Assembly: GCF_000737705.1 (NCBI RefSeq)
Contig: NZ_JPRH01000002.1
Coordinates: forward strand, 62,001 to 126,000
Reading direction: 5' to 3'
From: Chryseobacterium soli
Lineage (GTDB): Bacteria > Bacteroidota > Bacteroidia > Flavobacteriales > Weeksellaceae
Length of the DNA: 64,000 nucleotides
Position 1 is the first letter of the stretch. Each line of letters starts with the position of its first letter. A program made the translations under genes and the position numbers. Below the pieces are notes generated by a model. It had not been told where the DNA came from, did no database searches, and saw only the letters and a list, made by a program, of their open reading frames with translations. This document shows positions 1 to 64,000 of this stretch, one piece after another.

Positions 1-689
1 CCAATATTTACACATCTTTCCCAAGATATGATGCTGCGGCACCGGATGTATTTGATGATTACGCTAATCTTACGGGGAGTTTGATTTATAATAAGAATGA
101 TGATCAGTATTATAAGTATGACGGATATTCATGGAATCCTGCCAGACAAATACAGGGGATTTATCAGCCTAAAGGTTCCAGATTGGGGATTTCTGCCGGA
201 ATCACGATTCCGTGTATATCATTCGGGATAGGATTTTGTTTTGCAGGAGGTACTCCAAGTTATCTTGCACCAGATAACAAGAGCCAGGTTCTGGTAGATA
301 ATCTGTTATTAAAAAATCCAAGTTCGGTAACGGTAAAAGTAGCTGGAATTTATGATATAGGAGTCGCTTTAGGCTTTACAGGCGGGAGTTTTGGTGCCCA
401 GGCGGGAGTTACTGAATTTAAATTAACCCTGCAGGTAAAATATACACCAGCTTCAGACTGGGAAACGGTTGTTACAAAATCTAACTTTTCCATAGTTTTC
501 ATTATTGATACCCAGGGGAATAAATCTTCAAGCTTTGCCCAGACCATTTCGCTGCCGGCCGGTGCCGAACTGAGAGTTGTTCCTTCAATAAGTTCCAATG
601 CCATTTCAGGAGGAGCTTTATCTGCGTACGGAACAGACACCAATTCCATCAACTCGTATATCGCTGCACGTTTAATTAAAGCTTATTAA
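1..689 (+). CDS. Surface/secreted hypothetical protein, 5' end outside window
   Basis: The reading frame is open from the first complete codon of the window (base 3) through the TAA at 687-689, so the gene begins upstream and only about 228 C-terminal residues are visible. A TTG at 81 could pass for a start, but the frame continues upstream with protein-like sequence, so this is a 5'-truncated gene and not one starting at 81. The visible part has a short DG-x-x-W motif, then a beta-strand-rich Gly/Ser/Thr region that could be a C1q/TNF-like jelly roll. The next gene starts 2 bp after the stop and has the same arrangement (DG-x-x-W linker, then beta-rich domain), so the two probably form one operon of related envelope proteins. 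Function unknown. Confidence 0.75.
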   Translation, partial: NIYTSFPRYDAAAPDVFDDYANLTGSLIYNKNDDQYYKYDGYSWNPARQIQGIYQPKGSRLGISAGITIPCISFGIGFCFAGGTPSYLAPDNKSQVLVDNLLLKNPSSVTVKVAGIYDIGVALGFTGGSFGAQAGVTEFKLTLQVKYTPASDWETVVTKSNFSIVFIIDTQGNKSSSFAQTISLPAGAELRVVPSISSNAISGGALSAYGTDTNSINSYIAARLIKAY

Positions 690-691
690 TC

Positions 692-1468
692 ATGAAAAAA
701 TATATATACTGCTTGTTTTTATTTATCATAAGTATCTACGATGCGCAGGTAAATTTTACCAATATTCCCAATCCGGATTCTAACGCCAGCGGAAATGATA
801 AGGTAATGATGTATGTCACCAACACCAGTGAAGCAACCGGAGTAAAAGGCTTTGGTCTTCCCGCTGTTGAAACTCCTACAGATCTTCCCTATACAGGAGT
901 GAATGCGCCATCAGTAAGCATAGACGTTTTAAAAGGAATGCTGATTTTTGTGAAAAGTACAGGAGAAGCAATGGTTTTTGACGGACTTGTTTGGAGCAAA
1001 GCCTTTGAAGTGGAATCTGATAATATTTCACGTTTTCAGATCAATTCTGTGTCTACCACTTCCGGATCTGTATTGCTGCCCATTAATTCTTTAATAGACA
1101 AGCCTAATTTCTTGGCAGATCCGCTAAAGCTGAAAACCAATGTAGCAGTGAGCGGTGCTAGCCTTAATAGGCTGTATGTACGGCAGACAGGCTTATACAG
1201 AATAAATTTAAATATAAACTTTACAGGTCCTGCAGGATCATTCAGCAGCAGGTTAGGCGCAGGCTTGTACGTGAACGATGCACAAAGATTTCAGCTTTTG
1301 GAAAGTACGGTAAACTATGATGGTACAAACAGAAAGATTAATCTTGATTTTTCAGTATATGTGGTGCAGGGACAGTACATAACGCTGGAGGCCGTTTCGG
1401 AAGTCGGAGGGACAACATCCTATACCGTTACGAACAACAGCTATGTAACCGTAGAAAAAGTTTTATAA
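692..1468 (+). CDS. Secreted beta-rich protein, possibly C1q/TNF-like
   Basis: 258 residues. The N-terminus (MKKYIYCLFLFIISIYDAQ) is a typical Bacteroidetes signal peptide with probable cleavage near residue 19. Residues about 20-105 form a linker domain with a DGLVW motif. Residues about 110-258 alternate short hydrophobic strands with Gly/Ser/Asn turns and end in a strand (YVTVEKVL), as in C1q/TNF-like jelly-roll domains; that fold is inferred from pattern only. It follows the truncated gene by 2 bp and is closed by a strong terminator at about 1507. No enzymatic motif is visible. It is probably an extracellular or surface-exposed protein. Confidence 0.7.
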   Translation: MKKYIYCLFLFIISIYDAQVNFTNIPNPDSNASGNDKVMMYVTNTSEATGVKGFGLPAVETPTDLPYTGVNAPSVSIDVLKGMLIFVKSTGEAMVFDGLVWSKAFEVESDNISRFQINSVSTTSGSVLLPINSLIDKPNFLADPLKLKTNVAVSGASLNRLYVRQTGLYRINLNINFTGPAGSFSSRLGAGLYVNDAQRFQLLESTVNYDGTNRKINLDFSVYVVQGQYITLEAVSEVGGTTSYTVTNNSYVTVEKVL

Positions 1469-1506
1469 TCAATAATAAACACATCAATATATTACCATCG
1501 AATGGT

Positions 1507-1541
1507 ATTGCCCTTAATTTTTTATTAAGGGCAATTTTTAT
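1507..1541 (+). terminator. Intrinsic terminator of the secreted-protein operon
   Basis: An 11-bp perfect stem (1507-1517 with 1525-1535) with a 7-nt T-rich loop, followed by a T-rich tail. It lies 38 bp after the stop codon at 1468. Confidence 0.85.
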
Positions 1542-1604
1542 TCTGGCAGGATAATTTCGGCATGTAATGAATGTTTTATAGCTTTGCTGAAATTTTTCAC
1601 AATA

Positions 1605-2786
1605 ATGGAAATGCAGAAAGACTTTTTTATATATCAGGCACAGACCACACAATTTGCAGCAGGTTTTGAAGTTGAAAAGGCATCAGGAAGCTATATTTAT
1701 GGCACAGACGGTAGAAAATACCTTGATTTTGTGGCAGGAGTTTCTGCCAATACATTGGGGCATTCCCATCCTAAAATTGTTGAGGCTATAAAAGAACAGG
1801 CAGATAGATACCTTCATGTAATGGTGTATGGCGAATATGCTCAGGAAAAGCCGGTTGCGCTATGCCGTTTGCTGGCCGAAGCGACCCCGGATCCGCTTGA
1901 AATTACCTACCTGGTGAACAGTGGGGCCGAGGCTATCGACGGAAGCCTGAAACTTGCCAAAAGGTACACCGGAAGAGAAGAAATTGTTTCATTTAAGGAT
2001 TCCTACCATGGAAATACCCATGGTGCATTAAGCGTTTCCGGAAACGAAACCCATAAAAGGGAATTCCGTCCGTTACTGCCTATGATTTCTTTCATTGAAT
2101 TCAATAATGAGAATGACTTTGACAAGATTACTGAAAAAACAGCATGTGTTATCCTGGAAACCATTCAGGGAGCCGCAGGTTTTCTGGTACCCAATCATGA
2201 TTATCTGATCAAGCTAAAAAAGAGATGCGAAGAAGTAGGAACTCTTTTAATTTTAGATGAAATACAGCCGGGATTCGGAAGAACAGGAAAACTGTTTTCT
2301 TTTGAGCATTTTGGGATCGTTCCTGATATTTTGGTGATGGGTAAAGGTATGGGCGGTGGAGTTCCCGTTGGAGCTTTTATGAGCTCCCGTGAAATCATGA
2401 GTACCTTATCTCATTCTCCTAAATTAGGACACATTACCACTTTTGGAGGAAACCCTTTAATTGCAGCATCCAGCTACGCGACATTGAAAGAAGTGTTAGA
2501 TAGTGGTTTGATGAATGAAGTACAGGAAAAAGAAAATCTTTTCAGGGAACTTTTGGTTCATCCAAAAATTAAAAATATCAACGGAATGGGGCTGATGCTT
2601 GCCGTGAACCTTGGCTCTCCGGAATACACTCTGGAAGTTGCCAAAAAATGCATGGAGAAAGGCCTGATCGTTTTCTGGCAGCTATACAGAAATGAATATT
2701 TAAGAATCTCACCCCCGCTTACCCTTTCTCTTGATGAAATCAGAGAAGGATGCCGGATTATTCTGGAGGTGCTGAACGAAAACTAA
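1605..2786 (+). CDS. Class III (ornithine/acetylornithine-type) aminotransferase
   Basis: PLP-dependent fold-type I aminotransferase, about 393 residues from the ATG at 1605; a TTG at 1584 and an ATG at 1611 are alternative starts. Visible family features are NSGAEAIDGSLKLAKRYTG (cofactor phosphate region), the SYHGNTHG motif, LILDEIQPGFGRTG with the pyridine-N Asp at about residue 218, and GKGMGGG with the Schiff-base Lys at about residue 247. The family moves amino groups between omega-amino acids such as ornithine, acetylornithine or 4-aminobutyrate and 2-oxoglutarate. The substrate cannot be read from sequence, and no arginine-biosynthesis genes are nearby. It is a single-gene unit between two terminators. 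Confidence 0.9.
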   Translation: MEMQKDFFIYQAQTTQFAAGFEVEKASGSYIYGTDGRKYLDFVAGVSANTLGHSHPKIVEAIKEQADRYLHVMVYGEYAQEKPVALCRLLAEATPDPLEITYLVNSGAEAIDGSLKLAKRYTGREEIVSFKDSYHGNTHGALSVSGNETHKREFRPLLPMISFIEFNNENDFDKITEKTACVILETIQGAAGFLVPNHDYLIKLKKRCEEVGTLLILDEIQPGFGRTGKLFSFEHFGIVPDILVMGKGMGGGVPVGAFMSSREIMSTLSHSPKLGHITTFGGNPLIAASSYATLKEVLDSGLMNEVQEKENLFRELLVHPKIKNINGMGLMLAVNLGSPEYTLEVAKKCMEKGLIVFWQLYRNEYLRISPPLTLSLDEIREGCRIILEVLNEN

Positions 2787-2790
2787 TACA

Positions 2791-2824
2791 AAAATCTCTT
2801 CCGTTTCGGAGGAGATTTTTTATG
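2791..2824 (+). terminator. Intrinsic terminator after aminotransferase gene
   Basis: An A/T-flanked stem formed by AAATCTC and GGAGATTT with a short CG-rich apex, followed by a run of T, 5 bp after the stop codon at 2786. Confidence 0.8.
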
Positions 2825-2963
2825 CATGGCATCTTATTTTTTTTTTAAAATCAAGGTTTGGCAGCCGTGACAAATATCATGAAGATTGTACAAAAAAATA
2901 CACCCATTTTTGTGTAATAAAAAAATTAATTTATATATTGCGGGACGATAAAACAAAGATTAT

Positions 2964-3350
2964 ATGGCTAAACATAAAGTCCATTACGAATTTCCAATGC
3001 ATTGTCTATCAGAGATTTTATATGAATATCTGGCGACTGCAGAGGGTTTGTCTGAATGGTTTGCGGATGAGGTAGTAGAGAAAGGGGACGATTTCTTTTT
3101 TAGTTGGGGCGGGGGTCCTGCTGAGAAGGCCACTTTGATTAGATATAAGCCTGAAGGTTTCGTTCGTTTCAGATGGGAAGAAGATGAAGGAACAAAACAT
3201 TTCTTTGAAATGACGATCACTATAGATGATATTACAGAAGACTTAGCTTTAAATATCACAGATTTCTGTGAAGAAGGAGATGAGGAAGAAAATGCCATGT
3301 ATTGGGAAAACCTTATCGAAAACCTTAGAATAAAATTGGGTGCGGCATAA
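2964..3350 (+). CDS. START-like (SRPBCC) domain protein
   Basis: 128 residues, acidic, covering a single AHSA1/START-like helix-grip domain. The N-terminal KVHYEFPMHC strand, the GLSEWFADEV helix segment, the FSWGGG strand and a C-terminal amphipathic helix (ENLIENLRIKL) match the small START-like protein common in Bacteroidetes. The superfamily binds hydrophobic ligands in a cavity; the specific ligand is unknown. It starts at the ATG after an AT-rich spacer of about 170 bp and ends in its own terminator. No enzymatic role is claimed. Confidence 0.85.
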   Translation: MAKHKVHYEFPMHCLSEILYEYLATAEGLSEWFADEVVEKGDDFFFSWGGGPAEKATLIRYKPEGFVRFRWEEDEGTKHFFEMTITIDDITEDLALNITDFCEEGDEEENAMYWENLIENLRIKLGAA

Positions 3351-3379
3351 TGTCGGGCTGTATGAAATGGTAAAACTGA

Positions 3380-3407
3380 TGAACGATTTATCGTTCATTA
3401 TTTTTTT
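3380..3407 (+). terminator. Intrinsic terminator after START-like gene
   Basis: The stem TGAACGA (3380-3386) with TCGTTCA (3391-3397), loop TTTA, is followed by a tail rich in T. It sits 30 bp after the stop at 3350 and ends about 22 bp before the next gene. Confidence 0.8.
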
Positions 3408-3428
3408 ATAATTAAATCAGATAGAAAA

Positions 3429-4238
3429 TTGGAAGATCAATATTTTACATCAGGCCAGTTCAGTGCAAAGAATAGAGCATTTCTTGTAGGAGATGCGGTA
3501 AAGGTTTCCTTTTTTATAAAGGATGCTCAGCTTATCATGGATGAAGAATGCTATTTCTTCTTAATGGCTTCCATGAGAAAGATGAGAATGAATATTCCAT
3601 TAACCTATACCCTGGAGTTTTTCCAGTCACTCTTTCAAAAAGACGTTATTGAAGGAAAAGGAATTAAAGAGGGAATCATTAATTTTCAGGTATTCAGAAA
3701 TTCTGATGGAATGACACTGGCAAAATCATCAATTTCATACTTCTATGAAGTGGAAGAAAAAGAAGATGTTCTGGCAGTACATCCAAGACCTTTGGAACTT
3801 GATCTGATTAAAGAAATCAACGTCAACAACAATTTACTCAGCAACATCAGGGTTCACAGTCCGGAAAACATCTATGGCAGTATTTATGCCCAGGAAAATG
3901 ACCTGGATGATGTTATTCTTCTTAACCCAAATAAGAGAATTGCCCGTTCTACTTCCGGAAATCTGCTGTTTTTGGAAGGGGATGTTATAAAAGTTCCCAA
4001 GCAGTCTGAAGGAGCGTACATTTCTCCTTTACTGGAAAATTTTGTTACTTTTCTGCATAAAAATAACCTTGCTGACATTCAGGAACATGAAATTATTGCT
4101 TTTGAATCTCAGAAAGCCGAAGAAATTTTAATGATTTCCGATGAGAAAGGTATATTCTCTGTAGGTAAAATAAGAAATAAAACTTTTGAATGTTCCCGTT
4201 TTCTGGAATTGATAGAAAGCTGGAAAAAAAGTTTTTAA
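3429..4238 (+). CDS. Divergent class IV aminotransferase-fold protein
   Basis: 269 residues with the fold-type IV PLP enzyme plan of the D-amino-acid aminotransferase, branched-chain aminotransferase and PabC lyase families. The N-terminal half has a NRAFLVGDAVKVSFF segment matching the family's RGFxYGDGVFE motif. The LIKEINVNNNLLSN segment aligns with the KxxNxLxN region and keeps the Schiff-base Lys. In the downstream GxVxExxxxNxF motif the Glu that contacts the PLP pyridine nitrogen is replaced by Arg (RIARSTSGN). The start is TTG at 3429: no in-frame ATG exists upstream before a stop, and TTG places the first strand correctly. Role unknown; it may be a modified PLP enzyme or a non-catalytic relative. 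Confidence 0.75.
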   Translation: MEDQYFTSGQFSAKNRAFLVGDAVKVSFFIKDAQLIMDEECYFFLMASMRKMRMNIPLTYTLEFFQSLFQKDVIEGKGIKEGIINFQVFRNSDGMTLAKSSISYFYEVEEKEDVLAVHPRPLELDLIKEINVNNNLLSNIRVHSPENIYGSIYAQENDLDDVILLNPNKRIARSTSGNLLFLEGDVIKVPKQSEGAYISPLLENFVTFLHKNNLADIQEHEIIAFESQKAEEILMISDEKGIFSVGKIRNKTFECSRFLELIESWKKSF

Positions 4239-4245
4239 CATTGAC

Positions 4246-4292
4246 AAACCCGGTAAACAACATAATACTACAGTCCTTTACCGGGTTTTATT
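4246..4292 (+). terminator. Intrinsic terminator between convergent genes
   Basis: A 12-bp perfect stem, AAACCCGGTAAA (4246-4257) with its complement (4277-4288), with a 19-nt loop and a T tail. It ends the class IV gene and separates it from the convergent amidase gene. Confidence 0.85.
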
Positions 4293-4320
4293 CTGAATAG
4301 ATCAGAACTTGTTTCTTTAT

Positions 4321-4902
4321 CTAATATTCTTTGATAACCTCAATGAATTTTTTTGCGATTTCCTGTTGTCCCTTTTCACTCGTCATGTACCGTCTGTCTT
4401 CAGTATTGTTGACAAATCCAAGTTCCACCAATACGGTAGGTGATTGTGATTCTCTCAACATATGAAGATTGCGTTCCTCAATTTTGCGGACATTAAATTT
4501 TTTGGAAATTTTTTCAGCTAATTTTCGTGAGCTGTCAGAGTTTTGTACGAAAATTTCAGTTCCTTTATCTGGAGTTTCCTCTTTAGGATTGCTGTTGACG
4601 TGAAGTGAAATCACCATTTCAGGTTTAAGATCGTTGATCTTTGCTGTCCTGTCGGCTAGAATGATATCATCATCTGAACCTCTCGTTAAAATAACCTCGT
4701 ATTTATCCTGAGTGGTGTTGATTTTCTCAATTTCATGAGCAATATGCAAAGTGATGTCTTTTTCTGAAATACCCTGATAAACCGCTCCCATATCGTTACC
4801 GCCGTGTCCGGCATCTATGACAATATATTTCTTGTTAACAGGGGTGAAAGATAAAAATGCTGTAGAAAAGGCTGATAAAGCAATAAGTTTAATTCCTTTC
4901 AT
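4321..4902 (-). CDS. N-acetylmuramoyl-L-alanine amidase (Amidase_3 family)
   Basis: 193 residues. A signal peptide (MKGIKLIALSAFSTAFLSF) sends it to the periplasm or surface. The catalytic domain is the zinc amidase family that cuts the bond between MurNAc and L-Ala in peptidoglycan. Visible metal and active-site motifs are VIDAGHGGND (His ligand), a Glu in GISEKDITL, the MVISLHVNS His ligand, and VLVELGFVNN near the C-terminus (catalytic Glu). It is a short single-domain form with no added AMIN or SPOR domain. Probable role: cell separation or wall turnover. It stands alone, convergent with the class IV gene. Confidence 0.92.
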   Translation of the reverse strand: MKGIKLIALSAFSTAFLSFTPVNKKYIVIDAGHGGNDMGAVYQGISEKDITLHIAHEIEKINTTQDKYEVILTRGSDDDIILADRTAKINDLKPEMVISLHVNSNPKEETPDKGTEIFVQNSDSSRKLAEKISKKFNVRKIEERNLHMLRESQSPTVLVELGFVNNTEDRRYMTSEKGQQEIAKKFIEVIKEY

Positions 4903-5012
4903 TTTTCAGTGATTTTGGTTTGTCAAATAACGGAAATTCTTTCTATAAAATTGGTTAACATAATCTTAAAGTTTGTTAATGTTATTTCACTGCGTTTTGA
5001 ATAGGATTTCTA

Positions 5013-5561
5013 TTAGTTCAGAGAAGTATCTTCCGGTGCATTTGCCCACAGAAGGTATTCTCCGCCAAGATTCTGCATGATAGATTTCCAAAGCGTCTGG
5101 TCATTAGGAAGAGTATAATCAAGATTATAAATATCAACTACCGTCCACATTTTCCGCTGAACCTCATTCTCCAGCTGAAGAGAAGACCACCCAGAATAGC
5201 CTGAGAATATTTTCACATTCTGGATATCCAATTCGCCGCTCAGCACCGCACTGATGATATTTTCTATGTCTTCAGTTACATAAAAATCGTCGCTGATGTC
5301 GGTATACAATTCAGTTACTTTCTTTCCTTTGGCAATAAAAAATACTTTTTCATTTTCTACCGGCCCACCGTCATACACCTCTATTTTGAAGTCAAAAAAA
5401 TTTTTAAACTTACCGCTCATCTGGCTGTTTTTCTTGTTTAAAATCAAGCCAAATGCGCCTGCTTCATTATGCTCAACGATCAATACGACCGATCGGGAAA
5501 AAATATCACCGGAAATGTCAGGTGTGGAAATTAATATTTTACCTTTGTATGAGTAATTCAT
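5013..5561 (-). CDS. YqgE/AlgH family protein
   Basis: 182 residues from the ATG at 5561, chosen because the family begins with a KGKILISTP strand; the frame extends upstream without support. Family signatures are the LISTPDISGDIFSRSVVLIVEHNEAGAFG pattern (seen as LISTP, then EHNEAGAFGLILN), a YDGGPV motif, and FSGYSGWSSLQLENEV in the C-terminal half. The molecular role of the family is not settled. The start codon lies only 24 bp from that of the divergent pdxH gene, so the two promoters must overlap or lie inside the opposite gene. Confidence 0.92.
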   Translation of the reverse strand: MNYSYKGKILISTPDISGDIFSRSVVLIVEHNEAGAFGLILNKKNSQMSGKFKNFFDFKIEVYDGGPVENEKVFFIAKGKKVTELYTDISDDFYVTEDIENIISAVLSGELDIQNVKIFSGYSGWSSLQLENEVQRKMWTVVDIYNLDYTLPNDQTLWKSIMQNLGGEYLLWANAPEDTSLN

Positions 5562-5585
5562 ACTCAAATTTAATAAAAAATATTT

Positions 5586-6230
5586 ATGGAAAACCTGCAC
5601 GACCACAGAAAAGTGTACGAGAAATCCCAACTTATTGAAAGTGAGATAAAACAGAATCCGATAGAGCAATTCAGAGATTGGTTTATGGAAGCCAGTGAAA
5701 ATCCTGCTATTTCTGAATCGAATGCAATGGCTGTTTCTACAGTAGAGGAAGATGGCTGTCCGAGGACAAGAATGGTTTTACTCAAAGCCTATACGCATGA
5801 AGGATTTATCTTTTATACGAACTATGACAGCAGAAAAGGAAAAGCCATAGAAAAAAATCATAAAGCGTGTCTTCATTTTTTCTGGCCCAGTCTTGAAAGA
5901 CAGATCATTATCAAAGCAGATTTAGAGAAGATTGCTGAAAACCTTAGTGACGGCTATTTTCATTCAAGACCGAAAGGAAGTCAGCTTGGGGCAGCCGTTT
6001 CTCCGCAAAGTCAGGTAATTCCCAATAAGGAATTTTTGGAGGTGAAATTAAAAGAACTCGAACAGAAATATGAGAACAGTGAGGTTCCAAGACCTGAAAA
6101 CTGGGGCGGATATATAGCAAAACCCTATGAAATTGAATTCTGGCAGGGCAGACCCAATAGATTACACGATAGAATCATCTATGAACTGGTAGACGGGCTG
6201 GATTGGAAAATTTCCAGATTAGCACCTTAA
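5586..6230 (+). CDS. pdxH: Pyridoxamine 5'-phosphate oxidase
   Basis: 214 residues, the usual length. FMN-dependent enzyme that oxidises pyridoxamine or pyridoxine 5'-phosphate to pyridoxal 5'-phosphate, the last step of vitamin B6 biosynthesis and salvage. Family features are PRTRMVLLK and GFIFYTNYDSRKG (FMN contacts), FFWPSLERQI, the SRPKGSQLGAAVSPQS loop and the C-terminal signature WQGRPNRLHDRI, ending in RLAP. Starts at the ATG at 5586, divergent from yqgE, and is closed by a terminator shared with the HU gene. Confidence 0.97.
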   Translation: MENLHDHRKVYEKSQLIESEIKQNPIEQFRDWFMEASENPAISESNAMAVSTVEEDGCPRTRMVLLKAYTHEGFIFYTNYDSRKGKAIEKNHKACLHFFWPSLERQIIIKADLEKIAENLSDGYFHSRPKGSQLGAAVSPQSQVIPNKEFLEVKLKELEQKYENSEVPRPENWGGYIAKPYEIEFWQGRPNRLHDRIIYELVDGLDWKISRLAP

Positions 6231-6272
6231 TCATTTTCCCCGATTATAGTCCTGTACTAAGATTTACGTATA

Positions 6273-6308
6273 AAAAAACCTCATCAATTGATGAGGTTTG
6301 CATTTTTT
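6273..6308. terminator. Bidirectional terminator between pdxH and HU genes
   Basis: A near-perfect palindrome AAACCTCATC-AATT-GATGAGGTTT with A-rich sequence on the left and T-rich sequence on the right, so it can act in both directions. It serves pdxH (+) and the HU gene (-). Confidence 0.85.
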
Positions 6309-6319
6309 AATCTGAATGA

Positions 6320-6610
6320 TTATTTTTTCTTCACTCCAGAAACTGCGTTAGATAGATCAGCGCCAGCTTTGAATTTAGCAACTTTTTTAGCAGCAATTTT
6401 AATTGGTTTCTTAGTTGCAGGATTGATTCCTTGTCTAGCTGCTCTTTCAGCTACTGAGAAAGTACCGAATCCTACTAAAGAAACTTTTCCGTCTTTTTTC
6501 TTTAAAGTAGAAGTTACGTTAGAAATAAAGGATTCTAAAGCAGACTTAGCTGCAACTTTAGTGATTCCTGCGTCTTTTGCGATTGCGTCGATTAATTCAG
6601 ACTTGTTCAT
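6320..6610 (-). CDS. HU family DNA-binding protein
   Basis: 96 residues, the size of bacterial HU. Nucleoid-associated protein that bends and compacts DNA as a dimer. Signature features are MNKSELIDAIA at the N-terminus, the GFGTFSVAERAARQG motif, and the DNA-binding arm NPATKKPIKI, with a lysine-rich C-terminus (GVKKK). Ends in the bidirectional terminator and has a clear Bacteroidetes promoter upstream. Confidence 0.97.
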   Translation of the reverse strand: MNKSELIDAIAKDAGITKVAAKSALESFISNVTSTLKKKDGKVSLVGFGTFSVAERAARQGINPATKKPIKIAAKKVAKFKAGADLSNAVSGVKKK

Positions 6611-6643
6611 AATTTTTAATATTAAGTTAGTTCGTAATTATAG

Positions 6644-6673
6644 CAAATATAATAATATTTTGTAATTGTGCAA
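6644..6673 (-). promoter_or_regulatory. Promoter of the HU gene
   Basis: On the minus strand a TATATTTG (-7 type TAnnTTTG) lies at 6644-6651 and a TTG (-33 type) at 6671-6673, spaced by 19 nt. Both elements and the spacing fit the flavobacterial vegetative sigma consensus. The predicted leader is about 27-30 nt. Confidence 0.7.
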
Positions 6674-6995
6674 TTTATTTATTAAAACTTGTATAATTTT
6701 TTTGATTTTAGGTGAAATTGGTTAAAATATGATAATTTGATTTTTCACGTAAAACCTACGTTAGGCGTTACTAAAATCATGCCAAATGCTTATGTGTATT
6801 GACTTTAGCAAAAAACAGATATTATTTTCTGTATTTATTAAATCCTGAATTATGTACAAAGTATTAATGTTTTTAAGGATATGGTTACTGATTTTATAAC
6901 TAGAATTAATTTTTTTTACTTTTAATAAAATTAAAGTACTGTGTTTCTGTTAGTTTAAAATCATTTTAAAAGCCCGTTTTATTAATTTTTATTAA

Positions 6996-7003
6996 TAAAT
7001 TTG
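6996..7003 (+). promoter_or_regulatory. -7 element of panD, 4 nt before the ATG
   Basis: TAAATTTG matches TAnnTTTG exactly and is separated from the panD ATG (7008) by only 4 nt, so transcription would begin at or next to the start codon. No clear -33 element is seen. Confidence 0.55.
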
Positions 7004-7007
7004 CAGC

Positions 7008-7358
7008 ATGTTAATAGAAGTTTTCAAGTCTAAGATCCATAGGGTACGGGTTACGGCCTCAGACCTTAATTACATTGGGAGTATAACGATAGATGAAGAC
7101 CTTATAGAGGCAGCCGGTCTGGTAGTCGGAGAAAGGGTCTATATTGTGAATGTAAATAACGGTGAGCGTTTTGATACCTACGTTATTAAAGGAAAGAGAA
7201 AGTCAGGAGAAGTTTGCCTGAACGGTCCTGCAGCCAGGAAAGTTCAGCGAGACGACATCATTATCATCATTGCCTATGCACAGATGACTCCCGAAGAAGC
7301 TCAGGTTTTCCAGCCGAAAATCGTTTTTCCGGATGAAAAAACAAACCTTCTTACCTAA
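7008..7358 (+). CDS. panD: Aspartate 1-decarboxylase
   Basis: 116 residues. A pyruvoyl enzyme that decarboxylates L-aspartate to beta-alanine for pantothenate and CoA synthesis. The N-terminal [16 protein letters not shown], the self-cleavage site YIGSITID (cleaved between Gly and Ser to make the pyruvoyl group) and [11 protein letters not shown] match the family, so the proenzyme is complete. The start at 7008 agrees with the family N-terminus, and its promoter -7 element is 4 nt upstream. The next gene starts 3 bp after the stop, so the two are cotranscribed. Confidence 0.97.
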
Positions 7359-7361
7359 TAC

Positions 7362-8444
7362 ATGGAGAAAAAATCAACGAATCCTTTACAATCAATACTA
7401 ACAATAGTAATATCGCTTGCTTTTGCAGGCTTTTTTTTATGGCTTGCTTTAAGAGGTCTTGATTTTAAGGTAATTCAAAAATCGTTGGCAAAAGCCAATT
7501 ATCTTTGGGTTCTGTTTGCCTCGGTATTTGGGATTCTCGCTTATTGGTTCAGAGCAATACGCTGGAATCTGATGCTGGAACCGATGGGCCACCGTATTTC
7601 CAGTTCCAATGCACTTTGGTCAATTTCATTTGGCTATTTGATGAATCTTACCATTCCGCGAAGCGGCGAAGTGGCAAGAGCAACAGCTTTGTACGGAGTG
7701 GAAAAAGTACCGGTGGACAAATCTTTCGGAACGATTATCCTGGAAAGGGTGGTGGACCTGATGTGTATGGGAGCTTTCTTGGGATTAACCGTTATCTTTA
7801 AATATGATGCAATTCTCTCTTTCTATAATTTTGTGACAGCGGAAAAAGATAAAAAAGAAGAATTTGTTCCCAACCTATTAGAAAGGCAGCTGATGAAAAT
7901 GGGCGTAGCAGATTTTGACTCATTCTATTATTTTGTTAAAATAGGAATTGTCTTACTGATCATTGCAGCAATACTTCTTATCTATAAATATAAAAAAGAA
8001 AAACTGATTAATTTCGGGAAAGGAATTCTTCAGGGATTGACCTCTATTTTCAAACTAAAGGAAAAAGGAAAATTCATCCTGTATACGATAGGAATCTGGG
8101 TTTGTTATTATTTTGCGGCCTATCTGGTGTGCTTCGCCCTTCCTGAAACCTCTAATTTTACTTTTGCAGACGGCTTTTTTATTATTGTGGTCGGTACTTT
8201 GGGAATGATTATTCCTGCGAGTGGAGGCATCGGAGCTTTTAACCTGGCTATGAAGTACGGCTTTATGGCCTTATTCCTGTCGGTAGGCAAAAGTGCTGAA
8301 TTTGGAGGGGAAATGGGCCTTACCTATTCATTTATATCACTTCCGCTGCAGATTTGTATTATGCTGGTGATGGGGCTTATTTCTATTCCTATGCTGGCAA
8401 GAGCGAGAAATAAAGCGGTATCGCAGCAGGAACATCAGAATTAA
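7362..8444 (+). CDS. YbhN/lysylphosphatidylglycerol synthase TM-domain family protein
   Basis: 360 residues, integral membrane protein with about 8 hydrophobic segments. It belongs to the flippase-like membrane domain found in MprF and YbhN. The IPRSGEVARA motif near residue 105 and the GTLGMIIPASGGIGAFN segment near residue 285 are typical of the family. No cytoplasmic aminoacyl-transferase domain is present, so it is a stand-alone membrane domain, perhaps a lipid transporter; the substrate is unknown. It follows panD by 3 bp and ends before a strong terminator. Confidence 0.88.
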   Translation: MEKKSTNPLQSILTIVISLAFAGFFLWLALRGLDFKVIQKSLAKANYLWVLFASVFGILAYWFRAIRWNLMLEPMGHRISSSNALWSISFGYLMNLTIPRSGEVARATALYGVEKVPVDKSFGTIILERVVDLMCMGAFLGLTVIFKYDAILSFYNFVTAEKDKKEEFVPNLLERQLMKMGVADFDSFYYFVKIGIVLLIIAAILLIYKYKKEKLINFGKGILQGLTSIFKLKEKGKFILYTIGIWVCYYFAAYLVCFALPETSNFTFADGFFIIVVGTLGMIIPASGGIGAFNLAMKYGFMALFLSVGKSAEFGGEMGLTYSFISLPLQICIMLVMGLISIPMLARARNKAVSQQEHQN

Positions 8445-8470
8445 AATTAAAAATATATATACTCTATACA

Positions 8471-8496
8471 GTCCAATTTTTTAATTGGACTTTTTT
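8471..8496 (+). terminator. Intrinsic terminator of panD operon
   Basis: Perfect 8-bp stem GTCCAATT-TTTT-AATTGGAC (8471-8490) followed by TTTTTT. Confidence 0.92.
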
Positions 8497-8516
8497 GTGG
8501 GCTGTAATCAGCACTT

Positions 8517-8534
8517 ATTACGGAAAACCGTAAT
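8517..8534. promoter_or_regulatory. Palindrome upstream of the ter operon promoter (candidate operator)
   Basis: ATTACGG-AAAA-CCGTAAT is a perfect 7-bp inverted repeat with a 4-nt centre. It lies 21 bp upstream of the TAAATTTG -7 element (8556-8563), overlapping where the -33 contact would fall. It has no T tail, so it is not a terminator, and its position fits an operator or activator site. No regulator gene is adjacent. Confidence 0.45.
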
Positions 8535-8555
8535 GGAGGCATTATTTTTTATCAA

Positions 8556-8563
8556 TAAATTTG
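8556..8563 (+). promoter_or_regulatory. Candidate -7 element of the ter operon
   Basis: TAAATTTG matches TAnnTTTG and lies 58 nt before the first terD start. It is the only good match in the spacer. No consensus -33 box is visible; the palindrome at 8517-8534 lies at that position, which could mean activator dependence. Confidence 0.5.
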
Positions 8564-8621
8564 GTCAGTTCATAAATCAAATTTATCTTAAGGCAAAATA
8601 TAAATTTATAATATAAGCACT

Positions 8622-9197
8622 ATGGCAATTAATTTACAGAAAGGCCAGAAAATTGATCTGGGTCTGACGAAAATGACAATAGGATTGGGCTGGGATCCAA
8701 ATGAAGGAACAGGCCACGATTTTGATCTTGATGCGTCTGCTATCATGATTGATTCTGACAGAAAGTTAGTGAGTGAAGAATGTTTTGTCTTTTATAATAA
8801 TCTGAATTCTCCGGACGGAGCCCTGACACACACCGGTGACGATCCCAACGGAAAAAACAGCGATGGAGATGATGATGAAGCAATTATCGTTGACCTTGAA
8901 AAAGTAGATTCCAAGGTAAAAGAGATTCTGTTTGTGGTAACGATCGAGGATTTTGAAAGAAGAAAGCAAAACTTCGGACAGGTGAGAAATTCTTACATCC
9001 GCATCGTAGACAACCATACCAACCAGGAAATTGCTAAATACGAACTGGATGAGGATTTTTCTATTGAAACGGGAGTAGAATTCGGAAGACTGTACAAAAG
9101 AAACGGAAGTTGGAAATTCGAAGCTTCGGGGATCGGATACAGAGCCGACCTGTCATTCTTCCTGGAAAAGTATTACAAAGGTCCTATCATTAAATAA
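8622..9197 (+). CDS. TerD family protein (first paralogue)
   Basis: 191 residues, the typical TerD length. The family is a calcium-binding beta-sandwich linked to tellurite resistance, phage and general stress responses. Visible motifs are the N-terminal NLQKGQKIDL, GLGWDPNEG, the acidic DFDLDASAIM segment, and GDDPNGKNSDGDDDEAI, the Asp-rich Ca2+ loop. It is cytoplasmic. It opens a seven-gene operon; the next terD starts 27 bp after its stop. Confidence 0.95.
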   Translation: MAINLQKGQKIDLGLTKMTIGLGWDPNEGTGHDFDLDASAIMIDSDRKLVSEECFVFYNNLNSPDGALTHTGDDPNGKNSDGDDDEAIIVDLEKVDSKVKEILFVVTIEDFERRKQNFGQVRNSYIRIVDNHTNQEIAKYELDEDFSIETGVEFGRLYKRNGSWKFEASGIGYRADLSFFLEKYYKGPIIK

Positions 9198-9224
9198 AAA
9201 AAACACTAATACAAAATAATAACT

Positions 9225-9896
9225 ATGGCAATTAATTTACAGAAAGGTCAGACGATTGATTTAAGAAAAAATGACCGTGGGGAAAACGTGTATGACCTCT
9301 CTAAAGTAACGATCGGTTTAGGATGGGATGTAAGAAAGCAAGGCGGCTTTTTAGGAAAACTATTCAGTAAAGAAGCTGAATATGACCTTGATGCCATCGC
9401 ATTTTTATTGGATGCCAATGGCAAAGTAGCCAACCTTGGCAGAACGGGGCAGACGAGTGACGGAAGGCAGGTTGCCTTATATCAGGGAGATGTTATCTAC
9501 TTTAATTCTATGCAGCATCCAAGCGGAAATGTTTGGCTGACGGGAGATAACAGAACCGGTGCCGGAGATGGGGATGACGAACAGATCATCGTTAAACTGG
9601 ATCAGCTGGACCAGGCTTATCAGAAAATCGTATTTGTAGTTTCCATTTATTTGGGAAGAAAAAATAATCAGCATTTCGGAATGATCGATAATGCATTCAT
9701 CAGAGCGGTAGACGCCAAAGGAAAAGAAATCACCAAGTACAGTCTTTCAGGAGATTCAAGCATGAATGGCATGTGTTCTATGGTTTTTGCTGAAGCCTAC
9801 CGTCATAACAACGACTGGAAATTCCGCGCTGTTGGAGAACCGCATTCCACTGATAATTTTATAGATCTTTTAAAACAATACACATATACAAGATAG
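9225..9896 (+). CDS. TerD family protein (second paralogue)
   Basis: 223 residues, paralogous to the previous gene and sharing an almost identical start (MAINLQKGQ). It has a longer N-terminal loop (about residues 15-45, with GGFLGKLFSKEAE) before the EYDLDAIAFLLD strand. The Ca2+ loop DNRTGAGDGDDEQII and the NAFIRAVD segment are intact. The stop TAG abuts the ATG of the following VWA gene directly (9896/9897), which suggests coupled translation. TerD paralogues of different loop length often occur together in ter loci. Confidence 0.95.
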   Translation: MAINLQKGQTIDLRKNDRGENVYDLSKVTIGLGWDVRKQGGFLGKLFSKEAEYDLDAIAFLLDANGKVANLGRTGQTSDGRQVALYQGDVIYFNSMQHPSGNVWLTGDNRTGAGDGDDEQIIVKLDQLDQAYQKIVFVVSIYLGRKNNQHFGMIDNAFIRAVDAKGKEITKYSLSGDSSMNGMCSMVFAEAYRHNNDWKFRAVGEPHSTDNFIDLLKQYTYTR

Positions 9897-10535
9897 ATGA
9901 GAAGACTTCCAGTTTATTTGTTATTAGACACATCGGGTTCCATGACCGGAGAACCTATTGAAGCCGTGAAAAATGGAGTACAGATGATGCTGCATTCATT
10001 AAGGCAGATGCCTCAGGCTTTGGAAACGGCATATATCAGTATTATTACTTTTGATACCGATGCCAAACAGATTATCCCGTTAACGGATCTGGCCAGTTTT
10101 CAAATGGTGGATATTAAAGCTTCAGGTGTCACTTCTTTTGGAGGAGCACTCGCTTTATTAGCAGATAAAGTACAGACCGAGGTGAGCAAAACCACCCTGG
10201 AGCAGAAAGGCGACTGGAAACCGATGACGTTCATTATGACGGATGGTGTTCCTACCGACGATTGGCAGGCAGGCTTGAATAAATTGAAAGCAGTGTACAA
10301 CGGATTCCTTGTAGGTTGTGCGGTAGGCGGAAGTGCCGATTCTTCTATCCTGAAACAGATCACCAACGAAGTGGTGAGCCTGCAGAATGCAGATTCTGAA
10401 AGTATTGCACAGTTTTTCAAATGGGTTACTGCTTCGATTTCCACGACTTCCACTAAGTTGGAAGAATCAGGGAAGGAAGTATTCGGTCTTGATCAGCTGC
10501 CCCCTCCGCCATCGGAATTAACATTCGTTTCATAA
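9897..10535 (+). CDS. TerY-type VWA domain protein (first)
   Basis: 212 residues, single von Willebrand A domain of the TerY type. The metal-ion-dependent adhesion site is intact: DTSGSM (Asp11), the Thr in GVTSFGG, and the Asp in MTDGVPTD. The C-terminus is Pro-rich (LPPPPSEL), a short tail shared with the next paralogue. VWA proteins of this class are thought to act as metal-dependent scaffolds in the ter phosphorylation module. The gene abuts terD upstream and overlaps the next VWA start by one base (TAATG). Confidence 0.94.
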   Translation: MRRLPVYLLLDTSGSMTGEPIEAVKNGVQMMLHSLRQMPQALETAYISIITFDTDAKQIIPLTDLASFQMVDIKASGVTSFGGALALLADKVQTEVSKTTLEQKGDWKPMTFIMTDGVPTDDWQAGLNKLKAVYNGFLVGCAVGGSADSSILKQITNEVVSLQNADSESIAQFFKWVTASISTTSTKLEESGKEVFGLDQLPPPPSELTFVS

Positions 10536-11173
10536 TGACCAGGCGATTACTGGCTTATTTCCTGCTGGATACTTCGGGTTCCATGAAAGGTGAGCCTATT
10601 CAGGCATTAAATAACGGATTTAATGGGCTTATAAGCACGCTTAGGGCAGATCCGCAGGCGATGGATACACTGCATATCAGTGTTATTACTTTTGACCGGG
10701 AGGTTAAAAACATTATTCCGCTGATTGATCTGACCAGTTTTCATCCGATGGAAATTACCTGCCCGGAAAGTGGGCCTACCCATACAGGGGAAGGGTTGGA
10801 AATGGTTGTAAATCTTGTTCATAAAGATCTTGTAAAAGGTTCACTAGACAGAAAAGGAGACTGGAAGCCACTTCTATTCATTTTTACAGATGGTAAACCT
10901 TCAGATCTTCAAAGATACAGACAGATGATTCCGATAATTAAAAATCTGGAATTCGGAGTGATTGTAGGTTGTGCAGCAGGCCCTAAAGCTGATGAGACTT
11001 TTTTAAGGGAACTTACCGATCATGTGGTGAAGCTGGATGCAACGGATGCCGTTACCCTTTCTTCATTCTTTAAGTGGGTGAGTTCTTCCATTACGATGGG
11101 AGGAAAAACACAGGGAACCGGAGAAAGTATGACCTTACCGCCGCCACCGTCTGAGCTTAATATTATCGTCTAA
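10535..11173 (+). CDS. TerY-type VWA domain protein (second)
   Basis: 212 residues, the same length and layout as the preceding gene, evidently a tandem duplicate. MIDAS residues are DTSGSM (Asp12), Thr in THTGEG and Asp in FTDGKPSD, all retained. It ends with the same PPPPSEL tail. The start overlaps the preceding stop by one base. Sequence divergence from the first copy is considerable outside the MIDAS and tail, so the duplication is not recent and the two copies may hold different partners. Confidence 0.94.
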   Translation: MTRRLLAYFLLDTSGSMKGEPIQALNNGFNGLISTLRADPQAMDTLHISVITFDREVKNIIPLIDLTSFHPMEITCPESGPTHTGEGLEMVVNLVHKDLVKGSLDRKGDWKPLLFIFTDGKPSDLQRYRQMIPIIKNLEFGVIVGCAAGPKADETFLRELTDHVVKLDATDAVTLSSFFKWVSSSITMGGKTQGTGESMTLPPPPSELNIIV

Positions 11174-11197
11174 TAATTTTTGTATTTAAACTAAACC

Positions 11198-12241
11198 ATG
11201 AGAAGACTACCCATTTATTTTTTGGTCGATATCTCAGAATCTATGGTAGGAGAGCCTATCGAGCAGGTTCAGGATGGTATTGCTACCATTATTAAGGAAT
11301 TAAAAAAAGATCCCTATTCATTAGAAACCGTTTGGATTTCTATCATTGGATTTGCAGGAGAATCAGAAGTCATTACGCCTCTTCAGGATATCATATCATT
11401 CTATCCGCCTAAAATCCCTATCGGAAGCGGAACTTCTTTGTCTAAAGGACTGTTTACGGTAATGGATTGTATCGATAAGGAAGTGGTAAAAACAACCTAC
11501 GAAAGAAAGGGCGACTGGAAGCCTATAGTTTTCCTGTTTACAGACGGAATTCCAACCGATGATGCTACAGCAGCCATTGACCGATGGAATAAAAATTATA
11601 ACGGAAAAGCCAATACTATTGCAGTTTCTATAGGAGACAACACCAACTATAAATTATTAGGATCGCTGTCCGACAACGTTCTTTTGTTTAAAAATACCGA
11701 TGAAAATTCCTATCGGGAATTTTTCAAATGGGTAACCGATTCTATTAAAACTACCAGTCAGAGCGTCAGTGAAGCGCATAAAGAAGGAATTAATTTATCT
11801 AAAATAGATTCTATTATTTTGGAAAAAGTAAATCCCGAAATGCAGCAAAGATTTCCTGATAACAACTTTGTGGTTCTGAACGGAAAATGTTCCGAAACGA
11901 AGAAGCTGTACCTGATTAAATTTAAAAAAGCGCTTACAGATTCAGGAATTGAGGGGATGTCTACACGATATTACCGGCTGGATGGCGCTTACAAAATTGA
12001 AGAAAATTCCTATTTGAGGCTTTCATCTTCACAAAAGAGCAATCTCAAAATTTCAATAGAAGAACTGCAGGGCGGAGCTTCCTGTCCGCACTGTGCGAAT
12101 CCCATTGCGTTAGCAACCTGCTCTTGTGGCGGTATCCATTGCCTGAAAGGCGAAGGACACAGTACCTGTCCATGGTGTGGTACTTCAGATTATTACGGAT
12201 TTTCAAGTGAAGGATTTGATATTAACAGAACACTGGGGTAA
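11198..12241 (+). CDS. TerY-type VWA protein with C-terminal zinc-binding TerY-C domain
   Basis: 347 residues. Residues about 1-200 are a VWA domain with an intact MIDAS (DISESM, TSLSKG, FTDGIPTD). Residues about 210-300 form a beta-rich connector. The C-terminus carries a zinc-ribbon-like cluster with CPHC, CSC, HC and CPWC pairs, matching the TerY-C metal-binding domain. It starts 24 bp after the previous VWA gene and overlaps the phosphatase gene by one base. In TerY-P modules this longer TerY is the one tied to the phosphatase and kinase. Confidence 0.94.
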   Translation: MRRLPIYFLVDISESMVGEPIEQVQDGIATIIKELKKDPYSLETVWISIIGFAGESEVITPLQDIISFYPPKIPIGSGTSLSKGLFTVMDCIDKEVVKTTYERKGDWKPIVFLFTDGIPTDDATAAIDRWNKNYNGKANTIAVSIGDNTNYKLLGSLSDNVLLFKNTDENSYREFFKWVTDSIKTTSQSVSEAHKEGINLSKIDSIILEKVNPEMQQRFPDNNFVVLNGKCSETKKLYLIKFKKALTDSGIEGMSTRYYRLDGAYKIEENSYLRLSSSQKSNLKISIEELQGGASCPHCANPIALATCSCGGIHCLKGEGHSTCPWCGTSDYYGFSSEGFDINRTLG

Positions 12242-13644
12242 TGATGGAAAATGATATTAAAGACATCCTAAAAGATACGATCTACCTGGAGGGAAAAATG
12301 GCAGACAAAGTGGTTTCTAAGCTTATTAACAACGCGAATGTCCATAAACAGCTGCAGCGTATTTCAAATGCAAAACAAAACATTATGCAGGAAGCTACGA
12401 TTTATAAAGAAAAAGAAGAGTTTAAGGAAGCTCATTTTATGATAAAAAATGCCAATTCCAAACAGGCGTACGAATACAGTTTTGACATGGAAAAGTTTCC
12501 GAATATCAAAATAAAAAATATCAGAAACCTTGAGCCTATCGGGTTGGTATTTGAGAATAATACGATTAAGGGAACTCCGGTTATCAACAATACTTTTGAT
12601 CTGGATATTGAGTTTTTTCATGTGAATGATGAGCAGAATATAGAGATGAAAACCGTTCAGCTTTTTGTAAATGCAGATCCGAAAGATCTCTGGAAAAACA
12701 TTGCAAGTCCGTTGAATGCCATTTTTTATAAACCTGAAGAAGCCGCTTACAAAGGAAAGTTTTTAGATAAAAAAATTGTTATCGCTTCCAAAAGAGGCCG
12801 TTCTCATGCTCATGAGGGGACTTTCAGGGATGATGATTTTGCATTGAGTGAATTGCCCTCAGCCTGGAGCATTATTGCGGTGTCCGATGGTGCCGGTTCT
12901 GCAAAAAAAGCAAGATACGGCTCCCAGCTTTCTACAGAAGCCATCCGGGATTTCTTCAACAATGAAGGGGTGATCAATGAAATTGAAAATAATGTTAAGG
13001 TTATTTATACGGACAAGGAAGAAGCTCTGGAAACCGACGCGGATGGTAATACGGTAGATGCAAAGGTTGTCGCAAAACAAAGCATTATCAGACTGCTGTA
13101 CAAAGGTGCTTTGCATATTTATAACCTCCTGCAGAAAACAGCGGACGAACATTCTTTCTCCATAAAAGATCTGCATGCAACCCTGATTTTTTCGCTTGCC
13201 AAAAAGTTTGATTTCGGATATGTAATCCTGACTTTTGGAGTAGGGGACTGCCCGATTAATCTTATCAATCCTGATTTTTCAGATGTGAAGCTCCTGAACC
13301 AGATGGATGTGGGTGAATTTGGAGGGGGAACCCGATTTATCACCATGAAGGAAATTTTTAACGATCCGCAGATCAGTTCACGTTTCGGAATTAGCTGTGT
13401 AGATGATTTTTCCCATCTTATCCTGATGACCGACGGGATTTACGATCCAAAGTTTGTGACAGAAAACAAGCTGGAAAATGTAGAAAGCTGGAAAGCATTT
13501 TTTCATGACCTCGATGGAAACAATGAGGACGGGATAAAAGTGGACTTTACCAATGATGAAATCATCGATCAGCAATTGCTGGAATGGACTGATTTCTGGA
13601 GCAAAGGCAATCACGATGACCGAACATTGGCTATAATTTATTAA
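12241..13644 (+). CDS. PP2C family Ser/Thr phosphatase of the TerY-P module, with N-terminal Ig-like region
   Basis: 467 residues. The C-terminal two thirds are a PP2C-type metal-dependent phosphatase: RDDDFAL near residue 197, SDGAGSAKKARYG with the metal-binding Asp at about 216, LILMTDGIYDP near residue 398, and NHDDRTLAIIY at the end. Residues about 85-140 (GLVFENNTIKGTPVINNTF) resemble a putative Ig-like (He_PIG) repeat, preceded by a helical segment. Presumed to reverse the action of the neighbouring kinase. ATG at 12241 overlaps the TerY-C stop; an ATG at 12244 is an equal alternative. The kinase gene starts 2 bp downstream. Confidence 0.93.
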   Translation: MMENDIKDILKDTIYLEGKMADKVVSKLINNANVHKQLQRISNAKQNIMQEATIYKEKEEFKEAHFMIKNANSKQAYEYSFDMEKFPNIKIKNIRNLEPIGLVFENNTIKGTPVINNTFDLDIEFFHVNDEQNIEMKTVQLFVNADPKDLWKNIASPLNAIFYKPEEAAYKGKFLDKKIVIASKRGRSHAHEGTFRDDDFALSELPSAWSIIAVSDGAGSAKKARYGSQLSTEAIRDFFNNEGVINEIENNVKVIYTDKEEALETDADGNTVDAKVVAKQSIIRLLYKGALHIYNLLQKTADEHSFSIKDLHATLIFSLAKKFDFGYVILTFGVGDCPINLINPDFSDVKLLNQMDVGEFGGGTRFITMKEIFNDPQISSRFGISCVDDFSHLILMTDGIYDPKFVTENKLENVESWKAFFHDLDGNNEDGIKVDFTNDEIIDQQLLEWTDFWSKGNHDDRTLAIIY

Positions 13645-13646
13645 GC

Positions 13647-15158
13647 ATGAAAAAAACAGTTAAGGTTTCTTCCGTTTTAGATACTGCCAAGAGCTATGAA
13701 TATGTAGAGGGTAATCCTGTGCAGGGAGGGGTGAAAGATGTCTATTTTTCTCCTGACAGAAGCTACGTCGTGGCATTTTACAGGACTCCGCTGCAAGTGG
13801 ATCAGAAAGAGAGAATTAAAAGGATTGTCACCATGTATCTTACGAATATGAAAGGTGGTAATGCTTCAGATTATTTTCTGAATGATATTTTCAGATGGCC
13901 TTATGATATTGTTCAGAAGGGTGATTTGACCGGGATTATTGTTCCTATTTATGATAAAAAGTTCTTTTTTGCCAAAGGCTATGTAGGTTCTGATATTATT
14001 TTGGGCGGGGATAAAGTAGGAAAATGGTTTACCGCACCCATGTTTAGAAATCAACAGTATCCGTTGCGGCTTGACAAGGCAGAATTGGGAGATTGGCTGA
14101 GTTATTTTCAGATTTCGGTGAACATCAGTAGAGGGGTTAAAAAGCTTCACCAGATGGGCCTTGCACATTCGGATTTGTCTTACAATAATATTTTGGTGGA
14201 TCCTGTTACGAAGTCTGCCTGCATTATCGATATCGATGGGTTGGTGGTTCCTAATTTATTTCCGCCGGAAGTAATTGGAACGGCTGATTTTATAGCGCCT
14301 GAGGTATTGAAGACAAAACATTTGAATATCAAAGATTCCAACAGGCAGCTTCCTAATCAAAAAACAGATTTGCATGCCCTTGCAGTGCTTATTTATATGT
14401 ATTTGCTGAGAAGACATCCTCTGAAAGGAGGTAAAATCTGGGATCTGGATACGATGAAGGACGATCTGCTTTCCATGGGTGAAAAGGCAATGTTTATAGA
14501 ACATCCTACTGATACCACCAACCGAGTAAAGCTGGACCATCTTAAAAAATGGGATGCTTTTTGGGGGGATCCTAAAAAAATACCTTACACGGCGACCGGA
14601 CCTTATTTATCTGAGTTATTTAAAAGAGCGTTTGTAGACGGTCTCCATAATCCTATTCTTCGCCCAATTGCCAACGAATGGGAGACGGCACTGATGAAAA
14701 CCGTAGATCTGATCCAGCCGTGCAATAATCCGTCATGTAATGAAAAATGGTATGTGTTTGACAATAGCAACAAACCGAAATGCCCATTCTGCGGAACTCC
14801 GCATAGCGGGACACTTCCCATTCTGGATCTCTATTATAAATTTAAAGATGATGTCTGGAAACCTGAAAACCACAGGCTGATGGTCTATCACAATCAATAC
14901 TTGTTTAAATGGCACGTGTCCAAAAAAGTAATTAGAAATGAAAACCTTACGGCAGAAGATAAAAAACCTATAGGCTATTTTACTTTTCATCAGGGCAAAT
15001 GGGTTTTAGTCAATCAAAGCCTTCCCAGTATGAAAGATGTTACGGAAGGAAAGGAGATTCCACCTAATACCATGGTAGAACTCACCGAGGGTAAAAAAAT
15101 ATTACTGTCCAACGAAGAAGGCGGCCGATTGATTTACGTTACGCTTGCGAATAAATAG
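13647..15158 (+). CDS. Protein kinase-like protein with zinc ribbon (TerY-P kinase)
   Basis: 503 residues. The kinase domain (about 15-310) has the catalytic loop HSDLSYNNIL with catalytic Asp at about 176 and the metal-binding Asn, and a DID G in place of DFG (Asp at about 195). The beta-3 ATP-anchoring Lys seems to be replaced: the AFYR segment has Arg where VAIK has Lys. Residues about 355-390 form a zinc ribbon (CNNPSC then CPFC). A beta-rich C-terminal domain follows. With TerY and PP2C it completes the TerY-P triad described for ter loci. Last gene of the operon. Confidence 0.92.
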   Translation: MKKTVKVSSVLDTAKSYEYVEGNPVQGGVKDVYFSPDRSYVVAFYRTPLQVDQKERIKRIVTMYLTNMKGGNASDYFLNDIFRWPYDIVQKGDLTGIIVPIYDKKFFFAKGYVGSDIILGGDKVGKWFTAPMFRNQQYPLRLDKAELGDWLSYFQISVNISRGVKKLHQMGLAHSDLSYNNILVDPVTKSACIIDIDGLVVPNLFPPEVIGTADFIAPEVLKTKHLNIKDSNRQLPNQKTDLHALAVLIYMYLLRRHPLKGGKIWDLDTMKDDLLSMGEKAMFIEHPTDTTNRVKLDHLKKWDAFWGDPKKIPYTATGPYLSELFKRAFVDGLHNPILRPIANEWETALMKTVDLIQPCNNPSCNEKWYVFDNSNKPKCPFCGTPHSGTLPILDLYYKFKDDVWKPENHRLMVYHNQYLFKWHVSKKVIRNENLTAEDKKPIGYFTFHQGKWVLVNQSLPSMKDVTEGKEIPPNTMVELTEGKKILLSNEEGGRLIYVTLANK

Positions 15159-15171
15159 GGGTTTGTTTTTT

Positions 15172-15212
15172 GGTGACGGTTGACGGTTGTTGTTTTTTGG
15201 TTGATGGGGAAT
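15172..15212. repeat. GACGGTTG-type low-complexity tract
   Basis: Two GACGGTTG units are followed by GTTGTTTTTTGGTTG just after the kinase stop. On the minus strand this reads as a CAAC-rich tract similar to one inside valS near 58373-58400. It looks like a small dispersed repeat or replication-slippage product and contains no gene. Confidence 0.4.
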
Positions 15213-15247
15213 TTTGTGAGTAATAGGTAGGGAATGCCATTAGATTT

Positions 15248-15308
15248 TGGCTAAAGCCAGATGGTTTTTATATGAATTTATATAAAAATGAGCGGGTTAA
15301 AACCCGCT
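15248..15308. repeat. Twin hairpin element, REP-like
   Basis: Two inverted repeats in tandem, each with AA at the centre: TGGCT-AA-AGCCA (15248-15259) and AGCGGGTT-AA-AACCCGCT (15291-15308). The second may end transcription of the ter operon, although only a weak T tail follows. The paired design resembles small palindromic intergenic repeats. No second copy was found in this window. Confidence 0.45.
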
Positions 15309-15362
15309 TCTATTGATGGATAGAATTATATTTCTTTATTCTTTGTTCTTCAAAACTATCTA

Positions 15363-15797
15363 TCAGAAAAACTCCATAAAATAAGAATGCTCATCTTCGC
15401 CCACCGCTTTGAATCCCAGGCTGGAATATAAATATTGGGCTTTGTTGCTTTTCAAAACACTTAGTGAAACTTTTTTCCCTGCTAATGAAGCTTCCTCAAG
15501 AATGGATTGTAAAATAGTTTTTCCAAGTCCTTTTCCCTGTTGATTGGGATCTATTTGAAGCTGAAGCACCTCAATGGGATCTTTACTTTTGTCGATTTTT
15601 AATAATCCTATTGGTTCATCGTTTAAAAGAATAATATTCGCCTTTTCAAACTGATACAATACTCTTTGTAAAGTGGAAGCTCTGTCAGTGGGAAGACTGG
15701 AATTGGCATAATGCTCATTCATCGTTTTGGTCCTTAGATCCAGTAAAAAATCGATATCATTTTCGGAGGCTTTTCTATAGTGTATTTCAGTGTTCAT
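15363..15797 (-). CDS. GNAT family N-acetyltransferase
   Basis: 144 residues, single GNAT domain. The acetyl-CoA-binding motif A is visible as LQIDPNQQGKGLGKTILQSIL (Q-x-x-G-x-G in QQGKGLG). The C-terminal part (LYSSLGFKAVGEDEHSYFM) matches the family's beta-6/7 end, YxxxGF. The substrate amine is unknown. The gene lies 31 bp downstream of an exonuclease gene on the same strand and is probably cotranscribed with it. Confidence 0.9.
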   Translation of the reverse strand: MNTEIHYRKASENDIDFLLDLRTKTMNEHYANSSLPTDRASTLQRVLYQFEKANIILLNDEPIGLLKIDKSKDPIEVLQLQIDPNQQGKGLGKTILQSILEEASLAGKKVSLSVLKSNKAQYLYSSLGFKAVGEDEHSYFMEFF

Positions 15798-15828
15798 TTT
15801 GGTGTTGGTTTAAAAATTAAGAGAACCT

Positions 15829-16350
15829 TTACTTAAGACCGATTTTCAGTCCCATTTCTTTTTTCATATGAAGCAGTACCTCAGCATTTCCTTTGGCATC
15901 ATCCACCGGGTGATGGGTGTGCTCCGTTTTTCGGAGATGTTTCCACTGGGCAAACGTATCTTTTTCTAATCCGCAGTACAAGTCAGACAGTCTTCTTGAA
16001 GAGTATCCAAAAGGATTTCTTTTGATAAAATGATGAAAATACCAGCAGATGAACATCCAGTCGAAACCGTTGTTATCACTGATGAAAATAGGTCTTCCCT
16101 TAGAATGTGTTTTGATCCAGTCTTCAAATTGAAGCATCATAGTTTCAGGATCATCAAAATTCATCGTTTCTTCCCTGCTGAAACCGGAAACGGCCAAAGC
16201 ATCAGGATTGAAATTTCCTGAAATGGGTTTAAGTTTTCCATAGAAAGTGGTGTCGAGTTCTTCATTCACCAGAACCGCTCCAAAACAGATCATTGAAAAG
16301 TCTCCGGGAATCGGACCGTCCGATTCTATATCCACCATGATGTAGCTCAT
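15829..16350 (-). CDS. 3'-5' exonuclease, DEDDh-like
   Basis: 173 residues. The RNase H-like exonuclease motifs are present: MVDIESDG (ExoI, DxE), SDNNGFDWMF (ExoII Asp) and HHPVDDAKGNA (ExoIII, His and Asp), in the order and spacing of the DEDDh family. It has no polymerase or other domain. Likely a small ribonuclease or deoxyribonuclease; the substrate is unknown. It sits between tyrS and the acetyltransferase gene, all on the minus strand. Confidence 0.85.
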   Translation of the reverse strand: MSYIMVDIESDGPIPGDFSMICFGAVLVNEELDTTFYGKLKPISGNFNPDALAVSGFSREETMNFDDPETMMLQFEDWIKTHSKGRPIFISDNNGFDWMFICWYFHHFIKRNPFGYSSRRLSDLYCGLEKDTFAQWKHLRKTEHTHHPVDDAKGNAEVLLHMKKEMGLKIGLK

Positions 16351-16436
16351 TGTTTTTCTTTATTGAACGAATATATTAAAATTCTTTCTGAAACTTTATA
16401 TCTATAGAAGTTCAAAAAATGCTCTTTTCCCAATCT

Positions 16437-17600
16437 TTATTTTAGTCTGTGGATTAATTCGACGAAAACATCAGGATCGGTCATTTTTATAGTACCAATC
16501 TGGACGCCGCCATTTTCAATCAATCTCCGCACCGCTGATTTGCTGAGGTCATTTTTAAGCTGATGACAAAGTTCAATTAATAATAATCTGTGATTATCAT
16601 GAGATAAAGAAGCAATAGAAACCGGTTCAAAAACTTTGTCTCCAACATTTTTACTTTGAAACTGACTGCTGAAAAATACTTCCGCAAGATCTGCTGATGC
16701 CTCATCATGGTATTGGCTGATGATGTTTTTTGCGATCAGCTTTTTGATGTTCATTGGATTTTCGCCGTTTTCTATTTTCAGCAGTATACTTTGCTTTTCT
16801 TCCACGGGAAAATCGGTGGTCAGATCAATAAATTCTTCAATCAAGGTATCCGGAATAGACATTATTTTTCCAAACATTTCATTTGGCTCATCAGTAAGAC
16901 CAATGGTATTATTTAGTGATTTACTCATTTTTTCTTTTCCATCCAATCCTTTTAATAAAGGCATGCAGATCACAATTTGCGGAGATTTTTTATGACTTTC
17001 CTGCAGCTGGCGCCCCATGGTACAGTTGAAAAGCTGGTCGGTTCCGCCCATTTCAATATCACATTCAATTTTTACAGAATCAAAACCCTGTAAAATTGGG
17101 TATACCAGTTCGTGCATGGCGATTGGTGTATTATCCGTAAACCTTTTATTAAAATCATTTCTGTGCATAAGCTGGGCAATGGTAACTTTTGACATAAGCT
17201 GAATCACTTCCGAAAAAGGTAATGCATCCAACCAGTCGGAGTTAAAAACAATTTTTGTTTTTTCAATATCCATCACCTTTGAAAGCTGGCTGATGTAGGT
17301 TTGTGCATTGTGTTGCACCTCTTCTATACTCAACGGTTTCCGGGCTTTATTTTTTCCTGTAGGATCCCCGATTCTGGCGGTAAAACTGCCAACCACAATA
17401 ATGACCTCATGCCCGAGATCCTGAAACTGTTTCAACTTTTTGAGCACTACGGCATGGCCGAGATGCAGATCCGGAGCGGTAGGATCAAACCCCAGCTTGA
17501 TTCTCAGTTTTCTATGTTCTTCCTTTGCCTGTTTTAATTTCTGCTCTAACCCGTTTTCAGGCAGAATAAAGGCTGTGTTTTGTTGTAATGTGTTGATCAT
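16437..17600 (-). CDS. tyrS: Tyrosyl-tRNA synthetase (TyrZ-like form)
   Basis: 387 residues, class I synthetase that charges tRNA-Tyr. The HIGH motif is HLGH in APDLHLGHAVVL near residue 46, and the KMSKS motif is intact in GKEKMSKSLNN near residue 230. The IGDPTGKNKARKPL segment and length favour the TyrZ-like branch over the E. coli-type TyrS. The C-terminal domain is S4-like (SAVRRLIENGGVQIG). Its 5' leader carries a Tyr-rich leader ORF and a terminator, so expression is probably controlled by tRNA-Tyr charging. Confidence 0.96.
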   Translation of the reverse strand: MINTLQQNTAFILPENGLEQKLKQAKEEHRKLRIKLGFDPTAPDLHLGHAVVLKKLKQFQDLGHEVIIVVGSFTARIGDPTGKNKARKPLSIEEVQHNAQTYISQLSKVMDIEKTKIVFNSDWLDALPFSEVIQLMSKVTIAQLMHRNDFNKRFTDNTPIAMHELVYPILQGFDSVKIECDIEMGGTDQLFNCTMGRQLQESHKKSPQIVICMPLLKGLDGKEKMSKSLNNTIGLTDEPNEMFGKIMSIPDTLIEEFIDLTTDFPVEEKQSILLKIENGENPMNIKKLIAKNIISQYHDEASADLAEVFFSSQFQSKNVGDKVFEPVSIASLSHDNHRLLLIELCHQLKNDLSKSAVRRLIENGGVQIGTIKMTDPDVFVELIHRLK

Positions 17601-17618
17601 TGAATAAGATTTTAGAAT

Positions 17619-17648
17619 TAAAAAAGCCCGGACAATCCTGTCCGGGCT
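17619..17648 (-). terminator. Attenuator terminator in the tyrS leader
   Basis: On the minus strand, AGCCCGGACA (17648-17639) pairs perfectly with TGTCCGGGCT (17634-17625) around a 4-nt loop and is followed by six T. It lies upstream of the tyrS start (17600) on the same strand and downstream of the leader ORF, so it would stop transcription before tyrS unless prevented. Confidence 0.88.
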
Positions 17649-17706
17649 CTATACTATTGTAGATTATTTTATACTAGATAATAGCGATAGAAAGTCTTCC
17701 CGAACG
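17638..17706 (-). promoter_or_regulatory. Antiterminator pairing segment for tyrS attenuation
   Basis: GTTCGGG (17705-17699, just after the last Tyr codon) can pair over 7 bp, one of them G-U, with CCCGGAC (17646-17640) in the 5' arm of the terminator. This pairing excludes the terminator. A ribosome stalled on the Tyr codons would leave GTTCGGG free. A ribosome continuing to the stop would cover it. The pairing is inferred by hand. Confidence 0.6.
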
Positions 17707-17769
17707 ATAGGCCGGGTAGTAATACTCGCTGAAAAAAGGCAAGCGCAATATGCTGTTTAAATGCTTCAT
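17674..17769 (-). CDS. Tyrosine-rich leader peptide of tyrS
   Basis: 31 codons from ATG (17769-17767) to TAG (17676-17674). The peptide begins MKHLNSILRL and contains SEYYYPAYRSG: three successive Tyr codons (17724-17716), then Pro, Ala and Tyr (17709-17707). Four Tyr among six codons is far above chance. It sits between a TATATTTG -7 element 8 nt upstream and the tyrS terminator, the layout of a ribosome-mediated attenuator. It is too short for normal gene calling. It may also sense Phe (two adjacent Phe codons precede), but the Tyr run points to tyrS control. Confidence 0.8.
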   Translation of the reverse strand: MKHLNSILRLPFFSEYYYPAYRSGRLSIAII

Positions 17770-17777
17770 TTGAAATA

Positions 17778-17785
17778 CAAATATA
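17778..17785 (-). promoter_or_regulatory. -7 element for the tyrS leader transcript
   Basis: TATATTTG on the minus strand, 8 nt before the leader ATG. Matches TAnnTTTG exactly. No strong -33 box is visible. Confidence 0.55.
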
Positions 17786-17821
17786 GAAACTTTTTTTGAT
17801 AAGGATTAAAAATCACGATTC

Positions 17822-18391
17822 TTAATAGCAGTTTCTGATCTGTTCTTTCCAGATTTCCACATCTTCCGAAGAAGCGCGGTCGGCTTGATCAAAAAAGAAA
17901 TGCTGAATAATTTCAAAACCTGAATACAGGAAAATTCCCTGATCTGAAGTCAGTGAAAGCGCTTTATCCATCCCCATCCGTTCATATTCGTCATGGGATT
18001 TTCCGTGGGTATTGATGATGACTGTCTTTTTACCTGTCAGAAGCCCTTTTTGAATGCCCTGATCATACCGGTACGCAAAACCATAGCTGAACACGCGGTC
18101 GATATATCCTTTCATCACCGCAGGCATTCCTGTCCACCAGATGGGATAGATGAAGGTGATGTGCTCTGCCCAAGAAATGAAATCCTGTTCTGTCTGTACA
18201 TCATCAGCGACTTTTCCCATACGTTGTCCCTGCATGTCCTCAAGACTCATAACAGGATTGAAATTGATCTGATTGAGATCTCTGATTTCGATTTCGTGGT
18301 TTGCGGACCGAAGACTTTCTGTTACGGTTTCCAGCAGCTGATGGTTTAAACTCTTTGAGTTTGGGTGTGCGTAAATAATTAAATGTCTCAT
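17822..18391 (-). CDS. NAD(P)H-dependent oxidoreductase, flavodoxin-2 (NQO1/KefF) family
   Basis: 189 residues from the ATG at 18391; the frame extends upstream, but the family starts with MRHLIIYAHPNSKS. FMN-binding features are YAHPNSKSLNHQL, the FIYPIWWTGMPAVMKGYIDRVF block typical of NAD(P)H quinone reductase-like proteins, and INTHGKSHDEY. Likely reduces quinones or electrophiles with NAD(P)H. A TACTTTTG -7 element at 18418-18411 supports this start. An AraC regulator gene lies immediately upstream on the same strand and may control it. Confidence 0.9.
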   Translation of the reverse strand: MRHLIIYAHPNSKSLNHQLLETVTESLRSANHEIEIRDLNQINFNPVMSLEDMQGQRMGKVADDVQTEQDFISWAEHITFIYPIWWTGMPAVMKGYIDRVFSYGFAYRYDQGIQKGLLTGKKTVIINTHGKSHDEYERMGMDKALSLTSDQGIFLYSGFEIIQHFFFDQADRASSEDVEIWKEQIRNCY

Positions 18392-18461
18392 GTTTTCTAA
18401 TTGTATGGGACAAAAGTAGAGCAGATGAGGTTTCAAAAATTGTAAGAAAACGAAATGGAAT

Positions 18462-19292
18462 TTATTCTGATCTCGGATTGCAGATATCCTGCTGGAATTT
18501 CAGATACTGTTTCGGGGAAATGTTCAGGAAATGCTTAAAATCATGGATCAGCTGGCTTTGGTCATAATAACCACATTCGTCAATAATGCTGAACCATTCT
18601 ACCGTATCCTGATTTTCAATTTTTTTTTCGATGGTTTTGATGGCTTTTAAAAAACGGCTGTAGCGGTTAATTTCCTTTGATGAATAGCCAAAATTTTCTT
18701 TGTGTTTCAACTGGATGTTTCTCTCACTTTGCCCGGTCTGTTCTGCGATTGTTTTAACAGGATTTAAATTTTCATCGGTGAAACTGCTCAACAGCCGGTT
18801 TGTAGTATCCTGATCTTTCAGGTATAATCTACAAAATTCAATAATGTGGTCAACCTGTTGTTCAGGGGAAGGAATTACTGCCAGTTGCTGCCATAGATCC
18901 GTAAAACAGTTTTCTCTTAAAAGTTCGTCCGGATGTAGGACTGCATTATTTTCAATTGTCGCTCTTCCAAAAAAACGGTAAAATGCATCATCTTTAAAAT
19001 TAGCGACTAAAATTGAGGTTTTTGAAGGTAAAGTATATTCAAAAGCATGCCTGATGGGTCCAAAGACAATACATTTATCCACGGTAAGGGTTGTTTTTTC
19101 TTGGGTCGTCAGAGATGCATTTTCTCCGAAACAGAATAACAAAATAGTTTGGTAGGTGGGCAATAAAGTCTTTGTTAATGCTTCGGTGGATGTGTTTTCA
19201 GCATAATAAAAATGCGAGAATACATTTTCAAATTCTGTAGGAACTGAAATCCTGAGTTGATGGTATTCCGGCGTTTTATCTTCCATGATCAT
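18462..19292 (-). CDS. AraC family transcriptional regulator
   Basis: 276 residues. The C-terminal third has two helix-turn-helix units of the AraC/XylS type (KTIAEQTGQSERNIQLKHKENFG and CGYYDQSQLIHDFKHFLNISPKQY). The N-terminal part is a sensor region of the small Bacteroidetes type (DUF6597-like by pattern, not proven). It is located 70 bp upstream of the oxidoreductase gene on the same strand, and a promoter lies between them, so it is a candidate regulator of that gene. ATG at 19292 is used; an ATG two codons later is equally possible. Confidence 0.9.
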   Translation of the reverse strand: MIMEDKTPEYHQLRISVPTEFENVFSHFYYAENTSTEALTKTLLPTYQTILLFCFGENASLTTQEKTTLTVDKCIVFGPIRHAFEYTLPSKTSILVANFKDDAFYRFFGRATIENNAVLHPDELLRENCFTDLWQQLAVIPSPEQQVDHIIEFCRLYLKDQDTTNRLLSSFTDENLNPVKTIAEQTGQSERNIQLKHKENFGYSSKEINRYSRFLKAIKTIEKKIENQDTVEWFSIIDECGYYDQSQLIHDFKHFLNISPKQYLKFQQDICNPRSE

Positions 19293-19302
19293 CGAAGTAA
19301 AA

Positions 19303-20313
19303 TTAGTTAGATCTATAGCCTGGAGCTGGTGCAGCGTCAGTTTGGTTTATTATATTTCCTTTGTCATCCACTGTTTTAGATCTGCCATATCTGTCGGTAG
19401 TTGTAACCTGACTTAATTTTCCGTTATGGTACTTATATTCTTTTTTTTCATTATTACTTTTACAAAGTTTATACGTAATAACATTTTTGCTGTCGTATTT
19501 TTCCTGACAGATATATTTTTCTTTATTTTTTGCGGAATTTTCATCCACTATTAATTTTTCTGTCGTCTTCGAGCCGTCTGTCTCATATTTGGTTTTGATG
19601 TTTTTATTTTCATCATTATATTCTTTGGTTTTTCCATTTGGGTAAAATGCGTGGTTGATTTTAGTAAAACTATTGATAACCCGCAGTACTTTTTTGCCGT
19701 CCTGGCTATAAATTGTTTTGATGGTATTGCTGTCTTTATCCTGTATACTATTATCTATTTTTATAGTGCTGAATCTATTTCCATTCGCATAATATTCAGT
19801 ACGAGTATAGATGCTATCTTCCCAGGTTTCATAGCATTTTTTTTCATGGGTGAACTCCGAACGAACCAGATTTCCGTCTTTAAAAATATAAAGTTTTCCT
19901 TTGGTCAATATTTTTTCAAAGCGTCCTTTTCTATCAATTGTAAAGAGTATTTCTTCTTTTTTAAAACCATCGACTATATTTTGGATTCGATAGGTTCCCT
20001 GGGAAAGGCTTACTCCTTCAGAGGTGTTTTTTTCCGTGTATTTTTTATATTCTTCTTCGGATAAGGCATTTTTTATTCTGTATTTACTGTCCTTATCCAG
20101 TATTTTGTCTTCGCAATCTTCATCACAGTAGACAATATACCAAATATCTTTTTCTGCATCTTCATTCGTATCGTAAGTCCATTTTTTAAGCGTTAAACGT
20201 CCTTCTGTAAGATAAGTGGCTTCAATAAAATAATTCTGACTCAGTGAGATTGTATCTTGCGAAAACAAGAATGATGAGATAAACAATGTTATAATGAGTA
20301 AGGTGGATTTCAT
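19303..20313 (-). CDS. Secreted YwqK/MORN-like repeat protein
   Basis: 336 residues. The N-terminus MKSTLLIITLFISSFLFSQ is a signal peptide with probable cleavage before residue 20. The body has many short Tyr/Gly/Lys-rich beta repeats, e.g. YYANGNRFSTIKI, FYPNGKTKEYND and YHNGKLSQVTTTD, like the antitoxin YwqK/MORN-type repeats of Bacteroidetes surface proteins. No catalytic motif is seen. Its start overlaps the stop of the upstream TetR gene by 4 bp (ATGA), so they are in one operon. Confidence 0.75.
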   Translation of the reverse strand: MKSTLLIITLFISSFLFSQDTISLSQNYFIEATYLTEGRLTLKKWTYDTNEDAEKDIWYIVYCDEDCEDKILDKDSKYRIKNALSEEEYKKYTEKNTSEGVSLSQGTYRIQNIVDGFKKEEILFTIDRKGRFEKILTKGKLYIFKDGNLVRSEFTHEKKCYETWEDSIYTRTEYYANGNRFSTIKIDNSIQDKDSNTIKTIYSQDGKKVLRVINSFTKINHAFYPNGKTKEYNDENKNIKTKYETDGSKTTEKLIVDENSAKNKEKYICQEKYDSKNVITYKLCKSNNEKKEYKYHNGKLSQVTTTDRYGRSKTVDDKGNIINQTDAAPAPGYRSN

Positions 20314-20936
20314 GGTTTCTTTATATAATTTAATTCATACAATTTCTGCTGTTCCTCATTCAGCAGAAGATAAAAAAAGTTCATCTGTACCAGGGTATAA
20401 TATTTTACAGCTTCCTCTTTATTCAGTTTTAGGGTGATTTTATTGTGGCTGATCCAGTTATTTCCAAACACAAACATTTGGGTCAGAAGATTATCCATGA
20501 TAAAATCAGGGATATTTTCTTTTAAAATTTTATTCTTTTGAAAGCTCTCAAAAATGGTCTGAAATTCTTCCTTTCTTCTGATACTCAAGAGTTCATACTC
20601 AGTTTCTATTTCCGGAATCCGATGTAAAATATCCAGGAAGTTCAAAAAGATAAACTGATAATTATAAAATATTTCGAAAGAAGAATACGTGAAATCATAC
20701 AGGCTTTCCAAATCCTTATATTCATTTTTTTCCAGCTGTTTCATCAGCGCATCCATCTTGGAGATTAAAGCACGAAAAAGCAGGTTAATGATGTCTTCCG
20801 AATGTTTGAAATGATAATGCAGATTTCCCGGGCTGATGTTCAGTTCAGCAGCAATATGCCTTGTGGTTATGTTATTGTAACCTTTTTCGTTGAACAGCTG
20901 AAGGGCTTTTACCGCTATCTTTTCCTTGGTTTTCAT
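20310..20936 (-). CDS. TetR/AcrR family transcriptional regulator
   Basis: 208 residues from the ATG at 20936. The upstream extension of the frame is rejected because the family starts at MKTKEKIAVKALQLFNEKG and a perfect -7 element (TATATTTG) lies 4 nt before this ATG. The helix-turn-helix is clear (YNNITTRHIAAELNISPGNLHYHFKHSEDI). The C-terminal ligand region resembles TetR_C of unknown specificity. It is the promoter-proximal gene of a two-gene operon with the secreted repeat protein. Confidence 0.9.
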   Translation of the reverse strand: MKTKEKIAVKALQLFNEKGYNNITTRHIAAELNISPGNLHYHFKHSEDIINLLFRALISKMDALMKQLEKNEYKDLESLYDFTYSSFEIFYNYQFIFLNFLDILHRIPEIETEYELLSIRRKEEFQTIFESFQKNKILKENIPDFIMDNLLTQMFVFGNNWISHNKITLKLNKEEAVKYYTLVQMNFFYLLLNEEQQKLYELNYIKKP

Positions 20937-20940
20937 GGTC

Positions 20941-20948
20941 CAAATATA
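20941..20948 (-). promoter_or_regulatory. -7 element 4 nt before the TetR ATG
   Basis: TATATTTG on the minus strand followed by GACC and then the ATG at 20936. This predicts a leaderless transcript. Confidence 0.55.
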
Positions 20949-21017
20949 AGAGAGTTTTAGATAATAATTCAATATCTATTTTGCAGGCGGAATGGGATAT
21001 CCTTTTATCATAAGTTC

Positions 21018-21072
21018 ATAAAAAGAAACCGGTAGTATTCTTAATGATAAAAGAATACTGCCGGTTTCAGTT
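21018..21072 (-). terminator. Intrinsic terminator of the outer-membrane barrel gene
   Basis: A long stem, GAAACCGGTAGTATTCT paired with AGAATACTGCCGGTTTC, with a loop of about 10 nt. On the minus strand it is followed by a T-rich stretch. It lies 35 bp beyond the stop of the barrel gene. Confidence 0.8.
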
Positions 21073-21106
21073 TTTGGTTATTAGTTAATATTTTTTATGA
21101 TGAGAG

Positions 21107-23479
21107 TTAGCTTCCTCCACCTGCACGGCTGGATTCTTCAAATTTTACCTGTTTTGTGGCTCCTTTTACATTATTGTTTCCAAATTTATACGTTACGGAA
21201 AGATTGATATTTCTGGTGATTCCTTTCGTGAAATATTCTACATCATAATTCGGATAATATTCAGTTCCTTTTGAACGGTTGGTGTTCAGAATATCATTTA
21301 CATTAAGGTTAATCAACAGTTTTTTCTCCATAAGACTTAGCTTCATCCCAGTGTACACCGAAACATTTCCATTGAAATACGTATTTCCGCTTCGGTTGGG
21401 AATAGAACTCCAAAGTCCGAGCATGAATGTGACCGTTTTCTCTTTATTCAGAAAGAAATTATTATCTAAATTAAAATTGGCTCCATACCCTGCAGGTGCA
21501 GAAACCGCATTAGGACTGTATGATTTTGATTTGGCATAAAATCCGTTCACAAAGACGTTAGATTCCAGCCATTTCAGTTTATTGTAGTTATAGCTGATAT
21601 TGATCCCGGTCTGGTCTTCATTGTAAAAATTTTTAACGATGCTGTATTTCAGATCTCCTTCCACGACCTGTATTCTGTCCCAATTATCTTTATTGCGGTT
21701 ATAGTAAGCCGTAAAGCTCAGATTACTTTTCAGTACATAGGCGAATTCAAAGTTATCGGAGAATGAAGGCAGCAGATAAGGATTCCCGGTGCTGTATTCA
21801 TATTCTGAAGTATAGAATTTGAAAGGATTCAGGTTCCCAAAATAAGGACGAGAGATTCTTCTGGAATAGTTGAGGGAGAACGTATGGTCGTCACTGGCCT
21901 TGTAACTGATATATGCCGTGGGAAACAGCTTACCGTAGTTGATTTTGGCTGAAGAATCATCATTCATTGAAATTCCCTCCAGTTTTGTGTATTCATAACG
22001 AAGTCCTGCTTTTGCTTCCCATTTTTCACTGATTTTAAAGCTTGCGGAGGCATAGGCTGCATAGTTTTCTTCATTGTAGAAGAAGGTATTGGTTCTGTCG
22101 GTATTCAGGATATTCTGCCCGTTAATGATATTGAAGAAATTAAACTCAGAATCATTTTTGATCTTAGTATATTTTACTCCGGCTTCCGTTTTGATCTTGG
22201 CAAAATTTTTCTCCAGATCTGCCTGTCCCGAATAAATCCTGTATTTACTGATCGGGTTGGCCATAGTAGAAACCGTATTGGTGGTAATGGTATTATAAAA
22301 ATTCCTGGCATTGGCATTATTCATCATCACATTCGCTGTCAAACTCAGTTTGCTTCCCAGTGTATCCAGTTTTACATCATAAAAAGCAGAGGCGTTATGC
22401 GCATTTCTGCGGTTTTTATTTCTGTAATCGGATGAAATGTCCAAAAGCCCGTTTTCATTAAAAACTTTTGTACTGCTTTTTCCTTGTTCGATGGGATTAC
22501 TGAAGGAATAATTGTAGTTGATCCCTACCGTACTTTTATCATTGATCTTATATTCCGCTTTTACGTTTCCGCCTTTATACCGGTAATTGCTTAAACTTTT
22601 GGTATTCGTATTCCAGTAATTATCATCGGTAGTTCCGGTGAGATAATTGTAGGAAGTATTTTCCCAGTAATTATCGCCAATAGATAAATTGGAGGTAACC
22701 GACAGTTTTTCTCCCTGATAATTAAAAGTAGCGCCACTTCTGGTGGAAGTAGTGGCTTTTCCGCCATAATAGTTTCCTGAAGTCTGGAGAGAGCCGTTCC
22801 AGCCGAGATTGGTATTTCTTTTAAGGATAATATTAATCAGTCCGCTTTTTCCTTCTGCTTCATATTTTGCAGGAGGGGTGGTAATAACTTCAATCTTAAG
22901 AATATCATCGGAACGGATGGTTTTCAGGTAATTGATAAGTTCCTGCCCGTTGAGATTAAGCAGCCTGTCATTAATCATCACCGCCACATTGCTTTTTCCT
23001 GCGATGCTGATGGCTTCATCCGAAGTACGTACCATCGGTGTTTTTGCTAAGGCTTCTATCGCATCCAGACCTTGGGAGGCTACAGAATTTTCCACATTAA
23101 AGACCAAACGGTCTACTTTTCTTTCAAAAAGTTTTTTCTTAACGGTTACCGTTACCCCTTCAATTTTTCTTTCCTCTGTAGGAACTTCTTTCAGCTGGAT
23201 ATTTTTTTTGGAATTTCCTTTTACAGAAATTTTTTCACTATTGGTTTTGATGCCGTCTTTTATAATTTCAAGCAGATAATTTCCGTCTTCTTTCAATGGG
23301 ACTTTATACATCCCTTTTTCATCAGTGATAGCAGAAAACTTTGCTTCACCTTTTGTGATAAGGACTTCAGTTTCTGCTGCAGGTTTATTTTCTTTATCGG
23401 TAATGGTTCCTTCCACACTCTGTGCAAAAATAAATGAAGAGGAAACCAGACTTAAAAGAATAACAATCTTTCGATTCAT
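21107..23479 (-). CDS. TonB-dependent receptor-like outer-membrane beta-barrel protein
   Basis: 790 residues. A signal peptide (MNRKIVILLSLVSSSFIFAQ) is followed by a carboxypeptidase-regulatory-like domain (VEGTITDKENKPAAETEV, about residues 22-95), a plug domain (VMINDRLLNLNG, DILKIEVITTPPAKYEAEG, INIILKRN) and an outer-membrane barrel of the OMP_b-brl_3 type rich in aromatic strands. Found in the outer membrane, it probably takes up a nutrient or siderophore, or belongs to the receptor-like group with no known cargo. No SusD partner or TonB gene is adjacent. Monocistronic, closed by a strong terminator. Annotated as partner-free SusC-like only by family. Confidence 0.92.
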   Translation of the reverse strand: MNRKIVILLSLVSSSFIFAQSVEGTITDKENKPAAETEVLITKGEAKFSAITDEKGMYKVPLKEDGNYLLEIIKDGIKTNSEKISVKGNSKKNIQLKEVPTEERKIEGVTVTVKKKLFERKVDRLVFNVENSVASQGLDAIEALAKTPMVRTSDEAISIAGKSNVAVMINDRLLNLNGQELINYLKTIRSDDILKIEVITTPPAKYEAEGKSGLINIILKRNTNLGWNGSLQTSGNYYGGKATTSTRSGATFNYQGEKLSVTSNLSIGDNYWENTSYNYLTGTTDDNYWNTNTKSLSNYRYKGGNVKAEYKINDKSTVGINYNYSFSNPIEQGKSSTKVFNENGLLDISSDYRNKNRRNAHNASAFYDVKLDTLGSKLSLTANVMMNNANARNFYNTITTNTVSTMANPISKYRIYSGQADLEKNFAKIKTEAGVKYTKIKNDSEFNFFNIINGQNILNTDRTNTFFYNEENYAAYASASFKISEKWEAKAGLRYEYTKLEGISMNDDSSAKINYGKLFPTAYISYKASDDHTFSLNYSRRISRPYFGNLNPFKFYTSEYEYSTGNPYLLPSFSDNFEFAYVLKSNLSFTAYYNRNKDNWDRIQVVEGDLKYSIVKNFYNEDQTGINISYNYNKLKWLESNVFVNGFYAKSKSYSPNAVSAPAGYGANFNLDNNFFLNKEKTVTFMLGLWSSIPNRSGNTYFNGNVSVYTGMKLSLMEKKLLINLNVNDILNTNRSKGTEYYPNYDVEYFTKGITRNINLSVTYKFGNNNVKGATKQVKFEESSRAGGGS

Positions 23480-23621
23480 GTATAGTATTTACCATAAAGA
23501 CAACTCATGGGTTGGTGATATTACATGACAATAGTAATATTGCTGTTTTTTTAATAATCACTTCTGTTGACCATCAGCATTTCCTGTTTGTTTTAATTAA
23601 ATTTGTAGGATAAAATTTTCG

Positions 23622-24200
23622 ATGATGCATGAAAAGCTTTTACATTTTATCAGTTCCGGCCATCAGTTCAATAGTGACGAGATTGAAATGATAACTACCT
23701 ATTTTGAACCTGTGAACTATTCAAAAAATACCATCATTGAAGCAGCTGGAAAGGTGCCGCAGTATCTGTATTATATTGTGACGGGCTATCTGAGGTTATT
23801 TTATACAGATCAGAACGGTGCTGAAGTAACAACGCATATCAATTGTCCGCCGGGATTTTTTACTTCTTACTTTAATTTTATCAATCAGACCAAGTCCGAT
23901 GAAAATGTAGAATGCATAACAGCTTGTGAACTGTTAAGAATCAGTAAAGAAAATCTTGATGTTCTTACTGCTGCCAGTTCTGCAATGAAGGATTTCAGTA
24001 TTTCGGTATTTCAGCAGTCTGTTACCTACAATGAAAACCGGTCTAAAGAATTATCAACGCTAAGCGCAGAGCAGCGCTATCTCAAGCTGATAGAAAATTA
24101 TCCGGAGATTATTCAGAATGTTCCTGTTCAATATATTGCATCATTTTTAGGAATGAAGCCCGAAAGCCTGAGCCGTATCCGAAAAAAAATAATTAACTAA
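23622..24200 (+). CDS. Crp/Fnr family transcriptional regulator
   Basis: 192 residues. The N-terminal cyclic-nucleotide-binding-like beta roll (KNTIIEAAGKVPQYLYYIVTGYLRLFY) and a C-terminal winged helix (VPVQYIASFLGMKPESLSRIRKK) define the family. The Cys positions of Fnr are absent, so it is not oxygen sensing by Fe-S. A TAAATTTG -7 element lies about 17 nt upstream. The reductase gene begins 61 bp after the stop and may be the target. Divergent from the barrel gene, 142 bp away. Confidence 0.9.
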   Translation: MMHEKLLHFISSGHQFNSDEIEMITTYFEPVNYSKNTIIEAAGKVPQYLYYIVTGYLRLFYTDQNGAEVTTHINCPPGFFTSYFNFINQTKSDENVECITACELLRISKENLDVLTAASSAMKDFSISVFQQSVTYNENRSKELSTLSAEQRYLKLIENYPEIIQNVPVQYIASFLGMKPESLSRIRKKIIN

Positions 24201-24261
24201 CAAAAGTCAAGCGGTTCCGGAAAGGATAAACAGAACTTTGTATCATTAAAACGTAAGAAAA

Positions 24262-25281
24262 ATGATACAGAATACACTAAGCCTGGTTTCAGGAGCTAAT
24301 GGACATTTAGGAAATAATCTGGTGAGATTGCTTCTGCAGAAAGGCATTCCCGTACGGGCAACGGTAAGAAATATCCAGAATAAAAAACCTTTTGAAGGTT
24401 TGAACTGCGAGGTTGTGCAGGCTGATATTACGGATAAAGCTTCTTTTGTAAAGGCACTCCAGGGGGTTGAAACTTTTTATGCGGTCGGGGCCTCTTTTAA
24501 ATTATGGGCTAAAGATCCGAAGAAGGAAATTTATGACGTTAATATACAGGGAACCCGCAATACCATTGAAGCAGCCGCTGAAGCGGGAGTCAAAAGAATT
24601 GTCTATGTAAGTTCCATTGCCGCGCTTGATTATACTCATCTGCCCACGAAAGAAAGCAACGGCTATAATCCGGACAGGAGAGATATGTATTATAATTCTA
24701 AAAATGACGGGGAAAAGCTGGCCTTTGAACTGGCCCAAAAATTAGGGATTGAGCTTGTTTCTGTAATGCCTTCAGCCATGATCGGAAGTGAAGCATCTCT
24801 TCCACTGAACGTATCCTACAGTGTTTTGAAATTAATTCTGAATAAACAAATTCCTGTGGATACCAAAATTACTCTCAACTGGATTGATGTGAAAGATGTT
24901 GCGGAAGGGTGCTATCTGGCAGCACAGAAAGGACGTTCGGGTGAACGCTATATTCTCGCCAACGAACAGTGCATGACGATTACAGATACTACAAAATTAG
25001 CAGATCAGCTGTATCCGGATCTTCAACTGAAAGTGCCGGGTGCCGTTCCAAATTTCATGTTGTATGCCATTGCCGGAATCATGGAACTGTCGGCTAAAAT
25101 AAGTGGAAAAGCACCGGTACTGACCAGAAAAGATATTGCTATGTTTTCCGGACTTCAGCAGAATTTTGATATTTCCAAATCAAGGAATGAACTGGGCTTT
25201 GCTCCCAAAAGTCCTGCAAAAGCCGTTCAGGAAGCGTTGAAATATCTGATGAAACATCCAGAACTTTTAAAGCAGTCTTAA
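24262..25281 (+). CDS. NAD-dependent epimerase/reductase (extended SDR, dihydroflavonol-reductase-like)
   Basis: 339 residues. The Rossmann motif is VSGANGHLGNNLV (GxxGxxG) near residue 10, and the catalytic YxxxK is in MYYNSKNDGEKL. VYVSSIAALD supplies the Ser of the triad. The family reduces carbonyls or epimerises sugars with NAD(P); the substrate is unknown. It is downstream of a Crp-type regulator on the same strand and converges with the next gene, 13 bp apart. No terminator is visible between them. Confidence 0.9.
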   Translation: MIQNTLSLVSGANGHLGNNLVRLLLQKGIPVRATVRNIQNKKPFEGLNCEVVQADITDKASFVKALQGVETFYAVGASFKLWAKDPKKEIYDVNIQGTRNTIEAAAEAGVKRIVYVSSIAALDYTHLPTKESNGYNPDRRDMYYNSKNDGEKLAFELAQKLGIELVSVMPSAMIGSEASLPLNVSYSVLKLILNKQIPVDTKITLNWIDVKDVAEGCYLAAQKGRSGERYILANEQCMTITDTTKLADQLYPDLQLKVPGAVPNFMLYAIAGIMELSAKISGKAPVLTRKDIAMFSGLQQNFDISKSRNELGFAPKSPAKAVQEALKYLMKHPELLKQS

Positions 25282-25294
25282 GAACTTTAATGTG

Positions 25295-26083
25295 TTAATA
25301 AAGATGAAGTTTAATGATAGAATCCTTATAATATTTGGTAAGTTCATATAAACCGGACAGGGTCTGATAAAGACTGGCAGTTGCCAAAATGTCTTTTTCA
25401 TTTTCTAATAAAGGAACCAATTCTGAGGGAATGGAGTATGACTGATTATTGTTGGCAGTCTGATGAAATTCTCCCAGTTTTTGAGATTCGCTGATGAGGT
25501 TTTGAAATGCAGGAAGCCCAATATTGAATTCCTGTTCGGCCAGCTCGTATAAGTCTTTATAATTGGGCTTTAACATATCAAGCTGCATAAAAATATGTTC
25601 ATCAGTGGGATCATTTTTTTGTTCATACAGGTCGAAAAACAGCTTAAGTTTTCCGGTATAAAACATAGAATAAATCAAAAATCGGTTGAAATGGTTAGTT
25701 TCCGAAATGAATGGAAGATGATGACCGATAATGGTTTCATAATGGGAAAGGAGATCAGAGAAACTTTTCGCAGAAGTTTTTGCAGGGATTTCAAAAAAAA
25801 GATCTATTCCGTTAATAAAAAGCTGGGTTTTTACTTCTTCTTCAATGGTAGCATCATGAGCCGGAATACAAGTATTTTTAATCCAGTTATAAATGCTTAA
25901 AAACTCATCATGAGTAAGGCTGTTGATAGATCCCTGAACCTTTGTTTTGATGATTTCAAGACTCGTTTTTTTATCATCATCCAGAAAATCCAGGATATTT
26001 TTTTCTTCGCGGCAGAGTTTATTATACAGATTAATTCTGGCAATGGTAGGATTGGTTTTGATGAAGTATATTTCTTCTGCCAT
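25295..26083 (-). CDS. Hypothetical protein, about 262 residues
   Basis: The frame is open from 26191, but the best start is the ATG at 26083 (MAEEIYFIKTN); the N-terminal extension is hydrophobic, lysine-rich and not family-like, and the spacer is AT-rich. The protein is cytoplasmic and mostly alpha-helical with no signal peptide or clear motif. I do not recognise its family. It converges with the reductase gene and lies divergent from the TetR/MFS operon at 26348, with about 265 bp between starts. Its role is unknown. Confidence 0.6.
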   Translation of the reverse strand: MAEEIYFIKTNPTIARINLYNKLCREEKNILDFLDDDKKTSLEIIKTKVQGSINSLTHDEFLSIYNWIKNTCIPAHDATIEEEVKTQLFINGIDLFFEIPAKTSAKSFSDLLSHYETIIGHHLPFISETNHFNRFLIYSMFYTGKLKLFFDLYEQKNDPTDEHIFMQLDMLKPNYKDLYELAEQEFNIGLPAFQNLISESQKLGEFHQTANNNQSYSIPSELVPLLENEKDILATASLYQTLSGLYELTKYYKDSIIKLHLY

Positions 26084-26294
26084 ATAGTATGCAATGCTTA
26101 GTTTCAATGAATTAAAAGCATTTCCTTCACTAAGATAAAGAAAAATTCTGCATGTTTTTAACTTAATAATTAATTTATTTTCAAAAATCAATATTTCGTA
26201 TCTAAGGTGAGTTTACCATGGGTAGCCTTATGCAATGTAAACAATGTCAGTTGTTTTTAAAGTGTTTTTATGGAGTAGTAAAAATGAAATGATC

Positions 26295-26322
26295 AAAAAA
26301 TAGATAGACTTATCTATTTTTT
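26295..26322. promoter_or_regulatory. TetR operator candidate at the TetR promoter
   Basis: A perfect 12-bp inverted repeat, AAAAAATAGATA and TATCTATTTTTT, with the 4-nt spacer GACT. Its right end is 3 nt before a TAGATTTG -7 element at 26326-26333, so a bound repressor would block the promoter of the TetR gene starting at 26348. Confidence 0.7.
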
Positions 26323-26325
26323 AAT

Positions 26326-26333
26326 TAGATTTG
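26326..26333 (+). promoter_or_regulatory. -7 element of the TetR/MFS operon
   Basis: TAGATTTG matches TAnnTTTG and sits 14 nt before the ATG at 26348, next to the palindromic operator candidate. Confidence 0.6.
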
Positions 26334-26347
26334 CAAAAACTTTTTAT

Positions 26348-26911
26348 ATGAAAAAGGAGAAAGCAAAAGACCGCATCATCAGAACCGCTTCTGATCTTTT
26401 TTACAGACAGGGTTTTAATTCTACAGGAATTAACCAGATTATTGCAGAGGCGGATATTGCCATCGGTTCACTGTACAATCACTTTTCCTCTAAAAACGAT
26501 CTGCTTCGGGCTTACCTCATCAAAGAGGAGACAGAATGGTTTAAAGGTTTTGAAGAACAAATAGGAAATATTGATCCTCCTAAAGATAAAATTGTAGCAT
26601 TAATTAATTACCGGAAAAAGCTGCAAGATGATTCAACGTTCGCAGGATGCCATTTTATTAAAATTATTTCCGAATTGGGAGACAGCAATCCGCTGGTTTC
26701 AGATGTTGTGAAAAACCATAAAGAAAAGCAGAAAATAATGATCAGAGAGATCCTCACGCAATACGATGTAGAGAAAAAGTCTCTCGATATTGATAGTGTT
26801 GCAGAGCATATTTTCCTTTTGATTGAAGGAGCGGTGGTAACTTCTACCATTGATAAAAATGCAGATGCTTTCGCTCATATCAAAAAAATAATTCAGGGCT
26901 TACTGCCTTAA
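26348..26911 (+). CDS. TetR/AcrR family transcriptional regulator
   Basis: 187 residues with N-terminal helix-turn-helix (TGINQIIAEADIAIGSLYNHFSSKNDLLRAY) and a helical C-terminal ligand domain with a TetR_C-type pattern. Its likely targets are its own promoter, where a perfect 12-bp inverted repeat overlaps the -7 region, and the MFS gene 39 bp downstream, which has a half-site palindrome just before its ATG. This is the usual layout of an efflux pump with its repressor. Confidence 0.92.
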   Translation: MKKEKAKDRIIRTASDLFYRQGFNSTGINQIIAEADIAIGSLYNHFSSKNDLLRAYLIKEETEWFKGFEEQIGNIDPPKDKIVALINYRKKLQDDSTFAGCHFIKIISELGDSNPLVSDVVKNHKEKQKIMIREILTQYDVEKKSLDIDSVAEHIFLLIEGAVVTSTIDKNADAFAHIKKIIQGLLP

Positions 26912-26930
26912 ATTTTTTTACCTGTTTGAA

Positions 26931-26946
26931 AATAGATATATCTATA
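26931..26946. promoter_or_regulatory. Second ATAGATA-type palindrome before the MFS gene
   Basis: ATAGATA directly followed by TATCTAT, ending 5 nt before the MFS ATG (26951). It has the same half-site core as the upstream operator but no 4-nt spacer, so identical recognition is not certain. Confidence 0.45.
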
Positions 26947-26950
26947 TAAA

Positions 26951-28357
26951 ATGAAATCTCAAGAACTTAAATTACTCATTATCCTTTTCGGGCAGCTGCT
27001 TGCAATCATGGATATTTTTATTATCAATGTGTCGATTCCATCCATTCAGCGGGATATTCATGTGTCGAATGGAGATATGCAGCTGATCATAGCTTCTTAT
27101 CTGATTGGGTTTGCGTCCTTTCTGATCACTGGCGGAAAGTTGGGAGATGTATACGGCCGAAAGAAGATATTCATCATCGGACTGGTTGTGTTTATGTTGA
27201 GTTCCATCATATGTGGACTTTCCAGCAATTCATGGGTATTGATTATTTCGAGATTTGTGCAGGGAATAAGCTCAGCGCTGATGTCACCTCAGGTGCTATC
27301 GATGATCCAGATGTTGTATCCTGCCCATGAGGAGCGTACAAAAGCAATGGGCTGGTATGGCGTCACTATTGGGCTGGGAACGATTGCCGGACAGTTTTTA
27401 GGGGGGTATTTTTCATCTCTGCATATTATGCATGAAGCATGGAGGCTTATTTTTTTCATTAATATTCCGATCTGTCTGCTGGCAATTGTTTTGGGACTTA
27501 AAATATTGGAGGAATCCAAAACTACAGGTACTGCGAAGTTTAATGTATCTGGCGTTGTGATACTGGTATTGGGACTGTTTTGCTTTACGTATGCTTTAAC
27601 CAGCTCGGAGCAGGGTCAATTTGATGGGAAAAGTATCTTTTTGGTGCTCAGTTCGATAGCTCTTTTGTTTTATTTTATTAAAAATCAGCGTAATAGAGCT
27701 AAAAAAAATCAATCTTATTTGATTGATTTTACATTATTTACGTATAAAAATTTCAATCTTGGAATTCTGGCTGTTTCTTTTTTCTTTATCATGCTGGATT
27801 CCTATTTTTATATTCTATCGGTCTTTTTTCAGGAAGGATTGAAAATTAATCCGTTGGATTCCGGGGAAATTATTGTTTTTCAGGGACTTGGTTTTATCCT
27901 TGCTTCTGTTTTTTCCACGAAACTTATTGTACGATTTGGAAAAAAGATCTTAATTATTGGATTGTTGTTGATTATCAGTGTCTTGATTGTGCAGGCTTAT
28001 CTGTTTACTGAAGGGGTTTCCTGGGTATTGCTGTATGCATTGCTGTTTATTCATGGAGTAGGCGTGGGAAGTATTATTCCTTCACTGGCTAATATCGCAT
28101 TGGCCGGAATTCCGAAAGATCTTATAGGAAATGCTTCCGGAGTGTATATTACTTTTCAGCAGATTGCAGCCATCATTGGGATTATTATGATCGGCAGTGT
28201 TTTTTATTATTTTTTAGGCGAAAAACCTTTGGTAGCCAATTATCAAAAAGCATTTGAAATGGCCATTTCAAGCAATATTGTTTGCTTATTCGCCGTCATC
28301 ATTATTATTGCTAAAGTACCTGATCATATTCTGCCAGGGAAAAATAAATACGATTAG
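26951..28357 (+). CDS. MFS transporter, DHA2 (EmrB/QacA-like) drug efflux family
   Basis: 468 residues, with about 14 predicted transmembrane segments, typical of the DHA2 group. The GGKLGDVYGRKK motif A loop and the RFVQGISSALMSPQ and GWYGVTIGLGTIAGQFLGGYF (motif C-like) segments fit proton-driven multidrug antiporters. The neighbouring TetR gene and operator support drug-inducible export. It ends 19 bp from a convergent gene, with no hairpin between. Confidence 0.93.
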   Translation: MKSQELKLLIILFGQLLAIMDIFIINVSIPSIQRDIHVSNGDMQLIIASYLIGFASFLITGGKLGDVYGRKKIFIIGLVVFMLSSIICGLSSNSWVLIISRFVQGISSALMSPQVLSMIQMLYPAHEERTKAMGWYGVTIGLGTIAGQFLGGYFSSLHIMHEAWRLIFFINIPICLLAIVLGLKILEESKTTGTAKFNVSGVVILVLGLFCFTYALTSSEQGQFDGKSIFLVLSSIALLFYFIKNQRNRAKKNQSYLIDFTLFTYKNFNLGILAVSFFFIMLDSYFYILSVFFQEGLKINPLDSGEIIVFQGLGFILASVFSTKLIVRFGKKILIIGLLLIISVLIVQAYLFTEGVSWVLLYALLFIHGVGVGSIIPSLANIALAGIPKDLIGNASGVYITFQQIAAIIGIIMIGSVFYYFLGEKPLVANYQKAFEMAISSNIVCLFAVIIIIAKVPDHILPGKNKYD

Positions 28358-28376
28358 TTTATAGAATAAGACTATT

Positions 28377-28787
28377 TTATTTCTTCTTATTTTTTTCCAG
28401 CCAGCCAAAATAAATGATACTAGAATCTTCATTTTTGTAATATGTTTTACTTAATTTTTTTGCTGAATTTAGACTCTTTTCTTTAATTTTCCCTTTAAGA
28501 TTAAGAAGATATATTTCATTATTAGTATATTTTCCTACATATTCATTCATGAGTTCTCTTGGGTATTCCTGATAAATAAATAGATGTTCCCCTTTTTTAA
28601 ATATGGAGCTATCGTCCAAAAGTTCAAGTTTTAAAACACCATACTGTTTATTATAACCACAGTAAGACGGAATTTTATGATCAGAAAATTCTATCAACTT
28701 TACTTTAAGTTTTTGCTGTGAAGATGAGACTGCAAATACAAATAATGTAAAAATAAGAGTAAGACAATATTTAATCACCATACGCAA
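28377..28787 (-). CDS. Secreted/lipoprotein-like hypothetical protein
   Basis: 136 residues. The N-terminus (MVIKYCLTLIFTLFVFAVSSSQQ, preceded by two residues) is a signal peptide. The body is a small beta-rich domain with no motif I recognise. Its start overlaps the 3' end of the upstream gene by 17 bp, so both are one operon. No cysteine lipobox is seen. Function unknown. Confidence 0.6.
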   Translation of the reverse strand: MRMVIKYCLTLIFTLFVFAVSSSQQKLKVKLIEFSDHKIPSYCGYNKQYGVLKLELLDDSSIFKKGEHLFIYQEYPRELMNEYVGKYTNNEIYLLNLKGKIKEKSLNSAKKLSKTYYKNEDSSIIYFGWLEKNKKK

Positions 28788-29070
28788 TCAGTCCGCTTTT
28801 TTTCATAGCAGCTGCTTCAAAAATTGACATTAGTTGTTGTACATCCGTATCATCCTGTAATTTGTTTTCTGAAATGATCCGTTCCATTTGAGAAATAACT
28901 TCCGTTGGCCATCTGAAATCAGAATAGTATTCAAACTGTTTACCGATGACTTTTTTATCCTGCAGGTTTTTGAAGGTATGGTCATCAAGTTCTCCGGCGT
29001 ATGATAAGTGAGCCTGTTCAGGATAACTGGGTTGAGATTCGTTGTCTTGCAGGAAATAGAAATCTAACAT
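28771..29070 (-). CDS. Small acidic hypothetical protein
   Basis: 99 residues, acidic, starting MLDFYFLQDNESQPSYPEQAHLSYAGE. It reads like the small cytoplasmic immunity-like or SUKH-neighbour proteins common in Bacteroidetes, but no firm family could be assigned from sequence alone. It overlaps the next gene by 17 bp and follows the LRR gene by 23 bp, all on the minus strand, so they form one operon. Confidence 0.6.
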   Translation of the reverse strand: MLDFYFLQDNESQPSYPEQAHLSYAGELDDHTFKNLQDKKVIGKQFEYYSDFRWPTEVISQMERIISENKLQDDTDVQQLMSIFEAAAMKKSGLIAYGD

Positions 29071-29093
29071 GTATTGAGGTAAATAAAGTTTAT

Positions 29094-29963
29094 TTATGAT
29101 ATCTTTTGTGGATGACGTTTTTCCAACAAGGAATTGATTTCCTCAAAGGTATAGCTGTAATGTTTTTTATTGGGATAAAAGTCAACTTCCTTCAATGATT
29201 TTGCTTCGAGAAGAGGACTTAGGTCACCATCAGTTAAATCCCAGAAATGCAATGAAGTAAGTTTGGGCATGGTCGGAATAAAGCTGATCGAATCGATGGT
29301 TGATGCAAATAGATGTGTAAGTGTAGTATTATCCGTGAGAGAGGAGAAATCGGTGGCTAATTTACATTTCTCTATATGTACATTTTTTAGATTTTTCAGA
29401 GCAGATAAGCTGGAAATATCATGCAGTTTAGAGCAGTGATCTATTTTTACATCCATTAAATTTACCGCTTTTTCTATACCGAAGAGGGTTTGCAGTTTTC
29501 CACCGCTTAACCGGAGCTCTTTCAGTGAATGCAATCCATCAAAAAAAGAACAGTTTTCATGATTCAATGATGTAATAAGGAGGTCCGTCATCTTTTCAAG
29601 ACAGGAAAATCCTGTAGGAAGATCACTGAACTTCATATATAATACCTGCAGATTGGATAGTTTTGAGTAATCCGGTTGTATTTTTTTATCCTGAAAAGAT
29701 AATTTTGTCAGGCTTTCCATAGAGTAGAGGGCTTCAAGAGAGACTTTGGAAATTTTAACATCATCAGAGATGGAAAGCGATTCTATGAATGTATTTCCGA
29801 ACAAAGGAGATAAGTCCAGATAACAAGCTTTTCCATCTTCTTTTAAGTCTACGATTCTGATGGCAGGATAATTTTTTTTCTCAGCAAATTTTACTCCTTC
29901 TTCAATACAGCGATGATCAATTTCGAATTCATTGATGTTTTCATTAAATCTAAATTTTTTCAT
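29094..29963 (-). CDS. Leucine-rich repeat protein
   Basis: 289 residues, cytoplasmic, with no signal peptide. At least eight LRR-like units can be seen, e.g. LTKLSFQDKKIQ, LSNLQVLYMKFSD, LHSLKELRLSGGKLQ, VNLMDVKIDHCSKL and LKNLKNVHIEKCKL. Such repeats form a curved surface for protein binding. It is the first gene of a three-gene minus-strand unit with two small hypothetical proteins. The partner is unknown; a role with an immunity protein set is only a guess. Confidence 0.85.
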   Translation of the reverse strand: MKKFRFNENINEFEIDHRCIEEGVKFAEKKNYPAIRIVDLKEDGKACYLDLSPLFGNTFIESLSISDDVKISKVSLEALYSMESLTKLSFQDKKIQPDYSKLSNLQVLYMKFSDLPTGFSCLEKMTDLLITSLNHENCSFFDGLHSLKELRLSGGKLQTLFGIEKAVNLMDVKIDHCSKLHDISSLSALKNLKNVHIEKCKLATDFSSLTDNTTLTHLFASTIDSISFIPTMPKLTSLHFWDLTDGDLSPLLEAKSLKEVDFYPNKKHYSYTFEEINSLLEKRHPQKIS

Positions 29964-30127
29964 AGTTATTCTGTTGCCAATCTTTACCTTTTTTAAATAT
30001 ACAAAATAATTATTTTGGCATTGAAACTTTTACCCGTCCCTTTTCCACTTCTGTAAGCTGGGCGACCAATGTTTTCATTAAATAGTACTGATCAAAGCTT
30101 TTTTGTATTCCTTCGTACCTATTGATG

Positions 30128-31090
30128 TTATTGTTGATTAAGATCGAGCTCCATCTGGATATTGCATCTCTTATAGGGCGTTGCATGACCTGCAATTTTC
30201 TGAAATCCTAGTTTATAATACAGGTTAATGGCCGGTTTCAGGATTGTATTGCTTTCCAGATATATTTTTGAAGCTCCCGCTTTTTTGGCGTGCTCTACAA
30301 CAGCCTGACCAAGTAGCCAGCCAATACTTTTTCCTTGAACATTAGGAGAAACGGCCATTTTTGCCATTTCGAAATCAAAATTGGGATCATCCATTTTAAT
30401 CAGGGCACAAACACCTACAGGCTCATTTTGATAGAGGGCAACCCATATTTTTCCGCCTTTATCCAGAATATATTCTTTAGGATGATCCAGTGCTTTGTAA
30501 TCGGCTTCCTCCATTTCAAAATAGGTGGAGATCCATTCTTCGTTTAACGATTTGAATGCAGATTGGTATTTCGGCTCGTAATCTACAATCTGGACATCTT
30601 TACTCTCACGAAGTTTTTTTTGATCCTGAACTCTTTTAAACATAGATTTCTGGTCTAATAAAAATTCCCATTCTGCAATAGCTTCCCATAAATTATGTTT
30701 GGCTTCAGCCATGATACCGTCAATGGCAACATCAATGTCTGCGCATTGCCCCTTAATCATTTCTTCGGCCACTGTAGCTCCTTTTTCTGTAAGTCCAACG
30801 ACATTCCTGCGTTTGTCTTTTGAGGTAAGCTGATTTTTAACCAGTCCTGCCGTCGTCATTTCCTTCACGATTTTTGTTACGGAAGGCTGGGAATGTCCGA
30901 TGTCTTCTGCAATTTGTGTGATTGTTTTTTCTCCGTCTTCTGCCAGAATAAAAAATACAGGAAACCATTTGGGAGAAAATTTCACCTGGTAAAGATCATA
31001 AATTTTAGAAGCATCTTCTGTCACTTTAGCAGTAAGCAAACGTAATCTGCTTCCTAAAGCCATTTTCCCGGTTTTTTCGAATAGATTCAT
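30128..31090 (-). CDS. MarR-type regulator fused to GNAT acetyltransferase
   Basis: 320 residues with two domains. Residues about 1-140 form a MarR winged helix (KTITQIAEDIGHSQPSVTKIVKEMTTAGLVKNQ, then the wing DKRRNVVGLTEKG). Residues about 160-315 are a GNAT domain with the acetyl-CoA motif in MAVSPNVQGKSIGWLLGQAVVEHAK and the C-terminal LYYKLGFQKI. The fusion is a known bacterial architecture, implying that acetylation and transcription control are coupled. A TATATTTG element lies about 35 nt upstream on the minus strand. Targets unknown. Confidence 0.92.
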   Translation of the reverse strand: MNLFEKTGKMALGSRLRLLTAKVTEDASKIYDLYQVKFSPKWFPVFFILAEDGEKTITQIAEDIGHSQPSVTKIVKEMTTAGLVKNQLTSKDKRRNVVGLTEKGATVAEEMIKGQCADIDVAIDGIMAEAKHNLWEAIAEWEFLLDQKSMFKRVQDQKKLRESKDVQIVDYEPKYQSAFKSLNEEWISTYFEMEEADYKALDHPKEYILDKGGKIWVALYQNEPVGVCALIKMDDPNFDFEMAKMAVSPNVQGKSIGWLLGQAVVEHAKKAGASKIYLESNTILKPAINLYYKLGFQKIAGHATPYKRCNIQMELDLNQQ

Positions 31091-31220
31091 AAGTGTATAA
31101 TTAATTACATAACTGATTATGCAAATATAATTAACTCAGATTACATACACTTTATTTTTTTAAAATTTTTAATATAATATGTAGGCTGATTGCTATTTCT
31201 GTCGGTTTGCGGGAGACTGT

Positions 31221-31601
31221 TTAATGAGACTGAGGATCAAAATAGGCTTTAAAAGTAAGGGGATCTTCCGTTTTTTCTTCAGCAGTTTCAAGGTATTCAA
31301 GATATTCTTCCTGATGATTCTCCAGATAAACATGTACAATCACCAGATTGATATAAAGATTTTTGTCTTCGGAACCCAGATCTAATGCTATTTCTAAATG
31401 TTCCAGTGCCTTTGCATTTTCTCCCATATCAGAATACACTGCTCCCATATTGATTAAAGCTGCTGTGTTTTTCGGATCAATGAGTAAAATTTCATCCAGT
31501 TCTTTGATTAAAAGATCATTGATGGTATCCCAATGGTCTTCATTTTCCCACCTTTTTGCCTGAAGCTTTTTTAGATTTTCCAATCTTACTTTGATATCCA
31601 T
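31221..31601 (-). CDS. Tetratricopeptide-repeat protein
   Basis: 126 residues, helical. Two to three TPR units can be seen: IDPKNTAALINMGAVYSDMGENAKALEHLEIAL and SEDKNLYINLVIVHVYLENHQEEYLEYLETA. It acts as a protein-binding scaffold; the partner is unknown. It follows the SUKH-like gene by 33 bp on the minus strand and probably shares its transcript. Confidence 0.8.
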   Translation of the reverse strand: MDIKVRLENLKKLQAKRWENEDHWDTINDLLIKELDEILLIDPKNTAALINMGAVYSDMGENAKALEHLEIALDLGSEDKNLYINLVIVHVYLENHQEEYLEYLETAEEKTEDPLTFKAYFDPQSH

Positions 31602-31634
31602 GATATTGTTTTATTTTCTGTTTTAAATAAATCT

Positions 31635-32390
31635 TTACTCAGTCTGTGATTTTAAATATTTTGTGAAAGTCTTTTCTAAAAGATCCGGTACACTATTGGC
31701 CAGTCGTATTAATTTCGGAGGTTGATACTCATGGGCATAGGAAAATAACTGGTGATTGGTAAGATCATATAAAAGCAAATCACCATCTCCATAATACCAA
31801 AATTCACCCAACACCAAAAAGCTTTTGCCTTCAAAGAATTCTATGGAAAGCGTGTCGAAATCGATATCTATTCCTTCCAGGCTGAGTTTTGAAATGGCAG
31901 AGAAAAAAGTGATCAGGTCAGGAGAAAATGTGCTGGTTAAAGAAAGCTCTTTCTCTGAAATTTCTGAAAGAGTTTTGCCCTTTTCAATCGTATTCGAATT
32001 ATCAAAACTTTTCTGAAGCTGTTTGAAAAATCGGGGATAAAAATCTGCCAGATAGGCGAAATTATCTTTTACGTACTGCTGGCGTAGCTTATCTTTTTGT
32101 TTTTCCTGTTTGATGAATGCATCAAACTCTTTTTCATAGGCTTTTTGGTAGATATTACTTACTTCTGTATTAATATTTTGGGTTGTTAACCAGTTGACGA
32201 CTGCGGTTTGTCCGGCATAAGCATTACCGATACAGGTTTGATTTCCTTTAGGCTTAATTTTTAAAAAAGCTGTTCTTCCGCAAGTGATTTCCACAAGATT
32301 TTTGTGCTCTTCAAACCACTGAATCCATTCGGTTGCGGTGAGCTTTCCTGTTGCTAAATCTGTAAAAGTTTCAATTACCTCTTTGTTCAT
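31635..32390 (-). CDS. SMI1/KNR4 (SUKH)-like protein
   Basis: 251 residues. The C-terminal part (FLVLGEFWYYGDGDLLLYDLTNHQLFSYAHE) matches the core strand pattern of SUKH/SMI1 domains, which in bacteria are commonly immunity proteins for toxins. The N-terminal about 90 residues are helical with an EWIQWFEEHKNLVEI segment and are not recognised. No toxin gene is adjacent. The assignment rests on pattern only, and it may have an unrelated housekeeping role. Confidence 0.6.
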   Translation of the reverse strand: MNKEVIETFTDLATGKLTATEWIQWFEEHKNLVEITCGRTAFLKIKPKGNQTCIGNAYAGQTAVVNWLTTQNINTEVSNIYQKAYEKEFDAFIKQEKQKDKLRQQYVKDNFAYLADFYPRFFKQLQKSFDNSNTIEKGKTLSEISEKELSLTSTFSPDLITFFSAISKLSLEGIDIDFDTLSIEFFEGKSFLVLGEFWYYGDGDLLLYDLTNHQLFSYAHEYQPPKLIRLANSVPDLLEKTFTKYLKSQTE

Positions 32391-32543
32391 GCTAATCGCG
32401 TTATGAGTATTAAAGCCAGCGAGCTTATTATTCTTCCCATCAAGAACGAAGGTAGGGGAAACATTTTTTTGTTACAAACTTTTTTTGAATCTCCGTTTAT
32501 AAAGATTAATGACAGCCTGTATGTAAGCCGTTATAAGTGTATC

Positions 32544-33941
32544 CTATTGTTTCTCTATGGTTTTAACTGCATTTTCAAAAGATTTTTCAGTTTCGAAATA
32601 CTGGCTTTTGATCTGTTTCAATAGTCTGCTGTTGGAGAGAGTCTTTTCGAGGGTCGATGTTAAAAACTCATAGTTGGTAAAGGTGGTCGGCGTCTTAAGC
32701 ATGGTATTCATCCAGTTCCACATCTGTTTCTCACCAATTTCTTTTTCTATGGCGGCCAATATAACCGGGGTGTAATCATAAGCATAAGAAAGATAATCAT
32801 CATCTTCCGGTTTTGTTTGTATGCTGCTGAAATAGCCTAAAAGCGGTTCTTCAGTAAGACCTTCTATTTTTTCTTTTATCTTTTTGTCATAAATATCTTT
32901 CCCCAAAATATCCTTCGTTACCTTCAACGATAAATATTCAGAGAAACCTTCTGATAGCAAACCTCCAAGCTCAGAGTTGAACTGTTTATAAGTTCCGAAA
33001 TAATAATGTCCCAATTCATGAGCAATGAAAGGTCTGAACCAGTTTTGAGTTTTCGGGTTGAACAAACTTTTAAGTCCGTTTTCACCCCATCCGACATTGA
33101 TGATCGTTGGATAAGAAACGAAAAGCCATCCGTTTTTTATAGAAGTTGGAGTGGTTTCAACGAAGGTAACCGGTTTTCCGAAGGGAATTCCCAGTTTATC
33201 CGCATAAAATTTTTTGTAGGTATTGATCAATTCACTAAACTCCTTAATCTGCGCTTCACTGATTTGCGGATTTAAAATATAGGTATTGCCAATATTGGAA
33301 AAATCATAATTACCGAAGAAAAGCGTGAGCTCCAGAGGAGTATCACTTTTAAAACACATGCTTGAAGTTTTCACAGGGGCATTCCCATTCACGTACAACG
33401 TACTACAGTCTTTACAAGTGAATTCTATATCATACCGTACTTCCTCATACCTTTTGTCTTTTCGGATATCATACAGAACAGGATACCAGGCGGATTGGGT
33501 GCCTTCTACCCGCAGAGAATTAGCATTAAAGGCGATATTTCCGCGCCAGTCATCTTTTGTATAATTTTCGAGGGTGTCTTTGGCGACAGGAAATTTACCT
33601 ACATATTTGAACTGTACCGATTCCGGAAGGAATTTCCCGCTTTTATTCGGGAAGAAATAGGCCAGGGATTCTCCCGATGAAGTACTGTCCGATTGAGATT
33701 TATCATAAGAAAGCACCATGTCATTCGGTTTCTTACTTCTGAAATGAAGAGGATTCATCCCGGAATTGAGGCGGATATAATAGTCCCTGATATATGGAAT
33801 ATCACTCAGCGTAAGATCGCAATCGAAGGTTCCCTCTTTGATGGAAATGGCTACTTTTCCGGTTAATAATGGTGCTTTTTCCTGTGCGGTAATGGGTAAT
33901 GAGAGCAGACTGATCAATAAGAATGATAATAAAGATTTCAT
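32544..33941 (-). CDS. Secreted gluzincin (M1-like) metallopeptidase
   Basis: 465 residues with signal peptide (MKSLLSFLLISLLSLPITAQ). The zinc motif HELGHYYFG (HExxH) is followed about 20 residues later by the third ligand Glu in LLSEGFSEYL, the spacing of the M1 (aminopeptidase N) family. The N-terminal about 200 residues are beta-rich, and the C-terminal domain is helical. It is shorter than classical aminopeptidases and lacks the GAMEN substrate motif in recognisable form, so peptidase specificity is uncertain. It probably acts in the periplasm or outside the cell. Confidence 0.82.
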   Translation of the reverse strand: MKSLLSFLLISLLSLPITAQEKAPLLTGKVAISIKEGTFDCDLTLSDIPYIRDYYIRLNSGMNPLHFRSKKPNDMVLSYDKSQSDSTSSGESLAYFFPNKSGKFLPESVQFKYVGKFPVAKDTLENYTKDDWRGNIAFNANSLRVEGTQSAWYPVLYDIRKDKRYEEVRYDIEFTCKDCSTLYVNGNAPVKTSSMCFKSDTPLELTLFFGNYDFSNIGNTYILNPQISEAQIKEFSELINTYKKFYADKLGIPFGKPVTFVETTPTSIKNGWLFVSYPTIINVGWGENGLKSLFNPKTQNWFRPFIAHELGHYYFGTYKQFNSELGGLLSEGFSEYLSLKVTKDILGKDIYDKKIKEKIEGLTEEPLLGYFSSIQTKPEDDDYLSYAYDYTPVILAAIEKEIGEKQMWNWMNTMLKTPTTFTNYEFLTSTLEKTLSNSRLLKQIKSQYFETEKSFENAVKTIEKQ

Positions 33942-34036
33942 GGGGGTCTGAGTGGATTGCCTAAATTTTATTGGATGGGCAAAGATATTACTTAAGGCTC
34001 CAATCTACAAATGTATTATACCCTCTGATGTATCAG

Positions 34037-34534
34037 TTAAGATAAATTCTTTACAATCCCATTAAGCATAGAAGGAACAATCATTTTATGAAATGGTTTC
34101 ACAGGGAAAAAATACAGTTTCCCCCACCAGTTATTATAGGTTACAATAGTAGTGATGGTTAATTTTCTATTGTGTTGCTGATTATTTTCATTGTCTAACA
34201 TCAAAGAAACTCTAAAATTCAAATGTTTATCATCTTCTCCAATAATAATTTCATGATCATTCTTTTCCAGCACTTTAAAAAGTCCTATCTGATCACCCGG
34301 TTCATAGTTGAATTCTTTTGTTTCCTGATGTTCCGAGGCTTTTAACCCGAAAATTTTGACAATTTTATTTCTTAGCGAAAACAGCTTTTTTATCCATGGA
34401 GAACCGCTTGAAAAGAATAATTTTCCCAGTTCAGAAGAATTAATATGGGTCTGTTTACTTACAAATTCCTTTTCAAAAGAATCTGAGTAATCAAAATGCT
34501 GCGTATTCAGTAGTGATTTTTCAGGTATTTTCAT
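34037..34534 (-). CDS. DUF2867 family protein
   Basis: 165 residues. The pattern with LRNKIVKIFGLKA, GDQIGLFKVLEKNDHEIIIGEDDKHLNFRVSL and the C-terminal FFPVKPFHKMIVPSMLNGI matches DUF2867, a single SRPBCC-like domain found in many bacteria with unknown function. No signal peptide. It stands alone; its promoter is not clear in the 175-bp spacer upstream. Confidence 0.82.
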   Translation of the reverse strand: MKIPEKSLLNTQHFDYSDSFEKEFVSKQTHINSSELGKLFFSSGSPWIKKLFSLRNKIVKIFGLKASEHQETKEFNYEPGDQIGLFKVLEKNDHEIIIGEDDKHLNFRVSLMLDNENNQQHNRKLTITTIVTYNNWWGKLYFFPVKPFHKMIVPSMLNGIVKNLS

Positions 34535-34709
34535 GAGATTTTTAGTTTTTGCACCGGAGTAAATAAGAACGTATATATACTAAGTCTGCCTTATAGAGCA
34601 GGTTCTCCGGTAGCACCAATTTACGAAAAATACATGAAAGAATATTATTTTTGTTTTTCAGATGTTTCAGGTGATGGGAGCAATATTCAGTATAGGTGAA
34701 GTTTGAAAA

Positions 34710-35441
34710 TTATTTCTCCGCAGAAATCAAGAGCATCATCGGGCGCCGCAGTTCATCTTTCATTTCTGAAAACTCTTCCAGCATGGTATCATTGGGCTGG
34801 GGTTCGATAACTTCTTTAATTCTAAATCCTTGCTGTAAAAGACTGTTCATATAAGTCGTTAAAGTCCGGTGGTATTTTACGATGTCCTCTCCTAAAAAAT
34901 GAGTATTTCTCTTTCCTTCTGCAAAATAATTATCCACAGGCCAATGCAGTTTTTTTCCATCTTCTGCATACGTCCAATCCTGGTTTCCCTGTGCTGTAAA
35001 CACTGGATGTTCCACAGAAAACACAAAATGTCCGTTTGGTTTGAGCCATTGATAGATGTTCTGGGCCATTACATCAAAGGATTCTATATAATGGAACGTT
35101 AAAGAACTTAATATGATATCAAATTTTTCTGTCGGATACCTTACATCCTCTAAAGCTTTTCTCTCATATTCAATCCCTTCGAGATGGTTGATTTCCCTGG
35201 CTTTTTCAAGCATTTTTTCAGAAAGATCAATACCTGTCACAGACTTTGCTCCGTTTTCTATGGCATAACGACAGTGCCAACCAAAACCGCAACCCAGATC
35301 AAGCATCGTTTTCCCGGTAAAATCCGGAAGCATTTTTTGTAAAGCATGCCATTCACCGGCACCTTCCAATCCTTTTTGAGACCGGAGCATTTTTTCATAT
35401 TGGTTGAAAAAAGAAAGGCTGTCGTATTTATTTTCTTTCAT
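34710..35441 (-). CDS. Class I SAM-dependent methyltransferase
   Basis: 243 residues. The SAM-binding motif I is MLDLGCGFGWHCRYA near residue 45, and motif II follows as VTGIDLSEKMLEKAR, then post-motif FDIILSSLTFHYIE. The family methylates small molecules; the substrate is unknown, although the arrangement resembles the UbiE/BioC-like group. The gene starts 12 bp after the YqaE-like gene and is likely cotranscribed. Confidence 0.9.
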   Translation of the reverse strand: MKENKYDSLSFFNQYEKMLRSQKGLEGAGEWHALQKMLPDFTGKTMLDLGCGFGWHCRYAIENGAKSVTGIDLSEKMLEKAREINHLEGIEYERKALEDVRYPTEKFDIILSSLTFHYIESFDVMAQNIYQWLKPNGHFVFSVEHPVFTAQGNQDWTYAEDGKKLHWPVDNYFAEGKRNTHFLGEDIVKYHRTLTTYMNSLLQQGFRIKEVIEPQPNDTMLEEFSEMKDELRRPMMLLISAEK

Positions 35442-35453
35442 AGATACATCAGA

Positions 35454-35654
35454 TTATTTTCTGTTGTCTTTCATTGCCTGGATTAATTTATCATTTCTTT
35501 TGTCTGCTCTCGCATTATTCAAAGATAATGCAGCCCAGATTGCAGCGGGAAGCCATCCTATCAATGTGATCTGTAAAATAAGGCAAATAATTCCTGTGAT
35601 AATTTTTCCACGAAGGATAAACGATAGAAAAGGAAGTAAGATGGCTAGTAGCAT
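35454..35654 (-). CDS. YqaE/Pmp3 family membrane protein
   Basis: 66 residues from the ATG at 35654 (MLLAILLPFLSFILRGK); the upstream extension in frame lacks family similarity. Two hydrophobic segments (LLAILLPFLSFIL and IITGIICLILQITLIGWLPAAIWAAL) with the GW-PA motif match the small stress-induced membrane proteins of the Pmp3/YqaE family. A hydrophilic tail follows (NNARADKRNDKLI). It is inner membrane, with possible effect on membrane potential or ion homeostasis as proposed for the family. Confidence 0.85.
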   Translation of the reverse strand: MLLAILLPFLSFILRGKIITGIICLILQITLIGWLPAAIWAALSLNNARADKRNDKLIQAMKDNRK

Positions 35655-35726
35655 GATAATACGTTTTAAATTTTGAATCTTAAAAATAAGAAAATTTTTA
35701 CAGAGTAAAATTTTCACTAAAAACAA

Positions 35727-35764
35727 AAAAAATCCCCCTTGATTGTCAGATCAAGAGGGGTTTA
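35727..35764. terminator. Terminator between M3 peptidase and YqaE genes
   Basis: Stem CCCCTTGAT with ATCAAGGGG-type complement (one bulge) around TGTCAG. On the minus strand the tail is T-rich, so it ends the peptidase gene that stops at 35774. Confidence 0.82.
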
Positions 35765-35773
35765 TTATAAATT

Positions 35774-37792
35774 TTATCCAAACGCTCTTTTCAGCAAGCT
35801 TTCCACTTTCGGTTCGCTTCCTCTGAAACTTTTGTACAGTTCCATAGGATCTTTAGTCCCGCCGGAGGAAAGAAGGATTTTATATTTTGCGGCAATTTCA
35901 GGATTGAAAATTCCGTTTTCCTTAAAATATTGGAAGGCATCTGCATCCAATACTTCCGCCCATTTGTAAGAATAATATCCGGCTGAATATCCACCCTGGA
36001 AAATATGCGAAAAACTTGGACTCATCGCCGTTTCAGGATTTGATGGATATAGCTGCGTAGCTTTTGTGTATTTATCTTCAAATTCTTTTATCGTTTCATG
36101 TTCCAGTTCTGCGACTTTCGTATGGTAATTCATATCTAGGATTCCGAAACCTAACTGTCTCATCGTTTGGTATCCTTCCATAAAGTTTTTTGACTGTTCT
36201 ATCTTTTGGATTTTGTCATCAGGAAGAACTTCGCCGGTTGTATAATGTTTGGCAAAAGTTTTCAGGAATTCAGGTTCATAACAGAAGTTTTCAAGGAATT
36301 GGGACGGTAATTCCACAAAATCCCATTTTACAGAAGTTCCGGAAAGAGTAGGATACTGCGTGTTGGCCAGCATTCCGTGAAGCGCGTGCCCAAACTCGTG
36401 GAATAAGGTAGTCACTTCCTGGAAAGTCAGTAAACTAGGGGTGTCTTTTGTCGGTTTACTGAAGTTACAAACGATAGAAATATGAGGACGTGAGTTTTCA
36501 CCGTTTTTGATATACTGATTTTTGTAGCTTGTCATCCACGCTCCAGCTCTTTTGCCTTTTCTTGGGAAATAATCTACATACAATAATGATTTATATTCAC
36601 CATTTTCCTGTACTTCATATACTTTGACATCTTCATGGTATTTCTGAATATCACTTCTTTCCTTAAAGCTAAGCCCGAAAAGCTGTCCGGCCAGTCCGAA
36701 TACAGCATCCTGAACCTGATCCAGTGGGAAATAGGGTTTCAGCTCTTCATCATTAAGATCATATTTTTCTTTTCGAAGCTTTTCAGCATAAAAAGAATGA
36801 TCATAAGACTGCATATCTTCAATTCCATCGGCTTTGGCTAATGCTTTTAACTCTTCAATTTCCTTATCAGCATAAGGTTTTGCTTTGGTGAGCATTTCAT
36901 TTAAAAAGTCTAATACTTTACCGGGAGATTTGGCCATTCTCTCTTCAAGAACGAAATCTGCATACGTTGCATAGCCGAGCAATTCTGCTTTTTGCTGTTT
37001 TAATTCAAGGATTTCCTTAATCATATGCTGGTTATCAAATTCTCCGCCATCAAATGATTTTTTACCGTTAGCCAATGCGAGTTCTTTTCTCAAATTACGG
37101 TTTTCAGCGTACGTCATCAACGGGATATAGCTTGGATATTGAAGAGTAACCACCCATCCTTCAAGATTTCTTTCTTTTGCCTCTTCAGCATATTGCCCGA
37201 TGATCGCTTCAGGAATACCTGCCAATTCTTCTTTTTGAGTGATATGTTTATAATAAGCATTGGTCGAAGCCAGTACATTCTGTCCAAACTGAAGAGATTT
37301 TAAGGAAAGATCCATGCTGATCTTCTGTAATTTTTCTTTGTCCTCTTCATTTAATAATGCTCCGTTTCTTACAAACCCTTTGTAGGTTTCTTCCAAAAGC
37401 ATTTCCTGCTCTTCATTAAGATCATATTTCTCTTTCTCGTCGTAGACTTTTTTAATTTTATTGAATAAAGCCTCGTTTTGAGATATTTTTGATGAATATT
37501 CTGTTAAGATGGGAGAAACTTCCTGAGCAAGTTGCTGTAATTCGTCACTTGTTTCTGCTGAATTTAAATTGAAAAATATATTGGAAACCACATCAAGCTG
37601 CTCACCGGAGTAAGCCAGTGCCTCAATAACATTGGCGAAAGTAGGTTCTTCAGAACTGGAAACCAGAGCATCAATCTCTTCTTCAGAGTGTTGGATCAGT
37701 TCTTTAAAAGCAGGAAGATAATCTTCATTCTTAATCTCGTTGAATGGTGCAGTATGATAGGGAGTATTAAATTTTTCTGTTAAAATATTCAT
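35774..37792 (-). CDS. M3 family oligopeptidase (Dcp/oligopeptidase A type)
   Basis: 672 residues, typical length. The zinc site HEFGHALHGM (HExxH) lies near residue 460, with a following Glu ligand in the LPSQFLENF region, as in the M3A family. No signal peptide, so cytoplasmic. It likely cuts short peptides released from protein turnover or uptake. The N-terminal helical lobe and the C-terminal YSYKWAEVLDADAF motif match Dcp. Monocistronic, with terminator downstream. Confidence 0.94.
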   Translation of the reverse strand: MNILTEKFNTPYHTAPFNEIKNEDYLPAFKELIQHSEEEIDALVSSSEEPTFANVIEALAYSGEQLDVVSNIFFNLNSAETSDELQQLAQEVSPILTEYSSKISQNEALFNKIKKVYDEKEKYDLNEEQEMLLEETYKGFVRNGALLNEEDKEKLQKISMDLSLKSLQFGQNVLASTNAYYKHITQKEELAGIPEAIIGQYAEEAKERNLEGWVVTLQYPSYIPLMTYAENRNLRKELALANGKKSFDGGEFDNQHMIKEILELKQQKAELLGYATYADFVLEERMAKSPGKVLDFLNEMLTKAKPYADKEIEELKALAKADGIEDMQSYDHSFYAEKLRKEKYDLNDEELKPYFPLDQVQDAVFGLAGQLFGLSFKERSDIQKYHEDVKVYEVQENGEYKSLLYVDYFPRKGKRAGAWMTSYKNQYIKNGENSRPHISIVCNFSKPTKDTPSLLTFQEVTTLFHEFGHALHGMLANTQYPTLSGTSVKWDFVELPSQFLENFCYEPEFLKTFAKHYTTGEVLPDDKIQKIEQSKNFMEGYQTMRQLGFGILDMNYHTKVAELEHETIKEFEDKYTKATQLYPSNPETAMSPSFSHIFQGGYSAGYYSYKWAEVLDADAFQYFKENGIFNPEIAAKYKILLSSGGTKDPMELYKSFRGSEPKVESLLKRAFG

Positions 37793-38004
37793 TTTTCAAA
37801 TTTTAATTGGGGTAAAAATAATGATTCGTCTTGATCTGACAGCTGAAATGCGCAAAAATAATGCCTTACTGCCAGTGTATGACAAAAATGCGTTATCTTT
37901 AATAATCTTGTCATAGGAAAAGTAGAGGGGTATGCAGAATTGCTATTTTTGAAACGGATAAAGCAGAATACAATTAAAAGATAACCTTAATATAAATAGA
38001 TACT

Positions 38005-38535
38005 ATGAAAACAATTTTGAGAATTCTTGGAGTGATCATCTTATTGATTATTGCCTATGCAGTGATTGCAATGCTCTTTTTCAGTAAAGATTACCATTTT
38101 GAAAGATCAATCGTGATCAATGAGCCGAAGGAAAAAGTATGGCAATATACCGGGTCATTAAAAGGGTTTAATACCTGGGATCCGTTTTCTAAAGCAGACA
38201 AAAATGTTGTAATCACGTATTCCGGAGTAACAGGACAGGTAGGAGAATCCTATCATTGGAAAGGAAATGACAAAGTAGGAGAGGGTGAGCAAACGGTGAC
38301 TGAAGTAGCACCAAATGAAAAACTAACCACCAAATTACATTTCATAAAACCATTCGAAGGGGATGCAAAAGGTACTTTTGTGCTTACACCAGACGGAAAT
38401 GGGACGAAAGTGACCTGGACGATGGACAATGAACTGAATACAATGATGAAAATCATGAAACCCATGATGGATATGAATATGAAAAAAATGTTTGATGAAG
38501 GTCTTGGAGACCTGAAAAAAATGTCAGAAAAATAA
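38005..38535 (+). CDS. SRPBCC family protein with N-terminal membrane anchor
   Basis: 176 residues. Residues about 5-28 (ILRILGVIILLIIAYAVIAMLFF) form one transmembrane segment. The rest is a polyketide-cyclase/START-like domain (HFERSIVINEPKEKVWQYTGSL, WDPFSKADKNVV). The membrane-anchored SRPBCC layout is common in Bacteroidetes; ligand and role unknown. A perfect terminator follows, and no neighbouring gene is coupled. Confidence 0.85.
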   Translation: MKTILRILGVIILLIIAYAVIAMLFFSKDYHFERSIVINEPKEKVWQYTGSLKGFNTWDPFSKADKNVVITYSGVTGQVGESYHWKGNDKVGEGEQTVTEVAPNEKLTTKLHFIKPFEGDAKGTFVLTPDGNGTKVTWTMDNELNTMMKIMKPMMDMNMKKMFDEGLGDLKKMSEK

Positions 38536-38538
38536 TGA

Positions 38539-38573
38539 AACAGCCTTGTAATTTTTACAAGGCTGTTTTTTTA
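38539..38573 (+). terminator. Intrinsic terminator after SRPBCC gene
   Basis: Perfect 13-bp stem AACAGCCTTGTAA with its complement (38555-38567), 3-nt loop, and T-rich tail. Confidence 0.92.
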
Positions 38574-38722
38574 TCTGTGAAGTAGATATAATCCTCATTT
38601 CCAAAATAACATTTACTGCCAAGCGAAAATAAGTTTAAAATTCTGCGGATGATTAGTTTTTTGAAAAACGAAAAGATCATTATTATTTTAAAAAATATTA
38701 TCTTTATGTAAAGATTAGATGT

Positions 38723-39172
38723 ATGGAGAAGACCGTATTTGAGAAAAATGATATAAGAAACTTTGTAAAAGGCGTGATTGCCGAAAAGATCACCAAACTT
38801 AAAAATTTTATTGAATTTACTTTAGAAGCAAGCCGCGACATCAAAAAAACTCCGAAATATGACAGCATGAGAGAAGAAATGCAGGAGGAGATTTATCAGA
38901 TGCAGCGCCAGCTCGCAGCATTAAATGAGCTTAACAGAAATATGTCCAGGGTCTTAAATGCTGCTACCGAAAAAATTCAGCTTGGCTCTCTGGTCATTAC
39001 CAATAAAGCCCGTTTTTATATTTCAGTTTCATTGGGTGAATTCTTTTTTGAGGGGGATCGGTTCTACGCTATTTCTCCCGAAAGTCCAATGGCCAAAAAG
39101 ATGATGGGAATGAAAGGCGGTGATGCCTTTACCTTGAATAATATCCATCAGGAGATCGTTGAGGTTTTATAA
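38723..39172 (+). CDS. GreA/GreB-like transcription elongation factor domain protein
   Basis: 149 residues. The N-terminal half is a helical coiled-coil-like region (REEMQEEIYQMQRQLAALNEL). The C-terminal half is the GreA/GreB FKBP-like fold (IQLGSLVITN, YAISPESPMAKKMMGMKGGDAFTLN), with the SPxSPMxKxxxGxKxGD signature. It might bind RNA polymerase in the secondary channel, but the acidic tip pair of GreA is not evident, so it may not stimulate cleavage. Single gene; its ATG follows a TATCTTTA-like element. Confidence 0.82.
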   Translation: MEKTVFEKNDIRNFVKGVIAEKITKLKNFIEFTLEASRDIKKTPKYDSMREEMQEEIYQMQRQLAALNELNRNMSRVLNAATEKIQLGSLVITNKARFYISVSLGEFFFEGDRFYAISPESPMAKKMMGMKGGDAFTLNNIHQEIVEVL

Positions 39173-39221
39173 TTCCTTTCTTCAGTTTCTTATCCTATTA
39201 CATTTTACGCGCATAATATCT

Positions 39222-39258
39222 AAAAGCTCCGAATCCTGTTTTGGAGCTTATGTTTTAT
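39222..39258 (+). terminator. Terminator after Gre-like gene
   Basis: AAGCTCCGAA pairs with TTTGGAGCTT-type 3' arm (39224-39249, one G-U) and is followed by TTTTATTTT after 2-3 other bases. Confidence 0.6.
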
Positions 39259-39299
39259 TTTAGTACCTTGCAATGCAAATTACTATAAACTATAACATC

Positions 39300-39938
39300 A
39301 TGCAATTTGAAAAACTAAGAACAAATCGATTCAATCAATGGATCATTATTCATTTACGCTACCTGGTAGGTTTTGCCTTTTTGCCTTCGGGACTTATAAA
39401 AGTAATGGGAGAAAGATTTACCCAGGTTTCTACAGACAATCCTATCGGATATTTCTTTGAAGCTTTATATCAGTCAGGATTTTACTGGAATTTCCTAGGG
39501 CTTGCACAGGTGGCGGCAGGCATTTTACTGATGACACAGCGGTACGCTTTACCTGGCGCACTGATGTTTTTTGCGATATTAAGCAATATTTGGGTGATTA
39601 CCATCAGTCTTTCATTTACCGGAACCTGGATCATTACTTCACTGATGATGATTGCTGTGATCATTTTACTGGTCTGGGATCATCATAAACTGCATCCGCT
39701 TTTTGCCTATAATCAGCACTCTGCCGTTAAGGCTTTTCCTGATCCTGAACGTCTGTGGATTATTGCGGGCAGTATTTATTCGTTTTCATTCATAGCAATT
39801 TTATGGCTAAGTTCAATAAAAGAAGACTATACTCAATGGCTCTCTTTGGTATTCGGATTGGTATTGGCCGGTACTTTTATCATTACCAATTATAAAGCAT
39901 ATAAAAATTCAGGAAGTCTTTTAAAAACGCAGGTATAA
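39300..39938 (+). CDS. DoxX-like membrane protein
   Basis: 212 residues from the ATG at 39300; an ATG 9 codons earlier (39273) is an alternative. Five to six hydrophobic helices; the WIIIHLRYLVGFAFLPSGLIKVMG segment and the LGLAQVAAGILLMTQRYALPGALMF segment match the DoxX-like family. Inner membrane, function unclear. It precedes the nitroreductase gene by 38 bp on the same strand, but that gene seems to have its own -7 element. Confidence 0.75.
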   Translation: MQFEKLRTNRFNQWIIIHLRYLVGFAFLPSGLIKVMGERFTQVSTDNPIGYFFEALYQSGFYWNFLGLAQVAAGILLMTQRYALPGALMFFAILSNIWVITISLSFTGTWIITSLMMIAVIILLVWDHHKLHPLFAYNQHSAVKAFPDPERLWIIAGSIYSFSFIAILWLSSIKEDYTQWLSLVFGLVLAGTFIITNYKAYKNSGSLLKTQV

Positions 39939-39964
39939 TATAAAGCACATTCAATTCCATGTTG

Positions 39965-39972
39965 TAAATTTG
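39965..39972 (+). promoter_or_regulatory. -7 element 4 nt before the nitroreductase ATG
   Basis: TAAATTTG followed by TACT then the ATG at 39977. Predicts a leaderless transcript. Confidence 0.5.
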
Positions 39973-39976
39973 TACT

Positions 39977-40489
39977 ATGAATAAAGCAACCATTTTAAAA
40001 GAAATCATAGAACAGCGAAGAAGTATATTTCCAAAAGATTATACTGATACTGAAATCTCTCAAGAGATGATCGAAGAAATTGTAAACTCCGCAACATTTG
40101 CCCCCAACCATAAACGTACAAAACCATGGCGTTTTAAGATTTTCAAAGGAGAAGAAAAAGCAAAGCTGGCATTGGAAATGCAAACGATCTATAAAACATC
40201 GCAGCCGGAACATCTTTTCCTGGAAAAAAAATATACTGATATTGGTTTTAAAATCAACAAAGCGGATGCTGTCGTTTCTATTATCGTTAATTTCAGTGGA
40301 ATGGTTCCGGAATGGGAAGAAATCGCTGCCGTTTCTATGGCTGTACAAAATATGTATCTTACCTGTACGGCAAATCATATAGGATCTTACTGGAGTTCCC
40401 CAAAAATTGTAGATGATCTTAAGGATTCTCTTACTATTGAAGAAAACCAGAAATGTTTAGGATTATTCTATATCGGAAGTTTGGAATAA
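39977..40489 (+). CDS. Nitroreductase family protein (YdjA-like)
   Basis: 170 residues, a short nitroreductase. FMN-contact features are EQRRSIFPKDY at the N-terminus (RRSxR-like, with F for V) and ATFAPNHKRTKPWRFKIF. The MAVQNMYLTCTANHIGSYWSSP segment matches the family helix F region. Likely reduces nitro compounds or quinones with NAD(P)H; native role unknown. The photolyase gene starts 22 bp downstream, so both may be in one transcript. Confidence 0.9.
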   Translation: MNKATILKEIIEQRRSIFPKDYTDTEISQEMIEEIVNSATFAPNHKRTKPWRFKIFKGEEKAKLALEMQTIYKTSQPEHLFLEKKYTDIGFKINKADAVVSIIVNFSGMVPEWEEIAAVSMAVQNMYLTCTANHIGSYWSSPKIVDDLKDSLTIEENQKCLGLFYIGSLE

Positions 40490-40511
40490 GCTCATATCAC
40501 TGAATAAAAAA

Positions 40512-41819
40512 ATGAAAGAAATTTCAATATTTTGGTTTCGCAGAGACCTGCGGCTGGAATATAATACCGGCTTATCAGAAGCATTACAATCGGGATACCA
40601 AGTGATTCCGATTTTTATTTTTGATGCTGATATTTTAGATCAGCTGGAAGATAAATATGACAGAAGGGTAGATTATATCCATCAGGCATTGGAAAAAATC
40701 AATGCTGAACTGAAAGAATTCGGAACCAACCTTCAAACGTATCACGGAAAACCTTTGGACATTTTCAAAAAGATAGAATCCGAATATAAGGTGAAATCGG
40801 TGTACTGCAACCGTGATTACGAACCCGCAGCTGTCAAAAGAGATACTGAGGTCAAAGAATTTTTGAATGGTAAAAATGTTGATTTTTTCGATTATAAAGA
40901 TCAGGTGATTTTTGAAAAAAATGAAGTCACAAAAGACAATCATGAGCCTTACACGGTGTATACTCCTTATTCCAAAAAGTGGAAGAAGACCTTTAGCCCC
41001 GAAAATATACAGACAGTGGTGCTTAATCATAAGAACTTTCATCAGTCAGATTTCAATAGTATTATAAGTTTGAAAGAAATAGGATTCGAAAAAACGGATT
41101 TAAAGTTTGAACTTCCAACACTGGAGTCCGCAATTATTGATCATTATGATAAAAACAGAGATTTTCCGGCTTTAGATGCAACCACTCATTTGGGAATTGC
41201 TTTGCGTTTTGGAACAATTTCTATCAGAACATGCGTAAGATTTGCTCTGAAACATAATGAAACATGGCTGAATGAACTGATCTGGAGAGAGTTTTTTATG
41301 CAGATCCTATTTCACTTTCCGAAAGTGGTTAAAAAATGTTTCAAAGAAAAATACGAAAATATTCCGTGGCGGAATAATGAAGAAGAATTTGAAAAATGGT
41401 GCAAGGGAACAACCGGATATCCCATTGTAGACGCTGGCATGAGGCAACTGAACCAAACGGGACAGATGCATAACAGGGTACGCATGATCGTGGCAAGTTT
41501 TCTTACCAAACACCTGTTGATCGACTGGCGGTGGGGAGAAGCCTATTTTGCTAAAAAACTCTTGGATTATGACCTTTCTGCAAACAATGGAAACTGGCAG
41601 TGGGCGGCAGGTTGTGGCTGTGATGCGGCGCCTTATTTCAGGGTGTTTAACCCGGATGAACAAACGAAAAAATTCGACAAAGACCTGAAATACGTAAAAA
41701 AATGGAATCCTGACTATGAAAAATCCATTTTTGAAGAGAGAATGGTAGATCATGCGTTTGCCAGAAACAGAGCTTTGGAGGCCTATAAGAAGGGTCTTGG
41801 CGAATATAATGGAAGGTAA
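40512..41819 (+). CDS. Deoxyribodipyrimidine photolyase (cryptochrome/photolyase family)
   Basis: 435 residues. The N-terminal antenna domain (ISIFWFRRDLRLEYN) and C-terminal FAD domain (WLNELIWREFFMQILFHFP, TGYPIVDAGMRQLNQTG, MHNRVRMIVASFLTKHLLIDWRWGE, NNGNWQWAAGCGCDAAPYFRVFNP) are all present, characteristic of class I CPD photolyases. It repairs UV-made cyclobutane pyrimidine dimers using blue light. Symbol left out because cryptochrome-DASH variants share these motifs, but the WxWRWGE and QWAAGCG motifs favour photolyase. Confidence 0.95.
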   Translation: MKEISIFWFRRDLRLEYNTGLSEALQSGYQVIPIFIFDADILDQLEDKYDRRVDYIHQALEKINAELKEFGTNLQTYHGKPLDIFKKIESEYKVKSVYCNRDYEPAAVKRDTEVKEFLNGKNVDFFDYKDQVIFEKNEVTKDNHEPYTVYTPYSKKWKKTFSPENIQTVVLNHKNFHQSDFNSIISLKEIGFEKTDLKFELPTLESAIIDHYDKNRDFPALDATTHLGIALRFGTISIRTCVRFALKHNETWLNELIWREFFMQILFHFPKVVKKCFKEKYENIPWRNNEEEFEKWCKGTTGYPIVDAGMRQLNQTGQMHNRVRMIVASFLTKHLLIDWRWGEAYFAKKLLDYDLSANNGNWQWAAGCGCDAAPYFRVFNPDEQTKKFDKDLKYVKKWNPDYEKSIFEERMVDHAFARNRALEAYKKGLGEYNGR

Positions 41820-41852
41820 GCCTTAAAGGTGAAAAACATTGCAAAATTTAGC

Positions 41853-41882
41853 TTTGAACTTTAAATATTTTCACTATCTTTG
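41853..41882 (+). promoter_or_regulatory. Promoter of rpsP-rimM
   Basis: TTTG (41853-41856) and TATCTTTG (41875-41882) separated by 18 nt, a full match to the Bacteroidetes vegetative consensus. The predicted 5' leader is about 45 nt. Confidence 0.8.
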
Positions 41883-41930
41883 CAGACTTAAATATTTAAC
41901 TGGGACGAGTTCCCGTAAAATTCAAACATT

Positions 41931-42497
41931 ATGTCAGTAAAAATCAGATTACAAAGACACGGTAAAAAAGGTAAGCCTTTTTTCCACATCGTGGTTGCAG
42001 ATGCTAGAGCAAGAAGAGATGGTAGATTCATCGAAAAACTAGGTACTTACAACCCAATTACTAACCCTGCGACTATCGATTTGAACGTTGACTCTGCTGT
42101 AAAGTGGTTAAACAACGGTGCTCAACCGACTGATACTGCAAGAGCTATTCTTTCTTACAAAGGAGTACTTTACAAAAAACACTTACAAGGTGGTGTTGCT
42201 AAAGGATCTTTTGACGAGGCTGAAGCTGAAAAAAGATTTGCTGCTTGGTTAGAAGCTAAAGAACAAAAAGTACAAGGTAAAGTAGAAGGTTTAACTAAAT
42301 CTCAGGCAGACGCTAAGAAAGCTGCTTTAGATGCTGAAGTTAAAGTAAACGAAGCTAGAATCGCTGCTGCTGCACAAGTTGAAGCTGATGCTAAAGCTGC
42401 TGAAGAAGCTGCTAACGCACCTGCTGAAGAAGTGGTTGCTGAAACTGCTGAAGGAGAAGCTCCTGCTGCTGAAACTGAAGAAAACACTGAAGCTTAA
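41931..42497 (+). CDS. rpsP: 30S ribosomal protein S16 with extended C-terminal tail
   Basis: 188 residues, against about 80-90 for the core S16 of most bacteria. Residues 1-85 are S16 ([38 protein letters not shown] in part). From about residue 100 to the end an Ala/Glu/Lys-rich helical tail follows ([17 protein letters not shown] type), which is common in Bacteroidetes S16. Component of the 30S subunit. rimM starts 11 bp after the stop, forming the usual rpsP-rimM pair. Confidence 0.96.
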
Positions 42498-42508
42498 AAA
42501 ACAACTGT

Positions 42509-43051
42509 ATGCGTATAGAAGATTGCTATTTTTTAGGAAAAATCACACGCAGACACGGACTTGCGGGGAATGTTATCTTGAAATTAGATACAGATCAACC
42601 CGAGCTTTACAATAAATTGGAATCAATATTCGTTGAAATCAACGGATTATTGGTTCCATTTTTTATTGCAAAATCATCATGGAGTAAATTAGATGCTCTG
42701 AACCTTGCCTTTAAAAATTCTTCCGAGGCTTTAGTAGATCAGTCATTGGGTAAAAACGTTTACCTGCCGCTTGATACACTGCCTAAACTTTCAGGAAATA
42801 AGTTCTATTATCATGAGATCATCGGTTTCAATATCCTTGATGAAAATGATAACGACTGCGGTGTTATACGATCTGTGAATGATCAGACGGCACAAACTTA
42901 TTTTGTAACCAACTTAGATGGAAAAGAAGTGGTAATTCCTATCATCAAAGACTGGATTCTAGAAGTTGATCGTGAAGAAAGAATCATCAAAATGAGGCTT
43001 CCCGAAGGACTTATCGATGTCTTCTTGGTTCCTTCCAAAAAAGACGAATAA
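42509..43051 (+). CDS. rimM: 16S rRNA maturation factor RimM
   Basis: 180 residues. RimM N-terminal domain (YFLGKITRRHGLAGNVILKL) and PRC barrel C-terminal domain (YYHEIIGFNILDENDNDCG, VVIPIIKDWILEVDREERIIKMRLPEGLID). It assists assembly of the 30S head near S19. Located directly after rpsP as in many bacteria; a weak hairpin (43054-43067) follows. Confidence 0.96.
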   Translation: MRIEDCYFLGKITRRHGLAGNVILKLDTDQPELYNKLESIFVEINGLLVPFFIAKSSWSKLDALNLAFKNSSEALVDQSLGKNVYLPLDTLPKLSGNKFYYHEIIGFNILDENDNDCGVIRSVNDQTAQTYFVTNLDGKEVVIPIIKDWILEVDREERIIKMRLPEGLIDVFLVPSKKDE

Positions 43052-43368
43052 TACCTTATTCATAAGGATTATTTCTTTTTACTATTCATTTCGGAGCCAA
43101 TAATTCGTGCTCTTCATTCTCTTTTTATAAAAATTTTATAGCAAAATGTAAGGTATAAAAAATAGTTACCTGTCATTTACTGTGGAATAAACTGCTCAAC
43201 AAGTTGTAAAGGTTATACCAAACGCTGACAACTGAATCTATTTAATCTGCTTAATCAGCCCAATCTGCGTGACCCTAAAAAAGTTCACCCTTTTCACATT
43301 GTTTTTACAATAAAATGAAACTGTTGTAGGAACAGATCATTCCCTGCAAAGAAGAGTTGTCATCCTGT
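43052..43368. other. Intergenic region after rimM
   Basis: 317 bp. It begins with a small hairpin CCTTAT-TC-ATAAGG (43054-43067) with a T-rich tail, a plausible weak rimM terminator. Near 43227-43270 it has a GACAACTGA tract, then AATCTGC units (TTTAATCTGC, TTAATC, CCAATCTGC), a short-period repeat. No ORF or RNA was recognised. Confidence 0.5.
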
Positions 43369-45015
43369 TTATCGCTCATTATTAATTGCCGGCAGCAAAT
43401 ACTCCTGAACTATTTTCTCCGCCTGCGAATGCGCATATGATCTATTGTAAGCCTTTGCACTAATTACGATTACTACAGGAATTTCTGTAAACATAATAAT
43501 TTTATTGCCACCATTTCCACTGCATTGGTACGCCTCAAAATTCCGGTTTCCCACCTTGTATACTTTTCTCCAGAACAGGTAGCCATAGCCTTCAAAATCC
43601 TTGTTGTCAGCAAAATAATTGGTGAATGATTTTTTAATCCAGGCTTTATCTATGAGTCTTTTGCCATTCCATATTCCTTCATTTTTATACAACTGTCCGA
43701 ATTTTGCAAAATCTAATGCATTCATTCTCAATCCTCCCGCCAATGAAATCTTATGCTGCGGGGTGTATTGCCACTGATAGGTATTGATGCCCAGAGGTTT
43801 AAATAGTTTTTTATCAGCATAGGCTTCCAATCCTCCGGGAATATTTTTATCCAGTACATCCCCTACAACGACCACTCCGGCTGTAAAATAACTCCATTTT
43901 TCGCCAATTTTCTGATCTGTCATAGGAACATCGATGGTAAATTTCACCCAATTATCGGTAGGGTACATATTCTCTTCATTTCCGGGTGAAGTTTCCTCTT
44001 CATCATTACCTTCGAATCCTGAACTCATTGTCAGAAGACTTTTTAAAGTGACGCTGTCTTTCTTGGGTGTGTAATGCTTATATTCTTTTAGATGATAGAA
44101 CTCTCCCAGTTTTTGATTTTCATTTTTTAAATAACCTTCTTTAATGGCAATTCCTGTTAAGGCAGAAGCAAAAGATTTTCCGACGGAACGTGTATCCTGT
44201 AAACTGTCACGTCCGGAATTACTGAAGTACTCTTCTATGAGGAGCTTATTGTTTTTAATGACCACAATACCAGTGATATCTCTGAATCTGTTTTCAGCAA
44301 TTTTCTGATGTAAAGCTTTTATCTTTTCAGTATTGATTTTTTCTGTAGAAATTTCCCATCCGCTATTCGGTGCAATCGGCTGAATAGCAATTTGCTGTTC
44401 GGTAAGTTGTTTCTTAGGAACGGTTACAGGAATTTCCCCGGTGGCAATCACCCTGCCAGTTTTTAAAGAATTGGTATTGATGTAAGGTCTGATCTCTATT
44501 TTTAGATTGTGATTTCCTTCTGTAAGTGCATCAATTCCGTTATGAGCCATATAGAAGCGCATCCACAAATACCTTCCCCAGGAATCTTCATTGCTTGAAC
44601 TGAACAGTGGAATTCTAAAGGTGGTTTTCAGTTTTTTCTGCTCCGGTGTTCCTGCGCCTGTATTCAGATTTTCAAGATAGATCAATTTTCCGTCCACATA
44701 AAAAGAGAACTGGTAATTTCCTTTTTGTATCAATTCATCAGCCGTTAAAGAAGGCTCAAGCTCATGCAAATAATTAACCAGAGAATTATCCATAAAAACC
44801 CTGATCCCAAAATCTTTATCCTCCTGGAGTACAGCATGGGTAAGAAAATCAGTTTCCTTTAGATTTTCCAGCGCCACGGCTTTATCTAAAAAAACAACCG
44901 TGTGAAGATGTTTTTTCTGAATGGAATTGTCGATTTTCTCCGGTTCTCCGATATTCTTCTGAGCATAAAAGGTTCCAAATGTGAAAAACAGGAATGATAA
45001 AAGTGAAAATTTCAT
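43369..45015 (-). CDS. Secreted serine hydrolase of the beta-lactamase/penicillin-binding family
   Basis: 548 residues. N-terminal signal peptide (MKFSLLSFLFFTFGTFYAQ). Residues about 20-230 are a beta-rich region not recognised. The C-terminal serine hydrolase domain has the SxxK nucleophile motif in RSVGKSFASALTG, a probable YxN-equivalent Tyr in EKWSYFTAGVVVVG and the C-terminal YQCSGNGGNKIIMF (HxG-equivalent). It probably hydrolyses or transacylates small esters or peptides; it need not be a beta-lactamase. Adjacent to an AraC gene on the same strand, 72 bp away. Confidence 0.85.
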   Translation of the reverse strand: MKFSLLSFLFFTFGTFYAQKNIGEPEKIDNSIQKKHLHTVVFLDKAVALENLKETDFLTHAVLQEDKDFGIRVFMDNSLVNYLHELEPSLTADELIQKGNYQFSFYVDGKLIYLENLNTGAGTPEQKKLKTTFRIPLFSSSNEDSWGRYLWMRFYMAHNGIDALTEGNHNLKIEIRPYINTNSLKTGRVIATGEIPVTVPKKQLTEQQIAIQPIAPNSGWEISTEKINTEKIKALHQKIAENRFRDITGIVVIKNNKLLIEEYFSNSGRDSLQDTRSVGKSFASALTGIAIKEGYLKNENQKLGEFYHLKEYKHYTPKKDSVTLKSLLTMSSGFEGNDEEETSPGNEENMYPTDNWVKFTIDVPMTDQKIGEKWSYFTAGVVVVGDVLDKNIPGGLEAYADKKLFKPLGINTYQWQYTPQHKISLAGGLRMNALDFAKFGQLYKNEGIWNGKRLIDKAWIKKSFTNYFADNKDFEGYGYLFWRKVYKVGNRNFEAYQCSGNGGNKIIMFTEIPVVIVISAKAYNRSYAHSQAEKIVQEYLLPAINNER

Positions 45016-45087
45016 GGTGATCTTATAATGCTTGTAAAACTACACTGTTTTTACGGATAAAAATAGAATGAAATTAACATCTATATT

Positions 45088-45891
45088 TTATCGCATTTTC
45101 CGGTATTTCAACGGAGTGATCCCTAGATTTTCTTTAAAAGATCGTATAAAATGGCTTTGATCTGAAAAACCGCATTCCAAGGCAATCTCTGTCAGTGGCG
45201 TGTTTTTATTGTGAAGAAGAATCAGCGATTTATTGATTTTGAGTTGTCTGATATATTCTCCGAGGTTACAATGAAAATATTTTTGAAAATCCCTGCTGAG
45301 ATGTACCGGATGAATATCCAAAGTTTTCGAGAGTTCAGTTAAGCTTACTTTCTCCATAAAGTTTTCATGTAAAAGCTCATTGATCTGTTTTACCCAGCGT
45401 GGATTCCTTTCCGGTGGGATCATTTTGTCAGCGGATAACTGGCTGAATACATTTAATAATAGATGCTGAACAGACAATTCAAACGTCTGATCGTTCATTT
45501 TTGTTTCTTTAAAAATTTTCGATAGCATTAATTTGATGGCTGGATTCTCTATTTGTATACTTCCTTCAACAGCGTTTTTAGAAACATGAAACTGTTCAAA
45601 CCATTCAGCAGAGATTTCAATATGGAATCCTCTGGTAAAACCTTCCGGTTTGATGTTGTAGTGCGGGTCTTCCCAATGATGGTAAAGAAGCGTTCCTGAA
45701 GGACAATGGTAGACCTCTTTTTTATTTCCTTCTACCATATTTCCCTGAAGCAGAAAAGTAAAATAGGCATTTTCGTGATAATGCCAATCGACGTACGGAT
45801 GGGTGTATTCAGTATCCGTGATGATCAGCCCCTCAAAATTGATTTTTTCGTTGGTTTGTCCAAAAAATTCACCGGTACGGAGCGTATTCAT
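45088..45891 (-). CDS. AraC family transcriptional regulator
   Basis: 267 residues. An N-terminal cupin-like sensor (YTHPYVDWHYHENAYFTFLLQG) and two AraC helix-turn-helix units (VSLTELSKTLDIHPVHLSRDFQKYFHCNLGEY; TEIALECGFSDQSHFIRSFKENLGITPLKYRK). The downstream serine hydrolase gene on the same strand is a likely target. Its ATG overlaps the stop of the upstream regulator gene by 4 bp, so the two regulators are made together. Confidence 0.93.
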   Translation of the reverse strand: MNTLRTGEFFGQTNEKINFEGLIITDTEYTHPYVDWHYHENAYFTFLLQGNMVEGNKKEVYHCPSGTLLYHHWEDPHYNIKPEGFTRGFHIEISAEWFEQFHVSKNAVEGSIQIENPAIKLMLSKIFKETKMNDQTFELSVQHLLLNVFSQLSADKMIPPERNPRWVKQINELLHENFMEKVSLTELSKTLDIHPVHLSRDFQKYFHCNLGEYIRQLKINKSLILLHNKNTPLTEIALECGFSDQSHFIRSFKENLGITPLKYRKMR

Positions 45892-46817
45892 TGCAGTTTT
45901 TGCTTTAAATTTTCAATCTGTTCATACATGGTATTGAAGAATATTTTTCGGTCCCGGTTTCCCGAAGTCGTCAATGATTTGGAATTTTTAATCTGATGTT
46001 CAAAATAATTCAGCGTTTCATTACAGGTTTTTGCATCATTAATCAAAATATATCCAAACATATTCGCAGGTAAGGCAAAAAGGGATTGTTGCGGATGATG
46101 AAAAAAGATATCATTGGACAGATGCATGAGCTCATTTTCATACAAGTGAAATTTTGGATCATTCTCTGTCTTTTGTTCAATATATCCTATAAGCTCTTTT
46201 AGCTCTTTCAGAATAATTTCCCCTTCATTTTTTTGTAAAAGTCCGGTTTCATAATAAAATAAAATCTGCTGCAAAATACTGGAAATAGTCCTGTCATTCC
46301 ACAGTTCCACTATATTTTGTGCCTCATATTTTTTCTTGAGTTCCTGAGTATTTGATTCAAAATGAGGAGGTGAAAACTGCAAAAAGGGAATGAAAACCTG
46401 TTTCGCATTAAGCAGGTTCATCCAGACATAGATTTTAAAACGGGAAAGCAAGGTATCTGAAAGCGTATAAAAAAAAGGAATATCCTTGGCAGAATAATAA
46501 ATGGTCATCTCATCAGAAAGCGGCAGATTTTCAAAAATACTGAGCGTATTCTGAAAAAACGACTGTAAATCTTCCGTTTCGTTTACCACTGAAGTTTTCC
46601 TAACCAACAGCTGCTGGTCTGAAGTGATCAATTGATCGAGAGAAATCTGATAATATTTGGCCAGTTCCAAGCCTTCTTCAAAACTGAACTTTGCTTTCAG
46701 AGAGGTTCTTCTATGCGATGCATCATAACTTATATTCAGAATATTGGCAATCTCATCGTTCAAAGATTTGTCACCAATTTTTCTGCGAATTTCCTTAAGT
46801 AAAAGTTCCTGATACAT
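45888..46817 (-). CDS. HTH (XRE-like) DNA-binding protein with long C-terminal region
   Basis: 309 residues. Residues about 15-65 resemble a lambda-repressor-type HTH (LNDEIANILNISYDASHRRTSLKAKFSFEEGLELAKYYQISLDQL). The rest is helical with aromatic residues and no recognised domain. A TACATTTG -7 element lies 16 nt upstream of the ATG (46834-46841). It is divergent from the envelope-protein gene at 46914 with 96 bp between starts, so it may regulate that gene as well as its own operon. Confidence 0.75.
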   Translation of the reverse strand: MYQELLLKEIRRKIGDKSLNDEIANILNISYDASHRRTSLKAKFSFEEGLELAKYYQISLDQLITSDQQLLVRKTSVVNETEDLQSFFQNTLSIFENLPLSDEMTIYYSAKDIPFFYTLSDTLLSRFKIYVWMNLLNAKQVFIPFLQFSPPHFESNTQELKKKYEAQNIVELWNDRTISSILQQILFYYETGLLQKNEGEIILKELKELIGYIEQKTENDPKFHLYENELMHLSNDIFFHHPQQSLFALPANMFGYILINDAKTCNETLNYFEHQIKNSKSLTTSGNRDRKIFFNTMYEQIENLKQKLQ

Positions 46818-46913
46818 GCTTTTGTGATTTTCACAAATGTAAGCAAAATGTTAATGGTTTATCACATTTAAGAAAGTGAATATTCTTTTCAAATTTGAAG
46901 AAATATTTAGGAA

Positions 46914-47378
46914 ATGAAACACAAAATAATTCTTGCCATATCATGCCTGATTTTATCACTAAAGGTGAAGGCACAACAAAAGATCCAACCGATTTATTAT
47001 ATAGATTATTCTTATGCCAGCAAACATATATTACGTGGAGGGGTAGAATTTATTCTGATGGATGGAGGTGAAAATCAGGATAAACTTTTTTTAGGAACAG
47101 GGTATGGAGTAGTAGGCGATCATGGTAAAATGCACGGAATTCCGGACCTGCATTTGAGTTATAATATAGGAACACTTTTATTTGTTAAGGCGGGTTCTTC
47201 TTTCTCCCATGCCTATTCTGTAGTCGGGATATCATTATTTAATTCTTGTGATATTGGAATAGGATATTCAAAATCTTATAACAACAGTAATGTGAAAATA
47301 CAAGGATTCACGGCAGGGATTACGTTTAGACTTACCCATAAAGATAATGTTTACGGAAAATTAAAAATAGGATTTTAA
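46914..47378 (+). CDS. Secreted hypothetical protein
   Basis: 154 residues. Signal peptide (MKHKIILAISCLILSLKVKAQ) followed by a beta-strand-rich body with alternating Gly and aromatic residues (YVVGISLF, IGIGYSKSYNN, GFTAGITFRL), as in small outer-membrane barrels. Function unknown. The next gene starts 11 bp after the stop. Confidence 0.6.
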   Translation: MKHKIILAISCLILSLKVKAQQKIQPIYYIDYSYASKHILRGGVEFILMDGGENQDKLFLGTGYGVVGDHGKMHGIPDLHLSYNIGTLLFVKAGSSFSHAYSVVGISLFNSCDIGIGYSKSYNNSNVKIQGFTAGITFRLTHKDNVYGKLKIGF

Positions 47379-47389
47379 AATTAAAAATT

Positions 47390-48028
47390 ATGAAAACAAA
47401 ATTTTTAATGATGATCAGCTTTTTTATGGTATGTATCATCAACGCTCAGGACAGTTTAAATGCTATGGATAAGCCAAAGTTTATTGCTTTTTCACCTTCG
47501 AAGGCAACTAAAAATGTAAATGGAATGCTTATTAAATATTATGATGAGATTGATCAGGAAATACAGCCTAAGAAAGTTAATGGGGTTGGATTGGGCTTTA
47601 ATGGTTTAGGGATTTTCTTTCCCGTACTATTTCTTGTCAATATTACATCCATTGATAACTGGGGTATTAATGATATTGGCTCAGAACCTTTACCCGATAA
47701 AATGAATACAATTAATGGGATGCAACTATCTATTGTCAATATGGAGCCTACAGTTACCAATGGATTGGAATTGAGTTTATCCAGTAATATAAGTGCCCCT
47801 TCGGTGATCAACGGAATTGCGATTTCACCACTGTACAATTTTCATCATACCACAAAAGGAGTGGCGGTTTCCACTTTTGCGAATGTAAGTCAAAAGTGCA
47901 GAGGCATTCAGCTGGCTTTGATTAATATCTGCAAGGATTCAAGGGGAATACAGATTGGCTTTTGGAATGAAAATGGAAAAAGAAAAATGCCTTTGATCAA
48001 CTGGAATTTTAAAAATAAAAAGTTATGA
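47390..48028 (+). CDS. Secreted protein with LA_2272-like surface repeats
   Basis: 212 residues with signal peptide (MKTKFLMMISFFMVCIINAQ). The body has tandem NGxxLxxxN-type repeats (VNGVGLGFNGLGIFF, INGMQLSIVN, TNGLELSLS, INGIAISPLYN, RGIQLALINICKDSRGIQIGFWNENGKRKMPLINW), close to the LA_2272-type repeat. It probably lies on the cell surface or in the outer membrane. It overlaps the next gene by 4 bp (ATGA). Confidence 0.7.
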   Translation: MKTKFLMMISFFMVCIINAQDSLNAMDKPKFIAFSPSKATKNVNGMLIKYYDEIDQEIQPKKVNGVGLGFNGLGIFFPVLFLVNITSIDNWGINDIGSEPLPDKMNTINGMQLSIVNMEPTVTNGLELSLSSNISAPSVINGIAISPLYNFHHTTKGVAVSTFANVSQKCRGIQLALINICKDSRGIQIGFWNENGKRKMPLINWNFKNKKL

Positions 48029-48624
48029 AAAAGTTACCCTATCTGCTTATTGGAATCAGGTTTATCCTTGCTCCAATCATTTTGTTATTAGCGTGTTTCA
48101 AGGGCATTGAATCAAGATTTTTAATTGTAGCCTTAATGTATTTTGGATTATTAACCGATATCTTCGATGGAATTATTGCACGAAAAGTTGGTGTTTCCTC
48201 AGAAAAATTAAGAAGACTGGACAGTCAGACCGATCTTATTTTCTGGCTTTCGCTAGGATTTGCGTCCTATTTTCTGAATGCTGAATTAATTAAAAATGAA
48301 TGGCCGGGAATTCTTTTACTCTTCATTATGGAAGCTCTTTGCTACGTAATAAGCATCTGGAAATTCGGAAAAGAAACGTGTACCCATGCATTTATATCGA
48401 AAATGTGGGGATTGAGTTTACTGATTGCATTTACATATTTAATAGGATTTCAGGAAGTGGGCTGGGCTTTTTACCTCACCATAGGATTAGGACTTGTTTC
48501 TCATATTGATGTAATCCTGATTGTTTTAATACTCCCGAAATGGCAGTTTGATGTCCCAAGCAGTTATCATGCATGGAAAATCAGACATGGAAAGCAGAGA
48601 AAAAAGACCATATTCTTTAATTAA
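48025..48624 (+). CDS. CDP-alcohol phosphatidyltransferase-like membrane protein
   Basis: 199 residues, about 5-6 transmembrane segments. The active-site motif D-G-x2-A-R-x8-G-x3-D-x3-D is nearly complete: DGIIARKVGVSSEK-L-RRL-D-SQT-D. The conserved Gly is replaced by Leu, while all Asp residues and the upstream TDIFDG Asp are present. The family makes phospholipids from CDP-diacylglycerol. Whether it is active is uncertain. It overlaps the upstream secreted-repeat gene by 4 bp. Confidence 0.8.
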   Translation: MKKLPYLLIGIRFILAPIILLLACFKGIESRFLIVALMYFGLLTDIFDGIIARKVGVSSEKLRRLDSQTDLIFWLSLGFASYFLNAELIKNEWPGILLLFIMEALCYVISIWKFGKETCTHAFISKMWGLSLLIAFTYLIGFQEVGWAFYLTIGLGLVSHIDVILIVLILPKWQFDVPSSYHAWKIRHGKQRKKTIFFN

Positions 48625-48632
48625 AAAATAAG

Positions 48633-48755
48633 AGATGGAAGCTTGGAGCTTGGAGAAGGAAGTTATTGAGAACGAAAAGATTTTTGTTCTTTTAATGATT
48701 CTTAGAAATTATAGATGAAAACAATAACTTCCCTCTTCCTCCTTCCAGCTACCTT
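48633..48755. repeat. Imperfect long inverted repeat, copy A
   Basis: The left arm runs GGAAGCTTGGAGCTTGGAGA then AGGAAGTTATTG; the right arm runs CAATAACTTCCC then TCTTCCTCCTTCCAGCT. The arms are imperfectly complementary, about 35 nt each around a ~55-nt AT-rich middle. The same motif family recurs at 55411-55490. Confidence 0.65.
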
Positions 48756-48830
48756 AATCTATCTGAACTTAACTTAAATACTATTTTAAGCATAGTTATT
48801 CGTTAAATAATTGATAAATGATTTTGTAAA

Positions 48831-48866
48831 AACACAGCGTGATATTCAAATTGCGCTGTTTTTTTG
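48831..48866 (+). terminator. Intrinsic terminator overlapping the asnS promoter region
   Basis: ACAGCG (48834-48839) pairs with CGCTGT (48854-48859), extended inward by three weak pairs, followed by seven T. It ends directly before the -7 element at 48867. It could end an upstream transcript or be an attenuator. Confidence 0.6.
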
Positions 48867-48874
48867 TAACTTTG
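48867..48874 (+). promoter_or_regulatory. -7 element of asnS
   Basis: TAACTTTG matches TAnnTTTG and lies 38 nt before the asnS ATG (48913). Confidence 0.6.
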
Positions 48875-48912
48875 CAGACGTTAATTTTTATACAAAAATT
48901 TATAGTCAACAA

Positions 48913-50361
48913 ATGAAAAAGCAAACAATTAAAGAAATCCTACAGGATTACAAAAAGGTATTACATCATGACATTACTGTTTACGGTTGGGTAAGATCCT
49001 TCCGTGCCAATCGCTTTATTGCCCTTAATGATGGTTCTACAATTAATAATTTGCAGATTGTTGTTGATTTCGAAAATTTCGATAAAGAAATTATCAGTAA
49101 AATCAGTACTGCTTCTTCCCTTAAAATTGTAGGTGAAGTAGTAGAAAGTCAGGGAGCAGGACAAACCGTGGAGATTGTTGCTAAAAAGATCATTATTTTA
49201 GGAGATAACTTTACGGAAGAGTTGCAGAATACCATTCTTCAGCCTAAAAAGCACAGCTTGGAAAAACTTCGTGAGCAGGCGCATTTAAGATTCAGAACCA
49301 ATGTATTTGGAGCTGTTTTCAGAATTCGTCACGCTTTAAGTTTTGCAGTGCATTCTTTCTTCAACCAAAACCAGTTCTTCTATATCAACACACCGGTTAT
49401 TACGGGTGCTGATGCGGAAGGAGCAGGGGAAATGTTTGGAGTAACCAACTTTGATCTGAATGCAATTCCAAGAACTGAAGAAGGTGAAATTGATTTTGCA
49501 CAGGACTTTTTTGGTAAGAAAACGAACTTAACGGTTTCAGGACAGTTGGAAGGAGAAACGGCAGCAATGGGATTGGGAAGAATTTATACATTCGGACCTA
49601 CTTTCCGTGCTGAAAATTCCAACACAACACGTCACCTGGCAGAATTCTGGATGATTGAACCTGAAGTAGCGTTTAATAACCTTGAAGATAACATTGACCT
49701 TGCAGAGGATTTCCTTAAATATGTAATCCAGTACGTACTTGACCACTGTAAAGATGATCTGGAATTCCTTGATAAGCGTTTAGAGGAAGAGCAAAAAACA
49801 AAACCTGAAAAAGAAAGAGCAAAAGAAGGTCTTATTGAAAAGCTTCAGAATGTAATTGCTAAACGATTCAAACGTGTAAGTTATACAGAAGCCATCGAGA
49901 TTTTATTAAACTCAAAAGAAAATAAAAAAGGAAAATTCCAGTATCCGATTGAAGAATGGGGAACCGATCTTCAGTCTGAACATGAAAGATATCTTGTAGA
50001 AAAACATTTTGAAAGTCCGGTAGTATTGTTTGATTATCCAAAAGAAATCAAAGCATTCTACATGAAGCTGAATGATGACAACAAAACTGTTGCAGCAATG
50101 GATGTTCTTTTCCCTGGAATCGGTGAAATCATCGGCGGTTCTGAAAGAGAAGCCAGATTGGATGTATTAAAACAGAAAATGGCAGACATGCATGTAGATG
50201 AGCACGAACTTTGGTGGTATCTTGATACCCGAAAATTTGGTTCAGTACCTCATGCAGGATTCGGATTGGGGTTAGAAAGACTGGTTCTTTTTGTAACAGG
50301 AATGACAAACATCAGAGATGTGATTCCTTTCCCTAGAACACCGAAGAATGCTGAGTTTTAG
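48913..50361 (+). CDS. asnS: Asparaginyl-tRNA synthetase
   Basis: 482 residues from the ATG at 48913; an in-frame upstream extension from 48811 contains the promoter and is not part of the protein. OB-fold anticodon domain ([28 protein letters not shown]) and class II catalytic domain with motif 1 ([21 protein letters not shown]), motif 2 ([21 protein letters not shown]) and motif 3 ([16 protein letters not shown]). Charges tRNA-Asn. A strong terminator follows. Confidence 0.96.
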
Positions 50362-50368
50362 ATAAATA

Positions 50369-50401
50369 AAAAGCCTTAAATTTTAATTTAAGGCTTTTTT
50401 T
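50369..50401 (+). terminator. Intrinsic terminator after asnS
   Basis: Perfect 12-bp stem AAGCCTTAAATT with AATTTAAGGCTT and a long T run. Confidence 0.95.
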
Positions 50402-50519
50402 ATGCTTTAATAGCTTATTATGTTGATAAGTATAATGCAAAAATCATGCTAAATATATTTTTTCTCGAATAAATTTATTAAATTCGTAGACTATGTTATG
50501 TTAAAACACACATATTAAT

Positions 50520-51983
50520 ATGCTTAAACAACACTTACAACTCAAATTAGGACAGAAGCTGGCACCACAGCAGATCCAATTGATGAAGCTTATTCAGCTT
50601 CATACGCTGGAATTTGAAGAAGAGTTAGAGAGAGAGTTAGAAGAGAATCCTGCGTTGGAGATTGCAAAAGAAGAGTCTAAGGAAGATGATTATTCTTCCC
50701 TAGAAGAAGCATATCAGGATGAAGGAACAGAAAGCATTGAAACAGATTTTGATGTCAATGATTATCTCTACGACGACGAACCTAACTATAAAACTGCATC
50801 CAGCAACTATTCTGCGGATGACGAAGAATTCGATAATGAAAGCCTTTTAACAGAAGGACAGTCTTTATATGACTATCTGATGGAGCAGATCCATCTTGCC
50901 AATATCAATGAGGAAGATGTGAAAATTGCTGAATATCTTATCGGAAACCTTGATACAGACGGATATTTGAGAAGAGAAATCAAATCTATCGTTGATGATC
51001 TGGCTTTTTCCCAGGGAATTTATACGACCAAGGAAAGAGTAGATGATGTGCTGGAAAACTATGTTCAGAAGCTTGATCCGCCGGGAGTAGGCGCAAGAGG
51101 CCTTCAGGAATGTCTGTTGCTGCAGATCGAAAAAAAGGTGAGTTCTGATAAAGCGGTTTCTTTAGCTGCAAATATCCTGAGACATCAGTTTGATGCATTG
51201 ACCAACAAGCATTACAACAAGATCATCCAGAAATACGATATCGAAGAAGAAGATCTTAAAGATGCTTTGGATGAAATTTCCAAATTGTCTCCGAAAGTAG
51301 GAGGTAATTTTGATACTCAAACGATTACAATCAATCAGGAAATTATCCCGGATTTTGTGATTCAGGTGAAGGATGGAATCGTTATTCCAATGCTGAACAG
51401 CAAAAACGCACCTACTTTAAGAGTTTCTGAAGAATATAAAGATATTTTAACGACATATTCGCATGATAAAAAATCAGCTGATCATAAACAGGCTGCTTTA
51501 TTTATCAAGCAAAAACTGGATGCTGCAAAATGGTATATTGATGCCATTAACCAACGTCAGAATACGTTGTTACAGACCATTAATGCCATTGTAAAATTCC
51601 AGAAGAATTATTTTATCACGGGTGATGAAAAGTCGTTGAAACCAATGATTCTGAAGGATATTGCTGATATTACTGGCTTTGATATCTCTACCATTTCAAG
51701 GGTAGTGAAAAGTAAGTATGCAGATACTCCAAATGGAATTATTTATCTTAAAGACTTATTCTCAGATAGTCTGACGAATGATGATGGAGAAGAGGTTTCT
51801 ACCAAAGAGATTAAAAATCATCTTCAGGAAGTCATCAGCAAGGAAAATAAAAGAAAGCCGCTTACCGATGATGCATTGGTAGTGATCTTAAAAGAACAAG
51901 GCTATAATATTGCAAGAAGAACGATTGCAAAGTATAGAGAACAGCTTAATATTCCGGTTGCACGATTAAGAAAAGAATTATAA
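50520..51983 (+). CDS. rpoN: RNA polymerase sigma-54 factor
   Basis: 487 residues. Region I is Gln/Leu-rich (LQLKLGQKLAPQQIQLMKLIQL). The acidic region II, core-binding region, a helix-turn-helix and the C-terminal RpoN box (ARRTIAKYREQLNIP) are all present. Sigma-54 directs transcription at -24/-12 promoters with AAA+ activators. No activator gene is in this window. A single-gene unit between two terminators. Confidence 0.96.
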   Translation: MLKQHLQLKLGQKLAPQQIQLMKLIQLHTLEFEEELERELEENPALEIAKEESKEDDYSSLEEAYQDEGTESIETDFDVNDYLYDDEPNYKTASSNYSADDEEFDNESLLTEGQSLYDYLMEQIHLANINEEDVKIAEYLIGNLDTDGYLRREIKSIVDDLAFSQGIYTTKERVDDVLENYVQKLDPPGVGARGLQECLLLQIEKKVSSDKAVSLAANILRHQFDALTNKHYNKIIQKYDIEEEDLKDALDEISKLSPKVGGNFDTQTITINQEIIPDFVIQVKDGIVIPMLNSKNAPTLRVSEEYKDILTTYSHDKKSADHKQAALFIKQKLDAAKWYIDAINQRQNTLLQTINAIVKFQKNYFITGDEKSLKPMILKDIADITGFDISTISRVVKSKYADTPNGIIYLKDLFSDSLTNDDGEEVSTKEIKNHLQEVISKENKRKPLTDDALVVILKEQGYNIARRTIAKYREQLNIPVARLRKEL

Positions 51984-52009
51984 TAAACGTTTATTATTTA
52001 GAATATTTA

Positions 52010-52044
52010 AAATGCCCAATTAATTAGTAATTGGGCATTTTTAT
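52010..52044. terminator. Bidirectional terminator after rpoN
   Basis: Perfect 13-bp stem AAATGCCCAATTA with its complement (52028-52040). It separates rpoN from the convergent acyl-CoA synthetase gene. Confidence 0.92.
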
Positions 52045-52067
52045 TAAGTTATATTGTAAAAGTGCGG

Positions 52068-53696
52068 TTATGAACGAGGCTTACCGATTTCTATTCCCAG
52101 TTCTTTTATAGAAATCTCGCGCATTTCTACTTTCCTTATTTTCCCGGAAATGGTCATAGGAAATTCATCTACAAACTTCCAGTATTTCGGGATTTTATAA
52201 TGGGATATTTTTTCTTTACAGTAAGTAAGAAGTTCTTCTTCTGTGACATCAAATCCTTTTCTGATTTTCACCCAGGCCATCACTTCCTCTCCGAATTTTT
52301 CACTGGGAACACCAATAATCTGAACATCCAGAATATTGGGATAGGTGTATAAAAAGTCTTCAATTTCTTTGGGCGAAATATTTTCACCACCACGAATGAT
52401 GAGATCTTTTATCCTTCCGGAAATGGTAATATATCCTTCGTCATCCATCACGGCCATATCTCCGGTGTGCATCCACCTGGCATCATCCAGCACCTTTTTA
52501 GTATTTTCAGGATCGTTCCAGTATTTCAGCATCACAGAATAGCCTCTTGTACAAAGCTCGCCATGTTCCCCGCGCTCTACAACTTTTCCGTTTTCATCAA
52601 TGATTTTTATTTCCAGATGATCCTGAACGGTACCCACAGTGCTTACCTGTTTTTCCAGAGAAGTACCTATTAAGGTTTGTGTGGAAACCGGGGATGTTTC
52701 GGTCATTCCGTAGCAGATACTCATTTCTTTAATGTTCATAAGGTTTTCTACTTTTTTCATGATTTCCGGAGGGCAGACTGAACCTGCCATTACACCAGTC
52801 CTTAAGCTGGAAAAATCATAGGTATCGAAATCTTTAACAGCCAGTTCCGCGATAAACATGGTAGGAACGCCATATAATGAGGTGCATTTCTCGTCAGAAA
52901 CTGTTTTTAAGGTAATATCAGGATCAAAACTGTCATTAGGAATTACAATACAGGCTCCGTGAGCAATACAGCAGATATTTCCGATCACCATTCCGAAGCA
53001 GTGATAAAATGGTACGGGAATACAGACCCGGTCCTTTTCGGAATAGCGTAGGCGGATACCTATGAAATAGCCGTTATTCAGAATATTATGATGGGAGAGG
53101 GTTACTCCTTTGGGAAAGCCTGTTGTTCCGGAAGTATACTGAATGTTAACAGGATCATCAAATTGCACATGTTCTTCAAAACTGTGGAGGGTTTCATCGG
53201 AAATATATTGTCCGTTGTTTACAAATTCTTCCCAGGTATCATCAAAGAATATGGCATGCTCCATAGAAGGGCAAACCTCTTTGGCATATTCTACCATTTC
53301 TTTATAATTGCTGGTTTTAAAGTGTAGTGATGAAAAAATAAAACGGATTTCAGACTGATTGATCACATAGGTCAGCTCATGCGTTCTGTAGGCAGGATTG
53401 ATATTAACCATGATGGTTCCTATTCTGGCCGTTGCATATTGAAGAATTACCCATTCATACCGGTTGGAAGCCCATATTCCTATTCTGTCTCCGGCTTTGG
53501 CACCTAAATAAATCAGGGCTTTGGCAACGGCTGTTGTTTGATTATAAAATTCTTGATAGGTAGCCCGGTAATTTTGATGAACTGAGATTAATGCTTCCTG
53601 GTGAGCATGTTTTTCAACCGTATTTTTTAGATTACCTCCGATTGTCTCTCCCAATAAGGGAATAGCGGAAGCACCGTGTACATAGGATAATGCCAT
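52068..53696 (-). CDS. AMP-dependent acyl-CoA synthetase (fatty-acid CoA ligase-like)
   Basis: 542 residues. ANL superfamily signatures are the P-loop-like YTSGTTGFPKGVTLSH, the CYGMTETSPVSTQ region (A5), MHTGDMAVMDDEGYITISGR (A7-A8), and the C-terminal lysine in ISGKIRKVEMRE (A10). Activates a carboxylic acid with ATP and joins it to CoA. Sequence layout fits medium or long-chain fatty acids, but the exact substrate is not readable. Monocistronic, ends at the rpoN terminator. Confidence 0.92.
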   Translation of the reverse strand: MALSYVHGASAIPLLGETIGGNLKNTVEKHAHQEALISVHQNYRATYQEFYNQTTAVAKALIYLGAKAGDRIGIWASNRYEWVILQYATARIGTIMVNINPAYRTHELTYVINQSEIRFIFSSLHFKTSNYKEMVEYAKEVCPSMEHAIFFDDTWEEFVNNGQYISDETLHSFEEHVQFDDPVNIQYTSGTTGFPKGVTLSHHNILNNGYFIGIRLRYSEKDRVCIPVPFYHCFGMVIGNICCIAHGACIVIPNDSFDPDITLKTVSDEKCTSLYGVPTMFIAELAVKDFDTYDFSSLRTGVMAGSVCPPEIMKKVENLMNIKEMSICYGMTETSPVSTQTLIGTSLEKQVSTVGTVQDHLEIKIIDENGKVVERGEHGELCTRGYSVMLKYWNDPENTKKVLDDARWMHTGDMAVMDDEGYITISGRIKDLIIRGGENISPKEIEDFLYTYPNILDVQIIGVPSEKFGEEVMAWVKIRKGFDVTEEELLTYCKEKISHYKIPKYWKFVDEFPMTISGKIRKVEMREISIKELGIEIGKPRS

Positions 53697-53756
53697 AACT
53701 AAAGATTTGGTTACCTAAAATTAGTAAATAAATCGTAAGCTAAAGCCTGGGAATTA

Positions 53757-54431
53757 TTAATTTTCCTGGGAATCGATGTCTTTAAGCTGTTTTAGATTTT
53801 TGTCCAATTTCCTCATGATAATACCATACACCAGTTTATAATAAAGCCATACCAGTGATACTGTTAAAGCAGTGCTTAAAACAATTCCAATCAGGAAACC
53901 TGTAAGAGTAGAACTATTAACCTCTATACTTTGGGAATTCAGAGAGTAGAAGATAAAACCAATAAATACGGTGGTAACAACAACGAGTAAAACAATGCTG
54001 ATTAAAATAAATGCATTGACCGTTTTTTTAAAGTGTATAATCCGTGTAATTAATCCTTTAAGGTTTTCCTCTATTTTTATCTGTCGGTAGTTTTGATAGA
54101 ATTTATAGACGAAATAAGCTGTTATCAATAAGCTAAGACTTTTAATAATTAAATATATAATCTCAAAACTATTTTCTACCTCAGGTGTTTTTTGGGCTCC
54201 CAGTCTTTCCAATAGTTTAAGAAAGCTGTTGGATTCATCTCCCTTTATGAAGTAAAATACCCCCATGATCGAAAAGAACAAAAATTCTACCACACTGATC
54301 CAGAAAATATATTTCACGTAATTGCGCGATTTTCGGTTCAGCATCTGAAGGATCTCGCTGTTATCGTATTTCTGTTGAACAGGCTGTTCTTGCCATGTCT
54401 TCTTAAAACTGTCTAAATCAAATTCAGGCAT
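53757..54431 (-). CDS. Membrane protein, probable anti-sigma-type partner of the ECF factor
   Basis: 224 residues. The N-terminal about 40 residues are cytoplasmic (MPEFDLDSFKKTWQEQP), then 4 hydrophobic segments (YIFWISVVEFLFFSIMGVFYFI, IIYLIIKSLSLLITAYFVY, AFILISIVLLVVVTTVFIGFI, TGFLIGIVLSTALTVSLVWLYYKLVYG). Its start overlaps the sigma gene stop by 8 bp, a strong sign that the two are paired. No canonical ASD motif was found, so anti-sigma activity is inferred from context. Confidence 0.75.
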   Translation of the reverse strand: MPEFDLDSFKKTWQEQPVQQKYDNSEILQMLNRKSRNYVKYIFWISVVEFLFFSIMGVFYFIKGDESNSFLKLLERLGAQKTPEVENSFEIIYLIIKSLSLLITAYFVYKFYQNYRQIKIEENLKGLITRIIHFKKTVNAFILISIVLLVVVTTVFIGFIFYSLNSQSIEVNSSTLTGFLIGIVLSTALTVSLVWLYYKLVYGIIMRKLDKNLKQLKDIDSQEN

Positions 54432-54915
54432 ATTTTTCCATCTGTTCTTTAAGGGTTTTCTTTAATCTGTTCATTTTCACACGTGCATTAACTTCGGTAA
54501 TCCCGAGGTTTTCTGCGATATCCTTGTAAGGCAAATCATCCAGATACATCATTACGATGGCTCTTTCCACATTAGGCAATGTCTTTATTACCGTATACAA
54601 AAGTGATACCTGCTGCTGTTTTTCATCATCATCTTCGATAAAATCTCTGTGATTAATGTCTAATTCGTTGGTAGGAAGGCTTTTGCTTTTTTTTCTAAAA
54701 AGGGTAATGGCTGTATTAAGGGCTACACGATACATCCAGGTAGAAATTTTAGAATTTCCTTTAAAAGAATCGTAGCTTCTCCAGAGTTGAAGAACAATTT
54801 CCTGAAAAAGATCTTCTTCATCTTCCAGAGAGTTGGTATAAAGACGCGAAACCTTGATAATCAAACCCTGATTATCCTTGATGAGCTGCGCAAATTCTTT
54901 TTCTCTAGAAATCAC
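54424..54915 (-). CDS. ECF-type RNA polymerase sigma-70 factor
   Basis: 163 residues from a GTG at 54915; the frame runs open to an ATG at 54978, but the first about 20 residues upstream are not family-like, and family members begin with a segment like REKEFAQLIKDNQGLI. Regions 2 (LFQEIVLQLWRSYDSFKGNSKISTWMYRVALN) and 4 (VERAIVMMYLDDLPYKDIAENLGITEVNARVKMNRLKK) are present, with no region 3 or 1.1. Probably directs genes under stress or surface signals. Start choice is the main uncertainty. Confidence 0.85.
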   Translation of the reverse strand: MISREKEFAQLIKDNQGLIIKVSRLYTNSLEDEEDLFQEIVLQLWRSYDSFKGNSKISTWMYRVALNTAITLFRKKSKSLPTNELDINHRDFIEDDDEKQQQVSLLYTVIKTLPNVERAIVMMYLDDLPYKDIAENLGITEVNARVKMNRLKKTLKEQMEKYA

Positions 54916-55061
54916 AATAGATGTATAACGGCACGAAGATAATAATAATGTGGTGATTAATGAAGAGTTATCATTCATAATTATGAACAGGACGCTAAAA
55001 GGGAAATATATATTTACGAATTTACCTATAACCGCATTATCTCATTCTCAAAATTATCCTG

Positions 55062-55069
55062 TATCTTTG
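55062..55069 (+). promoter_or_regulatory. -7 element of the RNase P RNA gene
   Basis: TATCTTTG, 4-5 nt before the predicted RNA 5' end. Confidence 0.65.
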
Positions 55070-55073
55070 CAGC

Positions 55074-55399
55074 CACGAGAAAGTCGGCTTGTTGATTCCT
55101 GCTTCGGCAGGGGTAGGAAAGTCCGGACACCATAGAGCAGCAAAGCGGATAACATCCGTCACCCGTGAGGGTAGGACAAGTGCAACAGAAAGCAGGTACA
55201 GTTCGGCTGTAGTGAAACCAGGTAAACTCTTTGCGGTGCAATGATAAGTATATCGGTTCTTTTCAGCAATGAAAATAGGGGCGGCTCGCTCTGAAAGCCG
55301 AGGGGTAATCAGCTAAAGTATTGCAGCAATGCAGTACGCAGATAAATAACAGGCACTTCTTCGGAAGTACAAAATCCGGCTTACAGATTTTCTCGTGAT
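55074..55399 (+). ncRNA. rnpB: RNase P RNA (class A)
   Basis: About 325 nt. Conserved landmarks are the P1 helix pairing CACGAGAAA near 55074 with TTTCTCGTG near 55390-55398, the GGAAAGTCCGGAC core (P4 5' side and CR-I), the ACAGAAAGCAGG region, GGTAAACTCTTTGCGGTGCA, and the 3' AAAATCCGGCTTACAG element (CR-V). The ribozyme matures tRNA 5' ends. Exact ends are set by the P1 helix and the -7 element at 55062-55069. It is divergent from the ECF sigma operon and downstream of no gene. Confidence 0.93.
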
Positions 55400-55410
55400 T
55401 TTTGAAAAAA

Positions 55411-55490
55411 GCAGGAAGTTAGAAGCTGGAGGAAGGAAGTTTTTTAATGCGATAATTGTAACCTTTATCCCCCAGCTCCCATCTTCCTCA
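55411..55490. repeat. Imperfect inverted repeat, copy B
   Basis: Left GAAGCTGGAGGAAGGAAGTT, right CCCCCAGCTCCCATCTTCCTC. The same purine-rich AAGCTGGAAGGAAG-type arm as copy A at 48633-48755, in the spacer between rnpB and ppk2. Confidence 0.6.
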
Positions 55491-55494
55491 TAAA

Positions 55495-56364
55495 TTATTC
55501 ATTCTCCAGTGTTTTTTTAGATTCTTCCAATTCTGTTTTATCTTTTTCCGAAAGTACCGGATACCTGAGGTCCATTTTTTCCAGGGTGTCAATAATAATC
55601 TGTATAGCAGCTACTCTTGCAAACCATTTATTGTCAGCGGGAAGTATATACCAGGGTGCATAATCTTTTGAAGTTTCATTAATGGCAGTTTCATAGGCTT
55701 CCATATACTGGCCGAATAAAGCTCTTTCAGGAAGGTCTGCTGCCGAGAATTTCCAGTTTTTTTCCTGCTTTTCAATTCGGTCCAGAAGTCTTTTCTTCTG
55801 TTCTCCTTTAGAAACATTCAGAAAAATTTTCACAATGGTAGTTCCATTTTGCGAAAGATGTTTTTCGAAATTTCGGATGCTTTCATATCTGTTTTCCCAG
55901 AAAGTACTGTCAAAATCTTTTACCGTTTTCCAGGTTTTTTCACTGAGGTTGTATTCAGGATGTACCTTACATACTAAAACACTTTCATAATGAGAACGGT
56001 TGAAAATACCGATCATTCCTTTTTGTGGTAAGGCTAAATAATGCCTCCAGAGAAAATCGTGGGAATACTCTTTAGAAGTGGGTGTTTTGAAACTGGTGAC
56101 GTTACATCCCTGTGGATTTACTCCTCCAAAAACATGCTCTATCATACTGTCTTTTCCTGCAGCATCCATGGCCTGTAAGATAACCAGAAGAGATTTGCTG
56201 CCGTCCGCATACAACTTCTCCTGAAGTTCACGAAGTTTTTCTTTTTCCTTTATTAATAATTTCTTTCCTTCTTCTTTAGTGAGTTTTCCTTCATAAGATG
56301 TTGAAGATTTTTTTATTGAGAATTTTCCGTTTACCAGGAAATCATCAGAGAAATTGGTGTCCAT
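55495..56364 (-). CDS. Polyphosphate kinase 2 family protein
   Basis: 289 residues. P-loop QAMDAAGKDSMIEHVFGG (Walker A) and Walker B-like IGIFNRSHYESVLV, with the lid FLNVSKGEQKKRLLDRIEKQEKNWKF. The family transfers phosphate between polyphosphate and nucleotides, and this type phosphorylates AMP or ADP or links to CoA-type stress. The GKDS spelling is near the class III PPK2 consensus. It follows, but is not joined to, the DUF1573 gene; a bidirectional terminator stands between. Confidence 0.92.
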   Translation of the reverse strand: MDTNFSDDFLVNGKFSIKKSSTSYEGKLTKEEGKKLLIKEKEKLRELQEKLYADGSKSLLVILQAMDAAGKDSMIEHVFGGVNPQGCNVTSFKTPTSKEYSHDFLWRHYLALPQKGMIGIFNRSHYESVLVCKVHPEYNLSEKTWKTVKDFDSTFWENRYESIRNFEKHLSQNGTTIVKIFLNVSKGEQKKRLLDRIEKQEKNWKFSAADLPERALFGQYMEAYETAINETSKDYAPWYILPADNKWFARVAAIQIIIDTLEKMDLRYPVLSEKDKTELEESKKTLENE

Positions 56365-56393
56365 ACATGTTGATATTTATAATAAAAGTAATA

Positions 56394-56432
56394 AAAGAAC
56401 CGCCTCAAAGGAGGCGGTTCTTTTATTTTTTT
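56394..56432. terminator. Terminator between DUF1573 and ppk2 genes
   Basis: Stem AAAAGAACCGCCT with AGGCGGTTCTTTT around CAAAGG-type loop; T-rich on both strands. Confidence 0.92.
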
Positions 56433-56441
56433 GAGTAGAGC

Positions 56442-56927
56442 TTACTTTGCGGCAGCAACTTTTGCAACTTTAGCAGCTTTTTTAGCAGCTTTATCTGCTT
56501 CTTTCTGAGCTTTAGCAGCCTGTTTTTGCTCTTCAGCAGTTAATGGCTTTGGCTCAGGAGCGTTAGCGTCTACATTACCTTTGATGTAAATTACGCTTCT
56601 GCTGTTTACCGGGTCATTAGAAAATACCTCAATCATTTTGTTGAATCCACCATTAAGAGCAGTGTTGTATCCAACTTTGATTTTAGCAGATTTTCCAGGC
56701 ATGATCGGGTCTGTGCTGAATTCTGGAGTAGTACATCCGCAAGAAGGTTTAACATTAGAAATTACCAAAGGCTTATCACCTGTATTCTTTACTGTAAAAA
56801 ATCTTGTACCATCAGAACTTGGCTTAATAGTACCATAGTCGAAAGTAGTCTTATCGAATGTAATAGTTTGTGCAGATGCAAGAGCAAATGTCCCGAATAA
56901 TGCAATTCCTGCAATTAATTTTTTCAT
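56442..56927 (-). CDS. DUF1573 protein with Ala/Lys-rich tail
   Basis: 161 residues from the ATG at 56927 (MKKLIAGIALFGTFALASAQ signal peptide); an upstream in-frame extension is not family-like. The DUF1573 Ig-like domain is clear (TFDKTTFDYGTIKPSSDGTRFF, VISNVKPSCGCTTPEFS, KIKVGYNTALNGGFNKMI, SRSVIYIKGNV). The last 35 residues are Lys/Ala-rich (KEADKAAKKAAKVAKVAA). It is exported; the family is of unknown role. Confidence 0.92.
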   Translation of the reverse strand: MKKLIAGIALFGTFALASAQTITFDKTTFDYGTIKPSSDGTRFFTVKNTGDKPLVISNVKPSCGCTTPEFSTDPIMPGKSAKIKVGYNTALNGGFNKMIEVFSNDPVNSRSVIYIKGNVDANAPEPKPLTAEEQKQAAKAQKEADKAAKKAAKVAKVAAAK

Positions 56928-57019
56928 ATTCTTGAATGTTAATACGTTTGTTAGATAAATTTTGAGAAACAAAGTTAAAAATTATTTTAATTCATACTTA
57001 AAATTTTTTTTCTTTAAGC

Positions 57020-57027
57020 TATTTTTG
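57020..57027 (+). promoter_or_regulatory. Candidate -7 element of valS
   Basis: TATTTTTG, 28 nt before the ATG. Weak -33 context. Confidence 0.45.
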
Positions 57028-57055
57028 CAAATTGTAAGCTAAAGAAATAGAATTT

Positions 57056-59671
57056 ATGCAGATTTCAGAAAAGTATAATCCACAGGAAACAGAACAGAAA
57101 TGGTACAAGTATTGGCTGGAAAATAAATTTTTCCACTCAGAACCCAATGACAAGCCTCCATATACCGTGGTCATCCCTCCGCCAAACGTTACGGGGATTT
57201 TACACATGGGTCATATGTTGAATAATACCATTCAGGATGTTCTGGTCCGTCGTGCAAGAATGCAGGGCTTTAACGCCTGCTGGATTCCGGGAACAGACCA
57301 TGCTTCCATTGCTACCGAAGCTAAAGTTGTTGCCAAACTGAAATCTGAAGGGATCAGTAAATCCGATATTACCCGTGAAGAATTTTTAAAACATGCCTGG
57401 GAATGGACCGATAAATACGGAGGAACGATCCTTGAGCAGTTGAAAAAACTGGGCTGTTCTTGTGACTGGGACAGAACCCGCTTCACTATGGAAGAGAAAT
57501 TGTCCCAGCAGGTGATCAAAAGTTTTGTAGACCTTTACAATAAAGGATTGATCTACAGAGGATACAGAATGGTCAACTGGGATCCGGAAGCAAAAACCAA
57601 TATTTCCGATGAAGAGGTAATATTTAAAGAACAAAACGGAAAACTATATTTTCTTAAATATAAAATTGAAGGAACCGAAGAATTTCTTTCCGTGGCTACC
57701 ACGCGTCCGGAAACTATTTTTGGAGATACTGCCGTTTGTATCAATCCGAATGATGAGAGATATGCTCATTTAAAAGGTAAAAATGTCATCGTACCGATTG
57801 TTAACAGAGTGATTCCGATTATTGAAGATGAATATGTTGATATTGAATTTGGAACAGGAGCATTGAAAATCACACCTGCTCACGATACCAATGACTATGA
57901 GATCGGGCAGAAACATCAGTTAAAAATGATTGATGCTTTGGATGATGACGGAAACCTTAATGAGCACGGACTGCATTATGCCGGAAAAAACAGATTTGAG
58001 GTAAGAAAGCAGATTGCAAAAGAATTAGAAGAAAACGGACTTCTGTTAAAAGCAGAAGACTACGTAAATAAAGTAGGAACTTCAGAAAGAACGGGTGCGG
58101 TAATCGAGCCTAAAGTTTCTGTTCAGTGGTTCCTTAAAATGGCGGATATTGCCCAGCCGGCTTTGGATGTCGTAATGGACGATGAGGTGAAATTTTATCC
58201 TGAAAAGTTTAAAAACACCTACAAACACTGGATGGAAAACATCCGCGACTGGAATATCTCCCGCCAGCTTTGGTGGGGACAGCAGATTCCTGCGTTCTAT
58301 TACGGGGAAGGAGAAAATGATTTCGTTGTTGCAGAAAACATTGATGAAGCATTAGAACTTGCCAAGCAAAAAACCAACAACCGACAACTGACAACTGATA
58401 ACCTGAAACAGGACGAAGATGCTCTTGACACCTGGTTCTCATCATGGTTATGGCCAATGTCTGTATTTGACGGTTTACTTGATCCTGAAAATAAAGAAAT
58501 CAATTATTACTATCCAACTTCAGATCTGGTAACTGGTCCGGATATTATTTTCTTCTGGGTAGCCAGAATGATCATGGCCGGATTGGAATACAGAAAAGAA
58601 GTTCCGTTTAAGAATGTTTATTTTACAGGTATTGTAAGAGATAAGCAGCGAAGAAAGATGTCAAAATCTTTAGGGAACTCACCGGATCCGCTTGAATTGA
58701 TGGATAAATATGGAGCAGATGGAGTACGTGTAGGAATTTTATTGAGTTCTGCAGCCGGAAACGACCTTCTTTTTGATGAAGATCTTATGCTTCAGGGAAG
58801 AAACTTCATGACGAAGATCTGGAGTGCATTCCGCTTGATCAACATGTGGAATCATGAAGATAAGCCGGCGAATATTGCAGACAACCAGGCAATCGAATGG
58901 TTTGAAAATAAATTAAACAAAATGATAGTAGAAATAGATCAGCAGTTTGAGAAATTCAGAATTTCTGATGCGCTGCACCTGATCTATAAATTGATCTGGG
59001 ATGATTTCTGTGGTTGGTACCTGGAAGCCATTAAGCCTAATTACGGAGAAGGAATTTCTAAAGAAGTATATGACAGAACTGTTATTTTCTTCGAAGAATT
59101 AATGAAACTTCTTCATCCGTTTATGCCTTTCCAGTCAGAAGAAATCTGGCATTTGATCTCTGAGAGAAGCATTGAGGAAGCGTTGGTAATTGCACAGCAG
59201 AAAAAAGCTGGAGCGTTTAATGATGCTCTTATTAAAAACTTTGAGACTGCTGAAGAAATTATTTCCGGTGTTAGAAATTACCGTCAGACTAAAGGAATCT
59301 CACCGAAAGAAATCGTTGAAGTATATACCAGTGCAGATAAGTTTGAAAACGAAGCGGTGATTAAGAAATTAGCTAATGTTTCTGAAATTCATTTCGGTGA
59401 AAAGACAGAGAAGCCAAGCTTTACTTTCCTTATTGGGTCTACGGAAGTTTCGATTCCTTTAAGTGAAAATTTAGATTTAGGAGAGGAAAAAATAAAAACA
59501 GAAGAAGAATTGAAATACCTGAAAGGATTTTTGATCTCTGTAGATAAAAAGCTTTCCAATGAAAAATTTGTGGCCAATGCAAAACCTGAAGTCGTAGACG
59601 GTGAACGCAAAAAACAAAAAGATGCGCAGGATAAAATTGCCATTCTGGAAGAAAAGCTGAAAAGTTTATAA
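57056..59671 (+). CDS. valS: Valyl-tRNA synthetase
   Basis: 871 residues. HIGH motif as HMGH in TGILHMGHML (about residue 47), editing domain (CP1) with ATTRPETIFGDTAVCINP, KMSKS motif in RRKMSKSLGN (about residue 534), and a C-terminal coiled-coil (EEELKYLKGFLISVDKKLSN). Charges tRNA-Val and edits Thr-tRNA. Residues about 440-453 (TNNRQLTTDNLK), just before DTWFSSWLWP, are encoded by a CAAC-rich tract. Terminator downstream at 59829. Confidence 0.97.
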   Translation: MQISEKYNPQETEQKWYKYWLENKFFHSEPNDKPPYTVVIPPPNVTGILHMGHMLNNTIQDVLVRRARMQGFNACWIPGTDHASIATEAKVVAKLKSEGISKSDITREEFLKHAWEWTDKYGGTILEQLKKLGCSCDWDRTRFTMEEKLSQQVIKSFVDLYNKGLIYRGYRMVNWDPEAKTNISDEEVIFKEQNGKLYFLKYKIEGTEEFLSVATTRPETIFGDTAVCINPNDERYAHLKGKNVIVPIVNRVIPIIEDEYVDIEFGTGALKITPAHDTNDYEIGQKHQLKMIDALDDDGNLNEHGLHYAGKNRFEVRKQIAKELEENGLLLKAEDYVNKVGTSERTGAVIEPKVSVQWFLKMADIAQPALDVVMDDEVKFYPEKFKNTYKHWMENIRDWNISRQLWWGQQIPAFYYGEGENDFVVAENIDEALELAKQKTNNRQLTTDNLKQDEDALDTWFSSWLWPMSVFDGLLDPENKEINYYYPTSDLVTGPDIIFFWVARMIMAGLEYRKEVPFKNVYFTGIVRDKQRRKMSKSLGNSPDPLELMDKYGADGVRVGILLSSAAGNDLLFDEDLMLQGRNFMTKIWSAFRLINMWNHEDKPANIADNQAIEWFENKLNKMIVEIDQQFEKFRISDALHLIYKLIWDDFCGWYLEAIKPNYGEGISKEVYDRTVIFFEELMKLLHPFMPFQSEEIWHLISERSIEEALVIAQQKKAGAFNDALIKNFETAEEIISGVRNYRQTKGISPKEIVEVYTSADKFENEAVIKKLANVSEIHFGEKTEKPSFTFLIGSTEVSIPLSENLDLGEEKIKTEEELKYLKGFLISVDKKLSNEKFVANAKPEVVDGERKKQKDAQDKIAILEEKLKSL
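58373..58400. repeat. CAAC-rich tract within valS
   Basis: ACCAACAACCGACAACTGAC followed by AACTGATA. The same type of tract, in the opposite orientation, occurs at 15172-15212, and a shorter GACAACTGA at 43227. It codes for a surface loop in the enzyme. Confidence 0.45.
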
Positions 59672-59828
59672 TCCTAAATGAACAGTAATTGCTCGGAATA
59701 TCAGGCTGAAATATCAAGAACCCGGTTCGGGAAGCCTTTTATATAAAATGGAAGACTATTTGTATATATTGTAAACCATTCCGATAAGTCTTGCAGGAAT
59801 TGTCAATGATTCCGGAAAATGATATACA

Positions 59829-59862
59829 TAAAAGAAGACTGGTTGAACTGGTCTTCTTTTGT
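59829..59862 (+). terminator. Intrinsic terminator after valS
   Basis: Stem AAAAGAAGAC (59830-59839) with GTCTTCTTTT (59851-59860), 11-nt loop. T-rich 3' arm. Located about 160 bp after the valS stop and before the DUF4241 gene. Confidence 0.7.
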
Positions 59863-59891
59863 GAATTTAATGATATAATTGAAAATTAAAA

Positions 59892-60527
59892 ATGACACAT
59901 ATAGAAAACATAAAAAAACTATTCTCAAAAGACTTTGTAGAAAGTCCTTTGCTTGAAAGTTTTGAAGTGGGGAAGATCTATCTTTCCAGTGGAAAATTAG
60001 TGGCTTGTGATCCTTTGATTACCAATGATATGAAACCTTTTTCTACAGAATTTCCAAAAGGAGATTTTTCAGTTTTACTGCATAAAGAAAGAGAAAGCAA
60101 CTGTGTAGCATACGCTGAAATTATTTTCACGAATGCAGAAATTGCAGAATGGAAATTAGCAACAACTGATGATCAGAATCTGAAAGATCTGTCCGAAGGA
60201 GAAATTTTCGGCTATCCTGTAGAAAGCGGAATGGGTTGCTTTATGGATGTGGGTACCCAGGAAAAGCTCAATGATCTCGAAAAAAGGTTATACCACAGCA
60301 AAGGAGTGGATTTTATGGGAATCTATGAAGAATTCTTCCATGATTATTTCTTTGATGAAAACGGGGCGATAGACCAATATGCATTTTTGAAGCCGGCAGA
60401 AGATCATCCCGGAACAATTTTCGCTTTTGAGACCGGATATGGCGAAGGATTTTATGCAAGCTATATCGGTTATGACAAAGAAAAATCACCGGTAAAAATT
60501 GTAACAGAATTTATTGAAATAAGTTAA
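59892..60527 (+). CDS. DUF4241 family protein
   Basis: 211 residues. The VGKIYLSSGKLVACDPL and YPVESGMGCFMDV motifs and the C-terminal GYGEGFYASYIGYDKEK match DUF4241, a small beta-rich domain found in bacteria, often next to toxin or SUKH-type genes. No signal peptide. It stands alone after valS; function unknown. Confidence 0.82.
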   Translation: MTHIENIKKLFSKDFVESPLLESFEVGKIYLSSGKLVACDPLITNDMKPFSTEFPKGDFSVLLHKERESNCVAYAEIIFTNAEIAEWKLATTDDQNLKDLSEGEIFGYPVESGMGCFMDVGTQEKLNDLEKRLYHSKGVDFMGIYEEFFHDYFFDENGAIDQYAFLKPAEDHPGTIFAFETGYGEGFYASYIGYDKEKSPVKIVTEFIEIS

Positions 60528-60538
60528 ATAAAAATAGT

Positions 60539-60546
60539 TATTTTTG
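60539..60546 (+). promoter_or_regulatory. Candidate -7 element of PfkB kinase gene
   Basis: TATTTTTG, 48 nt before the ATG at 60595. Confidence 0.45.
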
Positions 60547-60594
60547 AAGAACAACTTCCACCAAATATAAATTATTAAACTAACATAAAACACA

Positions 60595-61482
60595 ATGAAT
60601 TTCTCATCAGAACAACCCCGGATTATTGTTGTAGGCAGTTCCTCAATCGATTTGGTCTTAGAAACAGAAAAACTTCCACAGCCTAATGAAACCGTATTAG
60701 CCGTTAATTCCGACAGTTATTTTGGTGGAAAAGGGGCTAATCAGGCCGTAGGGACAGCCCGGTTGGGTGCCAGCGTATATTTTGTAGGCTGCGTCGGCAT
60801 GGATCCTCTTGGGCAGCAAATCATGAGGAATCTGGTAAGCGAAAATGTGAATGTAGGGTTTGTGTATGAAACAGACAGAGAATCAACGGGAACGGCATAT
60901 GTTACAACAAGCCAGGGACACGCTGCCATTGTAGTGGTACCAGCTGCCAATAAATGTTTGAGTATAGAACATATTGAGGATGCTGATAAGTATTTTCATA
61001 CCGCAGATCTTGTTCTCGTACAACTGGAAGTTTCCATGGAAGTGGTGGAATATACCGTAAGAAAAGCTAAAAAATACGGCAAAAAAGTAGGATTGTATGC
61101 ATCCCCTGCGATGAGAGTAAGTGACACCATTTTGGAAATGGTAGATTTTGTAGTCGCAAAAAGCAGTGAGCTGTATATTGTTTTTGGAAAAGAACAGCGA
61201 GAAGAAGTTCTGAAAAAATTTTTCAATAAAGTTTTTGTTCGGGATGATACCAATTCAACCATCTACTTCGATGGTACGGAAATGAAATATTACCGGAATG
61301 ATAAAGATGAAACGGTTTACAAGATGGGGATGGGAGATGCCTTTACTTCAGGATTTGCTGTAGCTTTATGCCATGGAAATTCTATTGAAGATTGCGTGAA
61401 ATTTGGAAATGAAGTTTCATCAAGAGTGTCCGGTGGCAAAGGTTCTCAGACGGGGCTGCCAAGGAGGTCGGATTTCGTTTAA
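60595..61482 (+). CDS. PfkB family carbohydrate kinase (ribokinase-like)
   Basis: 295 residues. The N-terminal GGKGANQAVGTARLGA segment is the PfkB signature 1, and GMGDAFTSGFAVAL carries the catalytic Asp (signature 2). The arrangement IIVVGSSSIDLV at the N-terminus and ribokinase-like GTAYVTTSQGHAAIVVVP fit ribokinase. Phosphorylates a sugar or nucleoside with ATP; the substrate is not clear. Terminator downstream overlaps a GTG in the next frame. Confidence 0.9.
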   Translation: MNFSSEQPRIIVVGSSSIDLVLETEKLPQPNETVLAVNSDSYFGGKGANQAVGTARLGASVYFVGCVGMDPLGQQIMRNLVSENVNVGFVYETDRESTGTAYVTTSQGHAAIVVVPAANKCLSIEHIEDADKYFHTADLVLVQLEVSMEVVEYTVRKAKKYGKKVGLYASPAMRVSDTILEMVDFVVAKSSELYIVFGKEQREEVLKKFFNKVFVRDDTNSTIYFDGTEMKYYRNDKDETVYKMGMGDAFTSGFAVALCHGNSIEDCVKFGNEVSSRVSGGKGSQTGLPRRSDFV

Positions 61483-61531
61483 ACTATTTGTTACATATCG
61501 AAAATTATAAACTTCACACAAAAATATAAGT

Positions 61532-61565
61532 AAAATATCCACTTTTAGGGTGGATATTTTCTTTT
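61532..61565 (+). terminator. Intrinsic terminator after PfkB kinase gene
   Basis: Perfect 10-bp stem AAAATATCCA (61532-61541) with TGGATATTTT (61551-61560) and T-rich tail. Confidence 0.85.
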
Positions 61566-61570
61566 ATACT

Positions 61571-62413
61571 ATGGAAAAGCTAATCATCACAACACGGGAT
61601 CATATTTCTCTGGCTGCGCATATTTTTGAGCCGGAACAAAGTAATAGCAAACTGCTGCTGATCAATTCTGCGACAGGGGTGAAACAACAGGTCTATTTTT
61701 CTTTTGCCAACTATTTTTCTGAAAAAGGGTTTACGGTAATTACCTATGATTACCAGGGAATCGGTCTTTCAAAACCAAAGCATATGAAAGGATTTGATGC
61801 TTCGATGAGAATTTGGGGATCAGTAGACTATAAAGCATTGACGGATTATATTAAGATCAAATTTCCTGAATATAAAAAATATTGCCTTGGTCATTCCGTA
61901 GGAGCATTGATCTTAGGAATGAATAAAGATTCCGACCTGTTTAAAGAATTTATCTTTGTAGGAACTCAAAATGCTTTTGTAGGAAATCTAAAACTTAGGA
62001 CAAAAGTGGAAGCCTATTTGGGATTTGGAATTGCACAACCTCTAACCACCGGGTTATTAGGTTATTTCCCGGCACATTGGTTTGGTCTTGGAGAAAGTCT
62101 TCCAAAAAATTGTGCATATGACTGGAGAACCCTAATTTTAAACAGAAAATCAACCAACAGATTGCTGGAGAAAATTGATGATTATTCTAAAAATTTAACG
62201 CAGAAAGTGTTTGTGATCCGTGCAGAAGATGATATATGGCTGACTGAAAAAGGAGTCAAAAGTCTTTTGAATGACACCTATCCAAACCTTAGACCTACTT
62301 ACAGACTTGTAGAAACATCCGAATCCTCAAAGAAAGAGATAGGGCATGTGAATTTTTTTAGAAGTTATAATAAAAACCTTTGGGATATAATTTTAAATGA
62401 ACTGACAGATTAA
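61571..62413 (+). CDS. Alpha/beta hydrolase
   Basis: 280 residues from the ATG at 61571, chosen over a GTG at 61550 that lies inside the terminator of the previous gene. The nucleophile elbow is LGHSVGALILG (GxSxG, Ser). The oxyanion region ITYDYQGIGLSKP and the AEDDIWL acid motif (Asp) match the hydrolase-4 (lipase/esterase) type; the His is in IGHVNFF. Substrate unknown. The next gene (HD domain) overlaps by one base (TAATG). Confidence 0.88.
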   Translation: MEKLIITTRDHISLAAHIFEPEQSNSKLLLINSATGVKQQVYFSFANYFSEKGFTVITYDYQGIGLSKPKHMKGFDASMRIWGSVDYKALTDYIKIKFPEYKKYCLGHSVGALILGMNKDSDLFKEFIFVGTQNAFVGNLKLRTKVEAYLGFGIAQPLTTGLLGYFPAHWFGLGESLPKNCAYDWRTLILNRKSTNRLLEKIDDYSKNLTQKVFVIRAEDDIWLTEKGVKSLLNDTYPNLRPTYRLVETSESSKKEIGHVNFFRSYNKNLWDIILNELTD

Positions 62414-63057
62414 TGAAAAGTACAATTAACAACACCGTAGAATTTGTAAAAGAAAAATTAGAAGGAGCAGAAGCCGGGCACGACTGGTACCATATCGAAA
62501 GAGTATGGAAGCTTTCAAAAAAAATTGCGGAAGCAGAAAACTGTAATCATGACGTGGTAGAGCTGTCGGCATTGCTGCATGATATTGCCGATCCCAAATT
62601 CCATAACGGTGATGAAACATTGGCGTTGAAAATTTCCAGGGAATTTCTGGAATCACAGCAGGTTTCGGAAGATATCATTGAACAGGTTTTGTTTGTTATC
62701 AAAAATATATCATTTAAAAACAGAGGTGAAGCCCCTTCAGAGCTGCCTATTGAACTTAAAATTGTTCAGGATGCCGACCGTATCGATGCGATTGGTGCCA
62801 TTGGAATCGGAAGAACATTTAATTTCGGAGGATTTAAAAATAACCCGATGTACGATCCGCAAGTGCCACCCAGTCTGAATATGTCCAAAGAAGAATATAA
62901 AAAATCGAACGGCACTACGATCAATCATTTCTATGAAAAACTCCTGTTACTGAAGGATTTGATGAACACAGAAAAAGGCCGGGAACTCGCACAGCAAAGA
63001 CATAATTTCATGCTTACATTCCTGGATCAGTTTTATAAAGAGTGGAATGTTGATTAA
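62413..63057 (+). CDS. HD domain phosphohydrolase
   Basis: 214 residues. HD superfamily metal motifs are H in GHDWYHIERV, the HD pair in SALLHDIAD, and a distal Asp in VQDADRIDAIGAIG, in the order of the YedJ/YpgQ-type family. Probably a nucleotide or small phosphate phosphohydrolase. It overlaps the preceding hydrolase by one base, so the two are translationally coupled. Confidence 0.93.
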   Translation: MKSTINNTVEFVKEKLEGAEAGHDWYHIERVWKLSKKIAEAENCNHDVVELSALLHDIADPKFHNGDETLALKISREFLESQQVSEDIIEQVLFVIKNISFKNRGEAPSELPIELKIVQDADRIDAIGAIGIGRTFNFGGFKNNPMYDPQVPPSLNMSKEEYKKSNGTTINHFYEKLLLLKDLMNTEKGRELAQQRHNFMLTFLDQFYKEWNVD

Positions 63058-63083
63058 CATTCCCTCAAAAATTCCGAAATGAG

Positions 63084-63091
63084 TATCTTTG
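63084..63091 (+). promoter_or_regulatory. -7 element 4 nt before the ATG of a membrane-protein gene
   Basis: TATCTTTG followed by CAGT then the ATG at 63096. Predicts a leaderless transcript. Confidence 0.55.
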
Positions 63092-63095
63092 CAGT

Positions 63096-63689
63096 ATGGT
63101 ATTTATCATTTTTGTTATCTTTTGGGCTTGTGTACTTTCTTTGGTTTTATCAAAAGTAAAATCGGGAAGGATGGCAAAATGGGCGAAATTATTTCGCATC
63201 GTTACCGTTGTTTTTTCGGTTTCCATATTTACCTATTGGTTTATCAAAAAAAGTGCGGTAGGGTTTATCGACAATTCGGTTGGCTTGCAGGTCATCAATA
63301 AACTGCCTCAGACATTGGATTTTTATGTAATCAATGTCAATAATCCTGAAAAGAATGGGGTGTTGGAATCCAAGCATATTGGTAAAATACGTCCCGAATA
63401 TTATAGGGTAGAATATCTGAAAATGGATCAGTCAAACGAATACTGGATTGTAGGATACCTGGGCAAAAAAAATCTGGTGTATTTCTCTCAGCATTCCGTT
63501 CCTAATAAAAATATTGACCAGATTGTAGAGGTTCAAAACTATATCAACCAAAGTTTAAAGCTTTCTGAAGCTGCAAAAAAGCAGGTTGACGCCTATAATT
63601 ATGAAAATACCAAATTGGGAATCTGGGTAGCATTGGATCTGCTGCTCCTGTTTCTCAATTTGGTATTGATCGTAAGAAAAAATAAATAA
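63096..63689 (+). CDS. Two-helix membrane-anchored hypothetical protein
   Basis: 197 residues. Two N-terminal transmembrane segments (VFIIFVIFWACVLSLVL and LFRIVTVVFSVSIFTYWFI) precede a soluble domain facing the periplasm (residues about 60-170), then a C-terminal TM segment (IWVALDLLLLFLNLVLIV). No known domain. The -7 element lies 4 nt before its ATG, giving good support for this start. Function unknown. Confidence 0.7.
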   Translation: MVFIIFVIFWACVLSLVLSKVKSGRMAKWAKLFRIVTVVFSVSIFTYWFIKKSAVGFIDNSVGLQVINKLPQTLDFYVINVNNPEKNGVLESKHIGKIRPEYYRVEYLKMDQSNEYWIVGYLGKKNLVYFSQHSVPNKNIDQIVEVQNYINQSLKLSEAAKKQVDAYNYENTKLGIWVALDLLLLFLNLVLIVRKNK

Positions 63690-63755
63690 CTTATTTAGCT
63701 CCGTTAAGAATATACCTCAAAAGATCGGCTTCTTACGCGAATTTTCTTTTACCTA

Positions 63756-63986
63756 TTAAGGATAATCCAGGATATGCATCACCTGTTCTTTAAACTCTTC
63801 AGGACAGTTTTTAATTAATTTGTCCTTATTATGCTTGCTGATCTGCGTAGCGTCTAGCCATTCTGTTATATTAGAATTAAGGCTGCTGGTGTCGTACACT
63901 CTTTTTATTTTATTATCTGTATAAAAAGTATAGGCATCGCCCAGCCAGTTGCTGGTAATGCTTATCGTACAAATTTCTTTTTCCAT
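63756..63986 (-). CDS. Small hypothetical protein
   Basis: 76 residues, starting MEKEICTISITSNWLGDAYTF at 63986 near the window edge. It is charged and soluble, with no recognised motif. Convergent with the membrane-protein gene. It could be a real small gene; nothing in the sequence shows its function. Confidence 0.5.
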   Translation of the reverse strand: MEKEICTISITSNWLGDAYTFYTDNKIKRVYDTSSLNSNITEWLDATQISKHNKDKLIKNCPEEFKEQVMHILDYP

Positions 63987-64000
63987 AACATTATAGTTTT

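Follow-up and report, generated by a model that had tools for sequence, protein, structure and literature searches.

A putative tyrosine-codon attenuator with a conserved leader peptide upstream of a second tyrosyl-tRNA synthetase gene in Chryseobacterium

A leader ORF and a terminator upstream of an auxiliary tyrS

The locus lies in Chryseobacterium soli (NCBI RefSeq assembly GCF_000737705.1, contig NZ_JPRH01000002.1), within a stretch of 64,000 nt, positions 62,001-126,000 of the forward strand, that was analysed as a whole and is called the window here. Its minus strand carries a gene for a tyrosyl-tRNA synthetase (TyrRS), the product of which matches the TIGR00234 equivalog with 326 bits (cut-off 113.8); the closest solved chains are 6bqy and 1h3e. 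An initial annotation, made from the sequence of the window, had named the gene tyrS. The family match bears out the name, with the correction that this is not the only copy: another TyrRS is encoded in the same genome (G000:C3:365829-366671), with 28% identity over query residues 34-298. Since the genome has two TyrRS genes, the one in the window is an auxiliary TyrRS, divergent from the other, which is presumably the housekeeping enzyme. No Tyr leader was seen by eye in the 350 bases upstream of that other copy. The features of the window's tyrS locus, in window coordinates, are as follows.

16437-17600, minus strand: tyrS, the regulated gene, encoding the second TyrRS (387 aa)
17785-17778, minus strand: promoter-like box TATATTTG, 8 nt before the leader ATG
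17769-17674, minus strand: leader ORF MKHLNSILRLPFFSEYYYPAYRSGRLSIAII, 31 codons, with a homologous ORF at 125/125 loci
17725-17766, minus strand: leader codons 2-15 (KHLNSILRLPFFSE), the part conserved in amino acids by pN/pS and tree counts
17716-17724, minus strand: Tyr codons 16-18, of which 16 and 17 are conserved and 18 is variable among 106 unique leaders
17711-17715, minus strand: segment 1, CCCGG, which in the full-leader fold can pair with segment 2 if free of the ribosome
17705-17699, minus strand: segment 2, GTTCGGG, predicted outer antiterminator strand, from its pairing to segment 3
17692-17687, minus strand: predicted inner antiterminator strand, TTCTAT, from the fold and pair counts
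17652-17647, minus strand: partner of the inner antiterminator strand, from the fold and pair counts
17646-17640, minus strand: segment 3, CCCGGAC, partner of either segment 2 (antiterminator) or the terminator 3′ arm, from the fold and pair counts
17650-17620, minus strand: intrinsic terminator (arms 17650-17639 and 17634-17623, T run 17625-17620), from sequence and covariation

The initial annotation had already described the short ORF with its Tyr codons, the promoter element in front of it and the hairpin with six T between it and tyrS, and all of these could be read directly. The terminator is a perfect 10-bp hairpin (AGCCCGGACA/TGTCCGGGCT), or 12 bp counting additional G.U and A-U pairs, and its T run lies 19 nt before the tyrS ATG at 17600. 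The pairing proposed there between 17705-17699 and 17646-17640 is likewise correct in its coordinates, GTTCGGG being complementary to CCCGGAC with one G.U pair. Beyond that proposal, we find that the antiterminator has a second helix, in which 17692-17687 pairs with 17652-17647. The locus therefore combines the elements expected of an attenuator: an ORF with Tyr codons, an intrinsic terminator and a predicted alternative pairing that excludes the terminator. The promoter-like box matches TAnnTTTG, given as the Bacteroidota -7 consensus in the accessible text of PMC9723704. This strict consensus lies at most 25 nt from the leader ATG in 62 of the 106 unique leaders, and many of the other 44 show TAnnTTTA by eye.

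Distribution of the gene and its leader

We read 125 loci for this type of TyrRS: the window, 44 loci from a survey of the family (one genome, G049, being represented twice, as L149 and L158) and the 80 best named of 440 relatives, from Chryseobacterium, Flavobacterium, Gelidibacter, Arenibacter, Vaginella, Weeksella and one further Weeksellaceae record. Where listed, identity to the window's protein was at least 68%. The leader is present at all 125 loci, with a GTG start at one of them (L003), which was excluded from the counts; the named and family sets overlap, and the 124 ATG-started leaders reduce to 106 unique sequences. The ORF, its Tyr codons, the complementary segment and the hairpin recur at every locus, which places the arrangement beyond chance. 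The absence of a Tyr-rich ORF from the same place in relatives, which the initial annotation had named as evidence that would count against an attenuator, was not encountered.

In the family survey the gene was found in 45 of 197 genomes. Reading confirmed the leader in 44 of them, and in the remaining genome (G099) it is known from a pattern match just upstream of the gene. A strict leader pattern adjoins the gene in 43 of the 45, the other two carrying variants: LPYF in G018 and a single Tyr codon in G049. The latter genome keeps RVPFFSEY, with one Tyr codon at the stall site (EYLLPI), and its segment 2 and terminator are intact. Across the order, the gene occurs in 22 of 395 genomes, every one in the window's genus, and its distribution is patchy. 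In a quick tree of the TyrRS proteins, Chryseobacterium 39-10 and C. tagetis group with Gelidibacter, Arenibacter and Vaginella (support 86-94, not starred), a placement that points to joint movement of gene and leader. Five genes that flank tyrS in the window were found at 38-52 of 80 loci, counts in which distant neighbours are underestimated as the flanks spanned 3 kb; the ORF at 19303 was found within these 3-kb flanks at none of the 80. In one group of eight leaders (L162-L166, L168, L170 and L171) the front MKFLQHILRLPFFSTYYRTxFAR is shared, and in seven of them the match between segment 2 (TGCTCGGGT) and the terminator arm extends over nine bases. At another locus (L062) the Tyr leader is closely preceded by a TPP riboswitch (2613-2717, minus strand), which is encoded on the other strand.

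More distant homologues are common in the phylum, where 272 of 395 genomes match the TyrRS at E 1e-60; the matches listed, besides three of the window's genus, have 42-48% identity. Of 27 such loci fetched, five gave no usable frame, and the leader was absent at all 22 others. Plasmid records held only homologues below 60% identity (13 records).

The same peptide was also sought away from the gene. In the C. soli genome, the pattern [LF][RS][LF]PFF gave 10 matches against seven for its reverse; all were read, and only the tyrS leader qualified. Among the 197 family genomes, 43 of 50 pattern matches adjoin the gene and the other seven, compared with 11 for the reversed pattern, were read without finding a leader. 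The 395 phylum genomes gave 29 matches, three adjoining the gene; none of the other 26 was convincing on reading, one of them (L204) occupying the last part of an open frame of 67 residues. When the pattern was searched without the Tyr codons in the 395 order genomes, 83 matches were obtained, 21 of them at 21 of the 22 gene-bearing genomes. The 62 elsewhere stand against 15 for the reversed pattern, an excess for which chance alone does not suffice and which may reflect ordinary coding frames. None of the 30 of these that were read was convincing, four being short frames in which a Met precedes the motif.

Alternative structures and ribosome register

Pairing was counted in two alignments, one of 27 Chryseobacterium-type sequences and one of 15, which together hold 42 of the 106 unique leaders (46 were prepared, and L062, L143, L149 and L167 left out). 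In the 27 sequences, 98.5% of terminator cells are paired, with 12 double-changed cells, and the paired fraction, the number of double-changed cells and the covariation score were each reached in 0 of 500 shuffles; the remaining two of five measures, double-changed pairs and pair types, did not rise above shuffles (373/500). A hairpin with five T in six is found in 100 of the 106 leaders, the other six having a hairpin with TTTT only.

The predicted antiterminator is also kept. In both alignments 100% of the cells of its outer helix are paired, and in the 27 sequences 91.8% of those of its inner helix, while slid versions reach at most 51% (27 sequences) and 56% (15 sequences). The 27 sequences contain no compensatory change in the antiterminator, and no measure exceeds shuffles there, because segment 2 hardly varies. 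In the 15 sequences two measures, paired fraction and covariation score, exceed shuffles (3/500), with one double-changed pair that is present in slid versions too. Over all leaders, segment 2 reads GTTCGG in 81 and GCTCGG in 25, each time with the fitting segment 3 and with no mixed combination (0/106), so that segments 2 and 3 are complementary in 106/106. This compensatory change amounts to only two steps on the tree and is therefore weak evidence of covariation; six steps occur at an A/G position of segment 3, which faces a U of segment 2 that pairs with both. We considered antiterminator covariation as strong proof of the switch and rejected it, since the tree shows only two state changes and the 27 sequences nothing in excess of shuffles. 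Judged from these alignments, the terminator covaries, and the antiterminator is kept with little covariation.

To place the Tyr codons relative to these structures, the ribosome was positioned on 99 leaders in a folding model and the RNA made before the terminator 3′ arm was folded. The mean probability of the antiterminator, P(2:3), was 0.74-0.81 with codons 9-14 in the A site and 0.99 with codons 15-17, and exceeded 0.5 in 99 of 99 leaders when either Tyr16 or Tyr17 occupied the A site. Past Tyr17 it fell to 0.30 at codon 18 and 0.05 at codon 19 and stayed at or below 0.01 to codon 29, followed by 0.27-0.40 at codons 30-35 and about 0 at codons 36-38 (at most eight leaders). The values for Tyr16 and Tyr17 held at 0.85-1.00 when the ribosome edge was moved from P+12 to P+18 (every second leader, 51). 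The model thus places Tyr16 and Tyr17 at or near the last positions where a stalled ribosome would leave segment 2 free. The nascent antiterminator, however, has a mean P of 0.46 with no ribosome at all and is also favoured by stalls at codons 9-15 (0.74-0.99), so that any specificity would have to come from the Tyr codons themselves.

Equilibrium folding was rejected as support for antitermination. For the full-length RNA with the ribosome at Tyr16 it favours the terminator (mean P 0.93, compared with 0.0009 for the antiterminator), and the switch must therefore be kinetic. A kinetic decision is usual for attenuators. In the footprint model, a ribosome at the stop codon does not cover segment 2 in most leaders: 69 of 106 have their stop at codon 32 or 33, where mean P(2:3) is 0.31-0.33 among leaders reaching that codon. 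Such coverage varies among known attenuators and is not taken here as defining. The trp, phe and his attenuators of E. coli work by 1:2, 2:3 and 3:4 pairing, and the Tyr leader would use the same logic; in E. coli trp the terminating ribosome covers segment 2, whereas in the Tyr leader segment 2 lies inside the ORF and the stop is usually well downstream.

Conservation, complementarity, the register in the folding model and the covariation of the terminator together support the attenuator proposed in the initial annotation. In all likelihood the leader is a ribosome-mediated transcription attenuator through which the level of charged tRNA-Tyr governs the auxiliary TyrRS; attenuation through the Tyr codons is very likely, and the spare TyrRS is probably made mainly when tyrosine-charged tRNA is short. 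From these data we infer translation of the leader, stalling and antitermination in the cell, the nature of the signal and any role of the peptide. Transcription would start near the leader ATG, as the promoter-like box suggests, and a ribosome would translate the leader behind RNA polymerase. At low tRNA-Tyr charging it would stop once Tyr codon 16 or 17 had entered the A site, covering segment 1 and ending just short of segment 2, which could then pair with segment 3 before the terminator 3′ arm exists, so that the polymerase would enter tyrS. With Tyr available, the ribosome would pass over segment 2; once it is past, segments 1 and 2 could refold together, and segment 3 would pair with segment 4 and cause termination. 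At the moment of stalling, the exit tunnel would hold the conserved part of the peptide (KxLNxILRLPFFSx), which may make the stall longer or sharper.

The leader peptide and competing explanations

The leader ORF is under two kinds of constraint, its front being kept as peptide and its back as RNA. Among the 106 unique leaders, which comprise 78 distinct versions of codons 1-17, Tyr16 is present in 106 and Tyr17 in 105. The front before them reads MKxLNxILRLPFFSx. At codons 4-13, pS is 0.65 and pN 0.08 (ratio 0.13; 0.16 over codons 2-17), and the ratio is 0.07 in the Chryseobacterium type (47 sequences) and 0.19 in the rest (32 sequences), with synonymous sites varying widely (pS 0.60-0.73); these ratios are uncorrected and pooled over non-independent pairs, and counts on the tree are the safer evidence. 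On the TyrRS tree, codons 2-17 underwent 243 codon changes and 57 amino-acid changes, 44 of the latter at positions 3, 6, 14 and 15, and the residue is fixed at positions 2, 8, 11, 13 and 16. Codon 16 (window 17724-17722) is TAT in 106/106, with zero codon changes on the tree, and codon 17 has 20 changes. Behind the Tyr codons, pN/pS is 0.96 over codons 18-25, codons 23-25 are near-invariant (pS 0.05, 67 rows), and segment 2 is read in three frames among species in ORFs of 24-37 codons. The RNA rather than the peptide is therefore kept there. Purifying selection on the first 17 codons would also be expected if the ORF encoded a functional small protein and the terminator merely set a constant ratio, but a C-terminal half that varies in frame and length (24-37 aa) while its RNA is kept, and a segment complementary to the terminator arm in every leader, make this most improbable.

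The hisG leaders of the same clade provide a comparison. A His-rich short ORF lies upstream at all 16 hisG loci examined, including that of C. soli itself (MKPNFLTLHHYYHHLC, at about 1295-1450 of L265, upstream of hisG at G000:C10:214004), and a hairpin with a T run was seen by eye in the two leaders L265 and L260. Outside the genus the hisG leader starts are unrelated (MFINQL, MFFN, MNINRL, MKNILL); within it, pN/pS is 0.30 over codons 2-8, from only eight distinct sequences. On this comparison, attenuator-type leaders look ordinary in the clade, whereas a front as long and conserved as that of the Tyr leader stands out, with the proviso that the comparison is small and that the Tyr gene may have spread after hisG diverged. 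The strong conservation of the start of the leader peptide, which is unusual, is what is new here. Conserved nascent-chain residues directly before the stall site are also found in arrest peptides, and since the front residues are under strong amino-acid constraint, the pattern suggests that the nascent peptide helps the ribosome to stall. Peptide-assisted stalling is plausible.

How far the peptide matters is where the leading explanations part. There is about an even chance that the leader is a plain Tyr attenuator in which the peptide plays no role, its conservation stemming from initiation codon context, peptide turnover or recent horizontal spread. The hisG leaders, which lack such an N-terminal motif, fit this, as does the leader-peptide attenuation proposed for flavobacterial biosynthetic operons in the accessible part of PMC9723704; the patchy occurrence of tyrS and the mixing of genera in its tree mean that its spread may be recent. 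However, a pS of 0.60-0.73 beside a pN/pS of 0.07-0.19 over codons 4-13 is explained neither by recency nor by nucleotide context, and the hisG leaders of the genus are less constrained, though the value of 0.30 comes from so few sequences. At the other extreme, the leader could encode an arrest peptide of the ErmCL or TnaC kind. Its nascent chain would recognise a small-molecule ligand, such as free tyrosine, a TyrRS inhibitor or a drug acting on the ribosome, and arrest would follow at Tyr16/17, whose Tyr codons would matter as residues rather than as charging sensors. The strong amino-acid constraint does stop at the stall site, G049 retains RVPFFSEY though its second Tyr codon is lost, and the regulated enzyme belongs to the auxiliary synthetases, among which PMC9437257 describes resistance enzymes. 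A TyrRS target together with Tyr codons at the stall site is nevertheless more simply explained by a charging sensor, and we regard the arrest peptide as improbable. Between these lies a combination that we put forward tentatively, at somewhat below an even chance: a tRNA-charging attenuator whose stall is primed by the nascent-chain motif KxLNxILRLPFFSxY, so that the ribosome is hypersensitive at Tyr16 and two Tyr codons suffice, with promoter, peptide, switch and TyrRS travelling between genera as a module that would confer inducible tolerance of TyrRS inhibition. If this combination holds, the invariant UAU at Tyr16 (106/106) would be part of the sensor.

Direct reading of tRNA by a T box or another riboswitch has a precedent in the second TyrRS of Bacillus subtilis, which is T-box regulated according to the title of a work cited in PMC9437257. 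Here, by contrast, no Rfam family reached its gathering score at the leader or at eight related leaders. Matches below threshold (E up to 5) included the Leu, His and Thr operon leaders, and the T-box covariance model gave no match at the leader even at that level. We consider such a riboswitch exceedingly unlikely. To our knowledge, Bacteroidota are without T boxes.

Flavobacterial attenuators, and an attenuated auxiliary synthetase elsewhere, have already been reported. For Flavobacterium psychrophilum, the accessible part of PMC9723704 presents strong indications that amino-acid biosynthesis operons are controlled by leader-peptide attenuation and mentions structured 5′ UTRs of aminoacyl-tRNA synthetases generally, naming alaS and, in that part, not tyrS. 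That organism belongs to the same order, and the C. soli genome likewise has a His leader before hisG; its attenuators, however, concern biosynthetic operons and short leaders, whereas the Tyr leader precedes an auxiliary TyrRS and encodes a long, conserved peptide. Duplicated synthetases, among them B. subtilis TyrZ and an indolmycin-resistant TrpRS, are reviewed in PMC9437257, where tyrZ is a second TyrRS with a T box and a MarR regulator. The likeness to tyrZ lies in a second TyrRS under a control that reads tRNA-Tyr; the T box reads the tRNA directly, whereas here a translating ribosome would do so. Leader-like sORFs are mentioned for Bacteroides in the accessible text of PMC7366714. Our search of mostly open-access literature found no paper on this leader, a result that does not prove absence. 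In Streptomyces, an auxiliary TrpRS gene is reportedly under attenuation by leader translation; it resembles the present case as a second synthetase gene under such control and differs in responding to Trp rather than Tyr and in belonging to another phylum, and we know of no conserved nascent peptide in that system.

Little work has been done on riboregulation in this phylum, for which the Tyr leader offers a clean, well-conserved attenuator that would act on a spare synthetase. It makes testable the general question of whether leaders that sense charging also tune the stall through the nascent chain, and an inducible second TyrRS is relevant to tolerance of synthetase inhibitors. Elsewhere in the window, positions 55076-55399 (plus strand) match the bacterial RNase P class A RNA with 200 bits.
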